A stretch of 64,000 bases of DNA, taken from NCBI RefSeq assembly GCF_018324685.1, contig NZ_AP023354.1:5022001-5086000 (forward strand). Reading direction: 5' to 3'. Of this stretch, positions 1 to 64,000 are shown in pieces. The DNA is from Actinocatenispora sera (GTDB lineage Bacteria; Actinomycetota; Actinomycetes; Mycobacteriales; Micromonosporaceae). The notes beneath the pieces were generated by a model, which was not told where the DNA came from, searched no databases, and was given only the letters and a program-made list of their open reading frames with translations. The position numbers were made by a program, and so were the translations under genes. Within the stretch, counting starts at the first letter, position 1. Every line of letters starts with the position of its first letter.

Positions 1-1
1 G

Positions 2-379
2 ACGATGTCCGCGGTGGCCGGCAGCGTGTACGGGGACCTCACCGGCTTCGCCCGGCAGTACGCGCCGGACGGGCTGCTGGTGTACGTCGAAGCGGTCGAG
101 GACAACGCGTTCTCGATCGCCCGGCAGTTGCACGGGATGCGGCTGTCCGGCTTCTTCGACGCCGCCAACGCCGTGCTGGTCGGCCGGACCCGCGCGCCGG
201 ATGCACCGGGCTTCAGCCAGGGCGACGCGGTGCTCGATGCGCTCGGCGGCCTGGGCGTACCGATCCTCGCCGACGTCGAGTGCGGCCACGTGGCGCCGTA
301 CCTGCCGCTGGTCAACGGCGCCCGGGCCACCGTGCGGTACGCCGCCGGCAGCGGCCGGATCGAGCAGACCCTGGATTGA
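2..379 (+). CDS. LD-carboxypeptidase (peptidase S66), C-terminal part
   Basis: The gene enters from the left edge; only the last 125 codons are visible, so no start is claimed. S66 peptidases (LdcA, MccF) cleave an L-D peptide bond, either in cytoplasmic murein tetrapeptide recycling or in detoxifying microcin-like peptides. The visible part has the family's C-terminal pattern: a helix with E-D-N-A, a hydrophobic strand ending VLVGR, and the segment ILADVECGHVAPYLPLVNG. The GH in that segment is the expected catalytic histidine, followed by the usual proline/glycine loop. The Ser and Glu of the triad would lie upstream of the window. The family assignment is fairly secure; which substrate it uses is not. 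Confidence 0.72.
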   Translation, partial: TMSAVAGSVYGDLTGFARQYAPDGLLVYVEAVEDNAFSIARQLHGMRLSGFFDAANAVLVGRTRAPDAPGFSQGDAVLDALGGLGVPILADVECGHVAPYLPLVNGARATVRYAAGSGRIEQTLD

Positions 380-491
380 GACCGCGGTCCCGCGCACCGA
401 CATGCGGCGCGGCCCCAACGATCCAGGGGCCGACCGGTGGCACACCGGTCGGGCTACCGCGGCGACGAGGCCGCCGGTGCCTGCGGAGCCG

Positions 492-2603
492 TCAGTCGCC
501 GGTGAGCCTGGCCGGTGGGGCGGGCAGTTCGGTCGAGGTGGTGCCCCGCAGGGCGGTACGCATGGTCTGCGCCACCGCCCGGTCGACCGCGGCGGACACG
601 CCGGAGCCGACGTAGTCGGACGGGTCGGACGGGTTCGCGGCGATGCCGGCGGCCGCGATCTGCGGGGTGAACCCGACGAACGTCTCCGTGGCGTTGTTCT
701 CCGAGGAGCCGGTCTTGCCGCCGACCGAGCGGCCGGACAGGATGCTGCCCACCTCGGTCGCGGTACCGCCGTCGCAGTGGCCGCCGGCCGCCTGCTGGCC
801 GACCGGGCAGCGCGCCGCGTCGGCCGCGGCCGCGGCGACCCCCTTGCTCACCGCCCGGTGGCAGTCCGGTCCACCGGCGGAGACCCTGTCGCCGTGCGCG
901 TCGGTGATCGAGACGATCGGCGTCGGCGCGCAGTACTTCCCCTGCGCGGCAACGGTCGCGTACGCGTTGGCCAGGTCCAGCGGGGTGGTGTCCGCGACGC
1001 CGAGGGTGAACGAGCCCCACGAGTCGGCCTCGTGCGCGGCCCGCTGGGCGTCGGAGTCGGCGCGGAAGGTGATGCCGAGCTTCTTCGCCATCGCCACCGC
1101 CTTGTCGGCCCCGATCTGTTCCTCCAGCCAGACGAAGTAGGTGTTGACCGACCGGCCGAAGCCGGTCCACATGGTGCGGTAGCCGTCCATCCAGGACGGG
1201 TTGTCGTTGCCCGGGCAGTAGTAGCCGCCGCAGCTCGCCGGCCCCGAGTCCGGCCACTTCGTCTGCAGCCGGCCGGGCGCGTCGAACCCGGTGGACAGCG
1301 GCTTGCCCGCGCTCAGCGCCGCCAGCATGGTGAACATCTTGAACGTCGACCCGGCCTGGTACCCGTCGACGCCACCGCCGCCGGCGATCAGCTGCGCCGT
1401 GGTGTTCGGGTACCCGTTCTGGCCGTCCGGGTTCTTCGCCAGGCTGAAGTGCCGGTTGACCGCGAGCGCGCTGACCTTCCCGGTACCGGGCTGCACGACC
1501 GCGATCGGCAGCGCGCGGGCGTTGTCGTAGTCGTACACCGACAGCGACTGGTCCAGCGCCTCGCGCTGGGTGTCTGGGTCCAGCGAGGTGACGATCTTGT
1601 ACCCGCCCTGCCGGAGCGCCTGCTCGCGCTGGGCGACGGTCCGGCCGAACGCGGGCTGCGCGTCCCACCACTGCTTGACGTAGTCGCAGAAGAACCCCCA
1701 GTCGTTGTGGTTCGCCGGCACCGACACGCAGTCGTTCGGCGTGGCACTGGGGTTCAGCGCGAGCGGCGACGCCTTCGCCTTCCGCGCCTGGCCGCGGGTG
1801 ATGTCGCCGGCCTTGGCCATCGAGTCGAGCACGTAGCTGCGACGTTGCAGCGCGGCCTTGCGGTCGCCGGTGACCGGGTTGTCGGCGTCGGGCGACTGCA
1901 CCAGCCCGGCGAGCAGCGCCGCCTGCCGCAGCGTGAGCCGGTTCGGCGGTACCGAGAAGTAGGTGCGGCTGGCCGCGTAGATGCCGTACGCGCCGTGGCC
2001 GAAGTAGGCGATGTTGAGGTAGCGGCGCAGGATCTCGTCCTTGGACAGCCGCTGCTCCAGCGCCGTCGCGTACTGCATCTCCTGGATCTTGCGGCCGACG
2101 GTGTCCTTGGTGGCGTCGGCGCGCTCCTGCGGGGTCAGGCTCGGATCGGTCTTGAGCACGTTGCGCACGTACTGCATGGTCAGCGTGGAGGCGCCCTGGC
2201 TGACCGCGCCGGACGAGCCGTTCGCCACCAGCGCCCGCAGCACGCCGCGGGGATCGACCCCGCCGTGCTGGTAGAACCGGGTGTCCTCGGCGGCCACGAT
2301 CGCCTTGCGCATCACCGGCGCGATCGCCGACAGCGACACCGCCTTGCGGTTCTCGTCGTAGAAGGTGGTGATCAGCGTCGTGCCGTCGTTGGCGTAGAGG
2401 TAGGACGCCTGGAGGGTGGGCGGTGACTTGAGCGCGGCGGGCAGGTCGTCCCAGGAGCCGCCCGCGGCACGCAGCGCGAGGCCGGACAGCGCGCTGGCCG
2501 GGAACGCCACCGCCGCGACGACCAGGCCGGCCGCCACGCCGCACAGCAGCAGGGTCATCAGGCTGGTCAGGCCGGACCGTCGTGCCGTGCTCGGCATCGC
2601 CAC
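492..2603 (-). CDS. Class A penicillin-binding protein (transglycosylase/transpeptidase)
   Basis: A 703-residue bifunctional peptidoglycan synthase that polymerises lipid II and cross-links glycan strands at the outer membrane face. It has one N-terminal membrane anchor (about residues 14-45). The GT51 domain carries EDTRFYQHGG near 106 with the catalytic Glu, QGASTLTMQ near 137, and the KDEILRRYLN helix. The transpeptidase domain has the SxxK motif STFK near 418, a SVN motif near 470, and KTGSSE near 628. All active-site motifs are intact. The start has a strong ribosome site (GGAGGTGG) 5-6 bases upstream. It is transcribed alone and diverges from the exported glycosidase at 2900. The C-terminus ends soon after the transpeptidase domain, without PASTA repeats. 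Confidence 0.95.
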   Translation of the reverse strand: MAMPSTARRSGLTSLMTLLLCGVAAGLVVAAVAFPASALSGLALRAAGGSWDDLPAALKSPPTLQASYLYANDGTTLITTFYDENRKAVSLSAIAPVMRKAIVAAEDTRFYQHGGVDPRGVLRALVANGSSGAVSQGASTLTMQYVRNVLKTDPSLTPQERADATKDTVGRKIQEMQYATALEQRLSKDEILRRYLNIAYFGHGAYGIYAASRTYFSVPPNRLTLRQAALLAGLVQSPDADNPVTGDRKAALQRRSYVLDSMAKAGDITRGQARKAKASPLALNPSATPNDCVSVPANHNDWGFFCDYVKQWWDAQPAFGRTVAQREQALRQGGYKIVTSLDPDTQREALDQSLSVYDYDNARALPIAVVQPGTGKVSALAVNRHFSLAKNPDGQNGYPNTTAQLIAGGGGVDGYQAGSTFKMFTMLAALSAGKPLSTGFDAPGRLQTKWPDSGPASCGGYYCPGNDNPSWMDGYRTMWTGFGRSVNTYFVWLEEQIGADKAVAMAKKLGITFRADSDAQRAAHEADSWGSFTLGVADTTPLDLANAYATVAAQGKYCAPTPIVSITDAHGDRVSAGGPDCHRAVSKGVAAAAADAARCPVGQQAAGGHCDGGTATEVGSILSGRSVGGKTGSSENNATETFVGFTPQIAAAGIAANPSDPSDYVGSGVSAAVDRAVAQTMRTALRGTTSTELPAPPARLTGD

Positions 2604-2899
2604 CTCCGTCGCATCGCGCGTACCTCCCGCAACCCTCTGCCGGCCGCGCCGCCGGCGGCCAGTACTTCACCGGATCGGGAGCTGATTCACTGCCCGGTAC
2701 CGGCCAGTACTCAGTAACCGGCCCGGCACGGCCGGTTTAGCCGACTCACCCGATTCACCCTCCTGAACCGGTTATGCCGGGCTTGGGGCGTGCCGGACCC
2801 GACCCGTTCGGTGTCGAGCCGTGCGGATCGTTGCGTTCCGGGCCGCCGGGCGTGAAACTTCCTTACGAACGTCACCTCAAGGCTTGAAGGGAACTTCAG

Positions 2900-4525
2900 A
2901 TGCCCCCGTCAGGTCCCGACCTGCCCGAGCGGTTGCTCGGCACCCCGCTGACCCGCCGCCGGCTCGGTACGCTCGCCGCCGGCACCGCCCTCGCCGCCGG
3001 CGTCGCCGCCATCCCCGGCATGCTGCTGCCCACCGCCGCCCGGGCCCAACCGCCCGCCCCGGCCGGCGCCACCGTCGACCCCGACGCGCCGCTGCGGCAG
3101 CTGCGCGCGATGTGGATCGCCAGCGTCGTCAACATCGACTGGCCGTCCGCGACCGGGCTGCCCGCCGCCGAACAACGCGCCCAGCTCACCGCCTGGTTCG
3201 ACCTCGCCGTACGGCTGCGCTTCAACGCGGTGGTGCTGCAGGTGCGGCCGACCGCCGACGCGTTCTGGCCCTCCCCGTACGAACCGTGGTCGCAGTACCT
3301 GACCGGCGCCCAGGGCGTCGACCCCGGCTACGACCCGCTGGCGTTCGCGGTCGAGGAGGCACACAAGCGCAACCTGCAGCTGCACGCCTGGTTCAACCCG
3401 TACCGGGTGAGCATGCAGACCGACCCGAGCAAGCTGGTGGAGTCGCATCCGGCCCGCCGCCACCCGGACTGGGTCTTCGCCTACGGCCCCAAGCTCTACT
3501 ACAACCCCGGCATCCCCGAGGTACGGCGGTTCGTCGAGGACGCGATCCTCGACGCGCTGCGCTACGACATCGACGCCGTGCACTTCGACGACTACTTCTA
3601 CCCGTACCCGGTGGCCGGGCAGGAGCTGCCGGACGCCGACACGTTCGCCACCTACGGCGCGGGCTTCGACGACATCGGCGACTGGCGCCGGCACAACATC
3701 GACCTGCTGATCAGCGAGATGTACCAGCGCATCCACGCCCGCAAGCCGCACGTGCAGTTCGGGGTGAGCCCGTTCGGCATCTGGCGCAACGCCGCCAGCG
3801 ACCCGGCCGGCTCGGACACCGGCGGCACCGAGTCGTACAACGCCAACTACGCCGACACCCGCAAGTGGGTCAAGCAGGGCTGGCTGGACTACATCAACCC
3901 GCAGATCTACTGGAACATCGGGCTGGCGGTCGCCGACTACGCGAAGCTCACCCCGTGGTGGGCCGAACAGGTGCGCGACACCCCGGTCAAGCTCTACATC
4001 GGCGAGGCGACCTACAAGGTCGGCGCCGCCGGTCAGCCGGCCGCCTGGCAGGACCAGGCCGAGCTGTCCCGCCACCTCGACCTCGACGCGCAGTACCCGG
4101 AGGTGGCCGGAAACGTCTACTTCTCCGCGACCGAGGTGCGTGCCGACACGCTCGGCGCGACCAGCCGGCTGGTCGCCGACCACTACCAGCACCCGGCGCT
4201 GCCGCCGGCGATGCCGCGGCTGGACCCGCGCGCGCCGGGACGCCCGCAGCTGACCCACGCGGTACGCACCGGCGACGGGGTGAGCCTGCGGTTCCACCCG
4301 ACCGGGTCGCTGCGCCCCATCAGCTACGCGATCTTCCGGTTCGACGGCCGCGGTGCGCGACCGGTCGTCGACGCCGGCAACCTGATCGCGACGGTACGGG
4401 CCACCGGGCACGCGCAGCGCTGGACCGACACCACCGCCGGTACCGGCACGCACAGCTACGCGGTACTGGCACTGAGCCCCACCGAGGTGGCGAGCCCGCT
4501 GTCCGCCACCCGTACGGTGCACTGA
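2900..4525 (+). CDS. Tat-exported glycosyl hydrolase-like 10 (GHL10) protein
   Basis: A 541-residue protein of the GHL10/DUF187 family (YngK-like), predicted TIM-barrel glycosidases whose substrate is usually a cell-wall or extracellular glycan. The N-terminus is a twin-arginine signal (TRRRLGTLAAG, then a hydrophobic run to about residue 45, cleavage near ARAQ). The barrel starts at LRAMWIASVVNIDW and includes FNAVVLQVRPTADAFWPS, LHAWFNPYRVS and DYINPQIYWNIG; these aromatic and acidic strand ends are typical. A fibronectin-like or beta-rich tail follows from about residue 440. The start codon directly follows a small hairpin that holds the purine-rich ribosome site. It stands alone between a divergent PBP and the sigma factor unit. 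Confidence 0.85.
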   Translation: MPPSGPDLPERLLGTPLTRRRLGTLAAGTALAAGVAAIPGMLLPTAARAQPPAPAGATVDPDAPLRQLRAMWIASVVNIDWPSATGLPAAEQRAQLTAWFDLAVRLRFNAVVLQVRPTADAFWPSPYEPWSQYLTGAQGVDPGYDPLAFAVEEAHKRNLQLHAWFNPYRVSMQTDPSKLVESHPARRHPDWVFAYGPKLYYNPGIPEVRRFVEDAILDALRYDIDAVHFDDYFYPYPVAGQELPDADTFATYGAGFDDIGDWRRHNIDLLISEMYQRIHARKPHVQFGVSPFGIWRNAASDPAGSDTGGTESYNANYADTRKWVKQGWLDYINPQIYWNIGLAVADYAKLTPWWAEQVRDTPVKLYIGEATYKVGAAGQPAAWQDQAELSRHLDLDAQYPEVAGNVYFSATEVRADTLGATSRLVADHYQHPALPPAMPRLDPRAPGRPQLTHAVRTGDGVSLRFHPTGSLRPISYAIFRFDGRGARPVVDAGNLIATVRATGHAQRWTDTTAGTGTHSYAVLALSPTEVASPLSATRTVH

Positions 4526-4540
4526 CACCGAGGTCGAACG

Positions 4541-4574
4541 ACTGCCGGGGCGGCCACCAAGCCACCCCGGCAGT
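4541..4574 (+). terminator. Hairpin terminator after the GHL10 gene
   Basis: Perfect 10-bp arms ACTGCCGGGG and CCCCGGCAGT are separated by 14 bases and begin 15 bases after the stop codon. There is no U-tract, as is usual in such GC-rich genomes, so the function is inferred from stem strength and position. Confidence 0.6.
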
Positions 4575-4668
4575 GTCGTACCCGGCCAATCCCGGCAGTC
4601 CGGCTGGCGATTCTGGCCCGGCCGGTCGAGCGCGCAGCATCGAGCTTGGCGTTTTTTCGGCCCGACGA

Positions 4669-4703
4669 TGACAACCCGCGGCGCGGGCCGGCCCGTGTCT
4701 AAC
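4669..4703 (+). promoter_or_regulatory. Putative ECF-type (autoregulatory) promoter
   Basis: TGACAACC, 17 bases, then CGTGTCTAAC, ending about 30 bases before the sigma factor start. An AAC-containing -35 and a CGTC/CGTGTC-like -10 at this spacing resemble ECF sigma promoters, so autoregulation is plausible. The -10 region also lies in an inverted repeat (GCCCGTGT...ACACGGGC, 4691-4712). Confidence 0.4.
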
Positions 4704-4732
4704 CCACACGGGCACGGAGGGAGCACCGCCGG

Positions 4733-5239
4733 ATGGGCCGACGCGACGACGCGTTCACCGCGTACTACCAGGCGCGCGCGGCGTCGATGCGGCGCACCGC
4801 GTACCTGCTGTGCGGCGACTGGCACACCGCCGAGGACCTGGTCCAGACCGCGTACACGAAGCTCTACCTCGCCTGGCACCGGGTGTCGGCGCACGACCGG
4901 CTCGACCAGTACGTGCGGCGCATCGTGGTGCGCTCCTTCCTGGACGAGAAGCGCCGCGGGTCGCGCCGCGAGTACCCGACCGACGCGGTACCCGACGTCG
5001 CGATCGACGCCTCCGCGCCGGAGGAGCGGATGGTGCTCGCGGCGGCGCTCGGCCGGGTGGCGAGCCGGCAGCGGGCCGTGCTGGTGCTGCGGTTCTGGGA
5101 GGACCTGTCGGTGGCGGAGACCGCCGAGCTGCTCGGTATCACCGAGGGCACGGTGAAGAGCCACACCGCACGCGGGCTGGAGACCCTGCGCCGGGCGCTG
5201 CCCGAGCGCTACTCGATCGGCGCGGGAGATCCGGCATGA
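4733..5239 (+). CDS. SigE-family ECF RNA polymerase sigma factor
   Basis: A 168-residue group 4 sigma factor with only regions 2 and 4. Region 2 (about residues 8-75) contains FTAYYQARAASMRRTAYLLC, which fits the SigE-family start, and the EDLVQTAYTKLYLAW -10-binding helix. Region 4 (about 110-160) has the helix-turn-helix LSVAETAELLGITEGTVKSH. The start is supported by a GGAGGGAG ribosome site. The downstream gene overlaps by the ATGA junction, and its single membrane segment suggests an anti-sigma or sensor partner. An ECF-like promoter upstream suggests positive autoregulation. The adjoining LCP genes make a cell-envelope regulon likely, but this is inference. Confidence 0.9.
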   Translation: MGRRDDAFTAYYQARAASMRRTAYLLCGDWHTAEDLVQTAYTKLYLAWHRVSAHDRLDQYVRRIVVRSFLDEKRRGSRREYPTDAVPDVAIDASAPEERMVLAAALGRVASRQRAVLVLRFWEDLSVAETAELLGITEGTVKSHTARGLETLRRALPERYSIGAGDPA

Positions 5240-6075
5240 CCGACCACGAGGTCACCGACCTGTTCCAGCGGGCACTCGACACGCCCGAGCCACCGCTGCC
5301 CGATGTCAGCCGGGTGCTGACGGCCGGACGCGCCGCCCGGCGTCGCCGCACGGTCGGTGCGTCCGCCACCGCGCTGGCCGCCGTGCTGCTGGCCGCAGCC
5401 GGTACCGCCGGTGCCACCGGCCTGCTGTCCGCCGAACCGTCCGTGCCGCCGCAGCGCGGCATCGCCCGCGGGTACACGCCGCACCCGACGCCGAACGTGA
5501 CGCACTTCCTGCCGTCCCGCCGACCGAACACGGCGGGGCCGGATCTGCTCTCCCGCGCCGCCCAGCTGCTCGACACCCTGACCCACGCCGTACCGCCGGG
5601 CTACACCGTGCCGAAGACGGATCTGGTGCGGTACGGGGGGTTCGGCTACGAGGTGCGCGGCTACACCGCCCCGGCCGGGCCCGCGCGGGCGGACGGGCGC
5701 TGGCGGATCGACGCGCACACCGACATCTACCGCGACGGCCGGGCCGGCTCGCTGTGGGTGACCTGGACGAACGGAGTGCGGTACCCGCCCGCTGGCTCGG
5801 CGTGCGACGCGACGATCCCGCTGCGGCACACCGGTACGGCAACGCGGTGCTCGATGACGTCGGTGCGCGGCGTGGCGGTCCGGCTGGACGTGCAGGACCT
5901 GCCCGACGGCAGCACCGTGCGGTACGCGACCGCGTTCGATGCCGGCCACTGGGTCACGGTCAGCGCCGACCAGCAAGGCGTCCACCCGGGGAAGGCTCCG
6001 CTGCCGGCGCCGCCGATGTCCGGCACCGACCTGGCCCGGCTGGTGACCGGGCCGAGTCTGGTCAGCGGTGACTGA
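5236..6075 (+). CDS. Membrane-anchored partner of the ECF sigma factor (putative anti-sigma)
   Basis: A 279-residue protein translated from an ATG that overlaps the sigma gene's stop (ATGA). About 40 N-terminal residues (MTDHEVTDLFQRALDTPEPP) precede RAARRRRTVG, one membrane span at about residues 40-65, and a roughly 210-residue extracytoplasmic part with no clear domain. This architecture and coupling are usual for proteins linked to SigE-family sigma factors in actinomycetes. No zinc-binding anti-sigma motif (HxxxCxxC) is present, so it is not a ZAS-type anti-sigma. The outer domain contains two cysteines about 17 residues apart (CDAT and CSMT) that could form a disulfide. The role is inferred from position. 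Confidence 0.6.
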   Translation: MTDHEVTDLFQRALDTPEPPLPDVSRVLTAGRAARRRRTVGASATALAAVLLAAAGTAGATGLLSAEPSVPPQRGIARGYTPHPTPNVTHFLPSRRPNTAGPDLLSRAAQLLDTLTHAVPPGYTVPKTDLVRYGGFGYEVRGYTAPAGPARADGRWRIDAHTDIYRDGRAGSLWVTWTNGVRYPPAGSACDATIPLRHTGTATRCSMTSVRGVAVRLDVQDLPDGSTVRYATAFDAGHWVTVSADQQGVHPGKAPLPAPPMSGTDLARLVTGPSLVSGD

Positions 6076-6118
6076 CCTGCCCGCAGCCGTGCACACCCCT
6101 ACCGATCGAGGAGTCCCG

Positions 6119-7177
6119 ATGGCCAGCCGACGCCGCATCCGCAGCCCGTGGTGGGCCAGGCTCTGCCTGGTCGCCGGGATCATTCTGGTCCTGGTCAGCG
6201 GCGTGAGCTACGCCGGCACCGTGCTGGTGACCGACCGGGTCGACCGGGCCGTTCCGCAGGCGGACCTGCTCGGCGACCACCGCAGGCACACCCCGCACGG
6301 CAGCCGGGTCAGCGGGCCGCTGGACATCCTGTTGGCCGGATCGGACCTGCGGCGGTCGTGGCACCGCCACAAGACGGAAAACCCGCGGACCGACACCATC
6401 ATGTGGTTGCACGTGCCCGCGTCGCACGACCACGCCTACCTGCTGTCGATTCCGCGGGACCTGGAGGTACCGATCCCGTACGACGCGAAGACCGGCATGG
6501 GCGGCGTCAGCACCAAGGTCAACGCGGCGTTCGCGTGGGGCATGACCAGCGTCGACGACGTGACCGGTGGCATGCAGAACCTGCACGCCACGCTGCGGAA
6601 GCTGACCGGCGCGAGCTTCTCGATGGCGGCATTGGTGAACTGGGACGGGTTCAAGGCGATCGTGGCCGAACTCGGTGGTGTGACGCTGTGCGTGGACAGG
6701 ACGTTCACCTCGACCCAGCCCACAGTCGGCCACCACACCTTCCGGAAGGGCTGCCACCACTACGACGCCGACCTGGCGCTGGCCCTGGTCCGGGAACGGT
6801 ACGCCTACGCCGACTCCGACTACGGCCGGCAGCGGATGCAGCAGCAGTTCATCAAGCAGATCCTCAAGCGGGCGACCAGCGCGGGCGTGCTCACCGACCC
6901 CACCAAGATCAACAGAGTGATCGGCGCCGCCGGCAAGGCACTGACCACCGACCTCAACGGGTACAAGATGGTCGACCTGGTGCTGGCGCTACGCAAGATC
7001 AGCCCGGACAGCATCACCAGCCTGCAGATCGCCCACACCACGCTGCCCAACTACAACGAGAAGCTGGTCGAACCGATCGATGGTGAGCTGTTCCGGGCGA
7101 TGCGGACCGACAACATGGACGAGTTCGTGCCGACCCACCCGGAGCTGGTGGCACACGGCCGGGGGCTCGGCCGGTGA
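6119..7177 (+). CDS. LCP (LytR-CpsA-Psr) family ligase, copy 1
   Basis: A 352-residue LCP protein, a membrane-bound phosphotransferase that attaches lipid-linked glycopolymers to peptidoglycan. One N-terminal span (about residues 12-32) precedes the LCP domain, whose conserved residues are visible: AGSDLRR, PRTDTIMW, SIPRDLEV and the RERYAYADSDYGRQRMQQQF helix with the phosphate-binding arginines. An in-frame GTG at 6068 would overlap the preceding gene, but the ATG at 6119 has a GAGGAG site at good spacing and puts the basic residues directly before the membrane span, so it is preferred. It follows the sigma factor pair closely and is probably co-transcribed with it. It is the paralogue of the gene at 7409. 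Confidence 0.9.
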   Translation: MASRRRIRSPWWARLCLVAGIILVLVSGVSYAGTVLVTDRVDRAVPQADLLGDHRRHTPHGSRVSGPLDILLAGSDLRRSWHRHKTENPRTDTIMWLHVPASHDHAYLLSIPRDLEVPIPYDAKTGMGGVSTKVNAAFAWGMTSVDDVTGGMQNLHATLRKLTGASFSMAALVNWDGFKAIVAELGGVTLCVDRTFTSTQPTVGHHTFRKGCHHYDADLALALVRERYAYADSDYGRQRMQQQFIKQILKRATSAGVLTDPTKINRVIGAAGKALTTDLNGYKMVDLVLALRKISPDSITSLQIAHTTLPNYNEKLVEPIDGELFRAMRTDNMDEFVPTHPELVAHGRGLGR

Positions 7178-7408
7178 CTCCCTGTACCGTGCCGTCGGCG
7201 GTACCCGAACGGAGCGCAACCAGCGGCTCGCCACACGCGTGGTGTGCCGGGTCGCCCCGCGCGGCCGCCGATCCGTACGGCAAGGTAGGAGGCGAACAAA
7301 GCGGCACGTCCCGGAGACGGCGACAATGCCGCGTCGCGTGACAACGTGGTCACCCCCCGAAACACCTGACCACGACTCCCCCCACCGCGATGAACAAGGA
7401 GTGACCTG

Positions 7409-8482
7409 ATGAGCCGACGCCGCCGGAACCGCAGGCGCAGTCCCTGGTGGACGAAACTGTGCCTGATCGCCGGACTGGTACTGATGATCACCAGTACCGG
7501 CGTCTACGCGGGCACCGTCGCCGTGGCCGACAAGGTCAACAACTCGGTCGCCCAGGATGACCTGCTGGGCGACGGCGACAACCGCAACACCCAGCACGAC
7601 AGCCGGGTGACCGGACCGATCGACATGCTGATGGCCGGCTCGGACATGCGCAAGAGCTGGAAATCCTCCGGCGAGCTGCCCCGGACCGACTCGATCATGT
7701 GGCTGCACATCCCGGCCTCGCTCGACCACGCCTACCTGCTGTCGATCCCGCGGGATCTGGAGGTCACGATCCCGGTCGACAAGCGCACCGGCAAGGGCGG
7801 GGAGACCACCAAGATCAACGCCGCCTTCCCGAACGGGATGAAGGACGTCAACGACATCAAGGGCGGTATGCAGGAGCTGCACACCACGGTGCAGCAGCTC
7901 ACCGGCGCCCACTTCAACATGGCCGCGCTGGTCAACTGGGACGGGTTCAAGGCGATCGTGGCCGAACTCGGTGGCGTGACGCTGTGCGTGGACAAGACGT
8001 TCACCTCGACCCAGCCGTCACTGGGCCACCACACGTTCCAGAAAGGCTGCCATCACTACAACGCCGACCTGGCGCTCGCGCTGGTCCGCGAGCGGTACGC
8101 CTACTCCGACTCCGACTACGGCCGGCAGCGGATGCAGCAACAGTTCATCAAGCAGATCCTCAAGCGCGCCACCAGCGCCGGCGTGCTGACCAATCCCACC
8201 AAGATCAACAGCGTCATCGGCGCCGCCGGCAAGGCACTGACCACCGACCTCAACGGGTACAAGGTGGTCGACCTGGTGCTGGCACTCCGCAAGATCAGCC
8301 CGGACAAGATCACCACCCTGCAGATCGCACACACCACGCTGGCCGACGGCAACGAGGGCGTCGTCCAGCCGTTGGACGACCAGCTGTTCCAGGCGCTGCG
8401 CACCGACAAGGTGGACGACCTGCTGCTGTCGCACCCCGAGCTGGTCAGCAAGGGCGAGGGCACCGGCAAGTCGGCCGGCTGA
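7409..8482 (+). CDS. LCP (LytR-CpsA-Psr) family ligase, copy 2
   Basis: A 357-residue LCP protein with the same architecture as its upstream neighbour: basic N-terminus, one membrane span (about residues 13-33), then the LCP catalytic domain with AGSDMRK, PRTDSIMW, SIPRDLEV and SDYGRQRMQQQF. The start has a clear AAGGAG ribosome site. The two genes are nearly identical through the middle and C-terminal half, including perfect DNA blocks of more than 40 bases, and differ mainly at the N-terminus and in the loop at residues 120-150. The 231-base gap before it may hold its own promoter. An inverted repeat (GTGAC-N6-GTCAC, 7338-7353) lies in that gap. It ends at a long hairpin shared with the convergent importer gene. 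Confidence 0.9.
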   Translation: MSRRRRNRRRSPWWTKLCLIAGLVLMITSTGVYAGTVAVADKVNNSVAQDDLLGDGDNRNTQHDSRVTGPIDMLMAGSDMRKSWKSSGELPRTDSIMWLHIPASLDHAYLLSIPRDLEVTIPVDKRTGKGGETTKINAAFPNGMKDVNDIKGGMQELHTTVQQLTGAHFNMAALVNWDGFKAIVAELGGVTLCVDKTFTSTQPSLGHHTFQKGCHHYNADLALALVRERYAYSDSDYGRQRMQQQFIKQILKRATSAGVLTNPTKINSVIGAAGKALTTDLNGYKVVDLVLALRKISPDKITTLQIAHTTLADGNEGVVQPLDDQLFQALRTDKVDDLLLSHPELVSKGEGTGKSAG

Positions 8483-8490
8483 CCGGCCGC

Positions 8491-8545
8491 GGTGACCCGG
8501 CGGCGGCCACCCCGGTGGTACCGGAGTGGCCGCCGCCGGGTCACC
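8491..8545. terminator. Bidirectional hairpin terminator
   Basis: Perfect 20-bp arms (8491-8510 and 8526-8545) enclose a 15-base loop that itself holds a CCGGT/ACCGG stem. It fills the gap between the convergent LCP and substrate-binding genes and would stop transcription from both sides. Confidence 0.75.
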
Positions 8546-8554
8546 GGGCCGTCG

Positions 8555-9601
8555 TCACTTGGCCTTGTCGACGAACTGGGTGGTGTAGGTCTTCGACAGG
8601 TCGACCGTGTCCTGCTTGCCCTTGACGTTCGGCGAGAACGAGCCGAGTACCTTCAGCGAGTTGCGCGCGGCGCTCGGGTCCATCCGGCCGTCGGAATTGA
8701 ACATGCCGATCGTGCTCTTGACCGACTGGACGTAGAGCTGCTTGCCGCCGTTGGCGTAGTCGGCCGGCATCTTCGCCGCGATCTGCTCGGCGGAGTGCGC
8801 GTGGATCCACTTCAGCGTCTTGACCATCGCGTTGGCGAGCTTCTGCACCGTCTGCGGATGCGCCTTGACGTACGCGCAGTCCATGTACAGCGAGCTGGAC
8901 GGGTAGAGCCCGCCGAGCGCCGCCCGGGTGCCCTGCTCGGTGCGCATGTCCAGCAGCACCTTGCCCTTGCCGGTACTGACCAGTTGCGCCACCGTGGGGT
9001 CGGTGGTCATGCCGGCGTCGATCCCGCCGTTCTCCATGGCCGCGATGAACGTCTGCCCGGCGCCGGCCTTGACCGTGGTGTAGTCCGCCGCGGTCAGCCC
9101 CTGCTTGCTCGCCAGGTACTGGGTGAGGAAGTCGGTGGACGAGCCGGGGCTGGTGACGCCCATCTTGCGGCCCCTGAAGTCCTTCGGCGAGCGGATCTGA
9201 CCGGCCTTGTCACTCGCCACCATCTCCACCTCGCCCGGCACGTCGGCCATCTGTACCACCGACTCGACGCACTTGTGCTTGGTCTGCAGGTCGATGGTGT
9301 GGTCGTAGAAGCCGACCACGCCCTGCACGTCGCCGGAGATCAGGACGTTCTCGGCCTGCGCGCCGGCCGGCTCGGTGAGCAGCTTGACGTCCAGGCCCTC
9401 CTGCTTGAAGTAGCCGAGCTGGTCGGTCAGCTTGGCCGGCAGGTAGATGACCTTGTCGATGCCGCCGACCATGATCGAGACGTGGTCGTCGGCGCCGGCG
9501 GCGCCGGCCTGGTCGCCGGTACGCGAGTCGCGGCAGCCGGCCGCCGCGGTGAGGGTGAGCGCCGCCGCCAGCACGGCGCAGACGATGGACCGTGTTCTCA
9601 T
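8555..9601 (-). CDS. ABC transporter substrate-binding lipoprotein, SsuA/NMT1-like
   Basis: A 348-residue exported lipoprotein of the NMT1/THI5/SsuA periplasmic-binding class that captures sulfonates, nitrate, taurine or pyrimidine (thiamine precursor) ligands. The signal peptide is hydrophobic (VCAVLAAALTLTAAAGC) with a lipobox ending at Cys23. The mature part has GGIDKVIYLPAKLTDQLGYF, typical of this class, where the ligand-bound lobe begins, then GVVGFYDH and GVTSPGSSTDF loops. It is the last gene of a three-gene operon (ATPase, permease, binding protein). The ligand cannot be decided from sequence alone. Confidence 0.85.
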   Translation of the reverse strand: MRTRSIVCAVLAAALTLTAAAGCRDSRTGDQAGAAGADDHVSIMVGGIDKVIYLPAKLTDQLGYFKQEGLDVKLLTEPAGAQAENVLISGDVQGVVGFYDHTIDLQTKHKCVESVVQMADVPGEVEMVASDKAGQIRSPKDFRGRKMGVTSPGSSTDFLTQYLASKQGLTAADYTTVKAGAGQTFIAAMENGGIDAGMTTDPTVAQLVSTGKGKVLLDMRTEQGTRAALGGLYPSSSLYMDCAYVKAHPQTVQKLANAMVKTLKWIHAHSAEQIAAKMPADYANGGKQLYVQSVKSTIGMFNSDGRMDPSAARNSLKVLGSFSPNVKGKQDTVDLSKTYTTQFVDKAK

Positions 9602-9638
9602 CGAAACTCCTTGCGGGGTAAGGGAACGAGTGTCGCCG

Positions 9639-10526
9639 TCAGGTCTGCAGCTCGGCGCTCGCGGTCGGGGGGCGCCAGCGCAGCAGCCGCTTCTCGGCGG
9701 TGGAGATCAGCCACTCGGCGACCAGCGCGAGCACGGTCACCACGATCATTCCGGCGTAGATGCCGGCCGAGTCGAACGTGCCCTGTGCGTTGTTGATGAG
9801 CAGCCCGAGGCCCTTGTCGGCGCCGGTGAACTCGCCGACCACCGCACCGATCAACGCGAAACCGAACGCCGAGTGCAGCGAGGCGAAGATCCACGAGGTG
9901 GCCGAGGGCACCACGATGGTGCGCAGTACCGCGATCCGGCTGGCACCGAGGATCCGGGCGTTGTCGACCAGGTTGCGGTCGACCTCGCGGGCGCCCTGGA
10001 AGGCGTTGAAGAACACCGCGAAGAACACCAGCACCATCGCGGTGGCGACCTTCGAGGACATGCCCAGGCCGAACCAGATGATGAACAGCGACGCCAGCAC
10101 GATGCGCGGCACCGCGTTCGCCGCCTTGATGAACGGGGCCGCCACCTCGGCGAGGAACCGGGCCCGGCCCAGCACGATGCCGAGCACGACGCCGGCCACC
10201 GCGCCGATCGCGAACCCGAACACCGCCTCCTGCAGGGTCACCGCGATCTGGGTCCAGATCGAGCCGAACGCGGTGCCGTGGCTGAACCAGCCGACCAGCC
10301 GGGACCAGATCGCCGTGGGCTTGGAGTAGTAGAACGGGTCGATCCAGTACGTCGCGGTCAGCTGCCAGCCGACCAGCCACACCACCACCGCGGCGAGCCG
10401 GACCGCCCAGACCGCGCCGCGCCGCCGGCGGCGGCGAGCCACCAGGTCCGGTACCCCGGCGTCGCGTTGCTCGGCGGCCATGACCACCGCCCCGTCGTCC
10501 ACTGTGGACAGATGCTCACCCGACAC
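9639..10526 (-). CDS. ABC transporter permease, SsuC/ThiX-like
   Basis: A 295-residue inner-membrane permease of the BPD_transp_1 class, with about six membrane helices after a basic cytoplasmic N-terminus (RRRRRRGAVW). The coupling motif for the ATPase is seen as EVDRNLVDNARILGASRIAVL (about residues 170-190), the usual EAA loop of the SsuC/TauC/ThiX group. Its start lies 11 bases inside the upstream ATPase gene, so the two are translationally coupled. The binding-protein gene starts 37 bases downstream. Confidence 0.88.
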   Translation of the reverse strand: MSGEHLSTVDDGAVVMAAEQRDAGVPDLVARRRRRRGAVWAVRLAAVVVWLVGWQLTATYWIDPFYYSKPTAIWSRLVGWFSHGTAFGSIWTQIAVTLQEAVFGFAIGAVAGVVLGIVLGRARFLAEVAAPFIKAANAVPRIVLASLFIIWFGLGMSSKVATAMVLVFFAVFFNAFQGAREVDRNLVDNARILGASRIAVLRTIVVPSATSWIFASLHSAFGFALIGAVVGEFTGADKGLGLLINNAQGTFDSAGIYAGMIVVTVLALVAEWLISTAEKRLLRWRPPTASAELQT

Positions 10527-11319
10527 GGCTGGCCTCCTCGCGGGCCCGGGCCACCTCGACCCGCAGGCTCTCCCACACCTCGCGGTAGATCTCCAGGAAC
10601 TCGGCGGTCAGCCGTACGTCCTCGACGTTGCGGGGGCGCGACAGCGGCACCGCGAACACGTCCTTGACCGTGGCCGGGCTCGCGGTCATCACCACCACCC
10701 GGTCGGCCAGCGCGATGGCCTCCTCCAGGTCGTGCGTGACGAACACGACGGCCGCGCCGGTACCGGCCCACAGCCGCAGCAGTTCGTCCTGCATCAGCGA
10801 CCGGGTCTGCACGTCCAGCGCGCTGAACGGCTCGTCCATCAGCATGATCTCGGGCTCGTTGACGAGCGTCTGGGCCAGCGCCACCCGCTTGCGCATGCCG
10901 CCGGACAGCTGGTGCGGGTAGTACTTCGCGAAGCCGGCGAGGCCGACCCGCTCCACCCACGTCGCCGCCGTCGCCCGGGCCGCCGACCTGCTCGCGCCCC
11001 GGTACCGGGGCCCGGCCGCCACGTTGTCCAGCACCGAGCGCCACGGCAGGATCGCGTCGTTCTGGAACATGTACCCGACGCCGCGCGGGATCGAGCGCAC
11101 CCGCTCGCCGCGCACGTACACCTCGCCCTCGCTGGCCGGCTCCAGCCCGGACACCAGCGACAGGGTGGTCGACTTGCCGCAGCCGGTCGGGCCGACCACG
11201 GCGACGAACTCCCCGGCGGACACCTGCATGGTCAACTCGCGCACGGCGGTGTGCGCCTGGCCGGTCCCGCTCGGGAACCGTTTGGTGGCACCCCGGAGTT
11301 CGATCACGGGGTCGTTCAT
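10516..11319 (-). CDS. ABC transporter ATPase, SsuB/ThiZ-like
   Basis: A 267-residue ATP-binding subunit. The Walker A is GPTGCGKST (near residue 44), the signature is LSGGMRKRVALAQ, Walker B is IMLMDEPFSALD, and the switch histidine is in FVTHDLEEAI. The LSGGMRKR signature is characteristic of the nitrate/sulfonate/taurine importer group. It is the first gene of the importer operon and diverges from the histidine kinase at 11455. The start has a GGGAGGGAAG ribosome site. Confidence 0.92.
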   Translation of the reverse strand: MNDPVIELRGATKRFPSGTGQAHTAVRELTMQVSAGEFVAVVGPTGCGKSTTLSLVSGLEPASEGEVYVRGERVRSIPRGVGYMFQNDAILPWRSVLDNVAAGPRYRGASRSAARATAATWVERVGLAGFAKYYPHQLSGGMRKRVALAQTLVNEPEIMLMDEPFSALDVQTRSLMQDELLRLWAGTGAAVVFVTHDLEEAIALADRVVVMTASPATVKDVFAVPLSRPRNVEDVRLTAEFLEIYREVWESLRVEVARAREEASRVG

Positions 11320-11454
11320 GGACTTCCCTCCCTGCCGGACCGGTCGCTCTCGTGACCTCGACGACGCCGCCGGCGAGACCGGTGGGCTCGCTCGCCGGGA
11401 CCGATCGCCGCGCGACTCTTGCCTCGGCGCGGAACGTTAGGTGAACTGGCTCAC

Positions 11455-13194
11455 GTGCGGAACCTTCTCGAAATTGTTCGTTCAAGCAGCGTTAATGCCG
11501 TTTCGCGCATTACGCGCGCGCGGCCGGTGCGCCGGCTGGCGCGCATCCGGTTCGCCCGGCAGATCCTGCTGTTCCAGATCTGCGTCGTCCTGCTCGTGGT
11601 CGGGGTCGGCTTCGCACTCGTCGGCTGGCTGATGGACCGCCAGCTCACCGACCAGTACGAGCGGCGCGCGCTCGCCGTGGCTCACGCGGTCGCCGCCGAC
11701 CCGGACATCGCCGACGCCGTCGCGGCCGGTGACGTGCCGGTCGTCAGTACCGATGCCGAACGGGTACGGCACGCCACACACGCACTGTTCGTCGTGGTCA
11801 CCGACACCCGCGGGATCCGGCTCGCGCACCCGAACCCGGCCGAGATCGGCCACCACGTGTCGACCGACCCGTCCGAGGCGCTCGCCGGGCACGACGTGGT
11901 CGACGTGCAGCGCGGCACGCTCGGCTGGTCGGCCCGCGGCAAGGTACCGGTCTTCGCGGCCGACCACCGGGTCGTGGGCGAGGTCAGCGTCGGGTTCGCG
12001 GCCGACGACGTGCGGGCCAACTGGTTGCGGGTGCTCGCCGACGCGGCGCTGTTCGCGGGCGGCGCGCTGCTGCTCGGCGTCGCCGGCTCGGCGCTGCTGT
12101 CCCGCCGGCTCAAGACCCAGACGCTCGGGCTGGAACCGCGCGAGCTGGCCGAACTGGTCCAGGAGCGCGAGGCGGTGCTGCACGGCGTCGGCGAGGGGGT
12201 GGTCGCCACCGACGCCGGCGGGCGGATCACCGTGTGCAACGACGAGGCGGCCCGCCTGCTCGGCAGCCGGCCCCCGGTCGGTGCCCGCGCCGCCGCGCTG
12301 GCCCTGCCGATCCGGGTCCGCGCCGCGCTGTCGCGCCGCACCGACCAGGAACGGATGATCGCCATCGCCGGCGACCGGGTGCTCGTCGCCACCAGCCGCC
12401 AGGTGCATCGCGACGGCCACGATCTGGGCACCGTGCTGACGCTGCGGGACCGGACCGACATCGAGACGCTGACCCGCGAGCTGGACACGGTGCGGTCGCT
12501 GTCCGGCGCGGTCCGGGCGCAGCGGCACGAGTTCGCGAACCGGCTGCACACCCTCGCCGGCCTGCTGCAGACCGGCCACCACGCCGAGGCGGTCGAGTAC
12601 CTGCACGCGCTGCAGGACGCGCCGACCGAGCTCGGGCCGGCGCCGGACGGGATCCGCGACCCGTACCTGCACGCGTTCCTGTCCGCGAAGGCCGCCGAGG
12701 CCGGCGAGGCCGACGTGCGGCTGGGGGTCGCCGACGTCAGCTGGGTACCCGGCCGGGTCACCGCGCCGGTCGCGGTCACCACGGTGGTCGGCAACCTCGT
12801 CGACAACGCCGTCCGGGCCGCCCGCCTGGGCACCCGGCAACCCGCGTACGTCGAGGTCACCCTGCTCGCCGACGGGGCCGCGCTGCACGTGTCGGTCGCC
12901 GACTCCGGCGACGGGGTACCGGCCGGGCTACGGGCGCAGATCTTCGCCGAGGGGTTCACCACCCGGATCAGCACCGGGCACGGGCTCGGGCTCGCGCTCG
13001 CCCGGCAGGCCGCCCGCAGCCTCGGCGGCGACGTCCGCCTCGCCGACGCCGGCGCCGCGGACGCCGGGGTGGGCGGCGAGGCCGGACACGGCGCGGTGTT
13101 CGTCGCGCAGCTGCCGGCGACCCTCGACAGCCCCGGCGCAGCTGGTGTACTGGTCGACGGCCGGCAGGCGGGACCGGAGGAGGCGGGGTGCTGA
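11455..13194 (+). CDS. CitA/DcuS-type sensor histidine kinase
   Basis: A 579-residue kinase with two membrane spans (about residues 35-55 and 195-215) flanking a PDC-like extracytoplasmic sensor domain (TDTRGIRLAHPNPAEIGHHV is the signature of the citrate/C4-dicarboxylate sensor group). A PAS domain follows (VGEGVVATDAGGRITVCND), then the H-box RAQRHEFANRLHTLAGLLQ typical of the CitA/DcuS (SpoOB-like) kinases, and an HATPase domain with GNLVDNAVRAA, DSGDGVP and GHGLGLALARQ. A TTG at 11419 is also in frame, but the GTG at 11455 has AGGTGA upstream. It overlaps the response regulator by 7 bases. It diverges from the importer operon, which it may control. Confidence 0.88.
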   Translation: MRNLLEIVRSSSVNAVSRITRARPVRRLARIRFARQILLFQICVVLLVVGVGFALVGWLMDRQLTDQYERRALAVAHAVAADPDIADAVAAGDVPVVSTDAERVRHATHALFVVVTDTRGIRLAHPNPAEIGHHVSTDPSEALAGHDVVDVQRGTLGWSARGKVPVFAADHRVVGEVSVGFAADDVRANWLRVLADAALFAGGALLLGVAGSALLSRRLKTQTLGLEPRELAELVQEREAVLHGVGEGVVATDAGGRITVCNDEAARLLGSRPPVGARAAALALPIRVRAALSRRTDQERMIAIAGDRVLVATSRQVHRDGHDLGTVLTLRDRTDIETLTRELDTVRSLSGAVRAQRHEFANRLHTLAGLLQTGHHAEAVEYLHALQDAPTELGPAPDGIRDPYLHAFLSAKAAEAGEADVRLGVADVSWVPGRVTAPVAVTTVVGNLVDNAVRAARLGTRQPAYVEVTLLADGAALHVSVADSGDGVPAGLRAQIFAEGFTTRISTGHGLGLALARQAARSLGGDVRLADAGAADAGVGGEAGHGAVFVAQLPATLDSPGAAGVLVDGRQAGPEEAGC

Positions 13195-13847
13195 AGGTAC
13201 TGGTGGTGGAGGACGACTTCCGGGTCGCGGAGGTGCACGTCGCCTTCACCGAGCAGCTCGACGGGTTCACCGTGGTCGGCACCGCCCGTACCGTTGCGGA
13301 GGGGCGCCGGCTGATCGCCGAGACCCGGCCCGACCTGCTGCTGCTCGACCGGTACCTGCCGGACGCCTCCGGGCTGACGCTGCTGCACGACGTGCCGGTC
13401 GACACGATCATGCTCACCGCGGCCGGCGATGCCGAGACGGTACGCGCCGCGTACGCCCTCGGTGCGCTCAACTACCTGGTCAAACCGTTCACCGCGGAGC
13501 AGTTGGCGGACCGGCTGCGCGGCTACGCCCGGTACCGGGCGACGCTGGCGGCGGCCGGCCCGCTGAGCCAGGCCGACATCGACCGGGCGGTCCGGCTGCT
13601 GCACGAGGGCGACCGGACGGCCGCACCGAAGGGCCACTCCCCCGTGACCGCCCGGCTGGTCGCCGACGCGCTGCAGGCGGCCACCGAACCGCGCTCGGCC
13701 GCCGCCGTCGCGGCCGAGCTCGGGATCGCCCGCGCCACCGCGCAGCGCTACCTCGCCTCGCTCGCCGAGTCCGGTCGCGCCACGATGACGCTGCGGTACG
13801 GCACCACCGGACGGCCGGAGCACCTGTACGTCTGGCTGCCCGGCTAA
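13188..13847 (+). CDS. CitB/DcuR-type response regulator
   Basis: A 219-residue regulator. The receiver domain (residues 1-120) has VVEDDFRVAEVHV with the acidic pair, the phosphorylated Asp in LLLLDRYLPD, Thr in IMLTAAGD and Lys in LVKPFT. The output domain (about 150-219) is a winged helix of the CitT/DcuR type: SAAAVAAELGIARATAQRYLASLAESG. The GTG start overlaps the kinase stop and is preceded by GGAGGAGG. With the kinase it forms a complete two-component system; the divergent SsuABC-like importer is the natural candidate target, though no operator was recognised. Confidence 0.88.
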   Translation: MLKVLVVEDDFRVAEVHVAFTEQLDGFTVVGTARTVAEGRRLIAETRPDLLLLDRYLPDASGLTLLHDVPVDTIMLTAAGDAETVRAAYALGALNYLVKPFTAEQLADRLRGYARYRATLAAAGPLSQADIDRAVRLLHEGDRTAAPKGHSPVTARLVADALQAATEPRSAAAVAAELGIARATAQRYLASLAESGRATMTLRYGTTGRPEHLYVWLPG

Positions 13848-13998
13848 ACGGCGGGTTCGAGCCGCGGTCACCGCCGCGCGCCGACCAGCTGCGGCGCCGG
13901 TGGGCACAACATGTCGTACCCCCCGCCTAGCCTCTCCCCCATCGGTGCCGCCGTCGGCGGCCGATCGATCCACCGGTGCGAGAGATCGGGGGCGGGCG

Positions 13999-14583
13999 AT
14001 GAGGCGATTCGTGGCGACAGTCGAGCAGCGTGACGACGGCTGGGTGGCAACGGTGCCGGACGGCGAGCAGGTGCTGGTGCACGATCCGCGGTCGATCACC
14101 TGGGAGCTGCGCGAGCAGCTCGGGGCCCGGCTGGGGTGGTCGAGATCCGGTGCACGGCACGACATCCGCGTCGACCTGGCGGATCCGTCGGGGCGAGCCG
14201 TGCACGGTTTCGTGCTGCTGTTCGTGCCGCTGGGGCCGGCTGGCGACTACCGTGCGGTGCGCTCGTCGCCGCCGAGCGGCTGCCGGTGGTTCGGCGCCGA
14301 GCTGCCCGGGCTGCGTTGCGTGCGGCCGGGCCCGACCCGGCTCGCCGCGATCGCCGACACGGTGGCGGAGCTGCGGGCGGGCTACGGGCTCGCCGCCGAG
14401 GCGAGCGATCTCGGCTTCGAGAAGCTCTGGGAGTGGTCGTCGGATCCCGAGCACGGCACCGACCTGGTCGCCCAGCTGCTGCTGATGGCCGCGCAGCGGG
14501 CCGGTCAGCTCGGCATCGGGCCGGGCGAGTTGACCGACTTCCTGCAGGCCGCGCACCCCGGGCCCGCCCCGGCGAACCGGTGA
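13999..14583 (+). CDS. Uncharacterised protein with HicB-like N-terminus
   Basis: A 194-residue protein with no membrane segment or signal. The first 45 residues (FVATVEQRDDGWVATVPDG, then a helix WELREQLGARLG) resemble the partial RNase H fold of HicB antitoxins, which take the form Y-x-A-x-V-x-x-D-D-G-W-x-A-x-V-P. The rest, including a WEWSSDPEHGTDLVAQLLL segment and an acidic helix, is not recognised. There is no adjacent HicA toxin, so a toxin-antitoxin role is not supported. The start was chosen at the ATG that precedes the first conserved strand. It could be a single-copy regulatory protein or a substrate-adaptor; no function is assigned. Confidence 0.55.
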   Translation: MRRFVATVEQRDDGWVATVPDGEQVLVHDPRSITWELREQLGARLGWSRSGARHDIRVDLADPSGRAVHGFVLLFVPLGPAGDYRAVRSSPPSGCRWFGAELPGLRCVRPGPTRLAAIADTVAELRAGYGLAAEASDLGFEKLWEWSSDPEHGTDLVAQLLLMAAQRAGQLGIGPGELTDFLQAAHPGPAPANR

Positions 14584-14681
14584 CGACGGCCGGCGCGGCG
14601 CGCGTCCGCATCGTCCGAAACCTCCTTGGCGCGGTGGTGCGGCCGGTGTCATGATCGCCGTCCGCGAAGAGAGGTGACGGC

Positions 14682-15683
14682 ATGCGCCGGACGGCAGACC
14701 TGACCGAGCTCACGCCGCTGGTGCGGGCCGCGACCGGTCGCCGACCGGTGGCGATCCGGCGGCTGGCCGGTGGCTCGAAGAAGGGCGTCTACCGGGTCCG
14801 GCTCGACAACGCCGGCGCGGTCGTGGTCTACCTGTGGCGACCCGACGAGGACTTCTGGCCGGCGACGGCACGCCGGAATTGTGGCCCGGCCGACCCGTTC
14901 GCGCACGCCAGCGGGTGCCGGCTGTTTCTGGACGCGCACCGCCGGCTGTCCGCGCTCGGCGTCGGGGTGCCGGAGATCCTGTTCCGCGACGAGCGGCGGC
15001 GGTGGGTCGACGCCGACGCGGTGGTCGTCGGCGATCTTCCCGGCCCGTCGCTGGAGACGCTGCTGCGGCAGGGTCCGCAACCGGCCACGATGGACGCTCT
15101 CGCGGCCGCGTTGGACCGAATGCGCTGCTGCCCGGCGCCGGCGATCGGCAAGGTGGGCCCGGTCGACTCCGGCGTTCGGATCGACGAGACGCGCTGCGAG
15201 CGCCTCGTCTACGAGCGCGCACTGGCCGACCTGGCCGACGCGGCGCGGCGCGAGCCGCGCCTCGCCGCCGCCGAGGACCGGCTGGCCGCAACGCTGCGCA
15301 CGCTGTACGAGAGGGTGGCGCCGCGGCCGCTGGTGGGGCTGGTGCACGGCGAGCTCGGCGGCGACCACGTACTGGTGCGGCCGGACGGCACGCCGGTGCT
15401 GATCGACATCGAGGGCGCGATGTACTTCGACCCGGAGTGGGAGCACGCGTTCGCCCGGATCCGGTTCGGCGCGCACCATCCCGATCTGGTGCGCGGGCCG
15501 CTCGACGAGGCCAGGCTTCGCTGCTACACCCTCGCCGAACACCTGTCGCTGGTGGCCGGGCCGCTGCGGTTGCTCGACGGCGACGTCCCGAACCGCGCCG
15601 CCTTCACCGCGATCGCCGAGTACAACCTGGGCGCCGCGCTGGCCTTCGATCCGGACCGGCCGATGTCGGTGACGCGCGGCTGA
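14682..15683 (+). CDS. Phosphotransferase (aminoglycoside phosphotransferase/choline kinase fold)
   Basis: A 333-residue kinase-like enzyme. The N-lobe carries IRRLAGGSKKGVYRVRLD and VVVYLWRPDED. The catalytic loop is LVHGELGGDHVLV and the metal-binding motif is LIDIEGAMYFDPEWE, in the HxDxxxxN...D pattern of APH-type enzymes; here the HxD Asp is Glu and the N is His (HGELGGDH), so the loop is atypical. The substrate could be a small alcohol, an amino sugar or a macrolide-like compound; resistance should not be assumed. The start has AGAGAGGTGA at 6-7 bases. It ends 3 bases before the convergent TetR gene. Confidence 0.75.
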   Translation: MRRTADLTELTPLVRAATGRRPVAIRRLAGGSKKGVYRVRLDNAGAVVVYLWRPDEDFWPATARRNCGPADPFAHASGCRLFLDAHRRLSALGVGVPEILFRDERRRWVDADAVVVGDLPGPSLETLLRQGPQPATMDALAAALDRMRCCPAPAIGKVGPVDSGVRIDETRCERLVYERALADLADAARREPRLAAAEDRLAATLRTLYERVAPRPLVGLVHGELGGDHVLVRPDGTPVLIDIEGAMYFDPEWEHAFARIRFGAHHPDLVRGPLDEARLRCYTLAEHLSLVAGPLRLLDGDVPNRAAFTAIAEYNLGAALAFDPDRPMSVTRG

Positions 15684-15686
15684 CGG

Positions 15687-16385
15687 TCAGCTCAGGCCGA
15701 TCTGGCCGGCCATGCTGCGGGCCTGGAAGTCGAACCACTCGGCCCGGCGGTCGATCAAGCTGTTGAGCTGGCCGAACAGTTCGAAGCTGATCGCGCCGTA
15801 GAGCTGGGACCAGGCGAGCAGGGTGCGCGCCAGGAGGTGCTCGTCCAGGTCGGTCTCGACCCGACGGGCCACGTCGGCGAGCTCGGACCGCAGCGGGGCC
15901 GGGAGCGGCGGCTCGGTGACCGGCGCCAGCCGACCGGCGTCGCGCGCCTCGCCGACGATGCCGACCAGCACGTACGGGGTGCGGCTGGCCGGCGCGGTGG
16001 TGTCCAGCGGCGCCCGGTAGCCGGGTACCGGACTGCCGAGCACCAGCGCGTACTCGCTGGGCGCGGCCAGCGCCCACCCGCGTAGCGCCCGCGCCACCGC
16101 GAGCCACCGGCCGGCGAAGTCGCTGCGTCGCCGGTACTGCGCGTCGGCGGTCTCGGCGGCCTCGCCGAGACCGTTGTACGCGTCGATGATCAGCGCGGTC
16201 AGCAGGTCGTCCCGGCTGCCGAAGTACCGGTACAGCGCGGACGAGGCCATACCCAGCTCGCGAGCGATCGCGCGCAGCGACAGGTTCGCGCCCTCGACCG
16301 CGAGCTGCGCCCGGGCCGCCTTCTTGATCTCCTCGGTCAACTCGGCCCGGACCCGGGCCCGAATCGACGTGCCACGCTCCACCAT
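15687..16385 (-). CDS. TetR-family repressor, divergent from a dehydrogenase
   Basis: A 232-residue regulator: the N-terminal helix-turn-helix is LSLRAIARELGMASSALYRYFGSRDDL, followed by an all-helical ligand domain with no recognised ligand. The ATG at 16385 is chosen over a GTG at 16403; a -10-like GATACT lies directly upstream, so the transcript may be leaderless. Between it and the divergent gene at 16498 lie two AGAGC-type palindromes, one upstream of a TTGACA -35 box and one just after the -10, which is a classical TetR operator layout. A third, near-identical site is present at the methyltransferase promoter. Confidence 0.88.
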   Translation of the reverse strand: MVERGTSIRARVRAELTEEIKKAARAQLAVEGANLSLRAIARELGMASSALYRYFGSRDDLLTALIIDAYNGLGEAAETADAQYRRRSDFAGRWLAVARALRGWALAAPSEYALVLGSPVPGYRAPLDTTAPASRTPYVLVGIVGEARDAGRLAPVTEPPLPAPLRSELADVARRVETDLDEHLLARTLLAWSQLYGAISFELFGQLNSLIDRRAEWFDFQARSMAGQIGLS

Positions 16386-16408
16386 GTTGCGAGTATCGCA
16401 CACAACCG

Positions 16409-16475
16409 AGAGCAGTGCTCTTGACAGCGAGCAGGAGTTGAGCGAATAGTGGTCTCAAACGAGAGCATCGCTCTC
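16409..16475. promoter_or_regulatory. TetR operators and promoter of the divergent pair
   Basis: AGAGCAGTGCTCT (16409-16421) and GAGAGCATCGCTCTC (16461-16475) are inverted repeats with a shared AGAGC...GCTCT core. The first abuts TTGACA (16421-16426); 18 bases later AATAGT (16445-16450) is a plausible -10; the second operator sits over the expected start region. Binding would block the dehydrogenase promoter and probably the regulator's own. Confidence 0.65.
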
Positions 16476-16497
16476 CCTTGTGAACGGAGGAAACATC

Positions 16498-17394
16498 ATG
16501 GCTCTGCACGTGATCGTCGGCGGCGGCCCCGTCGGTACCGCCACCGCCCGGGTCCTGCTCGAGCGCGGCGAACAGGTACGCGTCGTCACCCGCCGCGGGT
16601 CCGGCCCGGCCGAGGTCGAACGGGTCGCCGCCGACGCGACCGACGCCGACCGGCTCACCGAGCTGGCCACGGGTGCCGTCGCCCTCTACAACTGCGCGAA
16701 CCCGCAGTACCACCAGTGGCTGACCGACTGGCCACCGCTCGCCTCCGCGCTGCGGGTCGCCGCCGCGCGCACCGGCGCCGTGCTCGCCACCGCGAGCTGC
16801 CTGTACGGGTACGGACCGGTCGACGGGCCGATCACGCCGACCACCCCGCTCGCCGCCACCCACCCGAAGCTGCGGATCCGGGCGGACATGTGGCGCGACG
16901 CGCTGGCCGATCACGAGGCCGGTCGGATCCGCACCACCGAGGTCCGGGCCGGCGACTACATCGAGGCCAACTCGGTGTTCAGCGCCGTGCTCGGCGCACC
17001 GATCCGGGCCGGGAAACGGTGCTTTTCGGTGCTGCCGGTCGACGTGCCGCACACCTTCACCGCCATCACCGACATGGCCCGCACCCTGGTCACCGCGGCG
17101 ACCACGGAGGCCGCCTGGGGCCGCGCCTGGCTGGTGCCGAGCGCCGCGCCGCTGACCGTCCGCGAACTCGCCGACCGGTACGCGGCGGTCATCGGCGCGC
17201 CGCAGCCCCGCATCACCGCACTGCCCTACCCGGTGTTGTGGAGCACCGGGCTGGCCAACTCGTTCCTGCGCGAGATGCGTACCACCTATTACCAGTGGGC
17301 GCGGCCGTTCACCATGGACAGCAGCACCACCGAGGCCGCCCTCGCGCTCACCGCCACCCCGCTTTCCACCGTCCTCGCCTCGGTACCGGCCTGA
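16498..17394 (+). CDS. NAD-dependent epimerase/dehydratase-family protein, copy A
   Basis: A 298-residue extended-SDR-type protein. The Rossmann motif is modified at the N-terminus (HVIVGGGPVGTATARVLLERG, glycine-rich GGGPVG), followed by VVTRRG where the cofactor ribose-binding residues lie. A short NCANPQYHQW segment stands where the usual substrate loop begins. The YGYGPVDGPIT segment contains Tyr but the canonical YxxxK is not obvious, so it may be an atypical reductase or binding protein. GGAGGAAAC precedes the start. It is divergent from and likely repressed by the TetR regulator at 15687. A close paralogue (about half identical by eye) is at 45117. Confidence 0.78.
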   Translation: MALHVIVGGGPVGTATARVLLERGEQVRVVTRRGSGPAEVERVAADATDADRLTELATGAVALYNCANPQYHQWLTDWPPLASALRVAAARTGAVLATASCLYGYGPVDGPITPTTPLAATHPKLRIRADMWRDALADHEAGRIRTTEVRAGDYIEANSVFSAVLGAPIRAGKRCFSVLPVDVPHTFTAITDMARTLVTAATTEAAWGRAWLVPSAAPLTVRELADRYAAVIGAPQPRITALPYPVLWSTGLANSFLREMRTTYYQWARPFTMDSSTTEAALALTATPLSTVLASVPA

Positions 17395-17508
17395 TCGGCC
17401 CGGGCGGTGCCGCGCGAATCGGGTGGGGCTGGCCGCCGCGGTCGAAACCGGCGGTTGGTAGCGTCTGCGAGCACTCGCGCGTAGTCATCACCGTCGACGA
17501 GGAGAACC

Positions 17509-18408
17509 ATGGCAACCACGATTCGTCGGGCAGTCATTCCGGCCGCGGGTCTGGGGTCGCGGCTGCTGCCGCTGACCAAGGCGACGCCGAAGGAGATGCT
17601 GCCGGTCGGCGACAAGCCGGTGATCGAGCACACCGTCCGGGAGCTGATCGCATCCGGCATCACCGACATCACGATCGTGGTGTCCGAGGGCAAGTCGCTG
17701 ATCCTGGACCACTTCCGGCCCAACCCGGCGCTGGTGGCGCGGCTGCGCGAGGACGGCAAGACCGCCTACGCCGACGCGGTGGAGGAGGTCGGCGAGCTGT
17801 CCTGGCAGGGCCACATCACCTACCTGGACCAGCACGGGCCGTACGGCAACGGCACGCCGGTGCTGAACGCGGCCCGCAACTTCGGTGACGAGCCGGTGCT
17901 GGTGCTGTGGCCCGACGACGTGTTCGTCGCCGCCGTGCCGCGGGCGCAGCAGCTGATCGCGGCGTACGAGAAGACCGGCTGCCCGGTGCTCGCCCTGATG
18001 CCGATGGAACCCGCCGACTCGGTCCGGTACGGGGTGCCCACCGTCAACGAGGATCTCGGCTCCGGCCTGCTGCGCATCGGTGGCCTGGTGGAGAAGCCGA
18101 ACCCGGCCGACGCCCCGTCCAACTACGCCGCGATCGGCGGCTACGTGATCACGCCGGGAATCGTGGACGAGCTGGCCGAGCAGACCCGGCGCTGGTACGA
18201 GCACCGGAGCGGCGAGATCTACCTGACCGACGCGATCAACGCCTACGCCGCGCACCACGCGGTCTACGGCAAGGTCATCCAGGGCCAGTGGTACGACACG
18301 GGCAACCCGCTGGCCTACCTGACCGCGCAGTTCGCCGCCGCGCTGGCCGATCCCGAGTACGGCCCGCACCTGCGGCGCCTCGCCGCCGAGGCGCCCGACC
18401 AGCCCTGA
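17509..18408 (+). CDS. galU: UTP-glucose-1-phosphate uridylyltransferase
   Basis: A 299-residue enzyme that makes UDP-glucose from UTP and glucose-1-phosphate, for envelope glycans and osmolyte sugars. The nucleotidyltransferase signature is AVIPAAGLGSRLLPLTKATPKEM at residues 8-30, ended by the pyrophosphorylase Lys; PYGNGTPVLNA and VLWPDDVF give the metal-binding aspartate region; and LVEKP and GEIYLTDAIN are GalU-specific. The family is normally about 300 residues, so it is complete. The start has CGAGGAGAACC. It stands alone. Confidence 0.92.
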   Translation: MATTIRRAVIPAAGLGSRLLPLTKATPKEMLPVGDKPVIEHTVRELIASGITDITIVVSEGKSLILDHFRPNPALVARLREDGKTAYADAVEEVGELSWQGHITYLDQHGPYGNGTPVLNAARNFGDEPVLVLWPDDVFVAAVPRAQQLIAAYEKTGCPVLALMPMEPADSVRYGVPTVNEDLGSGLLRIGGLVEKPNPADAPSNYAAIGGYVITPGIVDELAEQTRRWYEHRSGEIYLTDAINAYAAHHAVYGKVIQGQWYDTGNPLAYLTAQFAAALADPEYGPHLRRLAAEAPDQP

Positions 18409-18490
18409 CCGGCCGCCCCGTTCGGATCCCGCATCGGCGCGCCAGCCACGTCGCCGGGCTCACCCGACGACGCCCGAGCGGTGCGAGAGC

Positions 18491-19294
18491 TCAGGCGCGG
18501 CAGCGGATCTCGCCGTGCAGCAGGCTCAGCCAGCCGTCCTCGTCGTCGGTCCAGGCACGCCAGGCGGCGGCGATCCGGTCCAGGTCGGCTCGCGTGGCGG
18601 CGCCCGAGTCGACCAGCTGGTGGGCCAGGTCGGAGGCGACGATCCGCTCGGCCCACATGCCGCCCCAGTACCGGCGGTCGGCCGGCTCGGCGTGGCACCA
18701 GACGCTGGCGCTCGGGGTGATGTCGGTGAACCCGGCGGCTCGGGCCCAGGCGAGCAGGCGCCGCCCGGCGTCCGGTTCGCCGCCGTTGGCGCGGGCGGCG
18801 GCCCGGTACAGCGCGAGCCACTCGTCCAGCTCGGGCAGCTGCGGGTACCAGGCGAAGGCGGCGTAGTCGGCGTCTCGCGCGGCGACGATGCCGCCCCGCC
18901 GGCAGACCCGGCGCATCTCGCGCAGCGCCAGGACCGGGTCGGCGACGTGTTGCAGCACCTGGTGGGCGTGCACCACGTCGAAGCTGTCGTCGCCGAAGCG
19001 CAGGTGTTGGACGTCGTCGACGACGAAGTCGACGTTGTCCAGCCCGCGCCGGCGGATCTCGGCCCGGGCCAGGTCGAGCGCCGGGCCGGTCCGCTCCAGC
19101 GCGGTGACCCGGCCGGGCGCGACCAGCTCGGCCAGGTCGGCGGTGATGGTGCCGGGGCCGCAACCGACGTCGAGCACCGACATCCCCGCAGCGAGGTCTG
19201 GCAGCAGGTAGCCGGCCGAGTTCGCCGCCGTCCGCCACCGGTGCGAGCGCAGCACCGACTCGTGATGGCCATGCGTGTACACGTTGCTCGTCAT
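18491..19294 (-). CDS. Class I SAM-dependent methyltransferase
   Basis: A 267-residue methyltransferase of the UbiE/Methyltransf_11 class. Motif I is VLDVGCGPGTITADL (residues 40-54), motif II is VDFVVDDVQHLRF, motif III is DVVHAHQVLQHVADP, followed by a CRRGG loop. A cytoplasmic enzyme with a small, unknown substrate is likely. Its promoter region contains GAACAGTGCTCTTG, which matches the operator of the TetR protein at 15687 at 13 of 14 positions, so it may belong to the same small regulon. It converges with galU. Confidence 0.88.
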   Translation of the reverse strand: MTSNVYTHGHHESVLRSHRWRTAANSAGYLLPDLAAGMSVLDVGCGPGTITADLAELVAPGRVTALERTGPALDLARAEIRRRGLDNVDFVVDDVQHLRFGDDSFDVVHAHQVLQHVADPVLALREMRRVCRRGGIVAARDADYAAFAWYPQLPELDEWLALYRAAARANGGEPDAGRRLLAWARAAGFTDITPSASVWCHAEPADRRYWGGMWAERIVASDLAHQLVDSGAATRADLDRIAAAWRAWTDDEDGWLSLLHGEIRCRA

Positions 19295-19326
19295 GCCCCG
19301 ACCGTAGTCTCGCGTCCCGCAATACG

Positions 19327-19340
19327 GAACAGTGCTCTTG
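19327..19340. promoter_or_regulatory. Possible extra site of the 15687 TetR regulator
   Basis: GAACAGTGCTCTTG differs at one base from GAGCAGTGCTCTTG of the 16410-16423 operator and lies about 33 bases upstream of the methyltransferase start. The match is seen directly; regulation is inferred. Confidence 0.4.
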
Positions 19341-19351
19341 TATCTTGAGAC

Positions 19352-19945
19352 TCAGGCGCCATGCCCGTGGTGGTACCGGTGGGCGACGGCGTGGCCGCGA
19401 CCGCGCGAGATCAGCCACCGGTTGACCGGTGTGGCCACCACGAACGCCAGCGCCAGCGCGATCAGCAGCGACGACCAGAACAGCACCGAGGCGAGCCCGG
19501 CGTCCATCGCGCCCGGGATGGCCAGCACGGTGAGGTTGTCGATGATCTCCATGACCACGATCGACACCGTGTCCGCGGCGAGCGCGACCCGCAGCGCGGC
19601 ACCGACGCCCAGACCGGCGCGCACCATCCCGCGCATCGTCAAGGCGTACCCGAACACGAATGCCAGCGCGATCGACAGCACCACCGTCACGCCGTTGGAC
19701 AGCCCGAACGCGGTCCCCAGCACCATGCCGAGCACCTCACCGATGGCGCAGCCGGTCAGGCAGTGCAGGGTCGCCTGCGCGGCCGACCGCCAACTGACCG
19801 ACCGCCATCCGGTCGCCCCGTGCCCAGCAGTCCCGTGCCCCGCAGCCCCGTGCCCCGCGTGACCGGCCGCGGGTTCGTGCATGGCGTGGCCAGTGGCACC
19901 GGGGCGAGCCGCCGCCCGGGACGCGCCGCCATGTTCGTCACTCAT
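19352..19945 (-). CDS. DUF4396 membrane protein with His-rich N-terminus
   Basis: A 197-residue protein. The cytoplasmic or exposed N-terminus is rich in His and Gly (GHAMHEP, AGHAGHGAAGHGTAGHG, about residues 19-46), a likely metal-binding tail. Then come four membrane helices of the DUF4396 family (TLHCLTGCAIGEVLGMVLG begins the first, with a conserved C-x-x-G-C and the helix-breaking GxxxG), and the tail RGHAVAHRYHHGHG is again His-rich. The first start candidate with a good ribosome site (GAGGGAG) is chosen. Upstream is a perfect CsoR-type palindrome. DUF4396 members are often found with copper genes; a copper-handling role is inferred from operator and histidines, not proven. Confidence 0.75.
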   Translation of the reverse strand: MSDEHGGASRAAARPGATGHAMHEPAAGHAGHGAAGHGTAGHGATGWRSVSWRSAAQATLHCLTGCAIGEVLGMVLGTAFGLSNGVTVVLSIALAFVFGYALTMRGMVRAGLGVGAALRVALAADTVSIVVMEIIDNLTVLAIPGAMDAGLASVLFWSSLLIALALAFVVATPVNRWLISRGRGHAVAHRYHHGHGA

Positions 19946-19993
19946 CTCGAGCTCCCTCACCACGTCGCCGCGCTGGTCCGCGGCACTCCGTGA

Positions 19994-20014
19994 CTATACC
20001 CCCCAGGGGTATAG
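19994..20014. promoter_or_regulatory. CsoR-type copper-responsive operator
   Basis: Perfect palindrome CTATACCCC-CCA-GGGGTATAG. CsoR/RcnR-family operators have this ATACCCC...GGGGTAT form. It lies about 50 bases upstream of the DUF4396 gene, whose promoter it would cover. No csoR gene is in the window. Confidence 0.75.
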
Positions 20015-20164
20015 CAGCGACAGGGTTTCCGGGAGACCGTGCTCACGTCCGGCCCGCCGCCGCCGGTGGCCCGTGGCCACGAAGGAGCGAACGTCGGTGC
20101 CGAGACACGCATCGGTCGGCGCGAGCGGTGGACAGCAACCGTACGACCGTGCGATTCTGTGCTG

Positions 20165-20761
20165 ATGGCGAAAGGTGCGCAGACCCGGGAGGCGATCGTC
20201 GACACTGCCGTCGAGCTCGCCTTCCGGGTGGGACTCGGCGGGCTGACCATCGGCGAGCTCGCCCGGGCCCAACAGATGTCCAAGAGCGGGCTGTTCGCAC
20301 ACTTCCGATCCAAGGAGGCGCTGCAGCTCGCCGCGCTGGCGCGGGCCCGCGAGACGTTCGTCGACCTGGTCGTTCGCCCGGCGCTGACCGCGCCCCGCGG
20401 CCTGCCCCGCATCCGCGAGCTGTTCGAGCGGTGGCTCGACTGCGGCCGCGGCGGCGTGCCCGGCGGCTGCCTGTTCGTCAAGGCGGCCACCGAGTTCGAC
20501 GGCCAGCCGGGGGCGCTGCGCGACCAGCTCGCGCAGGACCACCAGGACCTGTTCGACACGATCGGCCAGATCTGCCGCAGCGGCATCTCGGTGCACCAGG
20601 TGCGCCCCGACGTCGACGCCGAGCAGTTCGCGCACGACCTGTACGGCGTGATGCTGGTCTTCTACCTGACCCACCGGCTGCTGGCCGACCCGGCGGCCGA
20701 GACGCGCGCCCGGGCGTCGTTCGAGACCCTGGTCGCCGCCGTGCGCACCGAGGCCACCTGA
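20165..20761 (+). CDS. TetR-family regulator
   Basis: A 198-residue regulator. The helix-turn-helix is LTIGELARAQQMSKSGLFAHFRSKEAL; a C-terminal TetR_C domain contains GGCLFVKAATEFDG, as in YjdC-like regulators. The ATG at 20165 is preferred to upstream candidates, which would add an extension without homology. It precedes an alpha/beta hydrolase by 57 bases and is probably co-transcribed or controls it. No clear operator was seen between the two. Confidence 0.86.
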   Translation: MAKGAQTREAIVDTAVELAFRVGLGGLTIGELARAQQMSKSGLFAHFRSKEALQLAALARARETFVDLVVRPALTAPRGLPRIRELFERWLDCGRGGVPGGCLFVKAATEFDGQPGALRDQLAQDHQDLFDTIGQICRSGISVHQVRPDVDAEQFAHDLYGVMLVFYLTHRLLADPAAETRARASFETLVAAVRTEAT

Positions 20762-20818
20762 CCACGGACGCGAGCCGACTGCGGCACCACACCACCACAC
20801 CGACCGAGGAGAGCGGCC

Positions 20819-21718
20819 ATGACCACCACGATGTCGCCACAAAAAAGCACGATCGTTCGTACTCACACCGACCTGCGCATGCGAGGTATCCGACTGGCGT
20901 TCGGCGCGGCGGAGCGGTTCGCACCGGCACTCGGCGGCCGGCGGGCGGCACTGCTGTGGTGCACCCCGCCGCACGGCCGGGGCCGGCGCCGGGACGACCG
21001 GCCGGCGCTGCCGAGCCGGCACGACACGCTGTCGACCGGACACGGCCGCCGGCTCGCCGTGCAGAGCTGGGGTCCGGAGCGCGCCGCACCGGTGTACCTG
21101 GTGCACGGTTGGGGCGGCTGGCGCGGCCAGCTCGGGCGCCACGTCGAACCGCTGGTCGCCACCGGCCACCGGGTCGTCGCGTTCGACAGCCCGAGCCACG
21201 GTGACTCCGGGCCCGGTGTACTGGGGCCGCACCGCAGTACCGCCCCCGAGATGGTCGACGCGCTCACCGACGTGGTGGCGCACTACGGCGCACCCGCCGG
21301 CATCCTCGCGCACTCGCTCGGCTGCGCGACGAGCCTGGTGGCACTGTCCGACGGCCTGCCGGCGGCGCCGCTGGCGTTCGTCGCGCCGGCGGCCGATCCG
21401 CTCGCCCGGATCGGCGAGTTCACCGCCGCGCTCGGCGCCGGCGAGCGGGTCGAGGCGGCGCTGCGGCGGCGGCTGGAGGCTCTCGGCGGGCGGCCGCTGG
21501 CCGACTTCGCGGTCACCGAGTGGGCCGCACCGCAGCGTCCGCCACTGCTCGTGGTGCACGACCGGGACGACCGCGAGACGTCGTACGAGCAGGGCCGACA
21601 GCTCGCCGAGCGGTGGCCGGGCGGCGAGCTGACGACCACGACCGGCCTCGGCCACCTGCGGATCCTGCGGGACGCCGCGGTGATCGACCGGGTCACCGGG
21701 TTCCTCACGTCCCGGTGA
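20819..21718 (+). CDS. Alpha/beta hydrolase
   Basis: A 299-residue soluble hydrolase. The oxyanion-hole motif is LVHGWGGWRGQL (near 93-104), the nucleophile elbow AHSLGCA (Ser near 164, with Ala in place of the usual first Gly), the acid is in VVHDRDDRET and the base His is in TGLGHLRIL. The N-terminal 60 residues are basic and may be a cap or disordered. The start has GAGGAGAGC. It probably cleaves an ester or amide; the substrate is unknown. The TetR gene upstream is the likely controller. Confidence 0.82.
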   Translation: MTTTMSPQKSTIVRTHTDLRMRGIRLAFGAAERFAPALGGRRAALLWCTPPHGRGRRRDDRPALPSRHDTLSTGHGRRLAVQSWGPERAAPVYLVHGWGGWRGQLGRHVEPLVATGHRVVAFDSPSHGDSGPGVLGPHRSTAPEMVDALTDVVAHYGAPAGILAHSLGCATSLVALSDGLPAAPLAFVAPAADPLARIGEFTAALGAGERVEAALRRRLEALGGRPLADFAVTEWAAPQRPPLLVVHDRDDRETSYEQGRQLAERWPGGELTTTTGLGHLRILRDAAVIDRVTGFLTSR

Positions 21719-21741
21719 CGCCGGTGCGCCACGCGAACGCC

Positions 21742-22476
21742 TCAGGCCATGCCGCCGTTGGCGTAGAGCACCTGTCCGTTGATCCAACGTCCCGGGCCGG
21801 CCAGGAACGCGACCAGCTCGGCGATGTCGTCCGGGGTACCGAGGCGGCCGAACGGGTTGGCCCCGGCGATCTGGTCGATCAGCTGCTGCGGCTTGCCCTC
21901 GAAGAACAGCGGCGTGGCGGTCGGTCCGGGCGCGACGGCGTTGACCGTCACGTCCCGGCCGGCCAGCTCGCGGGCGAGGATCAGGGTCAGCGCCTCGACC
22001 GCGCCCTTCGACGCCGCGTACGCGGCATAGCCGGGGGTCGCCAGCTTGGTGATCGAGGTCGAGAAGTTGACGATCGCGCCGCCCGGGCGCAGCCGGCGGG
22101 CGGCGAGCTGGTCGACCACCATGGTGCCGCGCACGTTGGTGCGCTGCACCCGGTCGAACACCGCCAGGTCGAGCTTCTCGACCGGGGCGAGCGGCATGAT
22201 GCCGGCGGTGTGCACCAGCACGTCCACGCCGCCGAACCGCTGCTGCGCGCGGTCGAACAGCGCGGTCATCTGCGCCTCGTCGGCGACGTCGCCGCCGTCG
22301 GCCACCGCGGTACCGCCGGCCTCGGTGATCGCCCGGACCGCCTGGTCGGCCGGGGCCTGGTTGTGGGCGTAGTGCACCACGACCGCCAGCCCGTCGGCCG
22401 CCAGCCGAGTCGCGGTCGCCTGGCCGATGCCGCCGGACCCGCCGGTCACGATCGCCACCCGTTGCGTTGTCTGCAT
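21742..22476 (-). CDS. Short-chain dehydrogenase/reductase
   Basis: A 244-residue classical SDR. NAD(P) binding is IVTGGSGGIGQATATRL, the DNAG-equivalent is VHTAGI, the active site Tyr-Lys is YAAYAASKG (Y near 151, K near 155), and the catalytic Ser is in VNFSTS. An upstream GTG/ATG would add 25 residues; the ATG with GGAGG at correct spacing is chosen. It diverges from the TetR regulator at 22566, and two GTGGAC palindromes lie between. It reduces an unknown carbonyl or 3-ketoacyl substrate. Confidence 0.9.
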   Translation of the reverse strand: MQTTQRVAIVTGGSGGIGQATATRLAADGLAVVVHYAHNQAPADQAVRAITEAGGTAVADGGDVADEAQMTALFDRAQQRFGGVDVLVHTAGIMPLAPVEKLDLAVFDRVQRTNVRGTMVVDQLAARRLRPGGAIVNFSTSITKLATPGYAAYAASKGAVEALTLILARELAGRDVTVNAVAPGPTATPLFFEGKPQQLIDQIAGANPFGRLGTPDDIAELVAFLAGPGRWINGQVLYANGGMA

Positions 22477-22492
22477 GATCGCCTCCGCTGTT

Positions 22493-22536
22493 GTGGACTG
22501 TACGTCCACTAATTTGAATGTAGACGCGTTGTCCAT
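22493..22536. promoter_or_regulatory. Tandem TetR operators between SDR and TetR genes
   Basis: GTGGAC-TGTAC-GTCCAC (22493-22509) and GTAGAC-GCGTT-GTCCAT (22520-22536) share 6-bp arms and a 5-bp centre and begin 27 bases apart. The spacing and position in a divergent promoter are typical of TetR-type control of the SDR and of the regulator itself. Confidence 0.65.
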
Positions 22537-22565
22537 ATACTGCAAGCACACGTGCGGGAGGCGAC

Positions 22566-23162
22566 ATGAGCGAGCAGGCAGCGCTGCGACCGGGGCGAGG
22601 GCGGCGACCGGCCGCAGCGGTACGGCAGGCGATCCTCGCCGCCGCCACCGAGCTGCTGTTCGAGCACGGGCTCGCCGCGGTGACGTTCGAGAAGGTCGCC
22701 GCGCGCGCCGGTGCCAGCAAGATGACCCTGTACAAGTGGTGGCCCTCCCCCGGCGCGCTCGCCCTGGACGGGTACTTCACCGCGGTCGAGCAGACGCTGG
22801 CGTTCCCCGACACCGGCGACATCGAACGCGACCTCACCAGCCAGCTGCACGCCTTCGTCCGGCTGCTCACCGAACGGCCCGCCGGCCGGGTCATCGCCGA
22901 GCTGGTCGGCGCCGCCCAGACCGACCCCGATCTCGCCGCGGCGATCGCGCAGCGCTACACCAGGCCCCGGCGGGCGCTCGCGGTCGACCGGCTGACCCGC
23001 GCCCAGCGCGCCGGACAGGTGCGCGCCGAGCTCGACCCCGAGGTGGTGGTCGACCAGCTGTGGGGCGCCTGCTACCACCGGCTGCTGCTGCCGGACCTGC
23101 CGATCGACGCCGGCTTCGCCGATGCGCTGGTGCGCAACCTGATCACCGGCATCCGGCCGTGA
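22566..23162 (+). CDS. TetR-family regulator, divergent from SDR
   Basis: A 198-residue regulator. The DNA-binding helix-turn-helix is VTFEKVAARAGASKMTLYKWW, with the unusual ending KWW found in the AcrR-like YcdC group (TetR_C_16 domain, residues 90-195). The start has GGGAGG at 7 bases. Two palindromes upstream are its likely operators. Its only close neighbour is the divergent SDR, which it probably represses until a substrate appears. Confidence 0.88.
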   Translation: MSEQAALRPGRGRRPAAAVRQAILAAATELLFEHGLAAVTFEKVAARAGASKMTLYKWWPSPGALALDGYFTAVEQTLAFPDTGDIERDLTSQLHAFVRLLTERPAGRVIAELVGAAQTDPDLAAAIAQRYTRPRRALAVDRLTRAQRAGQVRAELDPEVVVDQLWGACYHRLLLPDLPIDAGFADALVRNLITGIRP

Positions 23163-23283
23163 CAACCGTCCCACGCATCGAGGATCGGTAACGGCCGGCG
23201 CGCACCGGCCGGCCGGTCGAATACAGTCCGGGGGTCGCCACCGTTCCGCCGTGGAGCGGTGGATACAGCGGAGGGGTTGGCCG

Positions 23284-24558
23284 ATGCGGAAGCCGAACGG
23301 ATTGTCCAGGCGCGGTGTGCTCGCCGGCGCGGCGGGGCTGGTGGCCACCGGCGCACTCGCCGCCTGTGGCTCCAACACCGGCCGCGGCTCGTCCGGCGGT
23401 GGCTCGGGACCGACGATCGCCCAGTGGTACCACCAGTACGGCGAGGCCGGCGTCGAGCAGGCGGTCAAGCGGTACGCCAAGGCGTACTCGAAGGCGAACG
23501 TGCAGGTGCAGTGGACCGCCGGCGACTACGACACCAAGCTCGCCACCGCGCTGGTCGGCAGCGGCGGGCCGGACGTGTTCGAGCAGTCGGTGGCGAAGGT
23601 CGACCAGGTCCGGGCGCACCAGCTGGCCGACCTGACCGACGTGTTCGGTGCGGCGAAGGACGACTTCACCCCGGCGGTGCTGGACGCACAGACCGTCGAC
23701 GGCAAGATCTACGGCATCCCGCAGGCGATCGACATGCAGATGCTGTTCTACCGCAAGAGCTGGCTGGCCAAGGCGGGCGTGTCGGCGCCGACCACGCTGG
23801 CGGAGCTCGCCAGCGCGGCGAAGAAGCTGACCAACAAGAAGGTCAAGGGGCTGTTTTTGGGCAACGACGGCGGTGCCGGGGTGCTCGGTGCGGTACCGCT
23901 GTGGTCGATCGGGCAGGGCTACCTGTCCGAGGACCAGCGCAAGGTCGGGTTCGAGGCGGAGGCCGCCGCGCCGGTGTTCGCGGCGCTGCGCACCATGTAC
24001 AGCTCAGGCAGCCTGCTGCTCGGCGCGCCGGCCGACTGGTCCGACCCGTCGGCGTTCACCCAGGGGCTGACCGCGATGCAGTGGTCCGGGCTGTGGGCGG
24101 TACCGGTGGTGCAGAAGGCGCTCGGCAACGACTTCGGCGTGGTCGCCTGGCCGAAGGGCGACGACAGCGGGAAGCCGTCCGTGCCGATCGGCGCGTACGC
24201 CTCGACGGTCAACGCGAAGAGCAGGCACGTCGACGCGGCGAAGGCGTTCGCGAAGTGGCTGTGGATCGACAAGACCGGCTACCAGCGCGACTTCGACCTG
24301 TCGTACGGGTTCCACATCCCGGCGCGCACGTCGATCGCGGCGAAGGCCGACAAGCTGTCGTCCGGCGCCGGCAAGGACGCCGTCGACCTGGTCCAGCGGT
24401 ACGGGAAGGTGCAGGCGACACCGGGCTGGACCTCGCCGATGAACACCGCCTACACCGACGCGCTGAACAACATCATCCGCAAGGGATCCAACCCGGAGAG
24501 CGAGCTGAAGACCGCGATCGGCAAGATCGACAAGCAGCTGCGCACGCTGTACAAGTGA
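23284..24558 (+). CDS. Sugar ABC transporter substrate-binding lipoprotein
   Basis: A 424-residue extracellular solute-binding protein, family 1 (carbohydrates). The N-terminus is a Tat-type lipoprotein signal: RRGVLAGAAGLVATGALAAC with two Arg and a lipobox Cys near residue 29. The mature protein has the fold elements SQWYHQYGE, YGIPQAIDMQMLFYRKSWL and WPKGDDSGKPS. The start used has GGAGGGG 7 bases upstream. It is followed by two permease genes but no ATPase gene, so energy must come from a shared ATPase such as the one at 38960. The sugar cannot be named from sequence. Confidence 0.88.
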   Translation: MRKPNGLSRRGVLAGAAGLVATGALAACGSNTGRGSSGGGSGPTIAQWYHQYGEAGVEQAVKRYAKAYSKANVQVQWTAGDYDTKLATALVGSGGPDVFEQSVAKVDQVRAHQLADLTDVFGAAKDDFTPAVLDAQTVDGKIYGIPQAIDMQMLFYRKSWLAKAGVSAPTTLAELASAAKKLTNKKVKGLFLGNDGGAGVLGAVPLWSIGQGYLSEDQRKVGFEAEAAAPVFAALRTMYSSGSLLLGAPADWSDPSAFTQGLTAMQWSGLWAVPVVQKALGNDFGVVAWPKGDDSGKPSVPIGAYASTVNAKSRHVDAAKAFAKWLWIDKTGYQRDFDLSYGFHIPARTSIAAKADKLSSGAGKDAVDLVQRYGKVQATPGWTSPMNTAYTDALNNIIRKGSNPESELKTAIGKIDKQLRTLYK

Positions 24559-25523
24559 GCGGCCGCGACGTGACCGGCGGAGACGTGGCGCACGCCTCGG
24601 CGCGGGACCGGCGGCGGGCCAGGCGGCACGGCCGGCAGCGCACCTGGCCGGCGTTCTGGGTGTTCGTCGGCCCGTTTCTGGCCGGGCTGATCCTCTTCAC
24701 GTTCCTACCGATCGTGTGGAGCGCGGTGCTCAGCTTCTTCGACGCGCACAACACGGTCACCCCGACGCGGTTCGTCGGGCTGGCCAACTACGTCGACATG
24801 CTGACCAACTCCGACTTCCTCGCGAGCCTCGGCACGTTCAGCGTGTTCGCGGTGTTCATCGTGCCCACCACGGTGGCGATCTCGCTCGGGCTGGCGCTGC
24901 TGGTGCACCGGCTCCGGTTCGCCCGGGCGTTCTTCCGGTCGGTGTTCTTCCTGCCGGCGGCCTGCTCGTACGTGGTGGCCGCGCTGATCTGGAAGCTGTC
25001 GATCTTCAACGGCGTCCGGTTCGGCCTGGCCAACACGGTGCTCGGGCTGTTCGACGTCGACCAGGTGCCGTGGCTGTCGTCGGCCAGCCCGCCCTGGTAC
25101 TGGGTGGCGCTGGTGACGCTGCGGCTGTGGCTGCAGGTCGGGTTCTACATGGTGCTGTTCCTCGCCGGCCTGCAACGCATCCCGGGCGAGCTGTACGAGG
25201 CGGCGTACGTGGACGGCGCGAAGCCGGGCTGGCAGGTGTTCCGGTACATCACGCTGCCGCAGCTGCGGGCCACCACGGTGGCGGTGGTGCTGCTCAACCT
25301 GATCGCCGCGTACCAGGCGTTCGACGAGTTCTACAACCTGATGAGCTCGGCCCGCGGGTACCCGCCGTTCGCCCGGCCGCCGCTGGTCTACCTGTACTTC
25401 ACCGCGCTCGGCCAGGGCCAGGACTTCGGCCACGGCAGCGCGGGCGCGGTGATCCTCGCGCTGCTGATCGGGATCGTGACGGTGTTGCAGGGCAAGCTGT
25501 TCGGCTTCGGCCGGCGGGACTGA
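24555..25523 (+). CDS. Sugar ABC transporter permease 1 (MalF-like)
   Basis: A 322-residue permease with six helices and a basic N-terminus (ARDRRRARRHGRQR). The EAA coupling loop is GELYEAAYVDGAKPGWQVF (about residues 213-231), which docks the shared ATPase. The GTG at 24555 overlaps the binding-protein stop by GTGA, giving translational coupling; an alternative GTG lies 15 bases downstream. The P-loop partner is absent locally. Confidence 0.87.
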   Translation: MSGRDVTGGDVAHASARDRRRARRHGRQRTWPAFWVFVGPFLAGLILFTFLPIVWSAVLSFFDAHNTVTPTRFVGLANYVDMLTNSDFLASLGTFSVFAVFIVPTTVAISLGLALLVHRLRFARAFFRSVFFLPAACSYVVAALIWKLSIFNGVRFGLANTVLGLFDVDQVPWLSSASPPWYWVALVTLRLWLQVGFYMVLFLAGLQRIPGELYEAAYVDGAKPGWQVFRYITLPQLRATTVAVVLLNLIAAYQAFDEFYNLMSSARGYPPFARPPLVYLYFTALGQGQDFGHGSAGAVILALLIGIVTVLQGKLFGFGRRD

Positions 25524-25584
25524 CGGTCCGGCGTTCGGGGTGGCCAGCAGGCCAAGGCGAGGCCGCCAGGACAGGGAGGGGACG

Positions 25585-26448
25585 ATGGACGGTCCACACG
25601 CGGTCGGGTACGCGCGCAGCGCCCGCGGCCGCATCGGCGCGATCGCCCGGTACTCGGCGCTGGTGCTCGCGGCGCTGCTGTTCCTGCTCCCGTTCTACCT
25701 GCTGGTACGCAACGGGCTCGCCTCCGACGCCGAGATCACGGCGCCGGACTGGACGTTCTTCCCCACCACCCTGCACTGGGGCAACATCGGCGAGCTGTTC
25801 GACGATCCCTCGGTACCGATGGCGCACTCGCTGCTCAACTCGGTACTGGTCAGCGTGGTGCAGACGATCGGGCAGGTGGCGCTGTCGTCGATGGCCGGGT
25901 ACGGACTGGCCCGGATCCCGTTCCGGCACGCGAATCTGGTGCTCGCGGCGATCGTGGCGACGTTGATGATCCCGGCCGCGGTCACGTTCGTTCCGACGTT
26001 CGTGGTGGTCTCCTCGCTGGGCTGGGTGTCGACGCTGCGCGGGCTGATCGTGCCGGGCCTGTTCAGCGGGTTCACCGCGTTCCTGTTCCGGCAGTACTTC
26101 CTGAGCTTCCCGAAGGAGCTGGAGGAGGCGGCGCGGGTGGACGGCCTGGGCCACTGGGGCGCGTACTGGCGGATCGTGGTGCCCAACTCGACCGGCTTCA
26201 TCGCCGCGATCGGCGTCATCACGTTCCTCGGCTCGTGGAACGCGTTCCTGTGGCCGCTGGTGATCGGCCAGGACTCGTCGTCGTGGACGGTGCAGGTGGC
26301 GCTGTCGTCGTTCATGACCGCGCAGACGATCAACCTGCACGAGCTGTTCGTCGCGGCCGCGGTGTCCATCCTGCCGCTGCTGCTGGTGTTCGTGTTCCTG
26401 CAGCGCTACCTGGTCCAGGGGGTCGCCGAGTCCGGCATCAAGGGCTGA
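25585..26448 (+). CDS. Sugar ABC transporter permease 2 (MalG-like)
   Basis: A 287-residue permease with six helices. The EAA loop is PKELEEAARVDGLGHWGAYW (about residues 180-199), ending in a typical MalG-like C-terminus with LVQGVAESGIKG. The ATG with GGGAGGGG is preferred to an upstream in-frame start that would lengthen the cytoplasmic N-terminus. It ends the importer operon. Confidence 0.87.
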   Translation: MDGPHAVGYARSARGRIGAIARYSALVLAALLFLLPFYLLVRNGLASDAEITAPDWTFFPTTLHWGNIGELFDDPSVPMAHSLLNSVLVSVVQTIGQVALSSMAGYGLARIPFRHANLVLAAIVATLMIPAAVTFVPTFVVVSSLGWVSTLRGLIVPGLFSGFTAFLFRQYFLSFPKELEEAARVDGLGHWGAYWRIVVPNSTGFIAAIGVITFLGSWNAFLWPLVIGQDSSSWTVQVALSSFMTAQTINLHELFVAAAVSILPLLLVFVFLQRYLVQGVAESGIKG

Positions 26449-26502
26449 ACCGGGCCGTTGTTCGCATCTCGATCAGCCGATCGGTGGAGTGCACCCGCCG
26501 AT

Positions 26503-26525
26503 CGGCGGGGCCCGCGGGCCCGCCG
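26503..26525. terminator. Possible hairpin terminator after importer
   Basis: Arms CGGCGGG (26503-26509) and CCCGCCG (26519-26525) surround a CCCGCGGG palindrome. Another palindromic pair CCGATCGG repeats just before. Without a U-tract the function is only suggested by position. Confidence 0.35.
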
Positions 26526-26626
26526 CAGCACCGGGTTTCCGGGTGGCTTCGGCGGATGTGGCCGAGCGTTCCCGCTGGGAGCGTTGTGGTGTCCGACATC
26601 GAGGTGACGACGGGAGACCCACCACC

Positions 26627-27046
26627 ATGGACACCCAGCAGGCGCTCACCGAACGCCGCACCGCCACCGCCGGGCTCCGGGCCGCCCGCACGCTGGTCGG
26701 CGCGTACCTGGCCGTGAGCGCGCTCGCGGTCGCCGCGCTCGTGGCGCTGCACGACCATCCCAGCCTGGTCAACTCCGCCTCGTGGGTACGGGCCAGCATC
26801 GTGCTGGTCACCGCCGTACTGATGTTCCTGTTCGCCCGCGGCGCGGTCCGCGGGTCGCGCCGGGCCTGGCTGCGGCTGCGGATCGCCTCCGCGGTGATGC
26901 TCGTCGCGATCGCGGTGATCGTGTCGCTGCCCGGCTTCCTGCCCGCGTGGTTGCGCATCGAACAGGGCCTCTGCGGCCTGCTGCTCCTGGCCGTCGTAGT
27001 GCTCGTCAACCGGCGCGCCGTGCGTACCGGGTTCGCGGCGAGCTGA
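26627..27046 (+). CDS. Small integral membrane protein, unknown
   Basis: A 139-residue protein with about four membrane helices (residues 24-44, 57-75, 87-105, 110-128) and no recognised domain. The ATG is chosen because the region before it has no homology, and a GGGAG site is 8 bases upstream. It lies 83 bases before the histidine kinase gene and could be co-transcribed with it, perhaps as an accessory membrane partner. Nothing in its sequence tells more. Confidence 0.6.
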   Translation: MDTQQALTERRTATAGLRAARTLVGAYLAVSALAVAALVALHDHPSLVNSASWVRASIVLVTAVLMFLFARGAVRGSRRAWLRLRIASAVMLVAIAVIVSLPGFLPAWLRIEQGLCGLLLLAVVVLVNRRAVRTGFAAS

Positions 27047-27129
27047 CCGTGGCCGCGCCCCGCTCGACCACGACCCTGGAGCCCGCCCGCCCGGCTAGAT
27101 TGGCCCCGGGGGGCGTCGAGGGGGGCAGC

Positions 27130-28389
27130 GTGGTCGCCGGACGGGTACGGTCCTGGCTGGTCCGCCGGGCGGGCGGGACACCGGTGCTGACCGTGCTGCC
27201 GTACCTGCTGCTGGCGTTCCTCGCCGCGATCAGCGTGCCGATCCGGCACGCCGGCGGCCGCTCGCCGGCCGCCGAGCTGGTGCTCGCCGCGGTCCTGGCC
27301 GGCTGGATGCTCTGCCTGTTCACCCTGCGGCCGGCCTGGCGGAACCGGCCCGCGGTGATGGCCGTCTTCCTTGCCGGCGTGGTGCTGGTGACCCTGCTGC
27401 TGGTGCTGCGGGCGCCCTGGTTCGGCTTCTTCACCCCCGCCGCCTACCTGTACGCCTACCGGCTCGTGCCCTGGCCCGGGCAGCTCGCCGCCGTCGCCGC
27501 GGTGGCGGTGGTCGCCGGCACCGCGCAGGCGTACGCGGTGCCGCTGCACGACGCCGCCGGTATCGCCACCTACCTCGCCATCGTGGTGGCCAACGCGCTG
27601 CCGATGTGCGGATACGCCTGGCTGCGGCAGAACCTCGACCGCCAGGACCGGCAGCGCCGGCAGGCGCTCGCCGAGGTGAGCGCGGCCAACGAACGGCTCG
27701 CGGCGAGCCTCGCCGACAACGCGGCGCTGCACCGGGCGCTGCTCGACCAGGCCCACCAAGCCGGCGTCGCCGCCGAACGCCAGCGGCTGGCCCGCGAGAT
27801 CCACGACACCATGGCACAGGGACTGACCGGCATCGTCACCCAGCTGCAGGCCGCCGAGCAGGCCGCGGACGAGCCGGCCCGCTGGCGCCGGCACTTCGCC
27901 GCGGCGACCGCGCTGGCCCGGGAGAGCCTGACCGAGGCCCGCCGGTCGGTACACGAGCTGCGTCCCGAACCGCTGAGGACCGGCCGGCTGTCCGAGGCGC
28001 TGGCCGAGGTCGCCAGCCGCTGGTCGGCCCGCAGCGGGATCGACGCCCGGGTCACCACCACCGGTACGGTCCGGCCGATGGCCACCGACGCCGAGGTGAC
28101 GCTGCTGCGGGTGGCGCAGGAGGCGCTCGCCAACATCGCGAAGCACGCCGGCGCCAGCCGCGTCGGGGTGACCCTGTCGTACCTGGCGCACGAGGTCGCG
28201 CTGGACGTGCGGGACGACGGCCGCGGCTTCGATCCCACCGCGCCGTCGGTACGACGTACCGACGGCGGGTTCGGATTGGTGGCGATGCGGCAGCGGGTCG
28301 AGGCGAGGGCCGGCAGCCTCACCATCGAGTCCGAGCCCGGCCTCGGTACCACCATCAGCGCGCGGATCCCCACGGAGCCGGACGCATGA
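27130..28389 (+). CDS. NarL-type sensor histidine kinase
   Basis: A 419-residue kinase with several N-terminal membrane helices (about residues 18-155) as the sensor, a short coiled linker (QDRQRRQALAEVSAANERL), and the HisKA_3 domain ERQRLAREIHDTMAQGLTGI with the phosphorylated His near 226. The HATPase domain has RVAQEALANIAKHAGAS, DDGRGFDP and GGFGLVAMRQRV. A GTG at 27049 is in frame, but the GTG at 27130 has GAGGGGGG and fits the topology better. Its stop overlaps the first of a chain of mini-ORFs leading to the regulator gene. Confidence 0.85.
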   Translation: MVAGRVRSWLVRRAGGTPVLTVLPYLLLAFLAAISVPIRHAGGRSPAAELVLAAVLAGWMLCLFTLRPAWRNRPAVMAVFLAGVVLVTLLLVLRAPWFGFFTPAAYLYAYRLVPWPGQLAAVAAVAVVAGTAQAYAVPLHDAAGIATYLAIVVANALPMCGYAWLRQNLDRQDRQRRQALAEVSAANERLAASLADNAALHRALLDQAHQAGVAAERQRLAREIHDTMAQGLTGIVTQLQAAEQAADEPARWRRHFAAATALARESLTEARRSVHELRPEPLRTGRLSEALAEVASRWSARSGIDARVTTTGTVRPMATDAEVTLLRVAQEALANIAKHAGASRVGVTLSYLAHEVALDVRDDGRGFDPTAPSVRRTDGGFGLVAMRQRVEARAGSLTIESEPGLGTTISARIPTEPDA

Positions 28390-28572
28390 CCGACGACGCA
28401 CTTTCCGCCGCGGAGGAGGCACGATGACCGACGACGCGCTCGCCGCAGCGCAGGAGACGGGATGACCGACGACGCGCTCGCCGCAGCGCAGGAGCCGGCA
28501 TGAGCGACGACGCGCTCGCCGCGCAGGAGGCAGGATGACCGACGACGCACTTTCCGCCGCGGGGGAGGCAGG
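28386..28572 (+). repeat. Five-unit tandem array coding coupled mini-ORFs
   Basis: Five near-identical units start at 28386, 28424, 28462, 28500 and 28535 (38, 38, 38, 35 and 38 bases). Each begins ATG(A/C) and ends with a GGAG-like site before the next ATG. The first four read as complete mini-ORFs of 13, 13, 13 and 12 codons, the form MTDDALSAAEEAR, MTDDALAAAQETG, MTDDALAAAQEPA and MSDDALAAQEAG, each stopping in an ATGA that is also the next start. The fifth runs on to 20 codons (stop 28595-28597), past the regulator start at 28573. The unit length of 3n-1 and the 3-base deletion in unit four keep the overlap, which is what makes the array notable. Confidence 0.85.
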
Positions 28573-29223
28573 ATGGCTGCTCCGGTACGGCTGCTGATCG
28601 CCGACGATCACCCCGTCGTACGGGACGGGCTGAGCGGCATGTTCGCCGCCGATCCCGGGTTCGAGGTGGTCGGCGAGGCCGCGGACGGCGCCGAGGCGGT
28701 ACGCCGGGCCGAGGCGCTGCGCCCCGACGTGATCCTGCTCGACCTGCGGATGCCCGGCATGGACGGGGTCACCGCGATCACCGAGCTGGCCCGGCGGCAC
28801 ATCGAGTCGCGGGTGCTGGTGCTCACCACGTACGACACGGACGGGTACGTGCTGCCGGCGATCGAGGCCGGCGCCACCGGGTACCTGCTCAAGGACGCGC
28901 CGCGCGAGGAGCTGCTGCGCGCCGTGCGGGCCGCCGCGGCGGGCCGCTCGGTGCTGGCGCCGTCGGTCGCCTCGCGGCTGATGCACCGGGTCCGCACCCC
29001 GGCGGCGGAACCGTTGAGCCGGCGCGAGATCGAGGTGCTGGAGCTGGTCGCGGCCGGCACCACCAACCGGGAGCTCGCCGCCCGGCTGTTCATCAGCGAG
29101 GCGACGGTCAAGAGCCACCTGCTGAACATCTACACCAAGCTCGGCGTCAACGACCGGGCCGCCGCGGTCGCCGAGGCATTCCGCCGCGGCCTCCTCACCA
29201 TCACCCCCGACGACCCACCCTGA
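28573..29223 (+). CDS. NarL/LuxR-type response regulator
   Basis: A 216-residue regulator. The receiver domain has IADDHPVVRDGL, the phosphorylated Asp in VILLDLRMPGMDG (near 55), LTTYDTDGY and YLLKDAP. The LuxR-type DNA-binding domain (about residues 148-210) has LSRREIEVLELVAAGTTNRE and ISEATVKSHLLNIYTKLG. The ATG has GGGGGAGG upstream. It belongs with the kinase ending at 28389, from which it is separated by the mini-ORF array; this arrangement may tune its level relative to the kinase. The targets are unknown; the ABC exporter downstream is convergent. Confidence 0.93.
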   Translation: MAAPVRLLIADDHPVVRDGLSGMFAADPGFEVVGEAADGAEAVRRAEALRPDVILLDLRMPGMDGVTAITELARRHIESRVLVLTTYDTDGYVLPAIEAGATGYLLKDAPREELLRAVRAAAAGRSVLAPSVASRLMHRVRTPAAEPLSRREIEVLELVAAGTTNRELAARLFISEATVKSHLLNIYTKLGVNDRAAAVAEAFRRGLLTITPDDPP

Positions 29224-29242
29224 CCGCCAGCCCCCGGCGAAG

Positions 29243-29302
29243 GTTGATCAAGGGATCGGGTCATCGCGTCCAGGCGCGATGTGCCCCGATCCCTTGATCA
29301 AC
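29243..29302. terminator. Long bidirectional hairpin terminator
   Basis: Perfect 18-bp arms (29243-29260 and 29285-29302; GTTGATCAAGGGATCGGG and its complement) with a nested CATCGCG/CGCGATG stem in the loop. It sits between the response regulator and the convergent ABC exporter genes. Confidence 0.8.
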
Positions 29303-29352
29303 GTCAGGATCTCTTGAGCGAGGTCGAGATTCCTCGATCAACCCATCCGGGG

Positions 29353-31314
29353 TCAGACCGGGTCGGGGTCGGCGACCGCCTCGGCGAACTGCGCCGCGTA
29401 CAGCCGGGCGTAGGCGCCGTCGGCCGTGAGCAGCTGGTCGTGCGTGCCCTGCTCGACGATGTCGCCGTGCTCCATCACCAGGATCACGTCGGCGTCGCGG
29501 ATGGTCGACAGCCGGTGCGCGATGACGAAGCTGGTGCGGCCCGACCGCAACGCGGTCATGCCGTGCTGGATCAGCACCTCGGTACGGGTGTCCACCGAGC
29601 TGGTCGCCTCGTCCAGCACCAGGATCGTCGGCTCGGTGATGAACGCGCGGGCGATGGTGAGCAGTTGCTTCTCGCCCGCGCTGACGTTGGAGCTCTCCTC
29701 GTCGAGCACCGTGTCGTACCCGTCCGGCAGGGTGCGTACGAACCGGTCGACGTGCGTGGCTCGGGCCGCCTCGACGATCCGCTCCCGAGTCACCCCGTCC
29801 ACGCCGTAGCCGATGTTCTCGGCGATCGTGCCGCCGAACAGCCAGGTGTCCTGCAACACCATGCCGATCCGGCGGCGCAGCTCGTCCCGGGACATCGTGC
29901 GGGTGTCGACGCCGTCGAGCGCGATCCGGCCGGAGTCCACCTCGTAGAACCGCATCAGCAGGTTGACCAGGGTGGTCTTGCCGGCCCCGGTCGGTCCGAC
30001 GATGGCCACCGTCTGCCCCGGCTCCACCGCGAGCGACAGGTCGGAGATCAGCGGCTTGTCCTTGTCGTACGAGAAGGACACGTGCTCGAACGCGACCCGC
30101 CCGGTCAGCTGCTCCGGTCGCTGCGGCTGGGCCGGGTCGGCGACCTGCTCGTCCGCGTCCAGCAGCTCGAAGACCCGCTCCGCGGAGGCCACCCCGGACT
30201 GCAGCAGGTTCGCCATCGCCGCCACCTGGGTGATCGGCTGGGTGAACTGCCGGGAGTACTGGATGAACGCCTGCACGTCGCCGAGCGACAGGTTGCCGGA
30301 CGCGACCCGCAGACCGCCGATGACGGCGACCAGCACGTAGTTGAGGTTGCCGATGAACATCATCGCCGGCTGCATGATGCCGGAGATGAACTGCGCCTTG
30401 AACGCCGAGGAGTACAGCGCGTCGTTGTGCTCGGCGAACGTGTCGGAGGCCTGCCGCTGCCGCCCGAACACCTTCACCAGCGCGTGCCCGGTGTACATCT
30501 CCTCGATGTGCGCGTTGAGCCGGCCGGTGCTGGCCCACTGCTTGAGGAACTGCGGTTGGGCCCGCTTGCCGATGACCATCGCGACCACGAGCGACACCGG
30601 CACCGTCACCACTGCGACCAGCGCCAGCAGCGGCGAGATGTACAGCATCATGATCAGCACACCGACGATCGTCAGCAGCGAGGTGACCAACTGACTGAGC
30701 GCCTGCTGCAGGGTCTGCGAGATGTTGTCGATGTCGTTGGTGGTGCGCGACAGCACCTCGCCGCGCGGCTGCGAGTCGAAGTAGCTCAACGGCAGCCGGG
30801 CCAGCTTCTCCTCGGTCATCTGCCGCAACCGGAACGCCAGCCGCTGCACCACCGTCGCGGTCAGCCGGCCCTGGCAGACACCGAGCGCGGCGGCCACCGC
30901 GAAGGCAAGCGCGGCGAACAGCAGCACCCGGCCGACCGCACCGAAGTCGATGCCCTGCCCGGGCACGAAGTGCATCGCGCCGAGCATGTCGGCGATCTTG
31001 CCGTCGCCCCGGGCCCGCAGGCCGTCGACGACCTGCTGCTTGGTCACGGTAGCCGGGAACCGGCCGCCGATCACGCCGCTGAAGATCACGTCGGTGGCAT
31101 GGCCGAGGATCTTCGGCCCGATCACCTGCAGCGCCACGCTGACCAGCCCGAGCGCCAGGATGCCGAACGCGCGGGCGCGGTCGGGCCGCATCATCCGGAT
31201 CAGCCGCTTGCTGGAGGCGCCGAAGTGCATCGACTTCTCGGCCGGCATCATCCCGGCCATGGGTCCGTGCCCGCCGCCGGCCGGACGACGGGGAACTGCT
31301 CGTTGGTCGCTCAT
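29353..31314 (-). CDS. ABC exporter half, canonical nucleotide site
   Basis: A 653-residue fused membrane/ATPase protein of the heterodimeric multidrug exporter type. About 65 N-terminal residues (GHGPMAGMMPAEKSMHFG) precede six helices. The ATPase domain has Walker A GPTGAGKTT, Walker B ILVLDEATSSVD with the catalytic Glu, and the signature VSAGEKQLL, which departs from LSGGQ. The ATG overlaps the stop of the upstream partner by ATGA. Together with that partner it would form an exporter like TM287/288 or BmrCD: here the intact ATP site uses this subunit's Walker motifs with the partner's VSGGQ, while the degenerate site uses this subunit's altered signature. Confidence 0.9.
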   Translation of the reverse strand: MSDQRAVPRRPAGGGHGPMAGMMPAEKSMHFGASSKRLIRMMRPDRARAFGILALGLVSVALQVIGPKILGHATDVIFSGVIGGRFPATVTKQQVVDGLRARGDGKIADMLGAMHFVPGQGIDFGAVGRVLLFAALAFAVAAALGVCQGRLTATVVQRLAFRLRQMTEEKLARLPLSYFDSQPRGEVLSRTTNDIDNISQTLQQALSQLVTSLLTIVGVLIMMLYISPLLALVAVVTVPVSLVVAMVIGKRAQPQFLKQWASTGRLNAHIEEMYTGHALVKVFGRQRQASDTFAEHNDALYSSAFKAQFISGIMQPAMMFIGNLNYVLVAVIGGLRVASGNLSLGDVQAFIQYSRQFTQPITQVAAMANLLQSGVASAERVFELLDADEQVADPAQPQRPEQLTGRVAFEHVSFSYDKDKPLISDLSLAVEPGQTVAIVGPTGAGKTTLVNLLMRFYEVDSGRIALDGVDTRTMSRDELRRRIGMVLQDTWLFGGTIAENIGYGVDGVTRERIVEAARATHVDRFVRTLPDGYDTVLDEESSNVSAGEKQLLTIARAFITEPTILVLDEATSSVDTRTEVLIQHGMTALRSGRTSFVIAHRLSTIRDADVILVMEHGDIVEQGTHDQLLTADGAYARLYAAQFAEAVADPDPV

Positions 31315-33044
31315 GCCGCCTCCTGCTCGGTGAGCTGAGACAGCACGATCTCGCGGTAGGTCTCGTTGCCGGCCATCAGTTCCTCGTGCGTACCGGTACC
31401 GACGACGCGGCCCTCGTCGAGCACGACGATGCGGTCGGCGTGCCGGATGGTCGCGACCCGCTGCGCCACGATCACCACCGTCGCCTCCCGGGTCTCGCCG
31501 ACCAGCGCGGCGCGCAGCGCGGCGTCGGTCGCGTAGTCCAGCGCCGAGAACGAGTCGTCGAACAGGTAGATCTCCGGTCGCTGGACGAGCATCCGGGCGA
31601 TCGCGAGGCGCTGCCGCTGGCCGCCGGAGACGTTCGACCCGCCCTGGCCGATCGGTGCGGCCAGGCCCTCCTGCATCGCCTCGACGAAGTCGCGGGCCTG
31701 TGCCACCTCCAGCGCGTGCCACAGCTCGTCGTCGGTGGCGTCCGGGTTGCCGTAGCGCAGGTTGCTCGCCACGGTGCCGGCGAACAGGTACGGCTTCTGC
31801 GGCACCATGCCGACCGTGCGAGACAGCAGCACCGGGTCGAGCTGCCGCACATCGACACCGTCGATCAGCACCTGCCCGCCGGTGGCGTCGAACAGCCGCG
31901 GCACCAGGTTGAGCAGGGTGGTCTTGCCGCTGCCGGTGGAGCCGATGATCGCGGTGGTCTCGCCGGGCCGGGCGGTCAGGTCGATGCCGGACAGTACCGG
32001 TTGCTCGGCACCCGGGTAGCCGAACGCGACGTTGCGCAGCTCCAGCTCGCCGTGCACGGTCAGCTCGGTGACCGGGTCGGCCGCGATGGTGACCGTGGTC
32101 TCGGTGTCGAGCACCTCCTCGATGCGCTCGGCACACACCTCGGCCCGCGGCACCATGATGAACATGAAGGTCGCCATCATCACCGACATCAGGATCTGCA
32201 TCAGGTAGCTCAGGAACGCGGTGAGCGCGCCGATCTCCATCCCGTTGTCGGCGATGCGGTGCCCGCCGAACCACAGCACCGCGACGCTGGACAGGTTCAT
32301 GATCAGCATGACCGCCGGGAACATGATCGCCATCAGCCGGCCGACCGCGAGCGAGACGTCCATCAGCTGGCCGTTGGCCTCGGCGAACCGGCGCTGCTCG
32401 TACCCGTCGCGGACGAACGCGCGGATCACCCGGATGCCGGTGATCTGCTCGCGCATCACCCGGTTGACGGTGTCGATGCGCTTCTGCACGGTGCGAAACA
32501 GCGGCCGCATCTGGCGGATCACCAGCGTCACGACGACCACCAGGACCGGGACGATCACCAGCAGCAGCGCGGACAGCGGCACGTCCTGGTTGAGCGCCAT
32601 CAGGATGCCGCCGACACACATGATCGGCGCCGACACCATCAGGGTCAGCGTGATCACCACGAGCAGCTGCACCTGCTGGACGTCGTTGGTGGTGCGGGTG
32701 ATCAGCGACGGCGCGCCGAACTGGCCGACCTCGCGCACCGAGAAGCTCTGCACCCGGTCGAAGATCGCGGCGCGCACGTCCCGGCCGACCCCCATCGCGG
32801 TCTTCGCCCCGAAGTAGACGGCGACCGCGGCGCAGACGATCTGGACCAGCGCGATGCCCAGCATGATCCCGCCGTAGCGCACGATGTAGCCGGTGTCGCC
32901 CTTGATCACGCCGTTGTTGATGATGTCGGCGTTCAGCGTCGGCAGGTAGAGCGTCGCGAGCGTCTGCACGAACTGGAACACCACCACCAGCACGATGTTC
33001 TTGGTGTGCGGGCGCAAGTAGACCCGCAGCAGTCTGAGAAGCAC
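31311..33044 (-). CDS. ABC exporter half, degenerate nucleotide site
   Basis: A 577-residue fused membrane/ATPase subunit, first of the pair. The membrane domain starts at VYLRPHTKNIVLVVVFQF with six helices. The ATPase has Walker A GSTGSGKTT, signature VSGGQRQRLA and Walker B IYLFDDSFSALD, in which the catalytic Glu is replaced by Asp. This is the usual degenerate-site hallmark of heterodimeric exporters. A ribosome site GGGGAAGG precedes the GTG/ATG start, and a 12-bp ACGATATATCGT palindrome lies 39-50 bases upstream. The substrate is unknown; drug or lipid export is likely for the class. Confidence 0.9.
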   Translation of the reverse strand: MLLRLLRVYLRPHTKNIVLVVVFQFVQTLATLYLPTLNADIINNGVIKGDTGYIVRYGGIMLGIALVQIVCAAVAVYFGAKTAMGVGRDVRAAIFDRVQSFSVREVGQFGAPSLITRTTNDVQQVQLLVVITLTLMVSAPIMCVGGILMALNQDVPLSALLLVIVPVLVVVVTLVIRQMRPLFRTVQKRIDTVNRVMREQITGIRVIRAFVRDGYEQRRFAEANGQLMDVSLAVGRLMAIMFPAVMLIMNLSSVAVLWFGGHRIADNGMEIGALTAFLSYLMQILMSVMMATFMFIMVPRAEVCAERIEEVLDTETTVTIAADPVTELTVHGELELRNVAFGYPGAEQPVLSGIDLTARPGETTAIIGSTGSGKTTLLNLVPRLFDATGGQVLIDGVDVRQLDPVLLSRTVGMVPQKPYLFAGTVASNLRYGNPDATDDELWHALEVAQARDFVEAMQEGLAAPIGQGGSNVSGGQRQRLAIARMLVQRPEIYLFDDSFSALDYATDAALRAALVGETREATVVIVAQRVATIRHADRIVVLDEGRVVGTGTHEELMAGNETYREIVLSQLTEQEAA

Positions 33045-33082
33045 ACCGACCTTCCCCGTAGAAGCTCTATCACGTTAGTCGG

Positions 33083-33094
33083 ACGATATATCGT
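33083..33094. promoter_or_regulatory. Palindrome ACGATATATCGT in the exporter promoter
   Basis: A perfect 12-base palindrome, AT-rich in a GC-rich genome, lies 39-50 bases upstream of the exporter pair start. Its type resembles PadR- or MarR-family operators. No such regulator is adjacent, so a distant repressor or an RNA polymerase element is possible. Confidence 0.45.
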
Positions 33095-33283
33095 TAACTG
33101 GCCGGCCGGCAAGTCATCGAGTCGAAGAAGATTGCGAGATCGCCCGTCGACGGCTCGCCGCGGCGGCCGAGCCTACGTCGACACGACCGACATCGGCGAC
33201 AACTTTCTCCCCGCGGCCAGGCAACCCTAGCTCCGGCCTCCGACACCTCGCGGCGCCCCGACACCGCGGCGCCGGAAACGGGT

Positions 33284-34474
33284 TCAGATCGGCCGTACCG
33301 GGCCGGAACCGGCCGGGGCGTGCGCCGCCGCGGCGGCACCCATCCGCCGCACGATCTCGGTCAGGATCGGCGCCGAGGTGGCGAAGTTGAGCCGGACGAA
33401 ACCGCGGCCGACCGTGCCGAAGGCCGCGCCGTCGTTGACCAGGACCCGCGCCTCGGCGGCGAAGAAGGCGGCCGGGTCGGCGACACCCAGCCCGCGGCAG
33501 TCCAGCCAGGCGAGGTAGGTCGCCTCCGGTACCCGGTAGCGCACCGCTGGCAGGTGCTCGGCGAGCAGGTCGGCCAGCAGCCGGCGGTTACCGTCCAGAT
33601 AGGACACCGTGTCGGCCAGCCAGCCGGAGCCGGCGGCGTACGCGGCGAGGTTGGCGACGATGCCGAGGCTGCTCGCGCCGAGGGTCTGCACGAGCGCCAG
33701 CGAGTCCCAGCGCTGCGCGTCGGCCTCGCTGGTCAGCACCACCTGGGCGCACTTGAGGCCGGGCAGGTTCCACCCCTTCGACGCCGACACCAGCGTCACC
33801 GAGTGACCCGCCGCCGCGGCCGACACGCTCGCGTACGGCACGTGCGCCGCGCCCGGGTGGACCAGCGGCGCGTGCACCTCGTCGGCGATCACCCGGGCAC
33901 CCGGGTGCGCGTCGACCACCTCGGCGAGCGCGCGCAGCTCGGCGGCGCCGAACGTACGCCCCAGCGGGTTGTGCGGGTTGCACAGGATCAGCGTGCCGGC
34001 GCCGGCGGCGAACCCGGCGTCGATCGCGGCCAGGTCGTAGCCGGGCCCCGCCTCGGTCTCGACCATCGGCACCGGCACGATCGCTCGCCCACAGACGCTC
34101 GTCACCTCGAAGAACGGCGGGTACGACGGCGTCGGTACCAGCACCGGGCTGCCCGGCGCCGAGTAGAGCCCGATGGCGAGCTCGATGCCGCGCAGGATGT
34201 CCGGCAGCACCCGGATCCGCTCCGCCGGTACGGCCAGCCCCCGCCGGGCGAGGGCCCCGGCGGTCGCGGCCGGCAGCCCGGTGCTCGCGTCGTCCGGCGG
34301 ATAACCGGTGTAGCCGCGGGCCACCGCGTCGTGCAGGGCCGCGGCGATCGCCGGAGCCAGCGGGTAGTCCATCTCGGCCACCCAGGCGGCCAGCACGTCG
34401 GGATCCGCCCGAGCCCACTTGATGCTTCCGCTCTGCCGGAGCTCGTCGATCCGCACGGTGTCGTAGCTGTGCAC
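33284..34474 (-). CDS. PatB/MalY-type PLP-dependent lyase/aminotransferase
   Basis: A 396-residue fold type I PLP enzyme of the MalY/PatB group (cystathionine beta-lyase activity; often involved in sulfur amino acids). It has WVAEMDYPLAPAI near the start, PDILRGIELAI, NPHNPLGRTF, and the PLP lysine in SASKGWNLPGLKC (near 232). The GTG with GGGAGGGG is chosen; upstream extension is without homology. It is divergent from the helicase gene and convergent with nothing; a hairpin (GGCGCC arms) lies after the stop near 33250. Cystathionine or cystine are the likely substrates, but other MalY-like roles exist. Confidence 0.86.
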   Translation of the reverse strand: MHSYDTVRIDELRQSGSIKWARADPDVLAAWVAEMDYPLAPAIAAALHDAVARGYTGYPPDDASTGLPAATAGALARRGLAVPAERIRVLPDILRGIELAIGLYSAPGSPVLVPTPSYPPFFEVTSVCGRAIVPVPMVETEAGPGYDLAAIDAGFAAGAGTLILCNPHNPLGRTFGAAELRALAEVVDAHPGARVIADEVHAPLVHPGAAHVPYASVSAAAAGHSVTLVSASKGWNLPGLKCAQVVLTSEADAQRWDSLALVQTLGASSLGIVANLAAYAAGSGWLADTVSYLDGNRRLLADLLAEHLPAVRYRVPEATYLAWLDCRGLGVADPAAFFAAEARVLVNDGAAFGTVGRGFVRLNFATSAPILTEIVRRMGAAAAAHAPAGSGPVRPI

Positions 34475-34593
34475 GATGCCCCTCCCCGCCGCCGGGCGCG
34501 GCCGATCCGCCGGGCCGCCGGGGCGGCCGCCCGCCCCGCCGACGGTATCCGCGGCGACCGGGACGGCGCGATGGGACATGTCATACTCCCGGC

Positions 34594-37422
34594 GTGTCCG
34601 ACGCCGCCGACGAACTGCGCGCCCGGCGGTTCGGCGGCTCCTGGCGGCGCTACCAGCAGCAGGCGCTGGACGCGTTCGAGGCGGACCGGGCCGGCGGCGA
34701 CCACCGGTTCTTCGCGGTGCTGCCGCCGGGTGCCGGCAAGACGCTGATCGGCCTGGAGGTGGCCCGCCGCCTCGGCCGCCGGACTCTGGTACTCGCCCCC
34801 AACACCGCGGTCGCCGGGCAGTGGGCCGCCACCTGGGACCGGCGGTTCGTGCCCGGCGGGGCACCGTGCGGCACCGACCGCGACCTCACCGGAGCGGTCA
34901 ACGTCCTGACGTACCAGTCGATCGCGGTGCTGCGGCCCGGCACCGGGGCACCACACCGGCGCGCCACGCTGCGCGGCGGCAGCCACGACGAGCTGCTCGA
35001 CCTGCTGCACCCCAACGGCCGCGCGGTGATCGAGACGGCCCGCGGGCTCGGCCCGTGGACCCTGGTGTTGGACGAGTGCCACCACCTGCTGTCCACCTGG
35101 GGCGCGCTGGTGCGCGCGGTCGTCGACGCGCTCGGCGAGCGCACCGCACTGGTGGGCCTGACCGCCACCCCGCGCCGCTCGCTCACCGGGTGGCAGGCGG
35201 AGCTGCACGACGACCTGTTCGGGCCGGCCGACCTGGAGGTACCGGCACCGGCACTGGTCAAGGCCGGCACCCTCGCGCCGTACCAGGAGCTGGTCTACCT
35301 GACCCGACCGACCCCGGCCGAGGACACCTGGCTTGCCAGCGAGACCGCCCGGTTCGCGCAGCTGCGGTTCCAGCTGATCGACCACGCCCTCGGTACGGTG
35401 CCGCTGCTGGCCTGGCTGTCGGCCCGCGCCGACCGGGCGCACGCCCCGACCGGCGCGCACCGCAACCGGGCCGCGGGCGAGCCGCCTGCCGACGGGCCAC
35501 GGTTGAGCTGGGCCGCCTTCGAGGCGGCCGAACCGGCGCTGGCCCGGGCGGCGTTGCGGTTCGCGCACGCCGGGATGATCGCGCTGCCGGCCGGCGCGCG
35601 GCTGCGCGAGATGCACCGCACCGCACCGGACGCCGACGACTGGGTGGCCGTACTGGGCGACTTCTGCACCGGTCACCTGCAGGCCAGCGAGGACGACCGG
35701 GACGTCGCGGCGCTCGCCGCGATCAAGCGGGTACTGCCCGGCCTCGGCTACCGGCTGACCAGCCGCGGCCTGCGGGCCGGACCGTCGCCGGTGGACCGGC
35801 TGTGCGGCCTGTCCGAGGCGAAGATCGCCGCCACCACGCACATCCTGGCAACGGAGTCCGCGGCGCGCGGCGACCGGCTGCGCGCGTTGGTGCTCTGCGA
35901 CTTCGAGCAGCTGCCCGGCCGACCGTCCGACCGGCTCACCTCGGTCCCGCTGAACACGCTGTCCGGGTCGGCCCGGCTGGCGTTCGCCACGCTGGCCGCG
36001 GCCGACGTCGACGGCCCGGGCGGGCTGCGGCCGCTGCTGGTCACCGGGGCCACCTTCGCCGCACCGCGGGCGCTCGCGGCGGAGCTGGTCGCGGCGGCGA
36101 ACCGAGCCGGGCGCCGGGTGGGCACCGAGCCGCTGGACGAGACGAGCGTGCTGCTGACCGGCCTGCCGACCCGGGCGGCGGTCGCCCTCGCCACCGAGTT
36201 CTTCGCCGCCGGCCGGGCCCGGGTGCTGATCGGCACCCGGGCCCTGCTCGGCGAGGGCTGGGACTGCCCGCAGGTGTGCGTCACCGTCGATCTGACCACC
36301 GCGACCACGGCGACCGCGGTGACCCAGATGCGCGGTCGGGGCCTGCGGCGCGACCCGGCCGATCCGGCGAAGCTGACCGACAACTGGACGGTGTGCTGCG
36401 TGGCGGCCGAGCATCCCCGGGGCGACGCCGACTACCTGCGGCTGGTGCGCAAGCACGACGCGTACTTCGCACTCGGTTCGGGTGGGGAGGTCGAGTCCGG
36501 CGTGACGCACTGCGACACCGCGCTGTCCCCGTACGTGCCGCCGGACGCCGCGACCGCCGCCGCGGTCACCGCCCGGGCGCTCGCCGCGCCCGCCCGGCTG
36601 GCCCGGGTGCGAGACGAGTGGCGGATCGGCGCACCGTTCGCCGGCGTCGAGGCGGCCAGCCTGCGGGTCCGGTCCGAGCGCCCGCTGGGCCGGTCCGCGC
36701 CGTGGTTGCCCGGTGCACTCCTGGCGCCCACGGCGCCGGCCGAGCACGGTCCGCGGATCGCGCCGGCGTACCTGGTGGCCGGCGCGGTGGCGGTGCTGCT
36801 CGCCGCATCGTCGCTGCTGCTCGGACCGGTCGCGGCGCTGGCCGGCGGCGCTCTCGCCGTCGCCGCCGGACTCGCCGGCATCGCCGTGGGGCTGGTCCGG
36901 CGCCACCGGATCCGTACCGGGCCGGACGCGCTGGAGCAGCTCGCCGCGGCGGTGGCGGACGCGCTGCACACCGCCGGCGGTACCGAGCGGGGCGCCGAGG
37001 CACTGCGCGTCTCGCCCACCGTGGACGGCGCGCTGCGGTGCGAGCTGACCGGCGTACCTGCGGAGCAGTCGGCCCGCTTCGCCGCCGCCCTGGACGAACT
37101 GCTCGCGCCGCTCGCCGAACCGCGCTACCTGGTCGGCCGGCGGGTACTGGTGGCCCCGGCCGGGGCGCGGGGTGCCGTGGCGCTCGCCCTACGCTCGATG
37201 GCACGGCGGCCGCTGCCGGGCGCGGTGGCGTGGCACGCACTACCGCGCTGGTGCGCGCGCAACGCGGTGCGCCGCGAGTCGTTCGCCGCCGCGTGGGAGC
37301 GGCACGTCGGCCCGGCCCGGCTGCTGGCCGCCGACTCCGTCGAGGGCGCCGCGGTCTGCGAGCTGATGCGCGGCGAGGACCCGTTCGCGATCACCGCCCA
37401 GCTGCGCACCGTCTGGCACTGA
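34594..37422 (+). CDS. SF2 helicase with C-terminal membrane hairpin
   Basis: A 942-residue DEAD/DEAH-type protein. RecA1: Q-like RYQQQALDAFE, Walker A PPGAGKTLIG (near 47), LDECHHLLSTW for motif II (DECH), GLTATPRRS for motif III. RecA2: GTRALLGEGWDCPQ and the arginine-finger motif QMRGRGLRRD (near 580). After about residue 690 comes a region with two strongly hydrophobic segments (AYLVAGAVAVLLAASSLLL at about 723-741, then AALAGGALAVAAGLAGIAVG) followed by a helical tail. A membrane hairpin in an SF2 helicase is unusual. GTG start, no neighbour in the same direction. It could act in defence, DNA uptake or RNA decay; no function is assigned. Confidence 0.8.
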   Translation: MSDAADELRARRFGGSWRRYQQQALDAFEADRAGGDHRFFAVLPPGAGKTLIGLEVARRLGRRTLVLAPNTAVAGQWAATWDRRFVPGGAPCGTDRDLTGAVNVLTYQSIAVLRPGTGAPHRRATLRGGSHDELLDLLHPNGRAVIETARGLGPWTLVLDECHHLLSTWGALVRAVVDALGERTALVGLTATPRRSLTGWQAELHDDLFGPADLEVPAPALVKAGTLAPYQELVYLTRPTPAEDTWLASETARFAQLRFQLIDHALGTVPLLAWLSARADRAHAPTGAHRNRAAGEPPADGPRLSWAAFEAAEPALARAALRFAHAGMIALPAGARLREMHRTAPDADDWVAVLGDFCTGHLQASEDDRDVAALAAIKRVLPGLGYRLTSRGLRAGPSPVDRLCGLSEAKIAATTHILATESAARGDRLRALVLCDFEQLPGRPSDRLTSVPLNTLSGSARLAFATLAAADVDGPGGLRPLLVTGATFAAPRALAAELVAAANRAGRRVGTEPLDETSVLLTGLPTRAAVALATEFFAAGRARVLIGTRALLGEGWDCPQVCVTVDLTTATTATAVTQMRGRGLRRDPADPAKLTDNWTVCCVAAEHPRGDADYLRLVRKHDAYFALGSGGEVESGVTHCDTALSPYVPPDAATAAAVTARALAAPARLARVRDEWRIGAPFAGVEAASLRVRSERPLGRSAPWLPGALLAPTAPAEHGPRIAPAYLVAGAVAVLLAASSLLLGPVAALAGGALAVAAGLAGIAVGLVRRHRIRTGPDALEQLAAAVADALHTAGGTERGAEALRVSPTVDGALRCELTGVPAEQSARFAAALDELLAPLAEPRYLVGRRVLVAPAGARGAVALALRSMARRPLPGAVAWHALPRWCARNAVRRESFAAAWERHVGPARLLAADSVEGAAVCELMRGEDPFAITAQLRTVWH

Positions 37423-37566
37423 ACCCGTCCGGGCGCCGGCGCCATGCCGGCGGGCACGTCCTCGCGACACCGGTCGAACCCCGGTGCCGCCCGCGGGAGC
37501 GCCGGGGCCCGACCGTGGGACCCGCGTGACGGGGGTGCCGCCGGGTGGCGGCGTGGCGCCTATGCT

Positions 37567-37640
37567 GGCCGTACGCGACTGGCGCGGCAAGGTGGGGCAC
37601 CACCGGGGAGCGACGTCGGCCGCACCGCGCGCCTGGGTGT
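37567..37640 (+). ncRNA. ZTP (pfl) riboswitch aptamer upstream of glyA
   Basis: The conserved core is visible: CGCGACTGGCG (37573-37583), CACCACCGGGGAGCG (37598-37612) and the pseudoknot partner CGCGCCTGGG (37628-37637), in the order and spacing of pfl/ZTP RNAs. These riboswitches bind ZTP/ZMP and activate one-carbon and purine genes, and glyA is a known target. The match is by motif only, without a covariance search. Confidence 0.85.
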
Positions 37641-37678
37641 GGCAACCACGATCGTCCTTGCCCTCCTGGAGGTGGCAA
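37641..37678 (+). promoter_or_regulatory. Putative expression platform of the glyA riboswitch
   Basis: GGCAA (37641-37645), TTGCC (37658-37662) and GGCAA (37674-37678, overlapping the A of the ATG) offer two exclusive stems. In the second, the loop is the ribosome site CTCCTGGAGG region, so a choice of stem could control translation start. The repeats are seen; switching is inferred. Confidence 0.45.
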
Positions 37679-38928
37679 TGTCCGCGTTGCACGACACCGA
37701 TCCGCAGCTCGCCAGCCTGGTCGACGCCGAGCGGCGGCGCCAGTTCGACGTGTTGCGGCTGATCCCGTCGGAGAACTACGTCTCGCCCGCCGTGCTCGCG
37801 GCGACCGGCACGGTGCTGACCAACAAGTACTCCGAGGGGTACCCACACCGCCGCTACTACGAGGGCCAGCAGGTCATCGACCAGGTCGAGGACCTGGCCA
37901 ACGAGCGCGCCCGGCAGCTGTTCGGGGTCGAACACGCGAACGTGCAGCCCTACTCCGGCTCGCCCGCGAACCTCGCCGTCTACCTGGCGTTCCTGGCGCC
38001 CGGCGACCCGGTGCTCGCGATGGGACTGCCGGCCGGTGGGCACCTGACCCATGGCGCGCCGCCGTCGGCCACCGGCCGCTGGTTCGACGCGGTGCACTAC
38101 GGGGTACGCCGGGACACCGGCCGGATCGACCTGGACGAGGTCCGAGACCTGGCCCGCTCGCACCGGCCGAAGCTGATCATCTGCGGTGGTACCGCGATCC
38201 CGCGCACCATCGACTTCGCCGCGTTCGGCGAGATCGCCCGCGAGGTCGGCGCGATCCTGCTGGCCGACATCGCGCACATCGCCGGTCTGGTGGTCGGCGG
38301 CGCGCACCCCAGCCCGGTCGGGCACGCCGACGTCATCTCCACCACCACCCACAAGACGCTGCGCGGCCCGCGCGGGGCGATGCTGATGTCCACCGCCGAG
38401 CATGCCAAGGCGCTGGACAAGGCGGTCTTTCCGGGCCTGCAGGGCGGGCCGCACAACCACACCACGGCCGCCATCGCGGTGGCGCTGCGGGAGGCCGCGC
38501 AGCCGGACTTCGCGCAGTACGCGCACCAGATCGTGGCGAACGCGCAGGCGCTGGCCACCGCGCTGACCGACCGCGGCTACCGGCTGGTGTCCGGCGGCAC
38601 CGACAACCACCTGCTACTGGTCGACTTGACCAACAAGGGCGTCACCGGCAAGGTGGCGGCGAAGGCACTGGACGCCGCCGGGGTCGAGCTGAACTTCAAC
38701 ACGGTGCCGTTCGACCCGCGCCGGCCGTTCGACCCGTCCGGGATCCGGCTCGGCACCCCGGCGATCACCACCCGCGGCCTCGCCCCGCAGCACATGCCGC
38801 AGGTGGCGGAGTGGATCGACCGGACGGTCCGGGCCGCGGCCGACGGCGACGAGTCCGGCTACGCCGACACCGCCGCCCAGGTCCGCGAGTTCCTCGCCGA
38901 CTTCCCGATCTTCGGCGAGACCGCCTGA
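37678..38928 (+). CDS. glyA: Serine hydroxymethyltransferase
   Basis: A 416-residue PLP enzyme that converts serine and tetrahydrofolate to glycine and methylene-THF, feeding purine, thymidylate and methionine synthesis. It has [40 protein letters not shown], and the PLP lysine in [12 protein letters not shown] (near 225), with [14 protein letters not shown] and the C-terminal [12 protein letters not shown]. The start with GGAGGTGG lies within the riboswitch platform. The upstream ZTP riboswitch makes it responsive to folate/purine shortage. Complete and typical. Confidence 0.95.
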
Positions 38929-38959
38929 CGCCACGATCGGCGCGCGCTGGCGGGCGGCG

Positions 38960-40243
38960 TCAGCGCGACAGCGCGCCGCGGGTGTTGATGCGGTGGCCGT
39001 TGCGGTCGAACACGTGCAACTGGGACAGGTCGGCGCGCATCGAGACGACCTCACCGACCTTGGCCGCCGCGTACGGCGGGAGCCGCAACGCGAACTCCGC
39101 GACGTGCTGTTCGTGCCGGCCCGGATCGGTCTCGGCCGGTTCGGCGTCCACCGCCGGCTCGGCCGGACCGCCCCGGCGCGCGCGCCACCACCGCCGCAGC
39201 GAGCTCTCCACCGGCATGACGGCCTCATGGCCGGCGCCGGTCAACTCGTCCAGGCCGGCGGCCGCGCCACCGACGTCCAGGTACGCGATCGTCTCGTGGC
39301 CGAGGTGTTCGGCGTAGCGCACGATCCCGCGCAGCGCCCCCGGTCGGTCCGCGCCGACCGGGGTGACCGCCTCGGCCCGCAACCCGACGATGACCTGCTC
39401 GCCGTGGTAGCGAACCAGGTCGCGCACCCGCGGGTCCGCCCAGGGCAGGGCGATGTGCTGGTGGCCCAGATCCAGCAACAGCCGGTCGTCGAGGTAGGCG
39501 TACACGGTGGCCCAGAGCAGGTTCATCCGCGGGGTACCGAGGAACGCGGCGACGAACAGCGACTCCGGCGCGCGGTAGGCGCCGTGAGGGGTACTGAGCT
39601 GTTCGATCCGGCCGTCACGCAGGATGGCGACCCGGTCGGCCATGGTCAGCGCCTCCGTCTGGTCGTGCGTGACGTAGATGGTCGTCACCCCGATGCCCCG
39701 GACCAGGCTGGAGATCTCGGCGCGCAACCCCTGCCGCAGCGCGCTGTCCAGGTTGGACAGCGGCTCGTCGAGCAGGAAGATGCGCGGCTCCCGGATGATC
39801 GCCCGGCCCATCGCCACCCGCTGCTTCTGGCCACCGGACAGCTGGCCCGGCCGGCGCTCCAGGGTGTCGGCGACACCGAGCGCGGCGGCGAGGTCGGCGA
39901 CCCGTTCGGAGACCGCCTCGGGCGCCTGCCGGGCGAGCTTCAGCGGGAAGCCGAGGTTGCCGCGCACCGACATGTGCGGGTACAGGGCGAAGTCCTGGAA
40001 CGCCATCGCGACCCGGCGCTGCCGGGGCGACCAGCCGTTCGCGATTTCGCCGTCGAATCGGATCAGTCCGTCGGTCGGGTCCTCCAGCCCGGCCACCATC
40101 CGCAGGATGGTGGACTTCCCACAGCCGGAGGGGCCGAGCAGCACCATCACCTCACCGTCGGACACCGACAGGTCCAGTGCGTCGACCGCCACGGTCCCGC
40201 TCGGGAACGTCTTGGACACTGACTCAAGAGCCAGCGCTGTCAT
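38960..40243 (-). CDS. MsiK/UgpC-like ABC transporter ATPase (orphan)
   Basis: A 427-residue ATPase of the CUT1 carbohydrate importer family. It has Walker A GPSGCGKST (near 36), signature LSGGQKQRVAMGRA (near 134), Walker B IFLLDEPLSNLD (near 158) and the switch YVTHDQTEAL. The C-terminal OB-fold (about residues 240-427) is longer than in MsiK because of an Ala/Glu/Arg-rich insert near 355-385. The ATG with GGAGG is chosen. No permease genes are nearby, as with MsiK, which serves several importers. It is a good candidate to energise the ATPase-less importer at 23284-26448, but that is inferred. Confidence 0.88.
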   Translation of the reverse strand: MTALALESVSKTFPSGTVAVDALDLSVSDGEVMVLLGPSGCGKSTILRMVAGLEDPTDGLIRFDGEIANGWSPRQRRVAMAFQDFALYPHMSVRGNLGFPLKLARQAPEAVSERVADLAAALGVADTLERRPGQLSGGQKQRVAMGRAIIREPRIFLLDEPLSNLDSALRQGLRAEISSLVRGIGVTTIYVTHDQTEALTMADRVAILRDGRIEQLSTPHGAYRAPESLFVAAFLGTPRMNLLWATVYAYLDDRLLLDLGHQHIALPWADPRVRDLVRYHGEQVIVGLRAEAVTPVGADRPGALRGIVRYAEHLGHETIAYLDVGGAAAGLDELTGAGHEAVMPVESSLRRWWRARRGGPAEPAVDAEPAETDPGRHEQHVAEFALRLPPYAAAKVGEVVSMRADLSQLHVFDRNGHRINTRGALSR

Positions 40244-40416
40244 CGGGCCTCCAATACCGCATGGGAACGGCAAAAGCCGCCGAACATACTGTGGCCGCTC
40301 TCACAGCACATACAATCAGCCGAACGTGTAGAAGCGAAGTCGTCACTTGCAGCGCGCAAGGTGCACGAATTGGGCGATGGCGGCGACACTCATCGTCGCC
40401 GGTAACGTCCACTCCC

Positions 40417-41154
40417 GTGTTCGTGTTGTTGCCGCCCTCCGAGACGAAGGCGCCCGGCGGTCAGGGCGCCCCGCTGCAACTGGCCCGGCTGTCGTTCCCG
40501 TCGCTGGGATCGACCCGCTCCCGGATCATCGCCGCGGTCCAGGCCGCATCGACCGACGTCGACCTGGCCCGGACCGTACTGCGGCTCTCCGCACGCCAGG
40601 ACGCCGAACTCGCCGCGAACCGGGCGCTCTGGCACTCCCCCACGACACCGGCACTGCTGCGCTACAGCGGCGTGCTGTACGAAGCGCTCGACTACCCGGC
40701 ACTGCCGGCTCCCGACCGGCGCCGGGCGGACGAGCGGCTGATCGTCGGATCCGCCCTGTTCGGCGCGGTTCGGGCAAGCGACCCGATCCCGGCGTACCGG
40801 CTCTCGGCCGGCGTCCGGTTGCCCGGCCTCGGCTCGCTGCGCTCGGTCTGGCGGCCGGTGCTGACCGCCGCGCTGGCCGGCGGGCCCGTCCTGGACCTGC
40901 GTTCCTCGGTGTACCAGGCGCTCGGTCCGGTGCCCGACGCGATCACCGTCCGGGTCGTCTCGCCCCGCCCGGACGGCCGGCTCGTCGTCGTCAGCCACCA
41001 CAACAAGGCGTACAAGGGGCGGCTCGCCCGGGCGATGTGCGCCGCCGACCGGCTCGACGGCATCGAGGACGTCATCCTCGCCGCGAAGACCGCCGAACTG
41101 GACGTGACCCGTACCGGCGACAGTGAGCTGCAGCTGCGCACCGAGACCGGCTGA
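40417..41154 (+). CDS. yaaA: YaaA family peroxide stress protein (DUF328)
   Basis: A 245-residue protein of the YaaA/UPF0246 family, which protects against peroxide by limiting free iron and also occurs as a DNA-binding protein. The family start VLLPPSETK is at residues 3-11, followed by SGVLYEALDY, then YRLSAGVRLPGLGSL and the C-terminal YKGRLARAM. The GTG start follows from this motif at the N-terminus. A -10-like TACAAT stands at 40311-40316. Transcribed alone, divergent from the ATPase gene. Confidence 0.88.
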   Translation: MFVLLPPSETKAPGGQGAPLQLARLSFPSLGSTRSRIIAAVQAASTDVDLARTVLRLSARQDAELAANRALWHSPTTPALLRYSGVLYEALDYPALPAPDRRRADERLIVGSALFGAVRASDPIPAYRLSAGVRLPGLGSLRSVWRPVLTAALAGGPVLDLRSSVYQALGPVPDAITVRVVSPRPDGRLVVVSHHNKAYKGRLARAMCAADRLDGIEDVILAAKTAELDVTRTGDSELQLRTETG

Positions 41155-41243
41155 CCTGCGTACCGGCGGGTACCCGGACGTCGGCGAAAAGTTCGGCGCA
41201 ACCGAGGTGTCGCCACGACCCGGCTGGGTACGGTGGCTGTGTG

Positions 41244-41579
41244 ATGCCACAACCCCCGAGCGTCCCCGCCATCGACGTCGACGCGGTCGCCGAGGACACG
41301 CTGATCCTCGATGTCCGCGAACCGGACGAGTATGCCGCGGGACACATCGCCAACGCCCTGCACATGCCGATGGGATCCGTGCCGGAGCGGATTCCCGAGT
41401 TACCGGACGGACAGCGCATCGTCGTGGTCTGCCGGTCCGGTGGCCGGTCCGCTCGGGTCACCGGCTATCTCCGCCAGGAGGGACTGTCCGCGGTCAACCT
41501 GGACGGCGGGATGCGCGCCTGGGTCGCCGCCGGGCGGCCGATGACCACCGACACCGACGCCGAGCCCACCCTGATCTGA
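41244..41579 (+). CDS. Rhodanese-like sulfurtransferase domain protein
   Basis: A 111-residue single rhodanese domain. It has ILDVREPDEYAAGHIANALH with the family's DVRE..EY..GHI pattern and the active-site loop VVCRSGGRSARV with Cys near 61, then NLDGGMRAW. It probably carries sulfur between a donor and an acceptor in the cytoplasm. A GTG immediately before the chosen ATG is an equal alternative. It lies alone, and a strong hairpin follows. Confidence 0.9.
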   Translation: MPQPPSVPAIDVDAVAEDTLILDVREPDEYAAGHIANALHMPMGSVPERIPELPDGQRIVVVCRSGGRSARVTGYLRQEGLSAVNLDGGMRAWVAAGRPMTTDTDAEPTLI

Positions 41580-41602
41580 CCGCGTCGCACCGACGCGGAC
41601 CC

Positions 41603-41633
41603 GCGGCGCACGCCGGTCACCGGCGTGCGCCGC
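41603..41633. terminator. Strong hairpin after the rhodanese gene
   Basis: Perfect 15-bp arms GCGGCGCACGCCGGT and ACCGGCGTGCGCCGC with a one-base centre; in RNA the inner pairs would open into a loop. No U-tract. Confidence 0.65.
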
Positions 41634-41774
41634 ACTCGTACCCGGGCTGCGGGCCGCCGCGAGGCGTCTGCCTCGGGACCGACGTGCCGTCGTGCGATTC
41701 CGGCCGGGTGACGCGGCCGGGTGACGGCGGCCGACCGGGCTGCGCGGACCGGCCCGAGGTGGGTTACTACAGGC

Positions 41775-41897
41775 ATGATCTGTGCGGCCTGCCGCGAGCG
41801 GCGGCACCAGGACTGCAAGGGCCGTGCCTGGTGCGACTGCCAGCACCAGACGACCCCGCCACCGCAGGAACCCGCCACCGGGGCGCCCGGCGAGTGA
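41775..41897 (+). CDS. Small Cys-rich protein, likely zinc-binding
   Basis: A 40-residue ORF with codon usage like its neighbours. The sequence starts MICAACRERRHQDCKGRAWC and continues DCQH, so four to six cysteines plus histidines stand in a compact C-x-x-C...C-x5-C-x-C pattern, as in small actinobacterial zinc-ribbon-like proteins. The stop precedes a proline- and alanine-rich tail of about 15 residues. Function unknown. It was too short for routine gene finding but the Cys pattern argues that it is real. Confidence 0.6.
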   Translation: MICAACRERRHQDCKGRAWCDCQHQTTPPPQEPATGAPGE

Positions 41898-41923
41898 GCC
41901 GGCCGGAGCGTTCTCGTCGTAGG

Positions 41924-41986
41924 ATGGCCGGGATGATCCGAGGCAGCCAGCGCAAACTGCGCCGGGCCCGCGCCCAGGGGAGCTGA
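41924..41986 (+). CDS. Tiny basic ORF (20 residues)
   Basis: ATG GCC to TGA encodes MAGMIRGSQRKLRRARAQGS, strongly basic, 26 bases after the zinc-binding mini-protein stop. A ribosome site is weak (CGTAGG). It could be a basic peptide, or just part of a 3' region. Low certainty. Confidence 0.2.
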   Translation: MAGMIRGSQRKLRRARAQGS

Positions 41987-42104
41987 GCCAGCACCCTGCA
42001 CGGCGGTCCGGCGTCCGGTGCTGCCACAGTCACCACCGACACGCCTGCTCGCGGGTCCGGAGCGAACCGCCGGCCCTGCCCGTTCCGGCACCCGCGAGGT
42101 CATC

Positions 42105-43910
42105 GTGTCCCACCCTGCTTCCTCCCCTTTCCCGCCCGCCACCTTCCCGCCTGGCACGCGGTCCGGCCCGGCGGCATCGTCACCCGCGACCGCGACGTCC
42201 CCGCCGGACGCCGCCCCGTCGCGTCCGGCCGGCGCGCCGGCGGGCAGCTCCGCCACACCCTCCCCCGGCGACTCCGCCACACCCTCCCGCGGCAGCTCCA
42301 CCGACTGGGTCGCGCGCGCCGCCGACGACGCGCTGGCCGAGCATCGGCGGCGCGGCGGCGACGGGCTGCTGGTCTGCGCCTCCGGGATCAGCCCGTCCGG
42401 CCCGATCCATCTGGGCAACCTGCGCGAGCTGCTCACCCCGCACCTGGTCGCGGCGGAGCTCGCGGCGCGCGGCGTACCGGTGGAGCACGTGCTGTTCCTG
42501 GACGACCACGACCGCCTGCGGCGGGTGCCGGCCGGCGTACCGGCGCACTTCGCCGCGCACCTCGGCCGGCCGCTCGCCGAGGTGCCCGACCCGTCCGGCG
42601 AGCTGGACAGTTGGGCGGAGCGGTTCACCGCACCGCTGCACGCCGCGCTGGCGGCACTGGGCATCCGGGTGCGCGTCGTCAGCCAGTCCGCCCGGTACGC
42701 CGCCGGGCACTACACCGGCGCCGTGCTGGCCGCGATGGCCCGGCGGCAGCGCATCGCCGCGATCCTCGCCGCCGCCCGCGGTACCGACGCCCGTGGTGCC
42801 GGCGACGCGGCGAGCGGCGAGCCGGCGGAGAGCTGGCCGTACCGGGTGTACTGCCGGCGCTGCGGCGCCGACGACACCCGGATCACCGGCTACCGGGAGG
42901 ACAGCACCGCGCTCCGGTACGAGTGCGCGCGGTGCGGCGCCGACGGCTTCCGGCTCGCCGAGGCCAACCACGGCAAGCTCGCCTGGAAGGTCGACTGGCC
43001 GATGCGCTGGGCGGCCGAACCGGTCGCGTTCGAGGCCGCCGGCGCCGACCACGCGGCACCGTCCTCGTCGTTCGGCGTCGGCCGGCGGATCTGCGCCGAG
43101 GTGTTCGGCGCGCGGCCGCCCTCGTTGCTCGGGTACGGCTTCGTCGGCACCCGCGGCGCCGCCAAGCTGTCGTCGTCCACCGGCACCGCACCGACGCCGG
43201 CGGACGCGCTCGCCATCCTGGAGCCGGCGATGCTGCGCTGGCTGTACGCGCGGCGCCGGCCGCAGCAGGCGATCACCATCGACTTCGGTACCGAGGTCAC
43301 CCGGCTGTACGACGAGTGGGACCGGCTCGCCGCCCGGGTCGCCGCCGGCACGGCGGGCGCCGCCGACGCCACCGCGTACCGCCGGGCCAGCGCACCGGGG
43401 CTCGCCGGGCCGCGGCGGGCGGTGCCGTGGCGGCTGCTCACCTCGGTACTGGACGTGACGGCGGGCGATCCGCGCTCCACCGAGCGGATCCTCGGACAGG
43501 CGGAGGGGGCGCGGCTGCGGCTGGCCGACGTCGAACCGCGCCGCACGCTCGCGGCCACCTGGCTGGCCCGGCACGTACCGCCGGAGCGGCGCACCCGGGT
43601 CCGCGCGGAGCCGGACACCGCGCTGCTCGCCACCCTCACCGACCGCCAGCGGGAGGGCCTCACCCTGCTCACCGCCGAACTCCCGGGTTGCCGCGACCTC
43701 GCCGCACTGACCGCACTGGTGTACGGGATACCCAAGCGGCTCAACGGGTTGGCGGCGGACGCAGCGGCCGACGAGGCGGTCCGCGCGGCGCAGCGGTCGT
43801 ACTTCACCCTGCTGTACCGGCTGCTCGTCGGTGCGGACGCCGGGCCCCGGTTGCCGACCCTGCTGCTGGCGCTCGGCCCGGACCGAGCCCGCCGCCTCCT
43901 GACGCCCTAA
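42105..43910 (+). CDS. lysS: Class I lysyl-tRNA synthetase
   Basis: A 601-residue class I LysRS (archaeal type), which charges tRNA-Lys in the cytoplasm. The HIGH motif is SGPIHLGNLRE (near 100) and the KMSKS motif is KLSSST (near 353). A Cys4 zinc site is present (CRRCGADD and CARCGADGF, near 250-290). The C-terminal anticodon-binding helical cage is intact. The N-terminus carries a Ser/Pro/Thr-rich, disordered-looking extension of about 65 residues before the catalytic core (STDWVARAADDAL). The GTG start with GAGGT is chosen. Many actinobacteria use class II LysRS, so a second synthetase elsewhere is possible. Confidence 0.92.
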   Translation: MSHPASSPFPPATFPPGTRSGPAASSPATATSPPDAAPSRPAGAPAGSSATPSPGDSATPSRGSSTDWVARAADDALAEHRRRGGDGLLVCASGISPSGPIHLGNLRELLTPHLVAAELAARGVPVEHVLFLDDHDRLRRVPAGVPAHFAAHLGRPLAEVPDPSGELDSWAERFTAPLHAALAALGIRVRVVSQSARYAAGHYTGAVLAAMARRQRIAAILAAARGTDARGAGDAASGEPAESWPYRVYCRRCGADDTRITGYREDSTALRYECARCGADGFRLAEANHGKLAWKVDWPMRWAAEPVAFEAAGADHAAPSSSFGVGRRICAEVFGARPPSLLGYGFVGTRGAAKLSSSTGTAPTPADALAILEPAMLRWLYARRRPQQAITIDFGTEVTRLYDEWDRLAARVAAGTAGAADATAYRRASAPGLAGPRRAVPWRLLTSVLDVTAGDPRSTERILGQAEGARLRLADVEPRRTLAATWLARHVPPERRTRVRAEPDTALLATLTDRQREGLTLLTAELPGCRDLAALTALVYGIPKRLNGLAADAAADEAVRAAQRSYFTLLYRLLVGADAGPRLPTLLLALGPDRARRLLTP

Positions 43911-43932
43911 CGTCCCGGCGACCGCGGTCGCG

Positions 43933-43967
43933 GCGGTCCGGCGACTCCCGGCCGGTCGCCGGACCGC
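43933..43967. terminator. Hairpin between lysS and GlxA-type regulator
   Basis: Perfect 13-bp arms GCGGTCCGGCGAC and GTCGCCGGACCGC with a 9-base loop, between convergent genes; it can serve both. Confidence 0.7.
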
Positions 43968-44038
43968 GCGGGCTCCCACCCGGGCCGGGTGCGGCCGGGC
44001 GGCTCCGGCGACGTGTGTACCTGCCCGCGCACCCGGGC

Positions 44039-44995
44039 TCAGGAAGTCGTCGTGGCTGGGGCGGTGCGGTAGCCGGCGCGGTACGAGCTGGGCGTGCGGC
44101 CCAGCTCCCGGTGGAAATGCGCCCGCAACGAGTCGGCGGTGCCCAGGCCGGCGCGCCGGGCGACCGCCTCCACCGGCAGGTCGGCGCACTCCAACAGCCG
44201 CCGGGCCTCGTCGAGCCGCCGGGCCAGTAGCCAGCGCAGCGGGCTCGACCCGGTCTCGGCGCGGAACCGGCGGGTGAGGGTGCGCACGCTGGTGTTGGCG
44301 TGCCGGGCGAGGTCGGTGAGCTGGACCGGCTCACCGAGCCGGGTCAGCATCCACTCCCGGGTGCGGGCGAGCGACGTGGCGGCCAGCACGGCGACCGGCT
44401 CCGCCGGCGGTGTCGCCGAGGCCGGACGCGGTGACGCCACCGCCAAGCTGCGAGCCACCGCGCCCGCCACCGCCGCACCGTGGTCACGGCCGACGAGGTG
44501 CAGGCACAGGTCGATCGCGGCGGCATGACCGGCGCAGGTGTACACGCCGGCATCGTCGACGAACAGCGCGTCGGTCACCGTGACGTCCGGATGGCGGCGC
44601 CGGAACCGGTCGGCCAGCTGCGGGCCGATGGCGACCCGCCGGCCGCTCAGCAGGCCGCAACCGGCCAGCAGGAACGCCCCGGCGCAGGACGGCGCCACCA
44701 GCCGGGCGCCGGCGGCATGCGCGGCGGTCAGGGCGGCAGCGACCCGGGGTTCCGGCGACGCGAGGTCGACGCCGCCGGCCACCAGCACCGTGTCGGCGCC
44801 GGCCAGCGCGTCCAGGCCCCGGTCGACGGTGAGCCCGAGACCACCGATGCCGTCCACCGGCCCCGGGTCGGCGGCGCAGCAGACCACCTCGTACGCGGCG
44901 GCGTCGCCGACCCGGGCCTGGCCGAACACGATGTCGGGAATCGACAGCTCGAAGCTCGTCACCGGCGGAACGGCGACGACGGCGAGACGGTGCAT
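44039..44995 (-). CDS. GlxA-type AraC-family regulator (DJ-1/PfpI + AraC)
   Basis: A 318-residue transcription factor. The N-terminal DJ-1/PfpI domain (residues 1-170) has VVAVPPVTSFELSIPDIVFG and the nucleophile elbow-like APSCAGAFLLAGCGLL; Cys is retained. The C-terminal AraC domain (about 215-315) has two helix-turn-helix motifs: VQLTDLARHANTSVRTLTRRF and LPVEAVARRAGLGTADSLRAHF. The start with GGAGGATCC is chosen. It diverges from the dehydrogenase at 45117, which it most likely activates. The inverted repeat GTTCG-N7-CGAAC (45068-45084) is a possible site. Confidence 0.88.
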   Translation of the reverse strand: MHRLAVVAVPPVTSFELSIPDIVFGQARVGDAAAYEVVCCAADPGPVDGIGGLGLTVDRGLDALAGADTVLVAGGVDLASPEPRVAAALTAAHAAGARLVAPSCAGAFLLAGCGLLSGRRVAIGPQLADRFRRRHPDVTVTDALFVDDAGVYTCAGHAAAIDLCLHLVGRDHGAAVAGAVARSLAVASPRPASATPPAEPVAVLAATSLARTREWMLTRLGEPVQLTDLARHANTSVRTLTRRFRAETGSSPLRWLLARRLDEARRLLECADLPVEAVARRAGLGTADSLRAHFHRELGRTPSSYRAGYRTAPATTTS

Positions 44996-45116
44996 GGCCG
45001 GATCCTCCGGGTGGCTGGCCGGCCGACCCGTGGTTGCCGCCGGGTCCGGGCCGGAGTCTGGAAAGGCGTTCGTACCAAGCGAACCACGACCATCCGACAT
45101 TCGTTCCGGAGGCACC

Positions 45117-46016
45117 ATGTCCATGCACGTCATCGTCGGTGGCGGCGCCACCGCCCTCGCCACGGCCCGGCTGCTGGCCACCGACGGGGACAAGGTCCGC
45201 GTCGTGCACCGGCGCGGCGGCCCCGACGAGCCCGGTGTCGAACACGTCGCACTCGACGCCACCGACACCGACGCGCTGACCCGGCTCGCCGACGGCGCCG
45301 CGACCGTGTTCAACTGCGCAGCCACCGCCTACCACACCTGGCCGCAGACGATCCCGCCGCTGTTCGGCTCGATCCGCACCGCCGCCGAGCGCACCGGCGC
45401 CGGCTACGTCATGCTCGGCAACCTGTACGGCTACGGGCCGGTCGACGGTCCCGTCACCGCCGCCACGCCGCAACGCGCGACCGGGCCGAAGGGCGCGACC
45501 CGGGCCGCGATGTGGCGGGAGGCGAAGCAGGCACACGACGCGGGCCGGCTGCGGGCCACCGAGGTGCGCGCCGGCCAGTTCCTCGGCGCCGGCGCCGTGT
45601 CGCTGTTCTCCCTGCTGGTCGCCGCCCCGGGGCGGGTCGGCCGGCCGGTGCTGGTGCCCGCCGAGCTGGACCACCCGCACTCGTTCAGCGCGATCGGCGA
45701 CGTGGCACGCACGCTGGTCGCGGTCGCCCGCGCCGACAGCTCCTGGGGCCGGCCGTGGCTGGCACCCACCATCACGGCGACGATGCGCGAGCTGGCGACC
45801 CGGTTCGCGACGCTCGCCGGAGCGCCGCGGCCGCAGCTCGCCACCATGACCGACCGGGAGATCACGCTGCTCGGGCTCACCGACCCGTTCTGGCCCGAAC
45901 TGATCGAGACCCGGTTCATGGACACCGGCCGGTTCCTGGTCGACGCCGGCGAGACCGAGCGCGCCTTCGGCCTGGCCACCTCCGAGGTCGAGGAGGTGTT
46001 GCGCGAGATGCTCTGA
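45117..46016 (+). CDS. NAD-dependent epimerase/dehydratase-family protein, copy B
   Basis: A 299-residue protein like that at 16498. N-terminus MSMHVIVGGGATALATARLL with the glycine-rich cofactor loop, VVHRRG, VFNCAATAYHTW at the substrate loop and YGYGPVDGPVT, so the two clearly share ancestry. Ribosome site CCGGAGG 7 bases upstream. It is divergent from a GlxA-type regulator rather than a TetR, so the two paralogues are under different control. Its own substrate is unknown. Confidence 0.8.
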   Translation: MSMHVIVGGGATALATARLLATDGDKVRVVHRRGGPDEPGVEHVALDATDTDALTRLADGAATVFNCAATAYHTWPQTIPPLFGSIRTAAERTGAGYVMLGNLYGYGPVDGPVTAATPQRATGPKGATRAAMWREAKQAHDAGRLRATEVRAGQFLGAGAVSLFSLLVAAPGRVGRPVLVPAELDHPHSFSAIGDVARTLVAVARADSSWGRPWLAPTITATMRELATRFATLAGAPRPQLATMTDREITLLGLTDPFWPELIETRFMDTGRFLVDAGETERAFGLATSEVEEVLREML

Positions 46017-46098
46017 CCCGCAGCCGCCGCGGCGGCACGGAGACCGGCGCGACCGGGCTCACCGGCGGATGTCGGTCCCCGCCGTTAGGGTGCCGGTC

Positions 46099-46425
46099 AT
46101 GGTGATCGAACTGGCGGCGTTCCGGGTGGCGGCGGGCGCCGAGGAGCGGCTGGTGGCGGAGCGCCCGGCAATGCTCGCCGCACTGCGGGCACGGTTCCCG
46201 GCCTGCCTCGCCGCGTACCTGACCAGGGAGAACGACGGTTCCTTCCTGGACGTGATCGTCTGGCGGGACCGGGCCGCGGCCGAGGAGGCCGCCCGGCTGG
46301 TGCACACCGTGCCGGAGTGTGCCGCGTGGTTCACCCACATCGCGTCGTCGGGCGGGCTGCGGCACGTGGAGGTCGTCGACGCCTGGCCCGGCGCACCGGG
46401 CAGCGAGGTCGATGCGCGATCATGA
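46099..46425 (+). CDS. ABM-like small dimeric alpha/beta-barrel protein
   Basis: A 108-residue protein with an antibiotic biosynthesis monooxygenase-like (dimeric alpha-beta barrel) fold: VIELAAFRVAAGAEERLVAERP, FLDVIVWRDRAAAEEAARLV and a terminal beta strand with HVEVVDAW. No catalytic residue can be identified. The ATG at 46099 is chosen; another at 46069 is in frame. Its stop overlaps the next gene's ATG (ATGA), so it is coupled to the reductase gene. Confidence 0.55.
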   Translation: MVIELAAFRVAAGAEERLVAERPAMLAALRARFPACLAAYLTRENDGSFLDVIVWRDRAAAEEAARLVHTVPECAAWFTHIASSGGLRHVEVVDAWPGAPGSEVDARS

Positions 46426-47168
46426 CCGGCATGTACCGACTGTGGCCGGAGCCCGACGCGGCGCCGCTGACCGACGATCAGGTGCTCGACTGCTACCTGC
46501 CGGCCGACCGGAGCCGCCCGCAGGTCCGGGTCAACTTCGTCGCCAGTGCCGACGGCGCGGTCACCGTCGGCGGCTACTCGGCGGGGTTGTCCGGCGCGGC
46601 CGACAAGCGGGTGTTCGGGCTGCTGCGGATGGTGTGCGACGCGGTCATGGTCGGCGCCGGCACGCTCCGGCACGAGGGCTACGGCGCGATGCGGCTGGAC
46701 GAGCGGCGCCGGGCCTGGCGAAGCGCCGCCGGTCTGCCCGAGTCCCCGCCGCTGGTGCTGGTGTCCAGCCGGCTGGAGCTCGATCCGGGCAGCGAGATGT
46801 TCACGGGTGCGCCGACCCGCCCGATCGTGCTGACGCACGGTGGGTCCCCCGCCGACCGGCGACGAGCGTTGTCGCAGGTCGCGGACGTGCTGGTGCACGG
46901 CGACGCGGAAGTCGACCTGGCTGCCGCGCTGGTCGAGCTGGCCGACCGGGGGCTGCGCCAGGTGCTGTGCGAGGGTGGCCCGCACCTGCTCGGCAGCCTG
47001 ACCGAGGCCGATGCGGTGGACGAGCTGTGCCTGACCGTCGCGCCGCAGCTGACCGGGCCGGGGGCGGGCCGCATCACCGCCGGCCCGCCGGCGGCGGCCC
47101 GGGCGCTGCGGCTGGGCCACGTGCTCACCGCCGACGACAACCTGCTGCTGCGCTACGTCCGGGCATGA
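46422..47168 (+). CDS. Pyrimidine reductase-family protein (RibD C-terminal domain)
   Basis: A 248-residue NADPH-dependent reductase of the RibD_C/DHFR-like fold. It has RPQVRVNFVASADGAVTVGG, the family's N-terminal strand, DAVMVGAGTLRHEGYG with the glycine-rich cofactor loop, and VLCEGGPHLLGSL. The ATG overlaps the upstream stop (ATGA). It may act in riboflavin-like pyrimidine or another small-molecule reduction; the class in actinobacteria also includes enzymes of unknown substrate. Confidence 0.85.
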   Translation: MTGMYRLWPEPDAAPLTDDQVLDCYLPADRSRPQVRVNFVASADGAVTVGGYSAGLSGAADKRVFGLLRMVCDAVMVGAGTLRHEGYGAMRLDERRRAWRSAAGLPESPPLVLVSSRLELDPGSEMFTGAPTRPIVLTHGGSPADRRRALSQVADVLVHGDAEVDLAAALVELADRGLRQVLCEGGPHLLGSLTEADAVDELCLTVAPQLTGPGAGRITAGPPAAARALRLGHVLTADDNLLLRYVRA

Positions 47169-47274
47169 CCGGGCGCTTTCTCCCGGCACCGTGCGGGCGG
47201 TTCGGCGCGGCGCGGCAGGCGCGGTGCGGCACCATGGGGCGGTACCGCCGGACGAGCAGGGAGTGTCGAGGGTC

Positions 47275-49083
<1,809 letters not shown>

Positions 49084-49120
49084 GCGCCGTGCGGGGCGTT
49101 CGCGTGGGCGAGCCGGTGGC

Positions 49121-49148
49121 GAGCACGCCGTGGTCGACGCGCGTGCTC
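49121..49148. terminator. Hairpin between HerA and GntR genes
   Basis: GAGCACGC (49121-49128) and GCGTGCTC (49141-49148) form an 8-bp stem with a 12-base loop, at a convergent boundary. Confidence 0.5.
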
Positions 49149-49159
49149 ACCCGGCCCGG

Positions 49160-49855
49160 TCAGTCGACCAGGTCGGTGAACGGGCTGTGCAGGTCGCGGT
49201 CGGGCGCGAGCCGCTGCACCGCGTCGGCCATGTGCGCGTCGATCAGCCCGAGCACCAGCGCCTCGGTACCGTCGCGCAGCGCCGCCGCGATCGCGGTGTG
49301 CTCGGTGACCCGGTCGGCCGGGCTGGCGTAGGTGCGGGACAGCTCCCGGATGCACATCCGGGTCTCGATCAGCAGAGTGCGCGCCATCCGGCTCAGCCGG
49401 CTGCTGCCGGACGCGGTGACCAGCGCCTCGTGGAACGCGGCGTCGGCGCGACCGACCGCGGGCTGGTCGTCGGCCTCGATCGCGGCCCGCAGCTGCTCGC
49501 AGATCGCGTCCAGTTGATCGGCGACCGCGGCCCGGTCGCCGCGGCGCAGGATCAGCCGCGCCGCCGCCTGCTCGATCGCGTTGCGGGTGACGTACACGTC
49601 CTGCACGTCGTCGGGCGACAGCTCGCAGACGAACAGCCCGCGGTACCGCTCGGACCGCAGCAAGCCCTCCTCCACCAGCCGCTGCATCGCCTCGCGCAGC
49701 GTCCCGCGGCTCACCTCGAACCGGCCGGCCAGATCCGCTTCGCCGAGCTGGTCGCCGGGCGCGAGGTCACCGTCCATGATCGCCAGGCGCAACCGGTCGG
49801 CGATGATCGCCGACGTCGACTCGTGGTTGACCGGTTCGACCCGGGTCAGGCCCAC
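49160..49855 (-). CDS. GntR-family (FadR/FCD) regulator of the catabolic cassette
   Basis: A 231-residue regulator: the winged helix (residues 8-75: SAIIADRLRLAIMDGDL, EADLAGRFEVSRGTLREAM) and an FCD ligand domain with the metal-binding type residues AAFHEALVTASGSS (His near 139) and TEHTAIAAALRDG. The GTG start overlaps the end of the racemase-like gene by 10 bases, so it lies at the end of the three-gene minus-strand operon. The palindrome ATTGTCGACAAT at three promoters of the cassette is the obvious operator, in the TTGTnnACAA form common for this subfamily. Confidence 0.88.
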   Translation of the reverse strand: MGLTRVEPVNHESTSAIIADRLRLAIMDGDLAPGDQLGEADLAGRFEVSRGTLREAMQRLVEEGLLRSERYRGLFVCELSPDDVQDVYVTRNAIEQAAARLILRRGDRAAVADQLDAICEQLRAAIEADDQPAVGRADAAFHEALVTASGSSRLSRMARTLLIETRMCIRELSRTYASPADRVTEHTAIAAALRDGTEALVLGLIDAHMADAVQRLAPDRDLHSPFTDLVD

Positions 49856-50604
49856 CGTGCTTCCCCTCCCCCGGCCCCGGCGTCGCCGGGGTCCGCCTCG
49901 AACAGCCGGCCGAGCCGGGCGGCCCGCGGGGTCGCGCCGATCAGCCGGAGCCCGGCCCAGATCGTCACCTGGTTCGCCGTCAGTACCGGCTTGCCGAGGT
50001 GCCGCTCCAGTTCGGGCACGAGCGACACGGTACGCATCGCCGTGTCCGGCACCAGGATCGCCTCCGCGTCCGGCCGGTCGTGCGCCACCACCAGCTCCCG
50101 TACCGCCTCGTCGGTGAGCCGGCCGACCTCGGCCGCGGTGGTGATCCCGTGGCTGTCGAGGCCGACCACCCGCAGCTCGGCGTCGGCCAGGAACTCACCG
50201 AACAGCCGGGCCACCGGTTCCGGGTAGCTCGCCGCCACCGCGACCCGCCGGACGCCCAGGGCCCGGGCGGCGTCGACGAACGCGAACGAGGTACTGGTCG
50301 CCGGCACGCCGGCGACCGCCGCCAGCTCCTTCACCTGCCGGGTGGCCCCGTCGGTACCGAACACGAAGCTGCCGCTGGTGCAGGCCCACACCACCGCAGC
50401 CGGTTCGTACCGGGCGAGCCGGGCGGCGCCGGCCGCGAGCCGGTGCCCGCCGCCGAGGTCCAGCAGCGCCTCGACGGTGTGCAGGTCCTCGCCGTCGGTG
50501 TGTTCCACCGCGAGCCGCCACCGGTCGCCGAGCAGCCGCTGCGCCCGCGGGTAGTCGTCCTCCGCGGCATGGCCCGGGTACAGGAATCCGACGGTGTCGC
50601 TCAC
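49846..50604 (-). CDS. Asp/Glu racemase-superfamily protein B (maleate isomerase-like)
   Basis: A 252-residue protein of the maleate cis-trans isomerase/arylmalonate decarboxylase group. The first catalytic position is Cys75 (VVWACTSGSF); the second, normally Cys, is Asp187 (ILVPDTAMRT). Maleate isomerases use two Cys, while decarboxylases use one, so B has an altered or lost reaction. The GTG with GGAGGAAC is chosen. It lies downstream of a 12-bp palindrome and is coupled to the GntR gene. Gene A immediately upstream has both Cys. Confidence 0.8.
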   Translation of the reverse strand: MSDTVGFLYPGHAAEDDYPRAQRLLGDRWRLAVEHTDGEDLHTVEALLDLGGGHRLAAGAARLARYEPAAVVWACTSGSFVFGTDGATRQVKELAAVAGVPATSTSFAFVDAARALGVRRVAVAASYPEPVARLFGEFLADAELRVVGLDSHGITTAAEVGRLTDEAVRELVVAHDRPDAEAILVPDTAMRTVSLVPELERHLGKPVLTANQVTIWAGLRLIGATPRAARLGRLFEADPGDAGAGGGEARWA

Positions 50605-50631
50605 GGCCGTTCCTCCTCGACTCGACGCTAC

Positions 50632-50643
50632 ATTGTCGACAAT
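50632..50643. promoter_or_regulatory. GntR operator O1
   Basis: ATTGTCGACAAT, perfect palindrome, lies 28-39 bases upstream of gene B and within the gap before gene A's end. The same core recurs at 51424 and 56100. Confidence 0.7.
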
Positions 50644-50645
50644 CG

Positions 50646-51401
50646 CTAGATGTCGGTCAGCCACCGGCCGGGGCCGACGACCGGTAGCCCCATCCGGCGC
50701 AGGCACGCCCACATGGTCAGCTGGTTGGCCGTCAGGATCGGCTTGCCCAGCTCGGCCTCCAGCGGCTCGATCAGGTCGTAGGTGGGCAGGTTGGTGCAGG
50801 CCACGAAGATCGCCTCGGCGTCGGGCCGGTCCACCCGCAGCATGTGCTCGGCGATGGTGCGGTAGCTGACCTTCCAGATCCCGCTGCCCAGGCCGAGGTT
50901 CTCGCCGGCCACGGTGCGCACCCCGATCTCGGCCAGGAACTCGTGCAGCCGCGCGGTCAGGTCCGCGTCGTACGGCGTGACCACCGAGATGCGGCGCAAC
51001 CCCAGCGCGCTGAGCACCTCGGCCAGCGCTCCGGAGGTGGTCACCGCATCCGGCGCGCCGGCATCGATGATCACCTTGCGCAGCGCCTGCTCGGCGGCGA
51101 GCCCGCTGACGAAGCTTCCCGATGTGCACAGGTAGGCCACCACTTCCGGTTCGACCGGCAGCACGTCGTGGGTCGCGGCGACCACGTGCCGCGCCGTGCT
51201 CACCAGCTCCGCCATCCGCAGGCTGACCGGAACCGGCTCGTACGGTGTGCGAGCCAGGTGTAACGACACCTCGGCGGGCACCCACCGCCACAGCTCCCGC
51301 TCCAGCGCGAGATCGAAAGGGGCGATCACCCCGATCCCGCGCTGGGCCAGCGGACCATCGAACATCAGCATGTCCAAGGCCGACCCCCGAACGCGCAGCA
51401 C
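50646..51401 (-). CDS. Asp/Glu racemase-superfamily protein A (maleate isomerase-like)
   Basis: A 251-residue enzyme of the maleate cis-trans isomerase group with both catalytic cysteines: Cys92 (YLCTSGSFVSG) and Cys202 (IFVACTNLPTYD), and ILTANQLTMWACLRRMG near the C-terminus. Maleate isomerase makes fumarate from maleate in the nicotinate pathway; other members decarboxylate malonates. The GTG is preceded by GGAGG at short spacing; the ATG 30 bases downstream is an alternative. Its promoter contains operator O2. It is first of the three-gene unit A-B-GntR. Confidence 0.82.
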   Translation of the reverse strand: MLRVRGSALDMLMFDGPLAQRGIGVIAPFDLALERELWRWVPAEVSLHLARTPYEPVPVSLRMAELVSTARHVVAATHDVLPVEPEVVAYLCTSGSFVSGLAAEQALRKVIIDAGAPDAVTTSGALAEVLSALGLRRISVVTPYDADLTARLHEFLAEIGVRTVAGENLGLGSGIWKVSYRTIAEHMLRVDRPDAEAIFVACTNLPTYDLIEPLEAELGKPILTANQLTMWACLRRMGLPVVGPGRWLTDI

Positions 51402-51423
51402 AGTCCTCCGGGGCTGATCCGCG

Positions 51424-51437
51424 GATTGTTGACAATC
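51424..51437. promoter_or_regulatory. GntR operator O2 in a divergent promoter
   Basis: GATTGTTGACAATC: 6-bp arms with a 2-base centre, between gene A and the dehydrogenase. Its TTGACA (51428-51433) could be the -35 of the dehydrogenase promoter, so a bound repressor would directly exclude polymerase. Confidence 0.7.
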
Positions 51438-51463
51438 ATACGATCCGTTTCTACCGTGTCAAT

Positions 51464-52552
51464 ATGGTTCGACCAGCCGATTCGTCGCTCGCTCGGGTGC
51501 CTCCTCGGGTGGTCGTGCTCTGCGGAGCCGGCCGGCCGCCCGGCCTGGCCCCGGTGGAGCGCGCCGCCGACGTGCGGTACGTGCCGGCCGACCGGCTGGC
51601 CGCCGAACTGCCCGGCGCCGACGTGCTGTTCGTCTGGGACTTCGCCTCCCGCGCGGTGCCGGCCGCCTGGCCGGCGCCCGACGCCGTGCCGGGCTGGGTG
51701 CACATCGCCAGCGCCGGTGTGGACAGCCTCGCCTTCGATGCGCTGCGCAACGGCGACACCGTGCTCACCAACTCCCGCGGCGTGTTCGACGCCGCGATCG
51801 CCGAGTACGTGCTCGGCCTCGTGCTCGCCTACGCCAAGGACCTGCCCGCCACCCTGGACGCGCAGCGCCGGCGCGACTGGCGGCACCGCGAGACCGAGAC
51901 GATCGCGGGGCGTAGCGCCCTGGTCGTCGGTACCGGTCCGATCGGCCGCGCGATCGCCCGGCTGCTGTCGGCGGCCGGGCTGCGGGTCTGCGGTGTCGGG
52001 CGCAGCGCCCGCCGCGACGACCCCGACCTCGGGACCGTGCACGCCGCCGCCGACCTGCTCGGCGTGCTGCCCGACGCCGACTTCGTGGTGCTCGCCGCGC
52101 CGCTGACCGCGCAGACCACCGGGATGATCGACGCCGCCGCGCTGGCCACGATGCGGCCCGGCGCGCGGCTGATCAACGTCGGCCGTAGCGCGCTGGTGCG
52201 CACCGACGACCTGGTCGCGGCGCTGCGGTCCGGCGCGATCGCCGGCGCCGCGCTCGACGTGTTCGACACCGAGCCGCTGCCGGCGGACTCTGCACTGTGG
52301 ACGCTGCCGGGGCTGCTCGTCTCGCCGCACATGGCGGGCGACTTCGTCGGCTCGCTCGAGGAGCTTGCGCGGCTGTTCGTGGCGAACTTCGACCGGTGGC
52401 GGCAGGGGCAGCCACTGCAGAATGTCGTCGACAAGCATCTCGGCTACGTGCCCAGCCGTGCCACCGAGCCGGCTGGGGCCGGCCGTCGGGCGGGCGAGGC
52501 GGCCGCCGACGGCCCCGGACAGGAAGGGCTCCCGACATGGACCCGGACATGA
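51464..52552 (+). CDS. D-2-hydroxyacid dehydrogenase
   Basis: A 362-residue NAD-dependent dehydrogenase. The Rossmann fold has VVGTGPIGRAIARLL (near 149); the catalytic set is Arg in INVGRSALV, Glu in DVFDTEPLP and His in LLVSPHMAGD. The N-terminal half is the usual flanking domain. No ribosome site precedes the ATG, and a -35 TTGACA with a poor -10 (TCTACC) leads to a leaderless start. It opens the plus-strand operon dehydrogenase-amidase-DUF3830. The C-terminus has a 40-residue proline/alanine-rich tail that overlaps the amidase start. Confidence 0.86.
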   Translation: MVRPADSSLARVPPRVVVLCGAGRPPGLAPVERAADVRYVPADRLAAELPGADVLFVWDFASRAVPAAWPAPDAVPGWVHIASAGVDSLAFDALRNGDTVLTNSRGVFDAAIAEYVLGLVLAYAKDLPATLDAQRRRDWRHRETETIAGRSALVVGTGPIGRAIARLLSAAGLRVCGVGRSARRDDPDLGTVHAAADLLGVLPDADFVVLAAPLTAQTTGMIDAAALATMRPGARLINVGRSALVRTDDLVAALRSGAIAGAALDVFDTEPLPADSALWTLPGLLVSPHMAGDFVGSLEELARLFVANFDRWRQGQPLQNVVDKHLGYVPSRATEPAGAGRRAGEAAADGPGQEGLPTWTRT

Positions 52553-54021
52553 CCGAACCGTCCCGTGCCAACCCGTCCGGCGCCGACCCGGCCGGGCCCA
52601 CCCCGGCCGGACTGGCCGCCGAGGACGTGCTCGCCCGTACGGCGTCCGAGCTGGTCGCCGGGTACTCCACCGGTGAGCTGTCGCCGGTGGCGGTGACCAC
52701 CGCGACGCTGCGCCGGATCGAGAAGCGCGACCCCGAACTCAACGCGTACTGCCTGGTCGACGCGGACGGCGCGCTGGACCAGGCCGAACTGGCCGAGCAG
52801 CGGTGGGGGCAGGGCAATCCGATCGGGCTGCTGGACGGCGTACCCGTGGCGGTGAAGGATCTGTTGCTGCTCGCCGGCGCGCCGACCCGCCGCGGCTCGC
52901 GCACGATCGAGCCGGACCAGCCGTGGCCGGACGACTCGCCGGCCACCGCACGGCTGCGCGAACACGGCGCGGTGCTCGTCGGCAAGACCACCACGCCGGA
53001 GTTCGGCTGGAAGGGGGTGACCGACAGCCCGCTGACCGGGGTGACCCGCAACCCGTGGGCGCCGGACCGGACCCCGGGCGGCTCCAGCGGCGGAAGTGCC
53101 GCGGCGGCGGCGGCCGGCCTGTGCGCGCTCGCGATCGGTACCGACGGCGGCGGCTCGATCCGGATCCCCGCCGCGTTCTGCGGGATCGTCGGGTTCAAGC
53201 CGACGTACGGGCGGGTGCCGGCCTGGCCGGCGAGCCCGTTCGGGCTGCTGTCGCACGTCGGGCCGATGGCCCGGTCGGTCGACGACGTGGCGCTCGCGCT
53301 GGACGTGCTGTCGCTGCGCGACTCGCGCGACCCGGCCGCGCTCGCCCCGCCGGTCGGCTCGTACCGGGAGGCGGTGCGCCGGCCGGTGCGCGGGCTGGTC
53401 GCCGCGTACAGCGCCACGCTCGGGCATGCGGAGGTGGACACCGAGGTCACCGACCTGGTCGAGCAGGCGGTGGACGCGCTGTCGGTCGAGGTGGGGCTGC
53501 GGGTGGAGCTCGCCGACCCCGGCTTCGACGACCCACTCGAGGTGTTCGAGACGCTCTGGTCGGCCGGGGCCGCGCACGCCGTCGCGGCCGTTCCCCCCGA
53601 GCGCCGCGAGCAGCTCGACCCGGGTCTGCGCCGGCTCGGCGAGGCCGGCGGCCGGCTGTCGTTGGAGGCCTACCAGACCGCGCTCGACGCCCGCAACGTG
53701 CTCGGCGTGACGCTCGGCGTGTTCCACGAGAGCTACGACGTGCTGCTCACCCCGACGGTGCCGGTTCCGGCGTTCGAGGCCGGGCACGACGTGCCGCCCG
53801 GTGGCGAGTGGACCCGATGGCCGCAGTGGACACCGTTCAGCTATCCGTTCAACCTCACCGGCCAGCCGGCCGCGACCGTTCCGGTCGGGCTGACCGCCGA
53901 CGGCCGGCCGGTGGGGCTGCAGGTGGTCGGGCCGCGGCACTCCGACGACCTGGTACTGGCGGTGTGCCGCGCGCTGGAGGCGGTCCGCCCGTGGCCGCTG
54001 ACGGCACCCGACGCCGGCTGA
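52537..54021 (+). CDS. Amidase (amidase-signature family)
   Basis: A 494-residue enzyme of the GatA/amidase-signature family: the catalytic Ser-cisSer-Lys triad is Lys107 (VAVKDLLLL), Ser183 (GGSSGGSAAA) and Ser207 (DGGGSIRIP), all present. It hydrolyses an amide to acid plus ammonia. An alternative ATG at 52549 would overlap the dehydrogenase stop in ATGA; the one at 52537 has AGGAAGGG. The GatCAB context is absent, so it is a catabolic amidase. Together with the isomerase-like and GntR genes it suggests degradation of a maleamate-like or cyclic amide compound. Confidence 0.86.
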   Translation: MDPDMTEPSRANPSGADPAGPTPAGLAAEDVLARTASELVAGYSTGELSPVAVTTATLRRIEKRDPELNAYCLVDADGALDQAELAEQRWGQGNPIGLLDGVPVAVKDLLLLAGAPTRRGSRTIEPDQPWPDDSPATARLREHGAVLVGKTTTPEFGWKGVTDSPLTGVTRNPWAPDRTPGGSSGGSAAAAAAGLCALAIGTDGGGSIRIPAAFCGIVGFKPTYGRVPAWPASPFGLLSHVGPMARSVDDVALALDVLSLRDSRDPAALAPPVGSYREAVRRPVRGLVAAYSATLGHAEVDTEVTDLVEQAVDALSVEVGLRVELADPGFDDPLEVFETLWSAGAAHAVAAVPPERREQLDPGLRRLGEAGGRLSLEAYQTALDARNVLGVTLGVFHESYDVLLTPTVPVPAFEAGHDVPPGGEWTRWPQWTPFSYPFNLTGQPAATVPVGLTADGRPVGLQVVGPRHSDDLVLAVCRALEAVRPWPLTAPDAG

Positions 54022-54056
54022 CCGGCGTTTCAGGTATCCATCGACGAGAGGTGGCG

Positions 54057-54563
54057 ATGATGGCGCGGTTCGTGGAGATCAGCCTGGCCAAGCGGGGCGC
54101 GGTGTGCGTGGCCCGGTTGCTGGACGCCGAGGCGCCGGCGACCTGCGCCGCGGTGTGGGACGCGCTGCCGGTGGACGGCCCGGCGTACCACGCCAAGTAC
54201 GCCCGGAACGAGATCTACGCACTGCTGCCGGCGCTCGCGACCAGCCCGCCGATGGAGCATCCGACGGTGACGCCACTGCCCGGTGACGTGTGCTTCTTCG
54301 CCTTCGAGGGCACCGAGATCGGCTCCCCGGCGTACGGCTACGACGCCGGCAGCGCGGCACACGGCGGCCCGCAGGTGATCGACCTGGCGCTGTTCTACGG
54401 TCGCAACAACCTGCTGATCAACGGCGACCGCGGGTTCGTGCCGGGATCGGTGTTCGCCACCGTCGAGCAGGGCCTGCCGGCGATGGCCGAGGCCGCGCAG
54501 GACATGTGGCTGCGCGGCGTCGAGGGAGAACGCCTCCAGTTCCGCCGCCTGGACGACCGGTAG
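54057..54563 (+). CDS. DUF3830 cyclophilin-like protein
   Basis: A 168-residue protein of the DUF3830 family. It has FVEISLAKRGAVCVARLLDAEAPATCAAVW, the conserved Y-A-R-N-E-I-Y-A strand segment, PGDVCFFAFEG and FYGRNNLLIN. The fold resembles cyclophilin-like small beta-barrels; no activity is known. It follows the amidase by 35 bases in the same unit. DUF3830 often neighbours amidohydrolase, Asp/Glu racemase and GntR genes, which fits. Its last eight codons (RLQFRRLDDR) lie in the first unit of a 29-bp tandem array that continues beyond the stop. Confidence 0.78.
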   Translation: MMARFVEISLAKRGAVCVARLLDAEAPATCAAVWDALPVDGPAYHAKYARNEIYALLPALATSPPMEHPTVTPLPGDVCFFAFEGTEIGSPAYGYDAGSAAHGGPQVIDLALFYGRNNLLINGDRGFVPGSVFATVEQGLPAMAEAAQDMWLRGVEGERLQFRRLDDR

Positions 54564-54771
54564 GTCGGTTCCGCCGCCTGGACGACCGGTAGGTCGGTTC
54601 CGCCGCCTGGACGACCGGTAGGTCGGTTCCGCCGCCTGGACGACCGGTAGGTCGGTTCCGCCGCCTGGACGACCGGTAGGTCGGTTCCGCCGCCTGGACG
54701 ACCGGTAGGTCGGTTCCGCCGCCTGGACGACCGGTAGGTCGGTTCCGCCGCCTGGAAGAACGATAGGTCGC
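54540..54771 (+). repeat. 29-bp tandem array (8 units) from the end of the DUF3830 gene
   Basis: Units start at 54540, 54569, 54598, 54627, 54656, 54685, 54714 and 54743; the first seven are near-perfect copies (TTCCGCCGCCTGGACGACCG then GTAGGTCGG), the last is diverged at four or five bases. The first unit codes the gene's last residues and stop; each unit carries TAG and a small GACC/GGTC stem. 29 is not a multiple of three, so no reading frame continues on the plus strand. It ends at a strong hairpin. Confidence 0.9.
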
Positions 54772-54807
54772 CGTCCGTGGCCGGTACGCGCCGGCCACGG
54801 ACGGCGA
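54768..54807. terminator. Bidirectional hairpin between DUF3830 and aminotransferase
   Basis: Perfect 17-bp arms (54768-54784 and 54791-54807) with a TACGCG loop, just before the aminotransferase stop and after the array. Confidence 0.8.
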
Positions 54808-54810
54808 TCG

Positions 54811-56064
54811 TCAGCTGGTCGCGTCCGTGACGGCCGCGGACCACAGCTCCAGCGCCTCGTCGATCTCGTCGGCGGTGACCACCAGCGGCGGGATCATCCG
54901 GACCACGTTGGAGTAGGCGCCGCAGGTCAGCAGCAGCAGGCCGCGCGCCGCCGCGGCCTGCTGGGCGCGCTGGGCGGTGGCGGTGTCCGGTTCACCGTCG
55001 GCGGTGGTGAACTCGCTGCCGACCATCAGCCCCAACCCGCGCACGTCGCCGATCACCGGATGCGCGGCCGCCACCTTGCGGGCGCCGTCGATCAGCCGGC
55101 GGCCCTGCTCGGCGGCGTTGTCGACGAGCTTCTCGTCCTCGATCACCGACAGGGTGGCGAGCGCGGCGGCGCAGGCCACCGCGTTGCCCCCGTAGGTGCC
55201 ACCCTGCGAGCCAGGCCAGGCCTTCGTCATCAGCTCTTCCGACGCGGCGATGCCCGACAGCGGGAACCCGCTCGCCAGCCCCTTCGCGATGACCTGCACG
55301 TCGGGCCGGATCCCGAAGTGCTCGTGCCCCCAGTACCGCCCGGTGCGGCCGAACCCGGTCTGCACCTCGTCGAGCACCAGCACGATCCCGTACCGGTCGG
55401 CGCGTTCGCGCACGCCCGCGAGGAACCGCTCGTTCGCCGGCACGTACCCGCCCTCGCCGAGCACCGGCTCGACGAAGATCGCCGCGGTGTCGTTGGGTGC
55501 CGTACCGGTGGCGAACAGGTAGTCCAGCTCGCGCAGGGCGAAGTCGGTGGCCGTGTCCTCGTCCCACCCGTAGTGGTACGCGTACGGGAACGGGGCGGTG
55601 TGCACGCCGGCCATCAGCGGCGCGAACCCGGCGGAGAACCGGGTCCCGGAGCGGGTCAGCGACGCCGCACCGATGGTGCGGCCGTGGAACGAACCGTCGA
55701 ACACCACGATGTTGGGCCGCCCGGTGGCCTGCCGGGCCAGCCGCAGCGCGGCCTCCACCGCCTCGGAGCCGGAGTTGGCGTAGAACAGCGCGTCCAGCCC
55801 GGCCGGCAGCACGGTGCCGAGCCGCTCGGTGAGCTCCAGCAGCGGCCGGTGCATGACGGTCGTGTACTGCCCGTGGATGAGCCGGCCGGCCTGCTCGCGC
55901 ACCGCCGCCACCACGCGCGGGTGACAGTGGCCGGTGCTGGTGACGCCGATGCCCGCGGTGAAGTCGAGGAAGCCGCGGCCGTCCGGGTCGAACACCCGGA
56001 CGCCCTCGGCCCGGTCGACGAGCACCGGGGTGGCCTGCTTGAGCAGCGGTGACAGGTGCGCCAT
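54811..56064 (-). CDS. Class III PLP aminotransferase (4-aminobutyrate type)
   Basis: A 417-residue omega-aminotransferase. GSEAVEAALRLARQATG, VLDEVQTGFGRTGRYWGHE with the PLP-stacking Asp, and the PLP Lys in VIAKGLASGFPLSG (near 261), then GGTYGGNAVACAA. It transfers the amino group of gamma-aminobutyrate or a related omega-amino acid to 2-oxoglutarate or pyruvate. The ATG with GGGAGGAA is chosen. Its promoter has operator O3, shared with the divergent aldehyde dehydrogenase; that pair would convert GABA-like amines to acids. Confidence 0.9.
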   Translation of the reverse strand: MAHLSPLLKQATPVLVDRAEGVRVFDPDGRGFLDFTAGIGVTSTGHCHPRVVAAVREQAGRLIHGQYTTVMHRPLLELTERLGTVLPAGLDALFYANSGSEAVEAALRLARQATGRPNIVVFDGSFHGRTIGAASLTRSGTRFSAGFAPLMAGVHTAPFPYAYHYGWDEDTATDFALRELDYLFATGTAPNDTAAIFVEPVLGEGGYVPANERFLAGVRERADRYGIVLVLDEVQTGFGRTGRYWGHEHFGIRPDVQVIAKGLASGFPLSGIAASEELMTKAWPGSQGGTYGGNAVACAAALATLSVIEDEKLVDNAAEQGRRLIDGARKVAAAHPVIGDVRGLGLMVGSEFTTADGEPDTATAQRAQQAAAARGLLLLTCGAYSNVVRMIPPLVVTADEIDEALELWSAAVTDATS

Positions 56065-56099
56065 GAGTTCCTCCCGAACGAGCCGACGAGCGTATCGTT

Positions 56100-56115
56100 G
56101 GATTGTCGACAATCC
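56100..56115. promoter_or_regulatory. GntR operator O3
   Basis: GGATTGTCGACAATCC, a perfect 16-base palindrome, is the longest of the three. It lies between the divergent aminotransferase and aldehyde dehydrogenase genes. Confidence 0.75.
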
Positions 56116-56217
56116 CTCTGCCGCCTAGCATGGTCCCCGGACGCGCCGTCGGCAACCGGTCGGGCAGATCCGGCAGTGGTCGACGCGCGCACACCGCGAC
56201 GACGAAGGGCGAAAGCG

Positions 56218-57723
56218 ATGACAGGCAGCACCATCACCCCGCAGACGACCGCGCACGCCCTCACCGAGCGCGAACGGGAGGTGCTTGCCGCGGTGCCCGG
56301 CGAGCTGTTCATCGCCGGGCGCTGGCTGCCCGCCGCCGGCGGCGCCCGCTTCCCGGTACTGGATCCGGCCACCGGCGACGTGCTCTGCGAGGTCGCCGAC
56401 GCCGGCCGGGACGACGCGCTGGACGCGCTCACCGCCGCCCACGAGGCGCAGGCCGCCTGGCAGGCCACCCCGCCGCGAGAGCGCAGCGAGATCCTGCGCC
56501 GGGCGTACCAGCTGCTGGTCGACCGGAGCAACGAGCTGGCGCTGCTGATGACGATGGAGATGGGCAAGCCACTCGCCGAGGCAGCCGGCGAGATCGCCTA
56601 CGCGGCCGAGTTCTTCCGTTGGTTCGCCGAGGAGGCGGTCCGCATCGACGGTGGGTACGCGACCGCGCCGGACGGGGCCAGCCGGTTCCTGGTGCTGCAC
56701 CAGCCGGTCGGCCCGTGCGTGCTCGTCACCCCGTGGAACTTCCCGATGGCCATGGGCACCCGCAAGATCGGCCCGGCGATCGCCGCCGGCTGCACCATGG
56801 TGCTCAAGCCGGCCGAGCAGACCCCGCTGTGCGCGCTGGCACTCGCCGACATCCTGGCGCAGGCCGGGCTACCGGACGGGGTGCTCAACGTGGTGACCAC
56901 CAGCCGCCCGGGCGAGGTGGTCGAGCCGATGCTGCGCGACGGCCGGGCCCGCAAGCTGTCGTTCACCGGCTCCACCCAGGTCGGCCGGCTGCTGCTGGCG
57001 CAGGCCGCGGACAAGGTGCTGCGCACCTCGATGGAGCTCGGCGGCAACGCACCGTTCCTGGTGTTCGACGACGCCGACCTGGACGCCGCGGTCGAGGGGG
57101 CGATGGCGGCCAAGATGCGCAACATCGGCGAGGCGTGCACCGCGGCGAACCGGTTCCTGGTGCAGCGCGGGGTGGCCGACGAGTTCGCCCGCCGGCTCGC
57201 CGAGCGGATGGCCGCGCTGAAGATGGGCCGCGGCACCGAACCGGGGGTGGTGGTCGGCCCGCTGATCGACGCCGCCGGCCGGGACAAGGTCACCGAGCTG
57301 GTCGCGGACGCCGTCGCCGGCGGCGCGACCGTGCTGACCGGCGGTACCGCGCTCGACGGGCCGGGCACGTTCTACCCGGCGACCGTGCTGACCGGGGTGC
57401 CGGCCGGCGCGCGGATCGGGCGCGAGGAGATCTTCGGCCCGGTGGCCGCGATCTCGGCGTTCGACACCGAGGACGAGGCGATCACCGCCGCCAACGACAC
57501 CGAGTACGGCCTGGTGTCGTACGTGTACACCCGCGACCTGGCCCGGTCGCTGCGGCTCGCCGAGCGGCTGGACGCCGGCATGATCGGGCTGAACAAGGGC
57601 GTGGTGTCCAACCCGGCCGCGCCGTTCGGCGGGGTGAAGCAGTCCGGCCTCGGCCGGGAGGGCGGCCGGGTTGGTATCGACGAGTTCCTGGAGACCAAGT
57701 ACGTGGCGATCCCGGCGCCCTGA
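56218..57723 (+). CDS. Aldehyde dehydrogenase (succinate-semialdehyde type)
   Basis: A 501-residue NAD(P)-dependent dehydrogenase. Catalytic Cys307 (GEACTAANRF) and Glu273 (SMELGGNAP), with the family's VTPWNFPMAMGTRKIGPAIA and FTGSTQVG. The gene's closest match by motif is the GabD/SSADH group, which oxidises succinate semialdehyde to succinate. The ATG at 56218 is chosen; upstream frames lack homology. It pairs with the divergent aminotransferase across operator O3. It ends 3 bases before the convergent ACT-domain gene. Confidence 0.88.
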   Translation: MTGSTITPQTTAHALTEREREVLAAVPGELFIAGRWLPAAGGARFPVLDPATGDVLCEVADAGRDDALDALTAAHEAQAAWQATPPRERSEILRRAYQLLVDRSNELALLMTMEMGKPLAEAAGEIAYAAEFFRWFAEEAVRIDGGYATAPDGASRFLVLHQPVGPCVLVTPWNFPMAMGTRKIGPAIAAGCTMVLKPAEQTPLCALALADILAQAGLPDGVLNVVTTSRPGEVVEPMLRDGRARKLSFTGSTQVGRLLLAQAADKVLRTSMELGGNAPFLVFDDADLDAAVEGAMAAKMRNIGEACTAANRFLVQRGVADEFARRLAERMAALKMGRGTEPGVVVGPLIDAAGRDKVTELVADAVAGGATVLTGGTALDGPGTFYPATVLTGVPAGARIGREEIFGPVAAISAFDTEDEAITAANDTEYGLVSYVYTRDLARSLRLAERLDAGMIGLNKGVVSNPAAPFGGVKQSGLGREGGRVGIDEFLETKYVAIPAP

Positions 57724-57726
57724 GGG

Positions 57727-58494
57727 TCACCCGGCGCGGTCCAGCCGGCCCGCGACCGGAGTCGACGGGCCGGCGCCGGTGTCCGCGGGCGCCGACGACG
57801 CGCCGGCAGCCGGGGACGAGGACGGCCCGCTGCCCATGGCCGGGGCCGGCGGCGCGCCGGTGCCGGCGGCGGGGCCCAGCGGCGCGCCGGTGCCGGCGAG
57901 CACCGCGGCGGCGGCTCGGGCCAGCTGGTCGAGGCGGTCGATCTCGGTGCGGTGGAACGCCGGCCCGGTGGTGCGCGCCACGACCAGCACCGCGTCGTCG
58001 GTCAGCGGGGCCAGCGCCGCCCGGGTACCGTCCGCCAGCGGGTAGGCGCGGGGCCGGGCCGGGCTGATCGGGCCGAGCGCGGGCGCGACCGGCGCTCGCA
58101 CGCTGGTCAGTACCGTCGTCGGCGTCGCACCGGTGCTCACCACCGCGGCCCAGTCGGCACCGAACAGGTCGGGTACCGCGTCCACCAGCGTCGCGGCGGC
58201 CCGCGGCGGGTCGGCGGCGAGCTGCCCCAGTACCGCGAGCCCGGCCGCGGGCGCCATCTCCCGGGGCCGCCAGGCCGCGAGCACCCGTACCCCCGGGATC
58301 GTCTCGACCCGCTCGGTGAGCTGCTCGACGGTCAGCGACCCGAGCCGCAGCGACAGTTCGTCGATGGCCCGGCCCGAGCCGGTCTCCAGCACGCCGACCT
58401 GCAGGATGTCGGCGCCGATCACGCCCAGCGTCCAGGCCAGCCGGCCCAGCGACCCGGGCGAGTCGGGCAGCACGACCCGCACCCGTACCAGCAT
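57727..58494 (-). CDS. ACT-domain protein
   Basis: A 255-residue protein with an N-terminal ACT domain (VRVRVVLPDSPGSLGRLAW, residues 1-70), a form that binds amino acids in regulatory proteins. The middle part resembles a GAF-like sensory domain (about 90-200), and the C-terminus is a proline/alanine-rich low-complexity tail. No enzymatic motif. The start has GGAGGACGAG. It stands between the cassette and the SbcCD operon and may not belong to either. Confidence 0.75.
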   Translation of the reverse strand: MLVRVRVVLPDSPGSLGRLAWTLGVIGADILQVGVLETGSGRAIDELSLRLGSLTVEQLTERVETIPGVRVLAAWRPREMAPAAGLAVLGQLAADPPRAAATLVDAVPDLFGADWAAVVSTGATPTTVLTSVRAPVAPALGPISPARPRAYPLADGTRAALAPLTDDAVLVVARTTGPAFHRTEIDRLDQLARAAAAVLAGTGAPLGPAAGTGAPPAPAMGSGPSSSPAAGASSAPADTGAGPSTPVAGRLDRAG

Positions 58495-58714
58495 CTCGTC
58501 CTCCGCTCCGTCTCCGGTACGGAGTGTGGCCGACGGCTGTTGCCGGTGTGTTGCCGAGCGATGTCCGGCATCGGCCGGCCAGACGCGAGCGGTGGCGGTG
58601 GGTGCTGGCGGGAACACGGTCCGGCGCACACCCCGGCATGCCTGCCCGGCCGTGTCGGTGGGTGGGCCTACAGTGCTGGTGCCGGAAGCCGGTACCGGAG
58701 CCGCGAGGGGGGCT

Positions 58715-59863
58715 GTGGCCGTGAAGATCCTGCACACCTCCGACTGGCACGTCGGAAAGGTGCTCAAGGGACGTCCACGCATCGACGAGCACATCCGGGT
58801 GCTCGCCGAGCTGGTGCGCATCGCCGAGGCGGAGCGACCCGACCTGGTGATCGTCGCCGGTGACCTGTACGAGACGGCGGCGCCGAGCCCGGAGGCGACC
58901 CGGGTGGTGGTGCGCGCGCTGACCGCGCTGCGGCGCACCGGCGCGCAGGTGGTGGCGGTCGCCGGCAACCACGACAACGGCGCGGCGCTCGACGCGCTGC
59001 GCGGCTGGGCGGACGCGGCCGGCATCGCGCTGCGCGGCACGATCCGCTCGGCCGACGACCCGGTGGTGACCGGCACGACGGCCGGCGGCGAGGACTTCAC
59101 GCTGGTGGCGCTGCCGTTCGTCTCGCAGCGCTACGCGGTGCGGGCGAGTGAGATGTTCCAGCTCACCGGCGCGGAGGCGAACCAGACCTACGCCGACCAC
59201 CTGAGCCGGCTGCTGGACGCGCTGACCGGCTCGTTCCGGGCCGACTCGGTCAACCTGATCACCGGGCACCTGACCGTGGTGGGCGCGACCGCCGGTGGCG
59301 GCGAGCGCGAGGCGCACACCATCCAGGCGTACGCGGTGCCCGCCACCCTGTTCCCCAGCTCGGCGCACTACGTGGCGCTCGGCCACCTGCACCGACAGCA
59401 GGCGGTGCCCGGTCCGTGCCCGGTGCACTACTCGGGCAGCCCGCTCGCGATCGACTTCGGCGAGCAGGACAACTCCCCCGGGGTGCTGATCGTGCAGGCG
59501 TCCCCGGGCACGCCGGCCACCGTGCGCCCGGTGCCGATCACCTCGGCCCGCCGGCTGCGCACGGTCACCGGCACGCTGGACGAGCTGGCCGCGCTGAGCG
59601 TCGACGACGACACCTGGCTGCGGGTGTACGTGCGGGAGAAGCCGCGGGCCGGGCTGCGCGAGCGGGTGCAGGAGCTGCTGCCCGGCGCGCTGGAGGTGCG
59701 CATCGACCCGGAGCTGCTGGCGCAGGTGGGCGGCACCGCCCAGCGGGTCGGCCGGGCCGGGCAGAGCCCGCGCCGGCTGTTCGCCGACTACCTGACCGAG
59801 GTCGGCCACGACGACGCCGCGGTGCGCGAGCTGTTCGACCGGCTGCACGAGGAGGTGGGCTGA
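58715..59863 (+). CDS. sbcD: SbcD-type exonuclease, metallophosphoesterase subunit
   Basis: A 382-residue Mre11-like nuclease. It has ILHTSDWHVGK (Asp and His metal ligands near 9-11), VAGDLYE, AGNHDNG and the C-terminal GHLHRQQ metal ligands, all present. With SbcC it trims DNA hairpins and double-strand ends. A GTG at 58715 (GAGGGGGG upstream) is chosen; the GTG at 58721 is alternative. The gene overlaps sbcC by one base (TGATG). It is the first gene of the operon sbcD-sbcC-nurA-glycosylase. Confidence 0.92.
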   Translation: MAVKILHTSDWHVGKVLKGRPRIDEHIRVLAELVRIAEAERPDLVIVAGDLYETAAPSPEATRVVVRALTALRRTGAQVVAVAGNHDNGAALDALRGWADAAGIALRGTIRSADDPVVTGTTAGGEDFTLVALPFVSQRYAVRASEMFQLTGAEANQTYADHLSRLLDALTGSFRADSVNLITGHLTVVGATAGGGEREAHTIQAYAVPATLFPSSAHYVALGHLHRQQAVPGPCPVHYSGSPLAIDFGEQDNSPGVLIVQASPGTPATVRPVPITSARRLRTVTGTLDELAALSVDDDTWLRVYVREKPRAGLRERVQELLPGALEVRIDPELLAQVGGTAQRVGRAGQSPRRLFADYLTEVGHDDAAVRELFDRLHEEVG

Positions 59864-62313
59864 TGCGCCCGGTCCGGCTGGACGTGGCCGGCTTCACGGT
59901 GTTCCGGGACGAGACCACGATCGACTTCACCGGCGCTGAGTTCTTCGTGCTGCTCGGCCCGACCGGTTCGGGCAAGTCGACGGTCCTGGATGCGATCTGC
60001 TTCGCGCTGTACGGCACCGTCCCGCGCTGGGACCACCTGCGTTCGGTGGAGAACGCGCTGTCCCCGTCGGCGTCCGAGGCCCGGGTGCGGCTGGTGTTCG
60101 AGTCCGCCGGCGTGCGCTACGTGGCGACCCGGGTGTTGCGACGCAGCGCCCGCGGCAAGGTGAACACCGTCCGGGCCGGGCTGGAGCGGCTGCCCGCCGG
60201 CCTCGATCTGTCCACCTTGGACGACACCGGGCGAGACGAGCTCGGCGAGGTGCTCGCCGGCACGCCGTCGGAGATGGTCGAGGCGGTCGCCGCCACGGTC
60301 GGCATGCCGTACGAGCAGTTCACCACCTGCGTGGTGCTGCCGCAGGGCGAGTTCGCCGAGTTCCTGCACGCCAAGCCGGCGAAGCGGCAGGAGATCCTGG
60401 TCAACCTGCTGGGGCTGCGGGTCTACCAGCGGGTCGCGGAGCGGGCCCGGCTCGCCGCCAAGGAGGCCGACAGCGACGTCCGGGCGGCCGAGGCGCTGCT
60501 CGCCGACCTGTCCGACGCGACCGAGCAGGCGGTCACCGAGGCGGCCGAGCGGGTGGCGCAGCTGCGGGAGCTGGACGCCCAGGTTGCCGCGCGGGTGCCG
60601 GAGCTGACCGATGCCGAGCGCCAGGCCGCCGACGCCCGCGAGGCGCTGGCGGAGCTGGACGCCGAGGGCCGGCTGCTCGCCGGGGTCACCGCACCGGCCG
60701 GCGTCGCCGAACTTGCAAGCGGTGCGGAGCGCGCCGCGGCCGCGGTCGGCACGGCGCTCGCCGCGGTCACCGACGCCGAGACCGCCGAGGAGCAGGCGGC
60801 ACGCCGGCTGGAGGAGGCCGGCGACGCGGCAGCCCTGCGTGTCCTGCTCGACCGGCACCGCGAGCACGACCGGCTCGCCGCCGAGCTGACCGAGGTCGGC
60901 CGCCAGATCGAGATGCTGACGGCCGACCGGGACGCCGCCGCCGGGCGGCTGGCCGCCGCGGAGACCGCGCTCGCCGCCGCGGAGGCCGCCGTTGCCGCCG
61001 CCCAGACCGCGCAGACCGCGGCGGCGCTGCGGCCCGAGCTGCACGTCGGCGAGCCGTGCCCGGTGTGCGCGCAGCCGGTCGACACCCTGCCGCCGCCGAT
61101 CGACGCGCCCGCGTTGTCAGCGGCCCGCAACACCGCGAGCAAGGCCCGGGCCGCGCGGGACACCGCGGACCGGGCGGCGCGGGACCGCTCCGGTGCCTGT
61201 ACCGCCGCGACCCACCACCGCAGCCAGCTCGCCGGCCGGGTCGAGGTGCTCGCCGCCGAGCTGGCCGGCCAACCCACGCCGGACGAACTCACCGCCCGGC
61301 TGGCGGGGCTGGACGAGCTGCGTGCCGCACACGCCGCCGCCCGGACGGCGGTCGCGCAGGCCCGCCGCGAGCTGCAGCGGGCCCGGTCGGCGGCCGACGA
61401 CGCCGACCGGCGGCTACGCACCGGCTGGCGGACCTACGACGAGGCACGGGACGCGGTGTCCCGGTTCGGCCCACCGGCCGCCGACCGGGACGACCTGGCC
61501 GGCGCATGGTCGGCGCTGGTCGTCTGGTGCGCCGCGGCCGCCGACGAGCGGCGCGCGGCCCGGGCCGACCGGCTCGCCGCCGCCAAGCGGGCCGCGGCGG
61601 CCGCCGACGCGGTTCGCGGCAAGGTCGGCGCGCTGCTGGCCGAGTGCGGGGTCGCCGGCCCGGGCGAGCAGGGCGCCGACGCGGCGGCGTACCAGCTGGT
61701 GACGGCGCTGGCGGTGCAGCAGGCCGAGGCCGAGCACCGGCGCGCGGCCGAGCGCGGCGAGCAGTCGGCGGCGCTGCGGGCCCGGCGGGCCGAGCACGTC
61801 CGGTCCGCCGAGGTGGCACGGGCGCTGGCCGGACACCTCGCCGCGGACCGGTTCCAGCGCTGGCTGCTGACCGAGGCGATGGACCTGCTCGTCGACGGCG
61901 CCTCGACGATCCTGCGCGAGCTGTCCGCCGGGCAGTACTCGCTGGCCTACGACGGCGGGGAGTTCTTCGTCGTCGACCACCACGACGCGGAGCTGCGCCG
62001 GGCGGTGCGCACGCTGTCCGGCGGGGAGACGTTCCAGGCGTCGCTGGCGCTCGCGCTGGCGCTGTCCGAGCAGCTCGCCGGGCTGTCCACCACCGCGACC
62101 AGTCTGGAGTCGATCATGCTGGACGAGGGGTTCGGCACCCTCGACCCGGGCACCCTGGACACCGTCGCCGCGACGCTGGAGAATCTCGCCGCGCACGGCG
62201 ACCGGATGGTCGGCCTGGTCACTCACGTGGCCGAGCTGGCCGAGCGGATCCCGGTGCGGTTCGTGGTGCGCAAGGACGCCCGCGGCGCGCACGTCACCCG
62301 GGAGAGCACATGA
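59863..62313 (+). CDS. sbcC: SbcC-type ATPase of the SbcCD complex
   Basis: An 816-residue SMC/Rad50-like ATPase. It has Walker A GPTGSGKSTVLD (near 36), the zinc-hook CPVC (399-402) between two Ala/Arg/Glu-rich coiled coils, the signature LSGGETFQASLALALA and Walker B SIMLDEGFGTLDP (near 751). It is shorter than typical SbcC (about 1000 residues), so the coiled coils are short. ATPase-driven tethering and opening of DNA ends is its role. Its stop overlaps the first of two mini-ORFs leading to nurA. Confidence 0.9.
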   Translation: MRPVRLDVAGFTVFRDETTIDFTGAEFFVLLGPTGSGKSTVLDAICFALYGTVPRWDHLRSVENALSPSASEARVRLVFESAGVRYVATRVLRRSARGKVNTVRAGLERLPAGLDLSTLDDTGRDELGEVLAGTPSEMVEAVAATVGMPYEQFTTCVVLPQGEFAEFLHAKPAKRQEILVNLLGLRVYQRVAERARLAAKEADSDVRAAEALLADLSDATEQAVTEAAERVAQLRELDAQVAARVPELTDAERQAADAREALAELDAEGRLLAGVTAPAGVAELASGAERAAAAVGTALAAVTDAETAEEQAARRLEEAGDAAALRVLLDRHREHDRLAAELTEVGRQIEMLTADRDAAAGRLAAAETALAAAEAAVAAAQTAQTAAALRPELHVGEPCPVCAQPVDTLPPPIDAPALSAARNTASKARAARDTADRAARDRSGACTAATHHRSQLAGRVEVLAAELAGQPTPDELTARLAGLDELRAAHAAARTAVAQARRELQRARSAADDADRRLRTGWRTYDEARDAVSRFGPPAADRDDLAGAWSALVVWCAAAADERRAARADRLAAAKRAAAAADAVRGKVGALLAECGVAGPGEQGADAAAYQLVTALAVQQAEAEHRRAAERGEQSAALRARRAEHVRSAEVARALAGHLAADRFQRWLLTEAMDLLVDGASTILRELSAGQYSLAYDGGEFFVVDHHDAELRRAVRTLSGGETFQASLALALALSEQLAGLSTTATSLESIMLDEGFGTLDPGTLDTVAATLENLAAHGDRMVGLVTHVAELAERIPVRFVVRKDARGAHVTREST

Positions 62314-62356
62314 GCATGCGGCGTGATCGCCGGTGAGCGCGGGGGGTGTGCGGTGA
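62310..62356 (+). other. Two overlapping mini-ORFs between sbcC and nurA
   Basis: 62310-62336 encodes MSMRRDRR and 62333-62356 encodes VSAGGVR, joined by ATGA to the sbcC stop, by GTGA to each other, and by GTGA to the nurA start at 62353. All three junctions are exact four-base overlaps. GTGA in GC-rich DNA can arise by chance, so the arrangement may have no function. Confidence 0.45.
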
Positions 62357-63399
62357 GAGTGCACGTCGACGCCTGGGACCCGTCGTACGGGCGGTCCTTC
62401 GAGGCGGACGCCGGTGGCGCGGCCGGCCCGGCGGCGGCGAGCAGCGCGCCGGTCGACGCCGCGGTGGAGCGACCGACCGGCGCCTGGGCGCCGCTGACAC
62501 CGCCCGGTGAGGTCCGCTCCCCGCACACGGTGCTGCTGGTCGACGGGGTCCGCCGGATCGACGCGCGGGTCTGGGTGGAGGACGACGAGGGGGTCGCCCG
62601 CCCCGGCGTCTGCGCGTCGTACGCGGCGGGTGCGGTGCGCTGCGATCTCGCCGCCGGCGCGGCCGAGCTGGCGCTGTCGGCGGTGACGCACGGGCTGTTC
62701 GCGCCCGGCCCGTCGGTGGCGCCGCTGCGCGCCCACGACCGCGCGGTGTACGTGCCGCACCGGGTCGTCGGCGACGACCCCAGCCAGGTCGACGCGGAGC
62801 TGCAGGGCCGGTTGTACGAGCTGGAGGTGCAGGTCTCCCAGCGGGTCCGGGCCGAGGCCGGCAGCAAGGACGACCTGCTCGTGGTGGACGGTCCGCTGCG
62901 CGGCCGCACCGGCATGCCGCGCACCCTCGGCTACGCCAAGACGCACCACAAGCAGTACCTCGACGGCGACCTGACCCGGGTGGTCACCGCGCTCGCGCCG
63001 GGTCAGCGCACCCCGCTGTTCCTGCTCGGCGGCCAGTGGCACCGCTACTCCTGGTACCTGCGGCTGCCGGCCGGCGCGAGCTCGGCGCCGACCCGCTCGG
63101 CACCGATCGGCTCGCCGTGGTCGGGCATCGTCCGGCTGGAGTGTCCGGCCGACTGGTCGCTGCCGGACGCGATCGGCTGGGCGGATCTGTCCGCGGTGAC
63201 GCTGCCCCGGTTCGCCTCCACCCCGTACAAGGACCCGCGGGCGCCGCAGAACCTGGTGCCGATCGCCGGGCTGGAGCGCCGGCTGCGCGGCCTGCTCGGC
63301 GACCCGCGGCTGCTGCTGCGCGGCCTGCGCACCGCGGCCGCCCGCACATCGGCGGCACCGGCCGGGGCGGGCGCCGTACCGGCAAGGACGACGGCGTGA
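62353..63399 (+). CDS. NurA-like nuclease
   Basis: A 348-residue protein with the NurA fold: the metal-binding Asp in VLLVDGVRRIDAR (near 63), a second acidic site in LLVVDGPLRG (near 178), and the conserved YAKTHHKQYL segment (near 197). NurA nucleases resect DNA ends with the HerA translocase. The GTG at 62353 follows GGGGGGTG; a GTG 30 bases upstream is also in frame. The gene lies between sbcC and the glycosylase, all in one operon. Active-site completeness (His near the C-terminus) was not verified. Confidence 0.72.
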   Translation: MRVHVDAWDPSYGRSFEADAGGAAGPAAASSAPVDAAVERPTGAWAPLTPPGEVRSPHTVLLVDGVRRIDARVWVEDDEGVARPGVCASYAAGAVRCDLAAGAAELALSAVTHGLFAPGPSVAPLRAHDRAVYVPHRVVGDDPSQVDAELQGRLYELEVQVSQRVRAEAGSKDDLLVVDGPLRGRTGMPRTLGYAKTHHKQYLDGDLTRVVTALAPGQRTPLFLLGGQWHRYSWYLRLPAGASSAPTRSAPIGSPWSGIVRLECPADWSLPDAIGWADLSAVTLPRFASTPYKDPRAPQNLVPIAGLERRLRGLLGDPRLLLRGLRTAAARTSAAPAGAGAVPARTTA

Positions 63400-64000
63400 C
63401 CGCGGCCGACCGCGTCCTCGCCGCACCCGCCCGGTACGACTTCGGCCGCACCGTCGCCGTGCTGCGCACCGGCCGGCACGATCCCACCACGCGGCTGGCT
63501 CGTGGCGAGCTGTGGAAGGCGAGCCGCACGCCGGACGGGCCGGGCACCGTGCACCTGTCGTACCGGCAGCCGGCGGTGACGGCGACCGGGTACGGGCCGG
63601 GCGCCGGCTGGCTGCTGGAGCGCGCGGATGCGCTGGCCGGGCTGCGCGACGACCCGGCCGGGTTCCTGCCGCTGGCCCGGCAGCATCCGGTGGTCGCCGT
63701 GCTCGCCGACGGGATGCCGGGGCTGCGGCTGGCCCGGACCGAGCGGGTGTTCGACGAGCTGGTCCGGGTGGTGCTGGCGCAGAAGGTGACCACCATCGAG
63801 GCGACCCGGTCGTACGCGGCGCTGGTCCGGCGGTTCGGTGAGCCGGCGCCGGGGCCGGTGCCGTTGCTGCTGCCGCCGGCCGCCGAGACGATCGCCGCGG
63901 CGCCGTACTGGATGTTCCACCCGCTCGGGATCGAGCAGCGCCGGGCCGACACGCTGCGCCGGCTCGCCGCGGTCGCCGACCGGCTGGAGTGCACCGTGCA
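63396..64000 (+). CDS. AlkA-like DNA glycosylase (HhH-GPD), N-terminal part
   Basis: At least 201 codons run off the right edge. It begins at a GTG that overlaps the nurA stop by GTGA. The N-terminal domain (YDFGRTVAVLRTGRHDP) resembles the AlkA beta-sandwich. The helical repair domain begins at LARTERVFDELVRVVLAQKV (near 124-143) and TTIEATRSYAALVRRFGEP; the HhH hairpin and catalytic Asp would follow after the edge. It probably removes alkylated purines. Its place in a repair operon with SbcCD and NurA supports this. Confidence 0.75.
   Translation, partial: MTAADRVLAAPARYDFGRTVAVLRTGRHDPTTRLARGELWKASRTPDGPGTVHLSYRQPAVTATGYGPGAGWLLERADALAGLRDDPAGFLPLARQHPVVAVLADGMPGLRLARTERVFDELVRVVLAQKVTTIEATRSYAALVRRFGEPAPGPVPLLLPPAAETIAAAPYWMFHPLGIEQRRADTLRRLAAVADRLECTV

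Follow-up and report, generated by a model that had tools for sequence, protein, structure and literature searches.

The kinase-regulator locus

The window analyzed here is a 64,000-nucleotide stretch of the Actinocatenispora sera genome. It contains a NarL-type two-component system, as judged by Pfam, whose sensor kinase and response regulator flank five tandem repeat units. The sensor histidine kinase lies on the forward strand at 26947..28389, with a tentative start at 26947 and a TGA stop at 28387-28389 within the first ATGA. Translation of 26947-28386 yields HisKA_3 (3e-18) and HATPase_c (6.8e-14) domains. The NarL-type response regulator occupies 28573..29223 on the same strand and has Response_reg (1.9e-28) and GerE (GerE/LuxR; 8.3e-20) domains in Pfam.

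The five units are also on the forward strand. Their ATG codons are found at 28386, 28424, 28462, 28500, and 28535, and the regulator ATG follows at 28573, which gives spacings of 38, 38, 38, 35, and 38 nt. Units 1 (28386..28427), 2 (28424..28465), and 3 (28462..28503) are 38 nt long and hold mini-ORFs of 13 codons, each of which stops in the TGA of the ATGA that follows; unit 1 is of the T-type. Unit 4 (28500..28538) measures 35 nt and unit 5 (28535..28597) 38 nt. Profile R1, whose model includes units 1 to 3, matches them at E 1.5e-14, 4.4e-15, and 3.4e-13, respectively, and matches unit 4, which is outside the model, at E 1.4e-10. Tandem Repeats Finder independently reported an array with a period of 38, 5.1 copies, and a score of 233. 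The chain of five overlapping mini-ORFs described in the original prediction is real, and its starts and spacing were reproduced. As had been described, unit 4 is three bases short but stays in phase, and the mini-ORF of unit 5 runs 25 nt into the regulator. The mini-ORF of unit 4 has 12 codons and ends in the next ATGA; that of unit 5 has 20 codons and its stop at 28595-28597.

The array was also said to keep an exact ATGA overlap. This overlap occurs at the kinase stop and four times within the array, but the junction at the regulator is ATGG, and it is because of this ATGG that mini-ORF 5 overruns into the regulator. The regulators of the sister species G003 and Actinocatenispora comari (G001) start with ATGACA. 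The last step in the window has no stop-start overlap, so translation of the regulator may rely either on the ribosome terminating 25 nt further on or on initiation at GGGGGAGG.

A 17-base unit-start pattern, with up to 3 mismatches allowed, has 9 matches in the window against 2.17 expected, and none of 100 shuffles reached 9. For the pattern of the site that precedes each following ATGA, 7 matches were counted where 4.4 would be expected, and 14 of 100 shuffles reached this number; taken alone, the GGAG-like sites are within chance expectation. Units 1 and 5 are identical at 36 of 38 positions, and each agrees with the single unit of A. comari at 35 of 38. Units 2 and 3 are likewise identical to each other at 36 of 38 positions and agree with that single unit at 31 and 30 positions.

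A dispersed and patchy family

A DNA search with the array found 10 matches in the organism's own genome (7.04 Mb, one contig), counting the window itself. The nine outside the window were inspected singly: six are at gene starts or junctions, and three (at 5012215, 6499344, and 239803) are chance matches in coding-like sequence. Profile R1 added further places in this genome, such as one with 35- and 38-nt units and one with four in-frame 39-nt units. At E <= 0.001, R1 matched 21 of 41 genomes, the own genome included, and 14 of the 21 had one or two matches. Matches per genome were 24 in G035, 23 in A. comari, 11 in G003, 8 in G037, and 7 in G008.

At E <= 1e-7, the wider profile R2 had matches in 22 of the 397 genomes searched from the order. 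Across the class, where 14 candidates were scored per genome as in the order, 2 of 394 genomes matched at E <= 1e-8, namely the own genome and one of the same order, and a class-wide family was therefore rejected. Among 34 named genomes, R2 matched nine at E <= 1e-6: Actinocatenispora comari, six Amycolatopsis, Prauserella flavalba, and Actinophytocola algeriensis. Amycolatopsis, Prauserella, and Actinophytocola belong to the Pseudonocardiaceae and Actinocatenispora to the Micromonosporaceae. At this threshold, the other 25 named genomes had no match; they include the congeners Actinocatenispora rupis, Amycolatopsis oliviviridis, and Prauserella shujinwangii, as well as members of Kutzneria, Saccharopolyspora, Saccharothrix, Micromonospora, Actinoplanes, Asanoa, Nonomuraea, Streptomyces, Kribbella, and Frankia. 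The distribution of the element is patchy, even inside genera. G188 and G111 correspond in their matches to Amycolatopsis coloradensis and Amycolatopsis azurea, which places G297 in the genus Amycolatopsis.

A phage search gave no match to the element, and a search of viral contigs for one exact 19-base pattern was likewise negative. Two weak plasmid matches, in Haloferax and inside a cobyrinic acid synthase gene, were judged to be chance, and the second unit type had no match among plasmids.

Location of copies relative to genes

A census of 106 loci (9 from the own genome, plus 20, 23, and 54) was classified by script; loci L182 and L276 fall on one unit, leaving 105 places. These loci are the stronger profile matches and no random sample, and both profiles derive from copies at junctions, RTGA flanks included, so the census leans toward junction copies and their length. 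Within this census, most copies examined are exactly at the end of one gene and the start of the next. Stop-start-delimited units occur at 74 loci. In 62 of these, one ORF of at least 60 codons terminates within the first RTGA and a second such ORF begins at the last; the corresponding figure for other RTGA sites in the same loci is 133 of 663.

Ten loci are antisense to their host gene, and in nine of them an antisense ORF passes through the copy or starts just before it. At L275, the antisense copy is close to the start of its gene and the frame is unsure. For the other 96 loci, the script scored 79 as sense relative to both sides and 13 as sense relative to the downstream one; L157, L284, L290, and L302 were counted as sense by eye against the script call on one or both sides. 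Among these 96, the script detected no case of a gene reading through an internal sense copy. The unit counts given below exclude the 10 antisense loci, as well as 52 profile matches that lack a stop-start pair, being fused forms or end copies.

Empty and filled sites at orthologous junctions

The original prediction proposed a comparison of the array among relatives, and unit number does vary at this junction: five in the window, one in A. comari, and none in G003. In G003, whose regulator shares 94% identity, the genes overlap in a plain ATGACA without unit-like sequence; A. comari (96%) has one unit. The kinase C-terminus in the window (IPTEPDA) resembles that of G003 (IPTPEADA), and the A. 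comari kinase ends in unit-like sequence. These near orthologs came from a separate search. In addition, the 130 nt before each of 80 regulator-matched loci in named genomes were viewed by eye, and no array like that of the window was seen; these regulators are 66-82% identical and may be paralogs. The array as an ordinary overlap kept in relatives was rejected, with none among these 80 loci.

Similar differences occur at other genes, whose names, apart from those of two-component genes, are putative and come from reading of the proteins. At trpB-trpA in Amycolatopsis (30 loci from 60 genomes, of which two without an anchor were left out), one of 28 readable loci, in G297, has three units and 27 are empty. 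The sister genome G091, whose TrpA is 98% identical, has a plain ATGA and reads ATGAGCGGGTTG where G297 has the array and then ATGAGCACAGTG; beyond the inserted array, four bases at the trpA start also differ or are replaced. At korA-korB-like genes in the genus of G050, five readable loci of seven (two without an anchor were left out) have 0, 1, 1, 3, and 4 units, and the difference between G262, with none, and G050, with one, is exactly one 38-nt unit. By-eye matched junctions gave two versus four units before a phosphatase-like gene and one versus two at an ABC permease pair.

The element is also found inside a gene. In a malate-synthase-like gene (30 loci returned from 40 genomes, plus L269), 4 of 31 loci carry it in reverse orientation and in frame, and 27 are uninterrupted. 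In G437, the insert is exactly 39 nt.

Reading frame of the arrays

There are 124 stop-start-delimited units in 74 loci. Of these, 97 measure 38 nt, 6 measure 35 nt, and 4 measure 41 nt; length modulo 3 is 2 for 107 units, 0 for 13, and 1 for 4. The spacing between neighboring cores depends on whether a stop-start pair lies between them. With the pair, it is 38 nt in 53 of 62 cases (55 are 2 mod 3 and 7 are 0 mod 3); without it, the spacing is 39 nt in all 19 cases, which come from nine loci. None of the 81 spacings is 1 mod 3. With 38 nt at a stop-start and 39 nt in its absence, the reading frame is kept in element arrays.

The same is seen for whole arrays. Counted from the stop codon of the gene before them, 63 of 81 arrays lead through successive stop-start steps to a start at the end of the array, 13 open directly and in frame into a long ORF, and 5 break the phase. 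Fifteen of 96 arrays, with no long upstream ORF ending in the first RTGA, were left out of this count, and L283, scored as in frame, is a 65-codon leader ORF that might more properly be assigned to the relay class. A single leader of 161 nt, which is 2 mod 3, is formed in G852 by four fused units. A random frame would let about two thirds of arrays pass, and 76 of 81 appears to exceed this, though the copies are related; many units derive from duplication or orthology and the counts are not independent. The conserved frame phase is the best evidence, if indirect, that the mini-ORFs may be translated.

The original prediction offered the array as a ribosome relay or attenuator and named units that break the ATGA phase as an observation against it. 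The frame data favor the relay. The contrary observation is borne out in part, as breaks are found in five of the 81 arrays, at L081 (the last step in the window), L151, L197, L268, and L299. A leader-peptide attenuator is not supported: Rfam gave no match up to E 1 in 28000-29000, and no run of one amino acid was seen by eye in the mini-ORFs of the window.

Hairpin and codon variation

The main type of the element, represented by 47 distinct 38-nt units, has a hairpin of CCGCC-GA-CGYR, an eight-base loop, and CGCG-GA-GGCGG, with the Shine-Dalgarno GGAGG inside. The core hairpin takes up ~30 nt of the 38-nt unit. Hairpin cells are paired in 92.0% of cases against 86.7 +/- 0.7 in shuffles, 15 cells have both sides changed against 3.0 +/- 1.7, and the covariation score is 0.196 against 0.096 +/- 0.012; none of 500 shuffles reached these values. 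Shifting the arms lowers the pairing, double-change, and covariation measures. Two weaker measures were reached by 23 and 22 of 500 shuffles. The double changes are at pairs 11-34, 15-30, and 16-29, with AU at 11-34 and GC at 15-30 from G035, GC at 11-34 from A. comari, and AU at 16-29 from G208. Since they come from three genomes, the covariation events are few. When each of 34 loci contributes a single unit, the permutation p for pairing at 11-34 is 2e-4. In 19 of the 47 units, positions 18 and 27 do not pair.

The calculated folding energy is -9.3 kcal/mol for a T-type unit of the window, -12.0 for another T-type, and -16.7 and -18.7 for the main type, and the mean folding z-score over 83 distinct units is -0.9. 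The Shine-Dalgarno of the empty ortholog is predicted to be no more unpaired (0.30) than those of the array (0.28-0.62). These folding results, with the weaker fold of the window unit, count against the explanation preferred below. The arms CCGCC...GGCGG can pair, with covariation at a single position, and may or may not mark the ends of the element as terminal inverted repeats.

The encoded mini-peptides are alike over many loci and resemble M(S)TADVLFPAEAA. A bias of the changes between units toward synonymous sites had been suggested as a check, and no such bias was found. Mean entropy at codon positions 1, 2, and 3 is 0.71, 0.48, and 0.49 in the main type and 0.78, 0.78, and 0.61 in the T-type, and the four 38-nt units of the window have 4, 2, and 4 variable sites at these positions. 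Selection at the peptide level was rejected, there being no excess of third-position variation.

Candidate movers and insertion target

Genes for Y1 transposases (PF01797) are present in 3 of 18 genomes, G000, A. comari, and G035, and these are the three richest in element matches. PF01797 is absent from seven element-bearing genomes (G003, G037, G208, G132, G290, G297, and G301), and no element copy was found in the flanks of the Y1 transposase genes. An IS200-like Y1 transposase is not supported as the mover, though it may still be involved. The survey of Y1 genes in the 18 genomes and of their flanks found no autonomous relative of the element. RTGA is present at both element ends and could belong to the target or to the element; at trpA four bases were replaced. 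No clear target duplication emerged for the element.

Interpretation

The array is probably a tandem of a short mobile element, found in several actinobacterial genera, that acts as a coupled leader cistron and is likely selfish and held in frame. Because a Shine-Dalgarno and an ATGA-like sequence lie at the end of the unit, an inserted copy would become a leader cistron of ~13 codons. A ribosome ending the kinase would reinitiate at the overlapping ATG and translate the mini-ORF, and this translation would open the structure that holds the next Shine-Dalgarno. The ribosome would then stop in the next ATGA, reinitiate, and continue stepwise on to the regulator. Insertion would be tolerated since the element brings a Shine-Dalgarno and a start at its 3' end, and coupling would thereby be preserved. 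Sequence comparison shows the dispersal, the filled and empty sites, the open frames of both adjacent genes, the conserved phase, and the hairpin of the main type. The family is most likely a selfish repeat kept in frame by purifying selection on the adjacent genes. The mainly selfish nature is suggested by its occurrence in unrelated genes and, reversed, in enzymes.

Local slippage would derive the array from the normal ATGA junction by duplication on the spot, without any dispersed family, and this had been put forward as the null. The units are indeed tandem and the junction is ATGA, but like units are found at other junctions of the own genome and in other genera, the empty ortholog has no unit-like sequence, and single units exist at 45 loci, 31 of them exactly 38 nt. 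As the origin of a unit that is dispersed and whose sites are empty in relatives, slippage is rejected and hardly credible, though tandem duplication may explain the rise from one to several units. It is only slightly less improbable that the mini-peptides themselves are the product, as small proteins or tags selected for their sequence. Their likeness over many loci would agree with this, as would the occurrence of the unit as an N-terminal extension of the downstream ORF, but variation is not concentrated at third codon positions and the antisense copies within genes encode a different peptide.

Two further readings give unit number a role. In one, which is unlikely, the array is an adaptive tuner: selection on unit number at this junction would adjust the kinase:regulator ratio, with some ribosomes lost at every additional stop-start step. 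Unit number at the same junction does differ by species here (5, 1, and 0), at korA-korB (0-4), and at the junctions matched by eye (2 and 4; 1 and 2). Copies before unrelated genes and, in reverse, inside enzymes argue instead for spread and against a purpose in a single operon. Somewhat less doubtful, but still rather unlikely, is that the element is a mobile translation part of ~38 nt, with RTGA-directed insertion and its own hairpin-gated Shine-Dalgarno and start, which forms coupled leader cistrons and shifts the protein ratio of its neighbors by gain or loss of units. If the repeat is a selfish leader cistron, as preferred here, any benefit from unit number, such as regulator dose, would be secondary.

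Insertions between overlapping genes of an operon are expected to break translational coupling. The present element appears to be accepted at overlaps because coupling is rebuilt by the element itself, and its two forms, 38 nt with a stop-start and 39 nt without, record which frames natural selection guards. Orthologous junctions with 0 to 5 units are natural experiments for the measurement of termination-reinitiation. In annotation, the repeat may be mistaken for N-terminal extensions or overlooked as tiny ORFs.

Comparison with known systems

Termination-reinitiation at ATGA overlaps is described with the Shine-Dalgarno in the upstream ORF and with local structure proposed to block de novo initiation (PMC6728339). 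As in this coupling, the stop of the present unit overlaps the next start (107 of 124 units are 2 mod 3, and 63 of 81 arrays relay); the overlap fails at the last step in the window (ATGG). The coupling described there involves two real genes and one overlap, whereas here a repeated mini-ORF lies between the genes, up to five times in the window. The proposed stepwise relay would fit the measurements on overlapping gene pairs reported in that study (PMC6728339). Among the matches listed from the open-access PMC literature, there was no description of the present repeat.

In the bicistronic design of synthetic biology, the gene of interest has its Shine-Dalgarno within a short leader cistron whose stop codon overlaps the start that follows. 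That design is engineered and single, whereas the present element is natural, dispersed, and tandem, and may be considered its natural counterpart. REPs are extragenic and are associated with RAYT-type Y1 transposases. Like REP/RAYT and MITE repeats, the present element is a dispersed short hairpin that is mobile judging by empty sites. No clear link to Y1 genes emerged for it (PF01797 is present in 3 of 18 genomes).

Rickettsia palindromic elements (RPE) are short dispersed elements with a palindromic core that occur in unrelated metabolic genes, many in frame, leaving the host ORF open (PMC10969869). They measure ~150 bp, and of the set first described, nearly half is inside ORFs (PMC10969869). 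Like RPE, the present element is inserted in frame inside genes, as in the 4 of 31 malate-synthase-like loci with one exact 39-nt insert, and its main type has an imperfect palindromic hairpin with covariation, which is weaker in the T-type of the window. Going by description, it is set apart by a unit of 38-39 nt against ~150 bp and by its presence in another phylum. Moreover, unlike RPE as described, most copies examined here are at stop-start overlaps of two genes, as a separate mini-cistron. The repeat is nearest to in-frame palindromic elements such as RPE, and it differs from them in size, host, and main site.

Distribution of the element among genomes

Among the 16 genomes searched, element matches were most numerous in G035, a 3.0 Mb draft genome from a different family (loci L149-L156 and L290-L298), with 40 matches at E <= 1e-4. 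Its copies include unit variants particular to this genome, with compensatory changes in the hairpin. G035, G000, and G001 are the top three of these 16 genomes by element matches, and each encodes one Y1 (IS200-like) transposase gene (L368, L369, and L370). The surroundings of these three transposase genes were searched for the element, and no copy was found near them.

Other repeats in the window

Downstream of the NarL-type response regulator gene, a long inverted repeat identified by eye at 29241-29305 (GTTGATCAAGGGATCGGG ... CCCGATCCCTTGATCAAC) is perhaps a terminator. A 29-nt tandem unit is present at 54539-54770 in eight near-identical copies (98% matches, score 443) and is unrelated to the 38-nt element.

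Copies within coding sequences

The element is found in reverse orientation within genes or at the gene start at L269, L274, L311, L312, L267, L275, L273, L289, L260, and L287. The host genes, named by eye, include malate synthase-, leucyl-tRNA synthetase-, and methylmalonyl-CoA mutase-like genes, among others, and the peptide encoded by these copies is linker-like. The first element copy forms the final codons of the upstream gene at an ABC ATPase pair (L091 and L160), and thus units can become part of a host protein.
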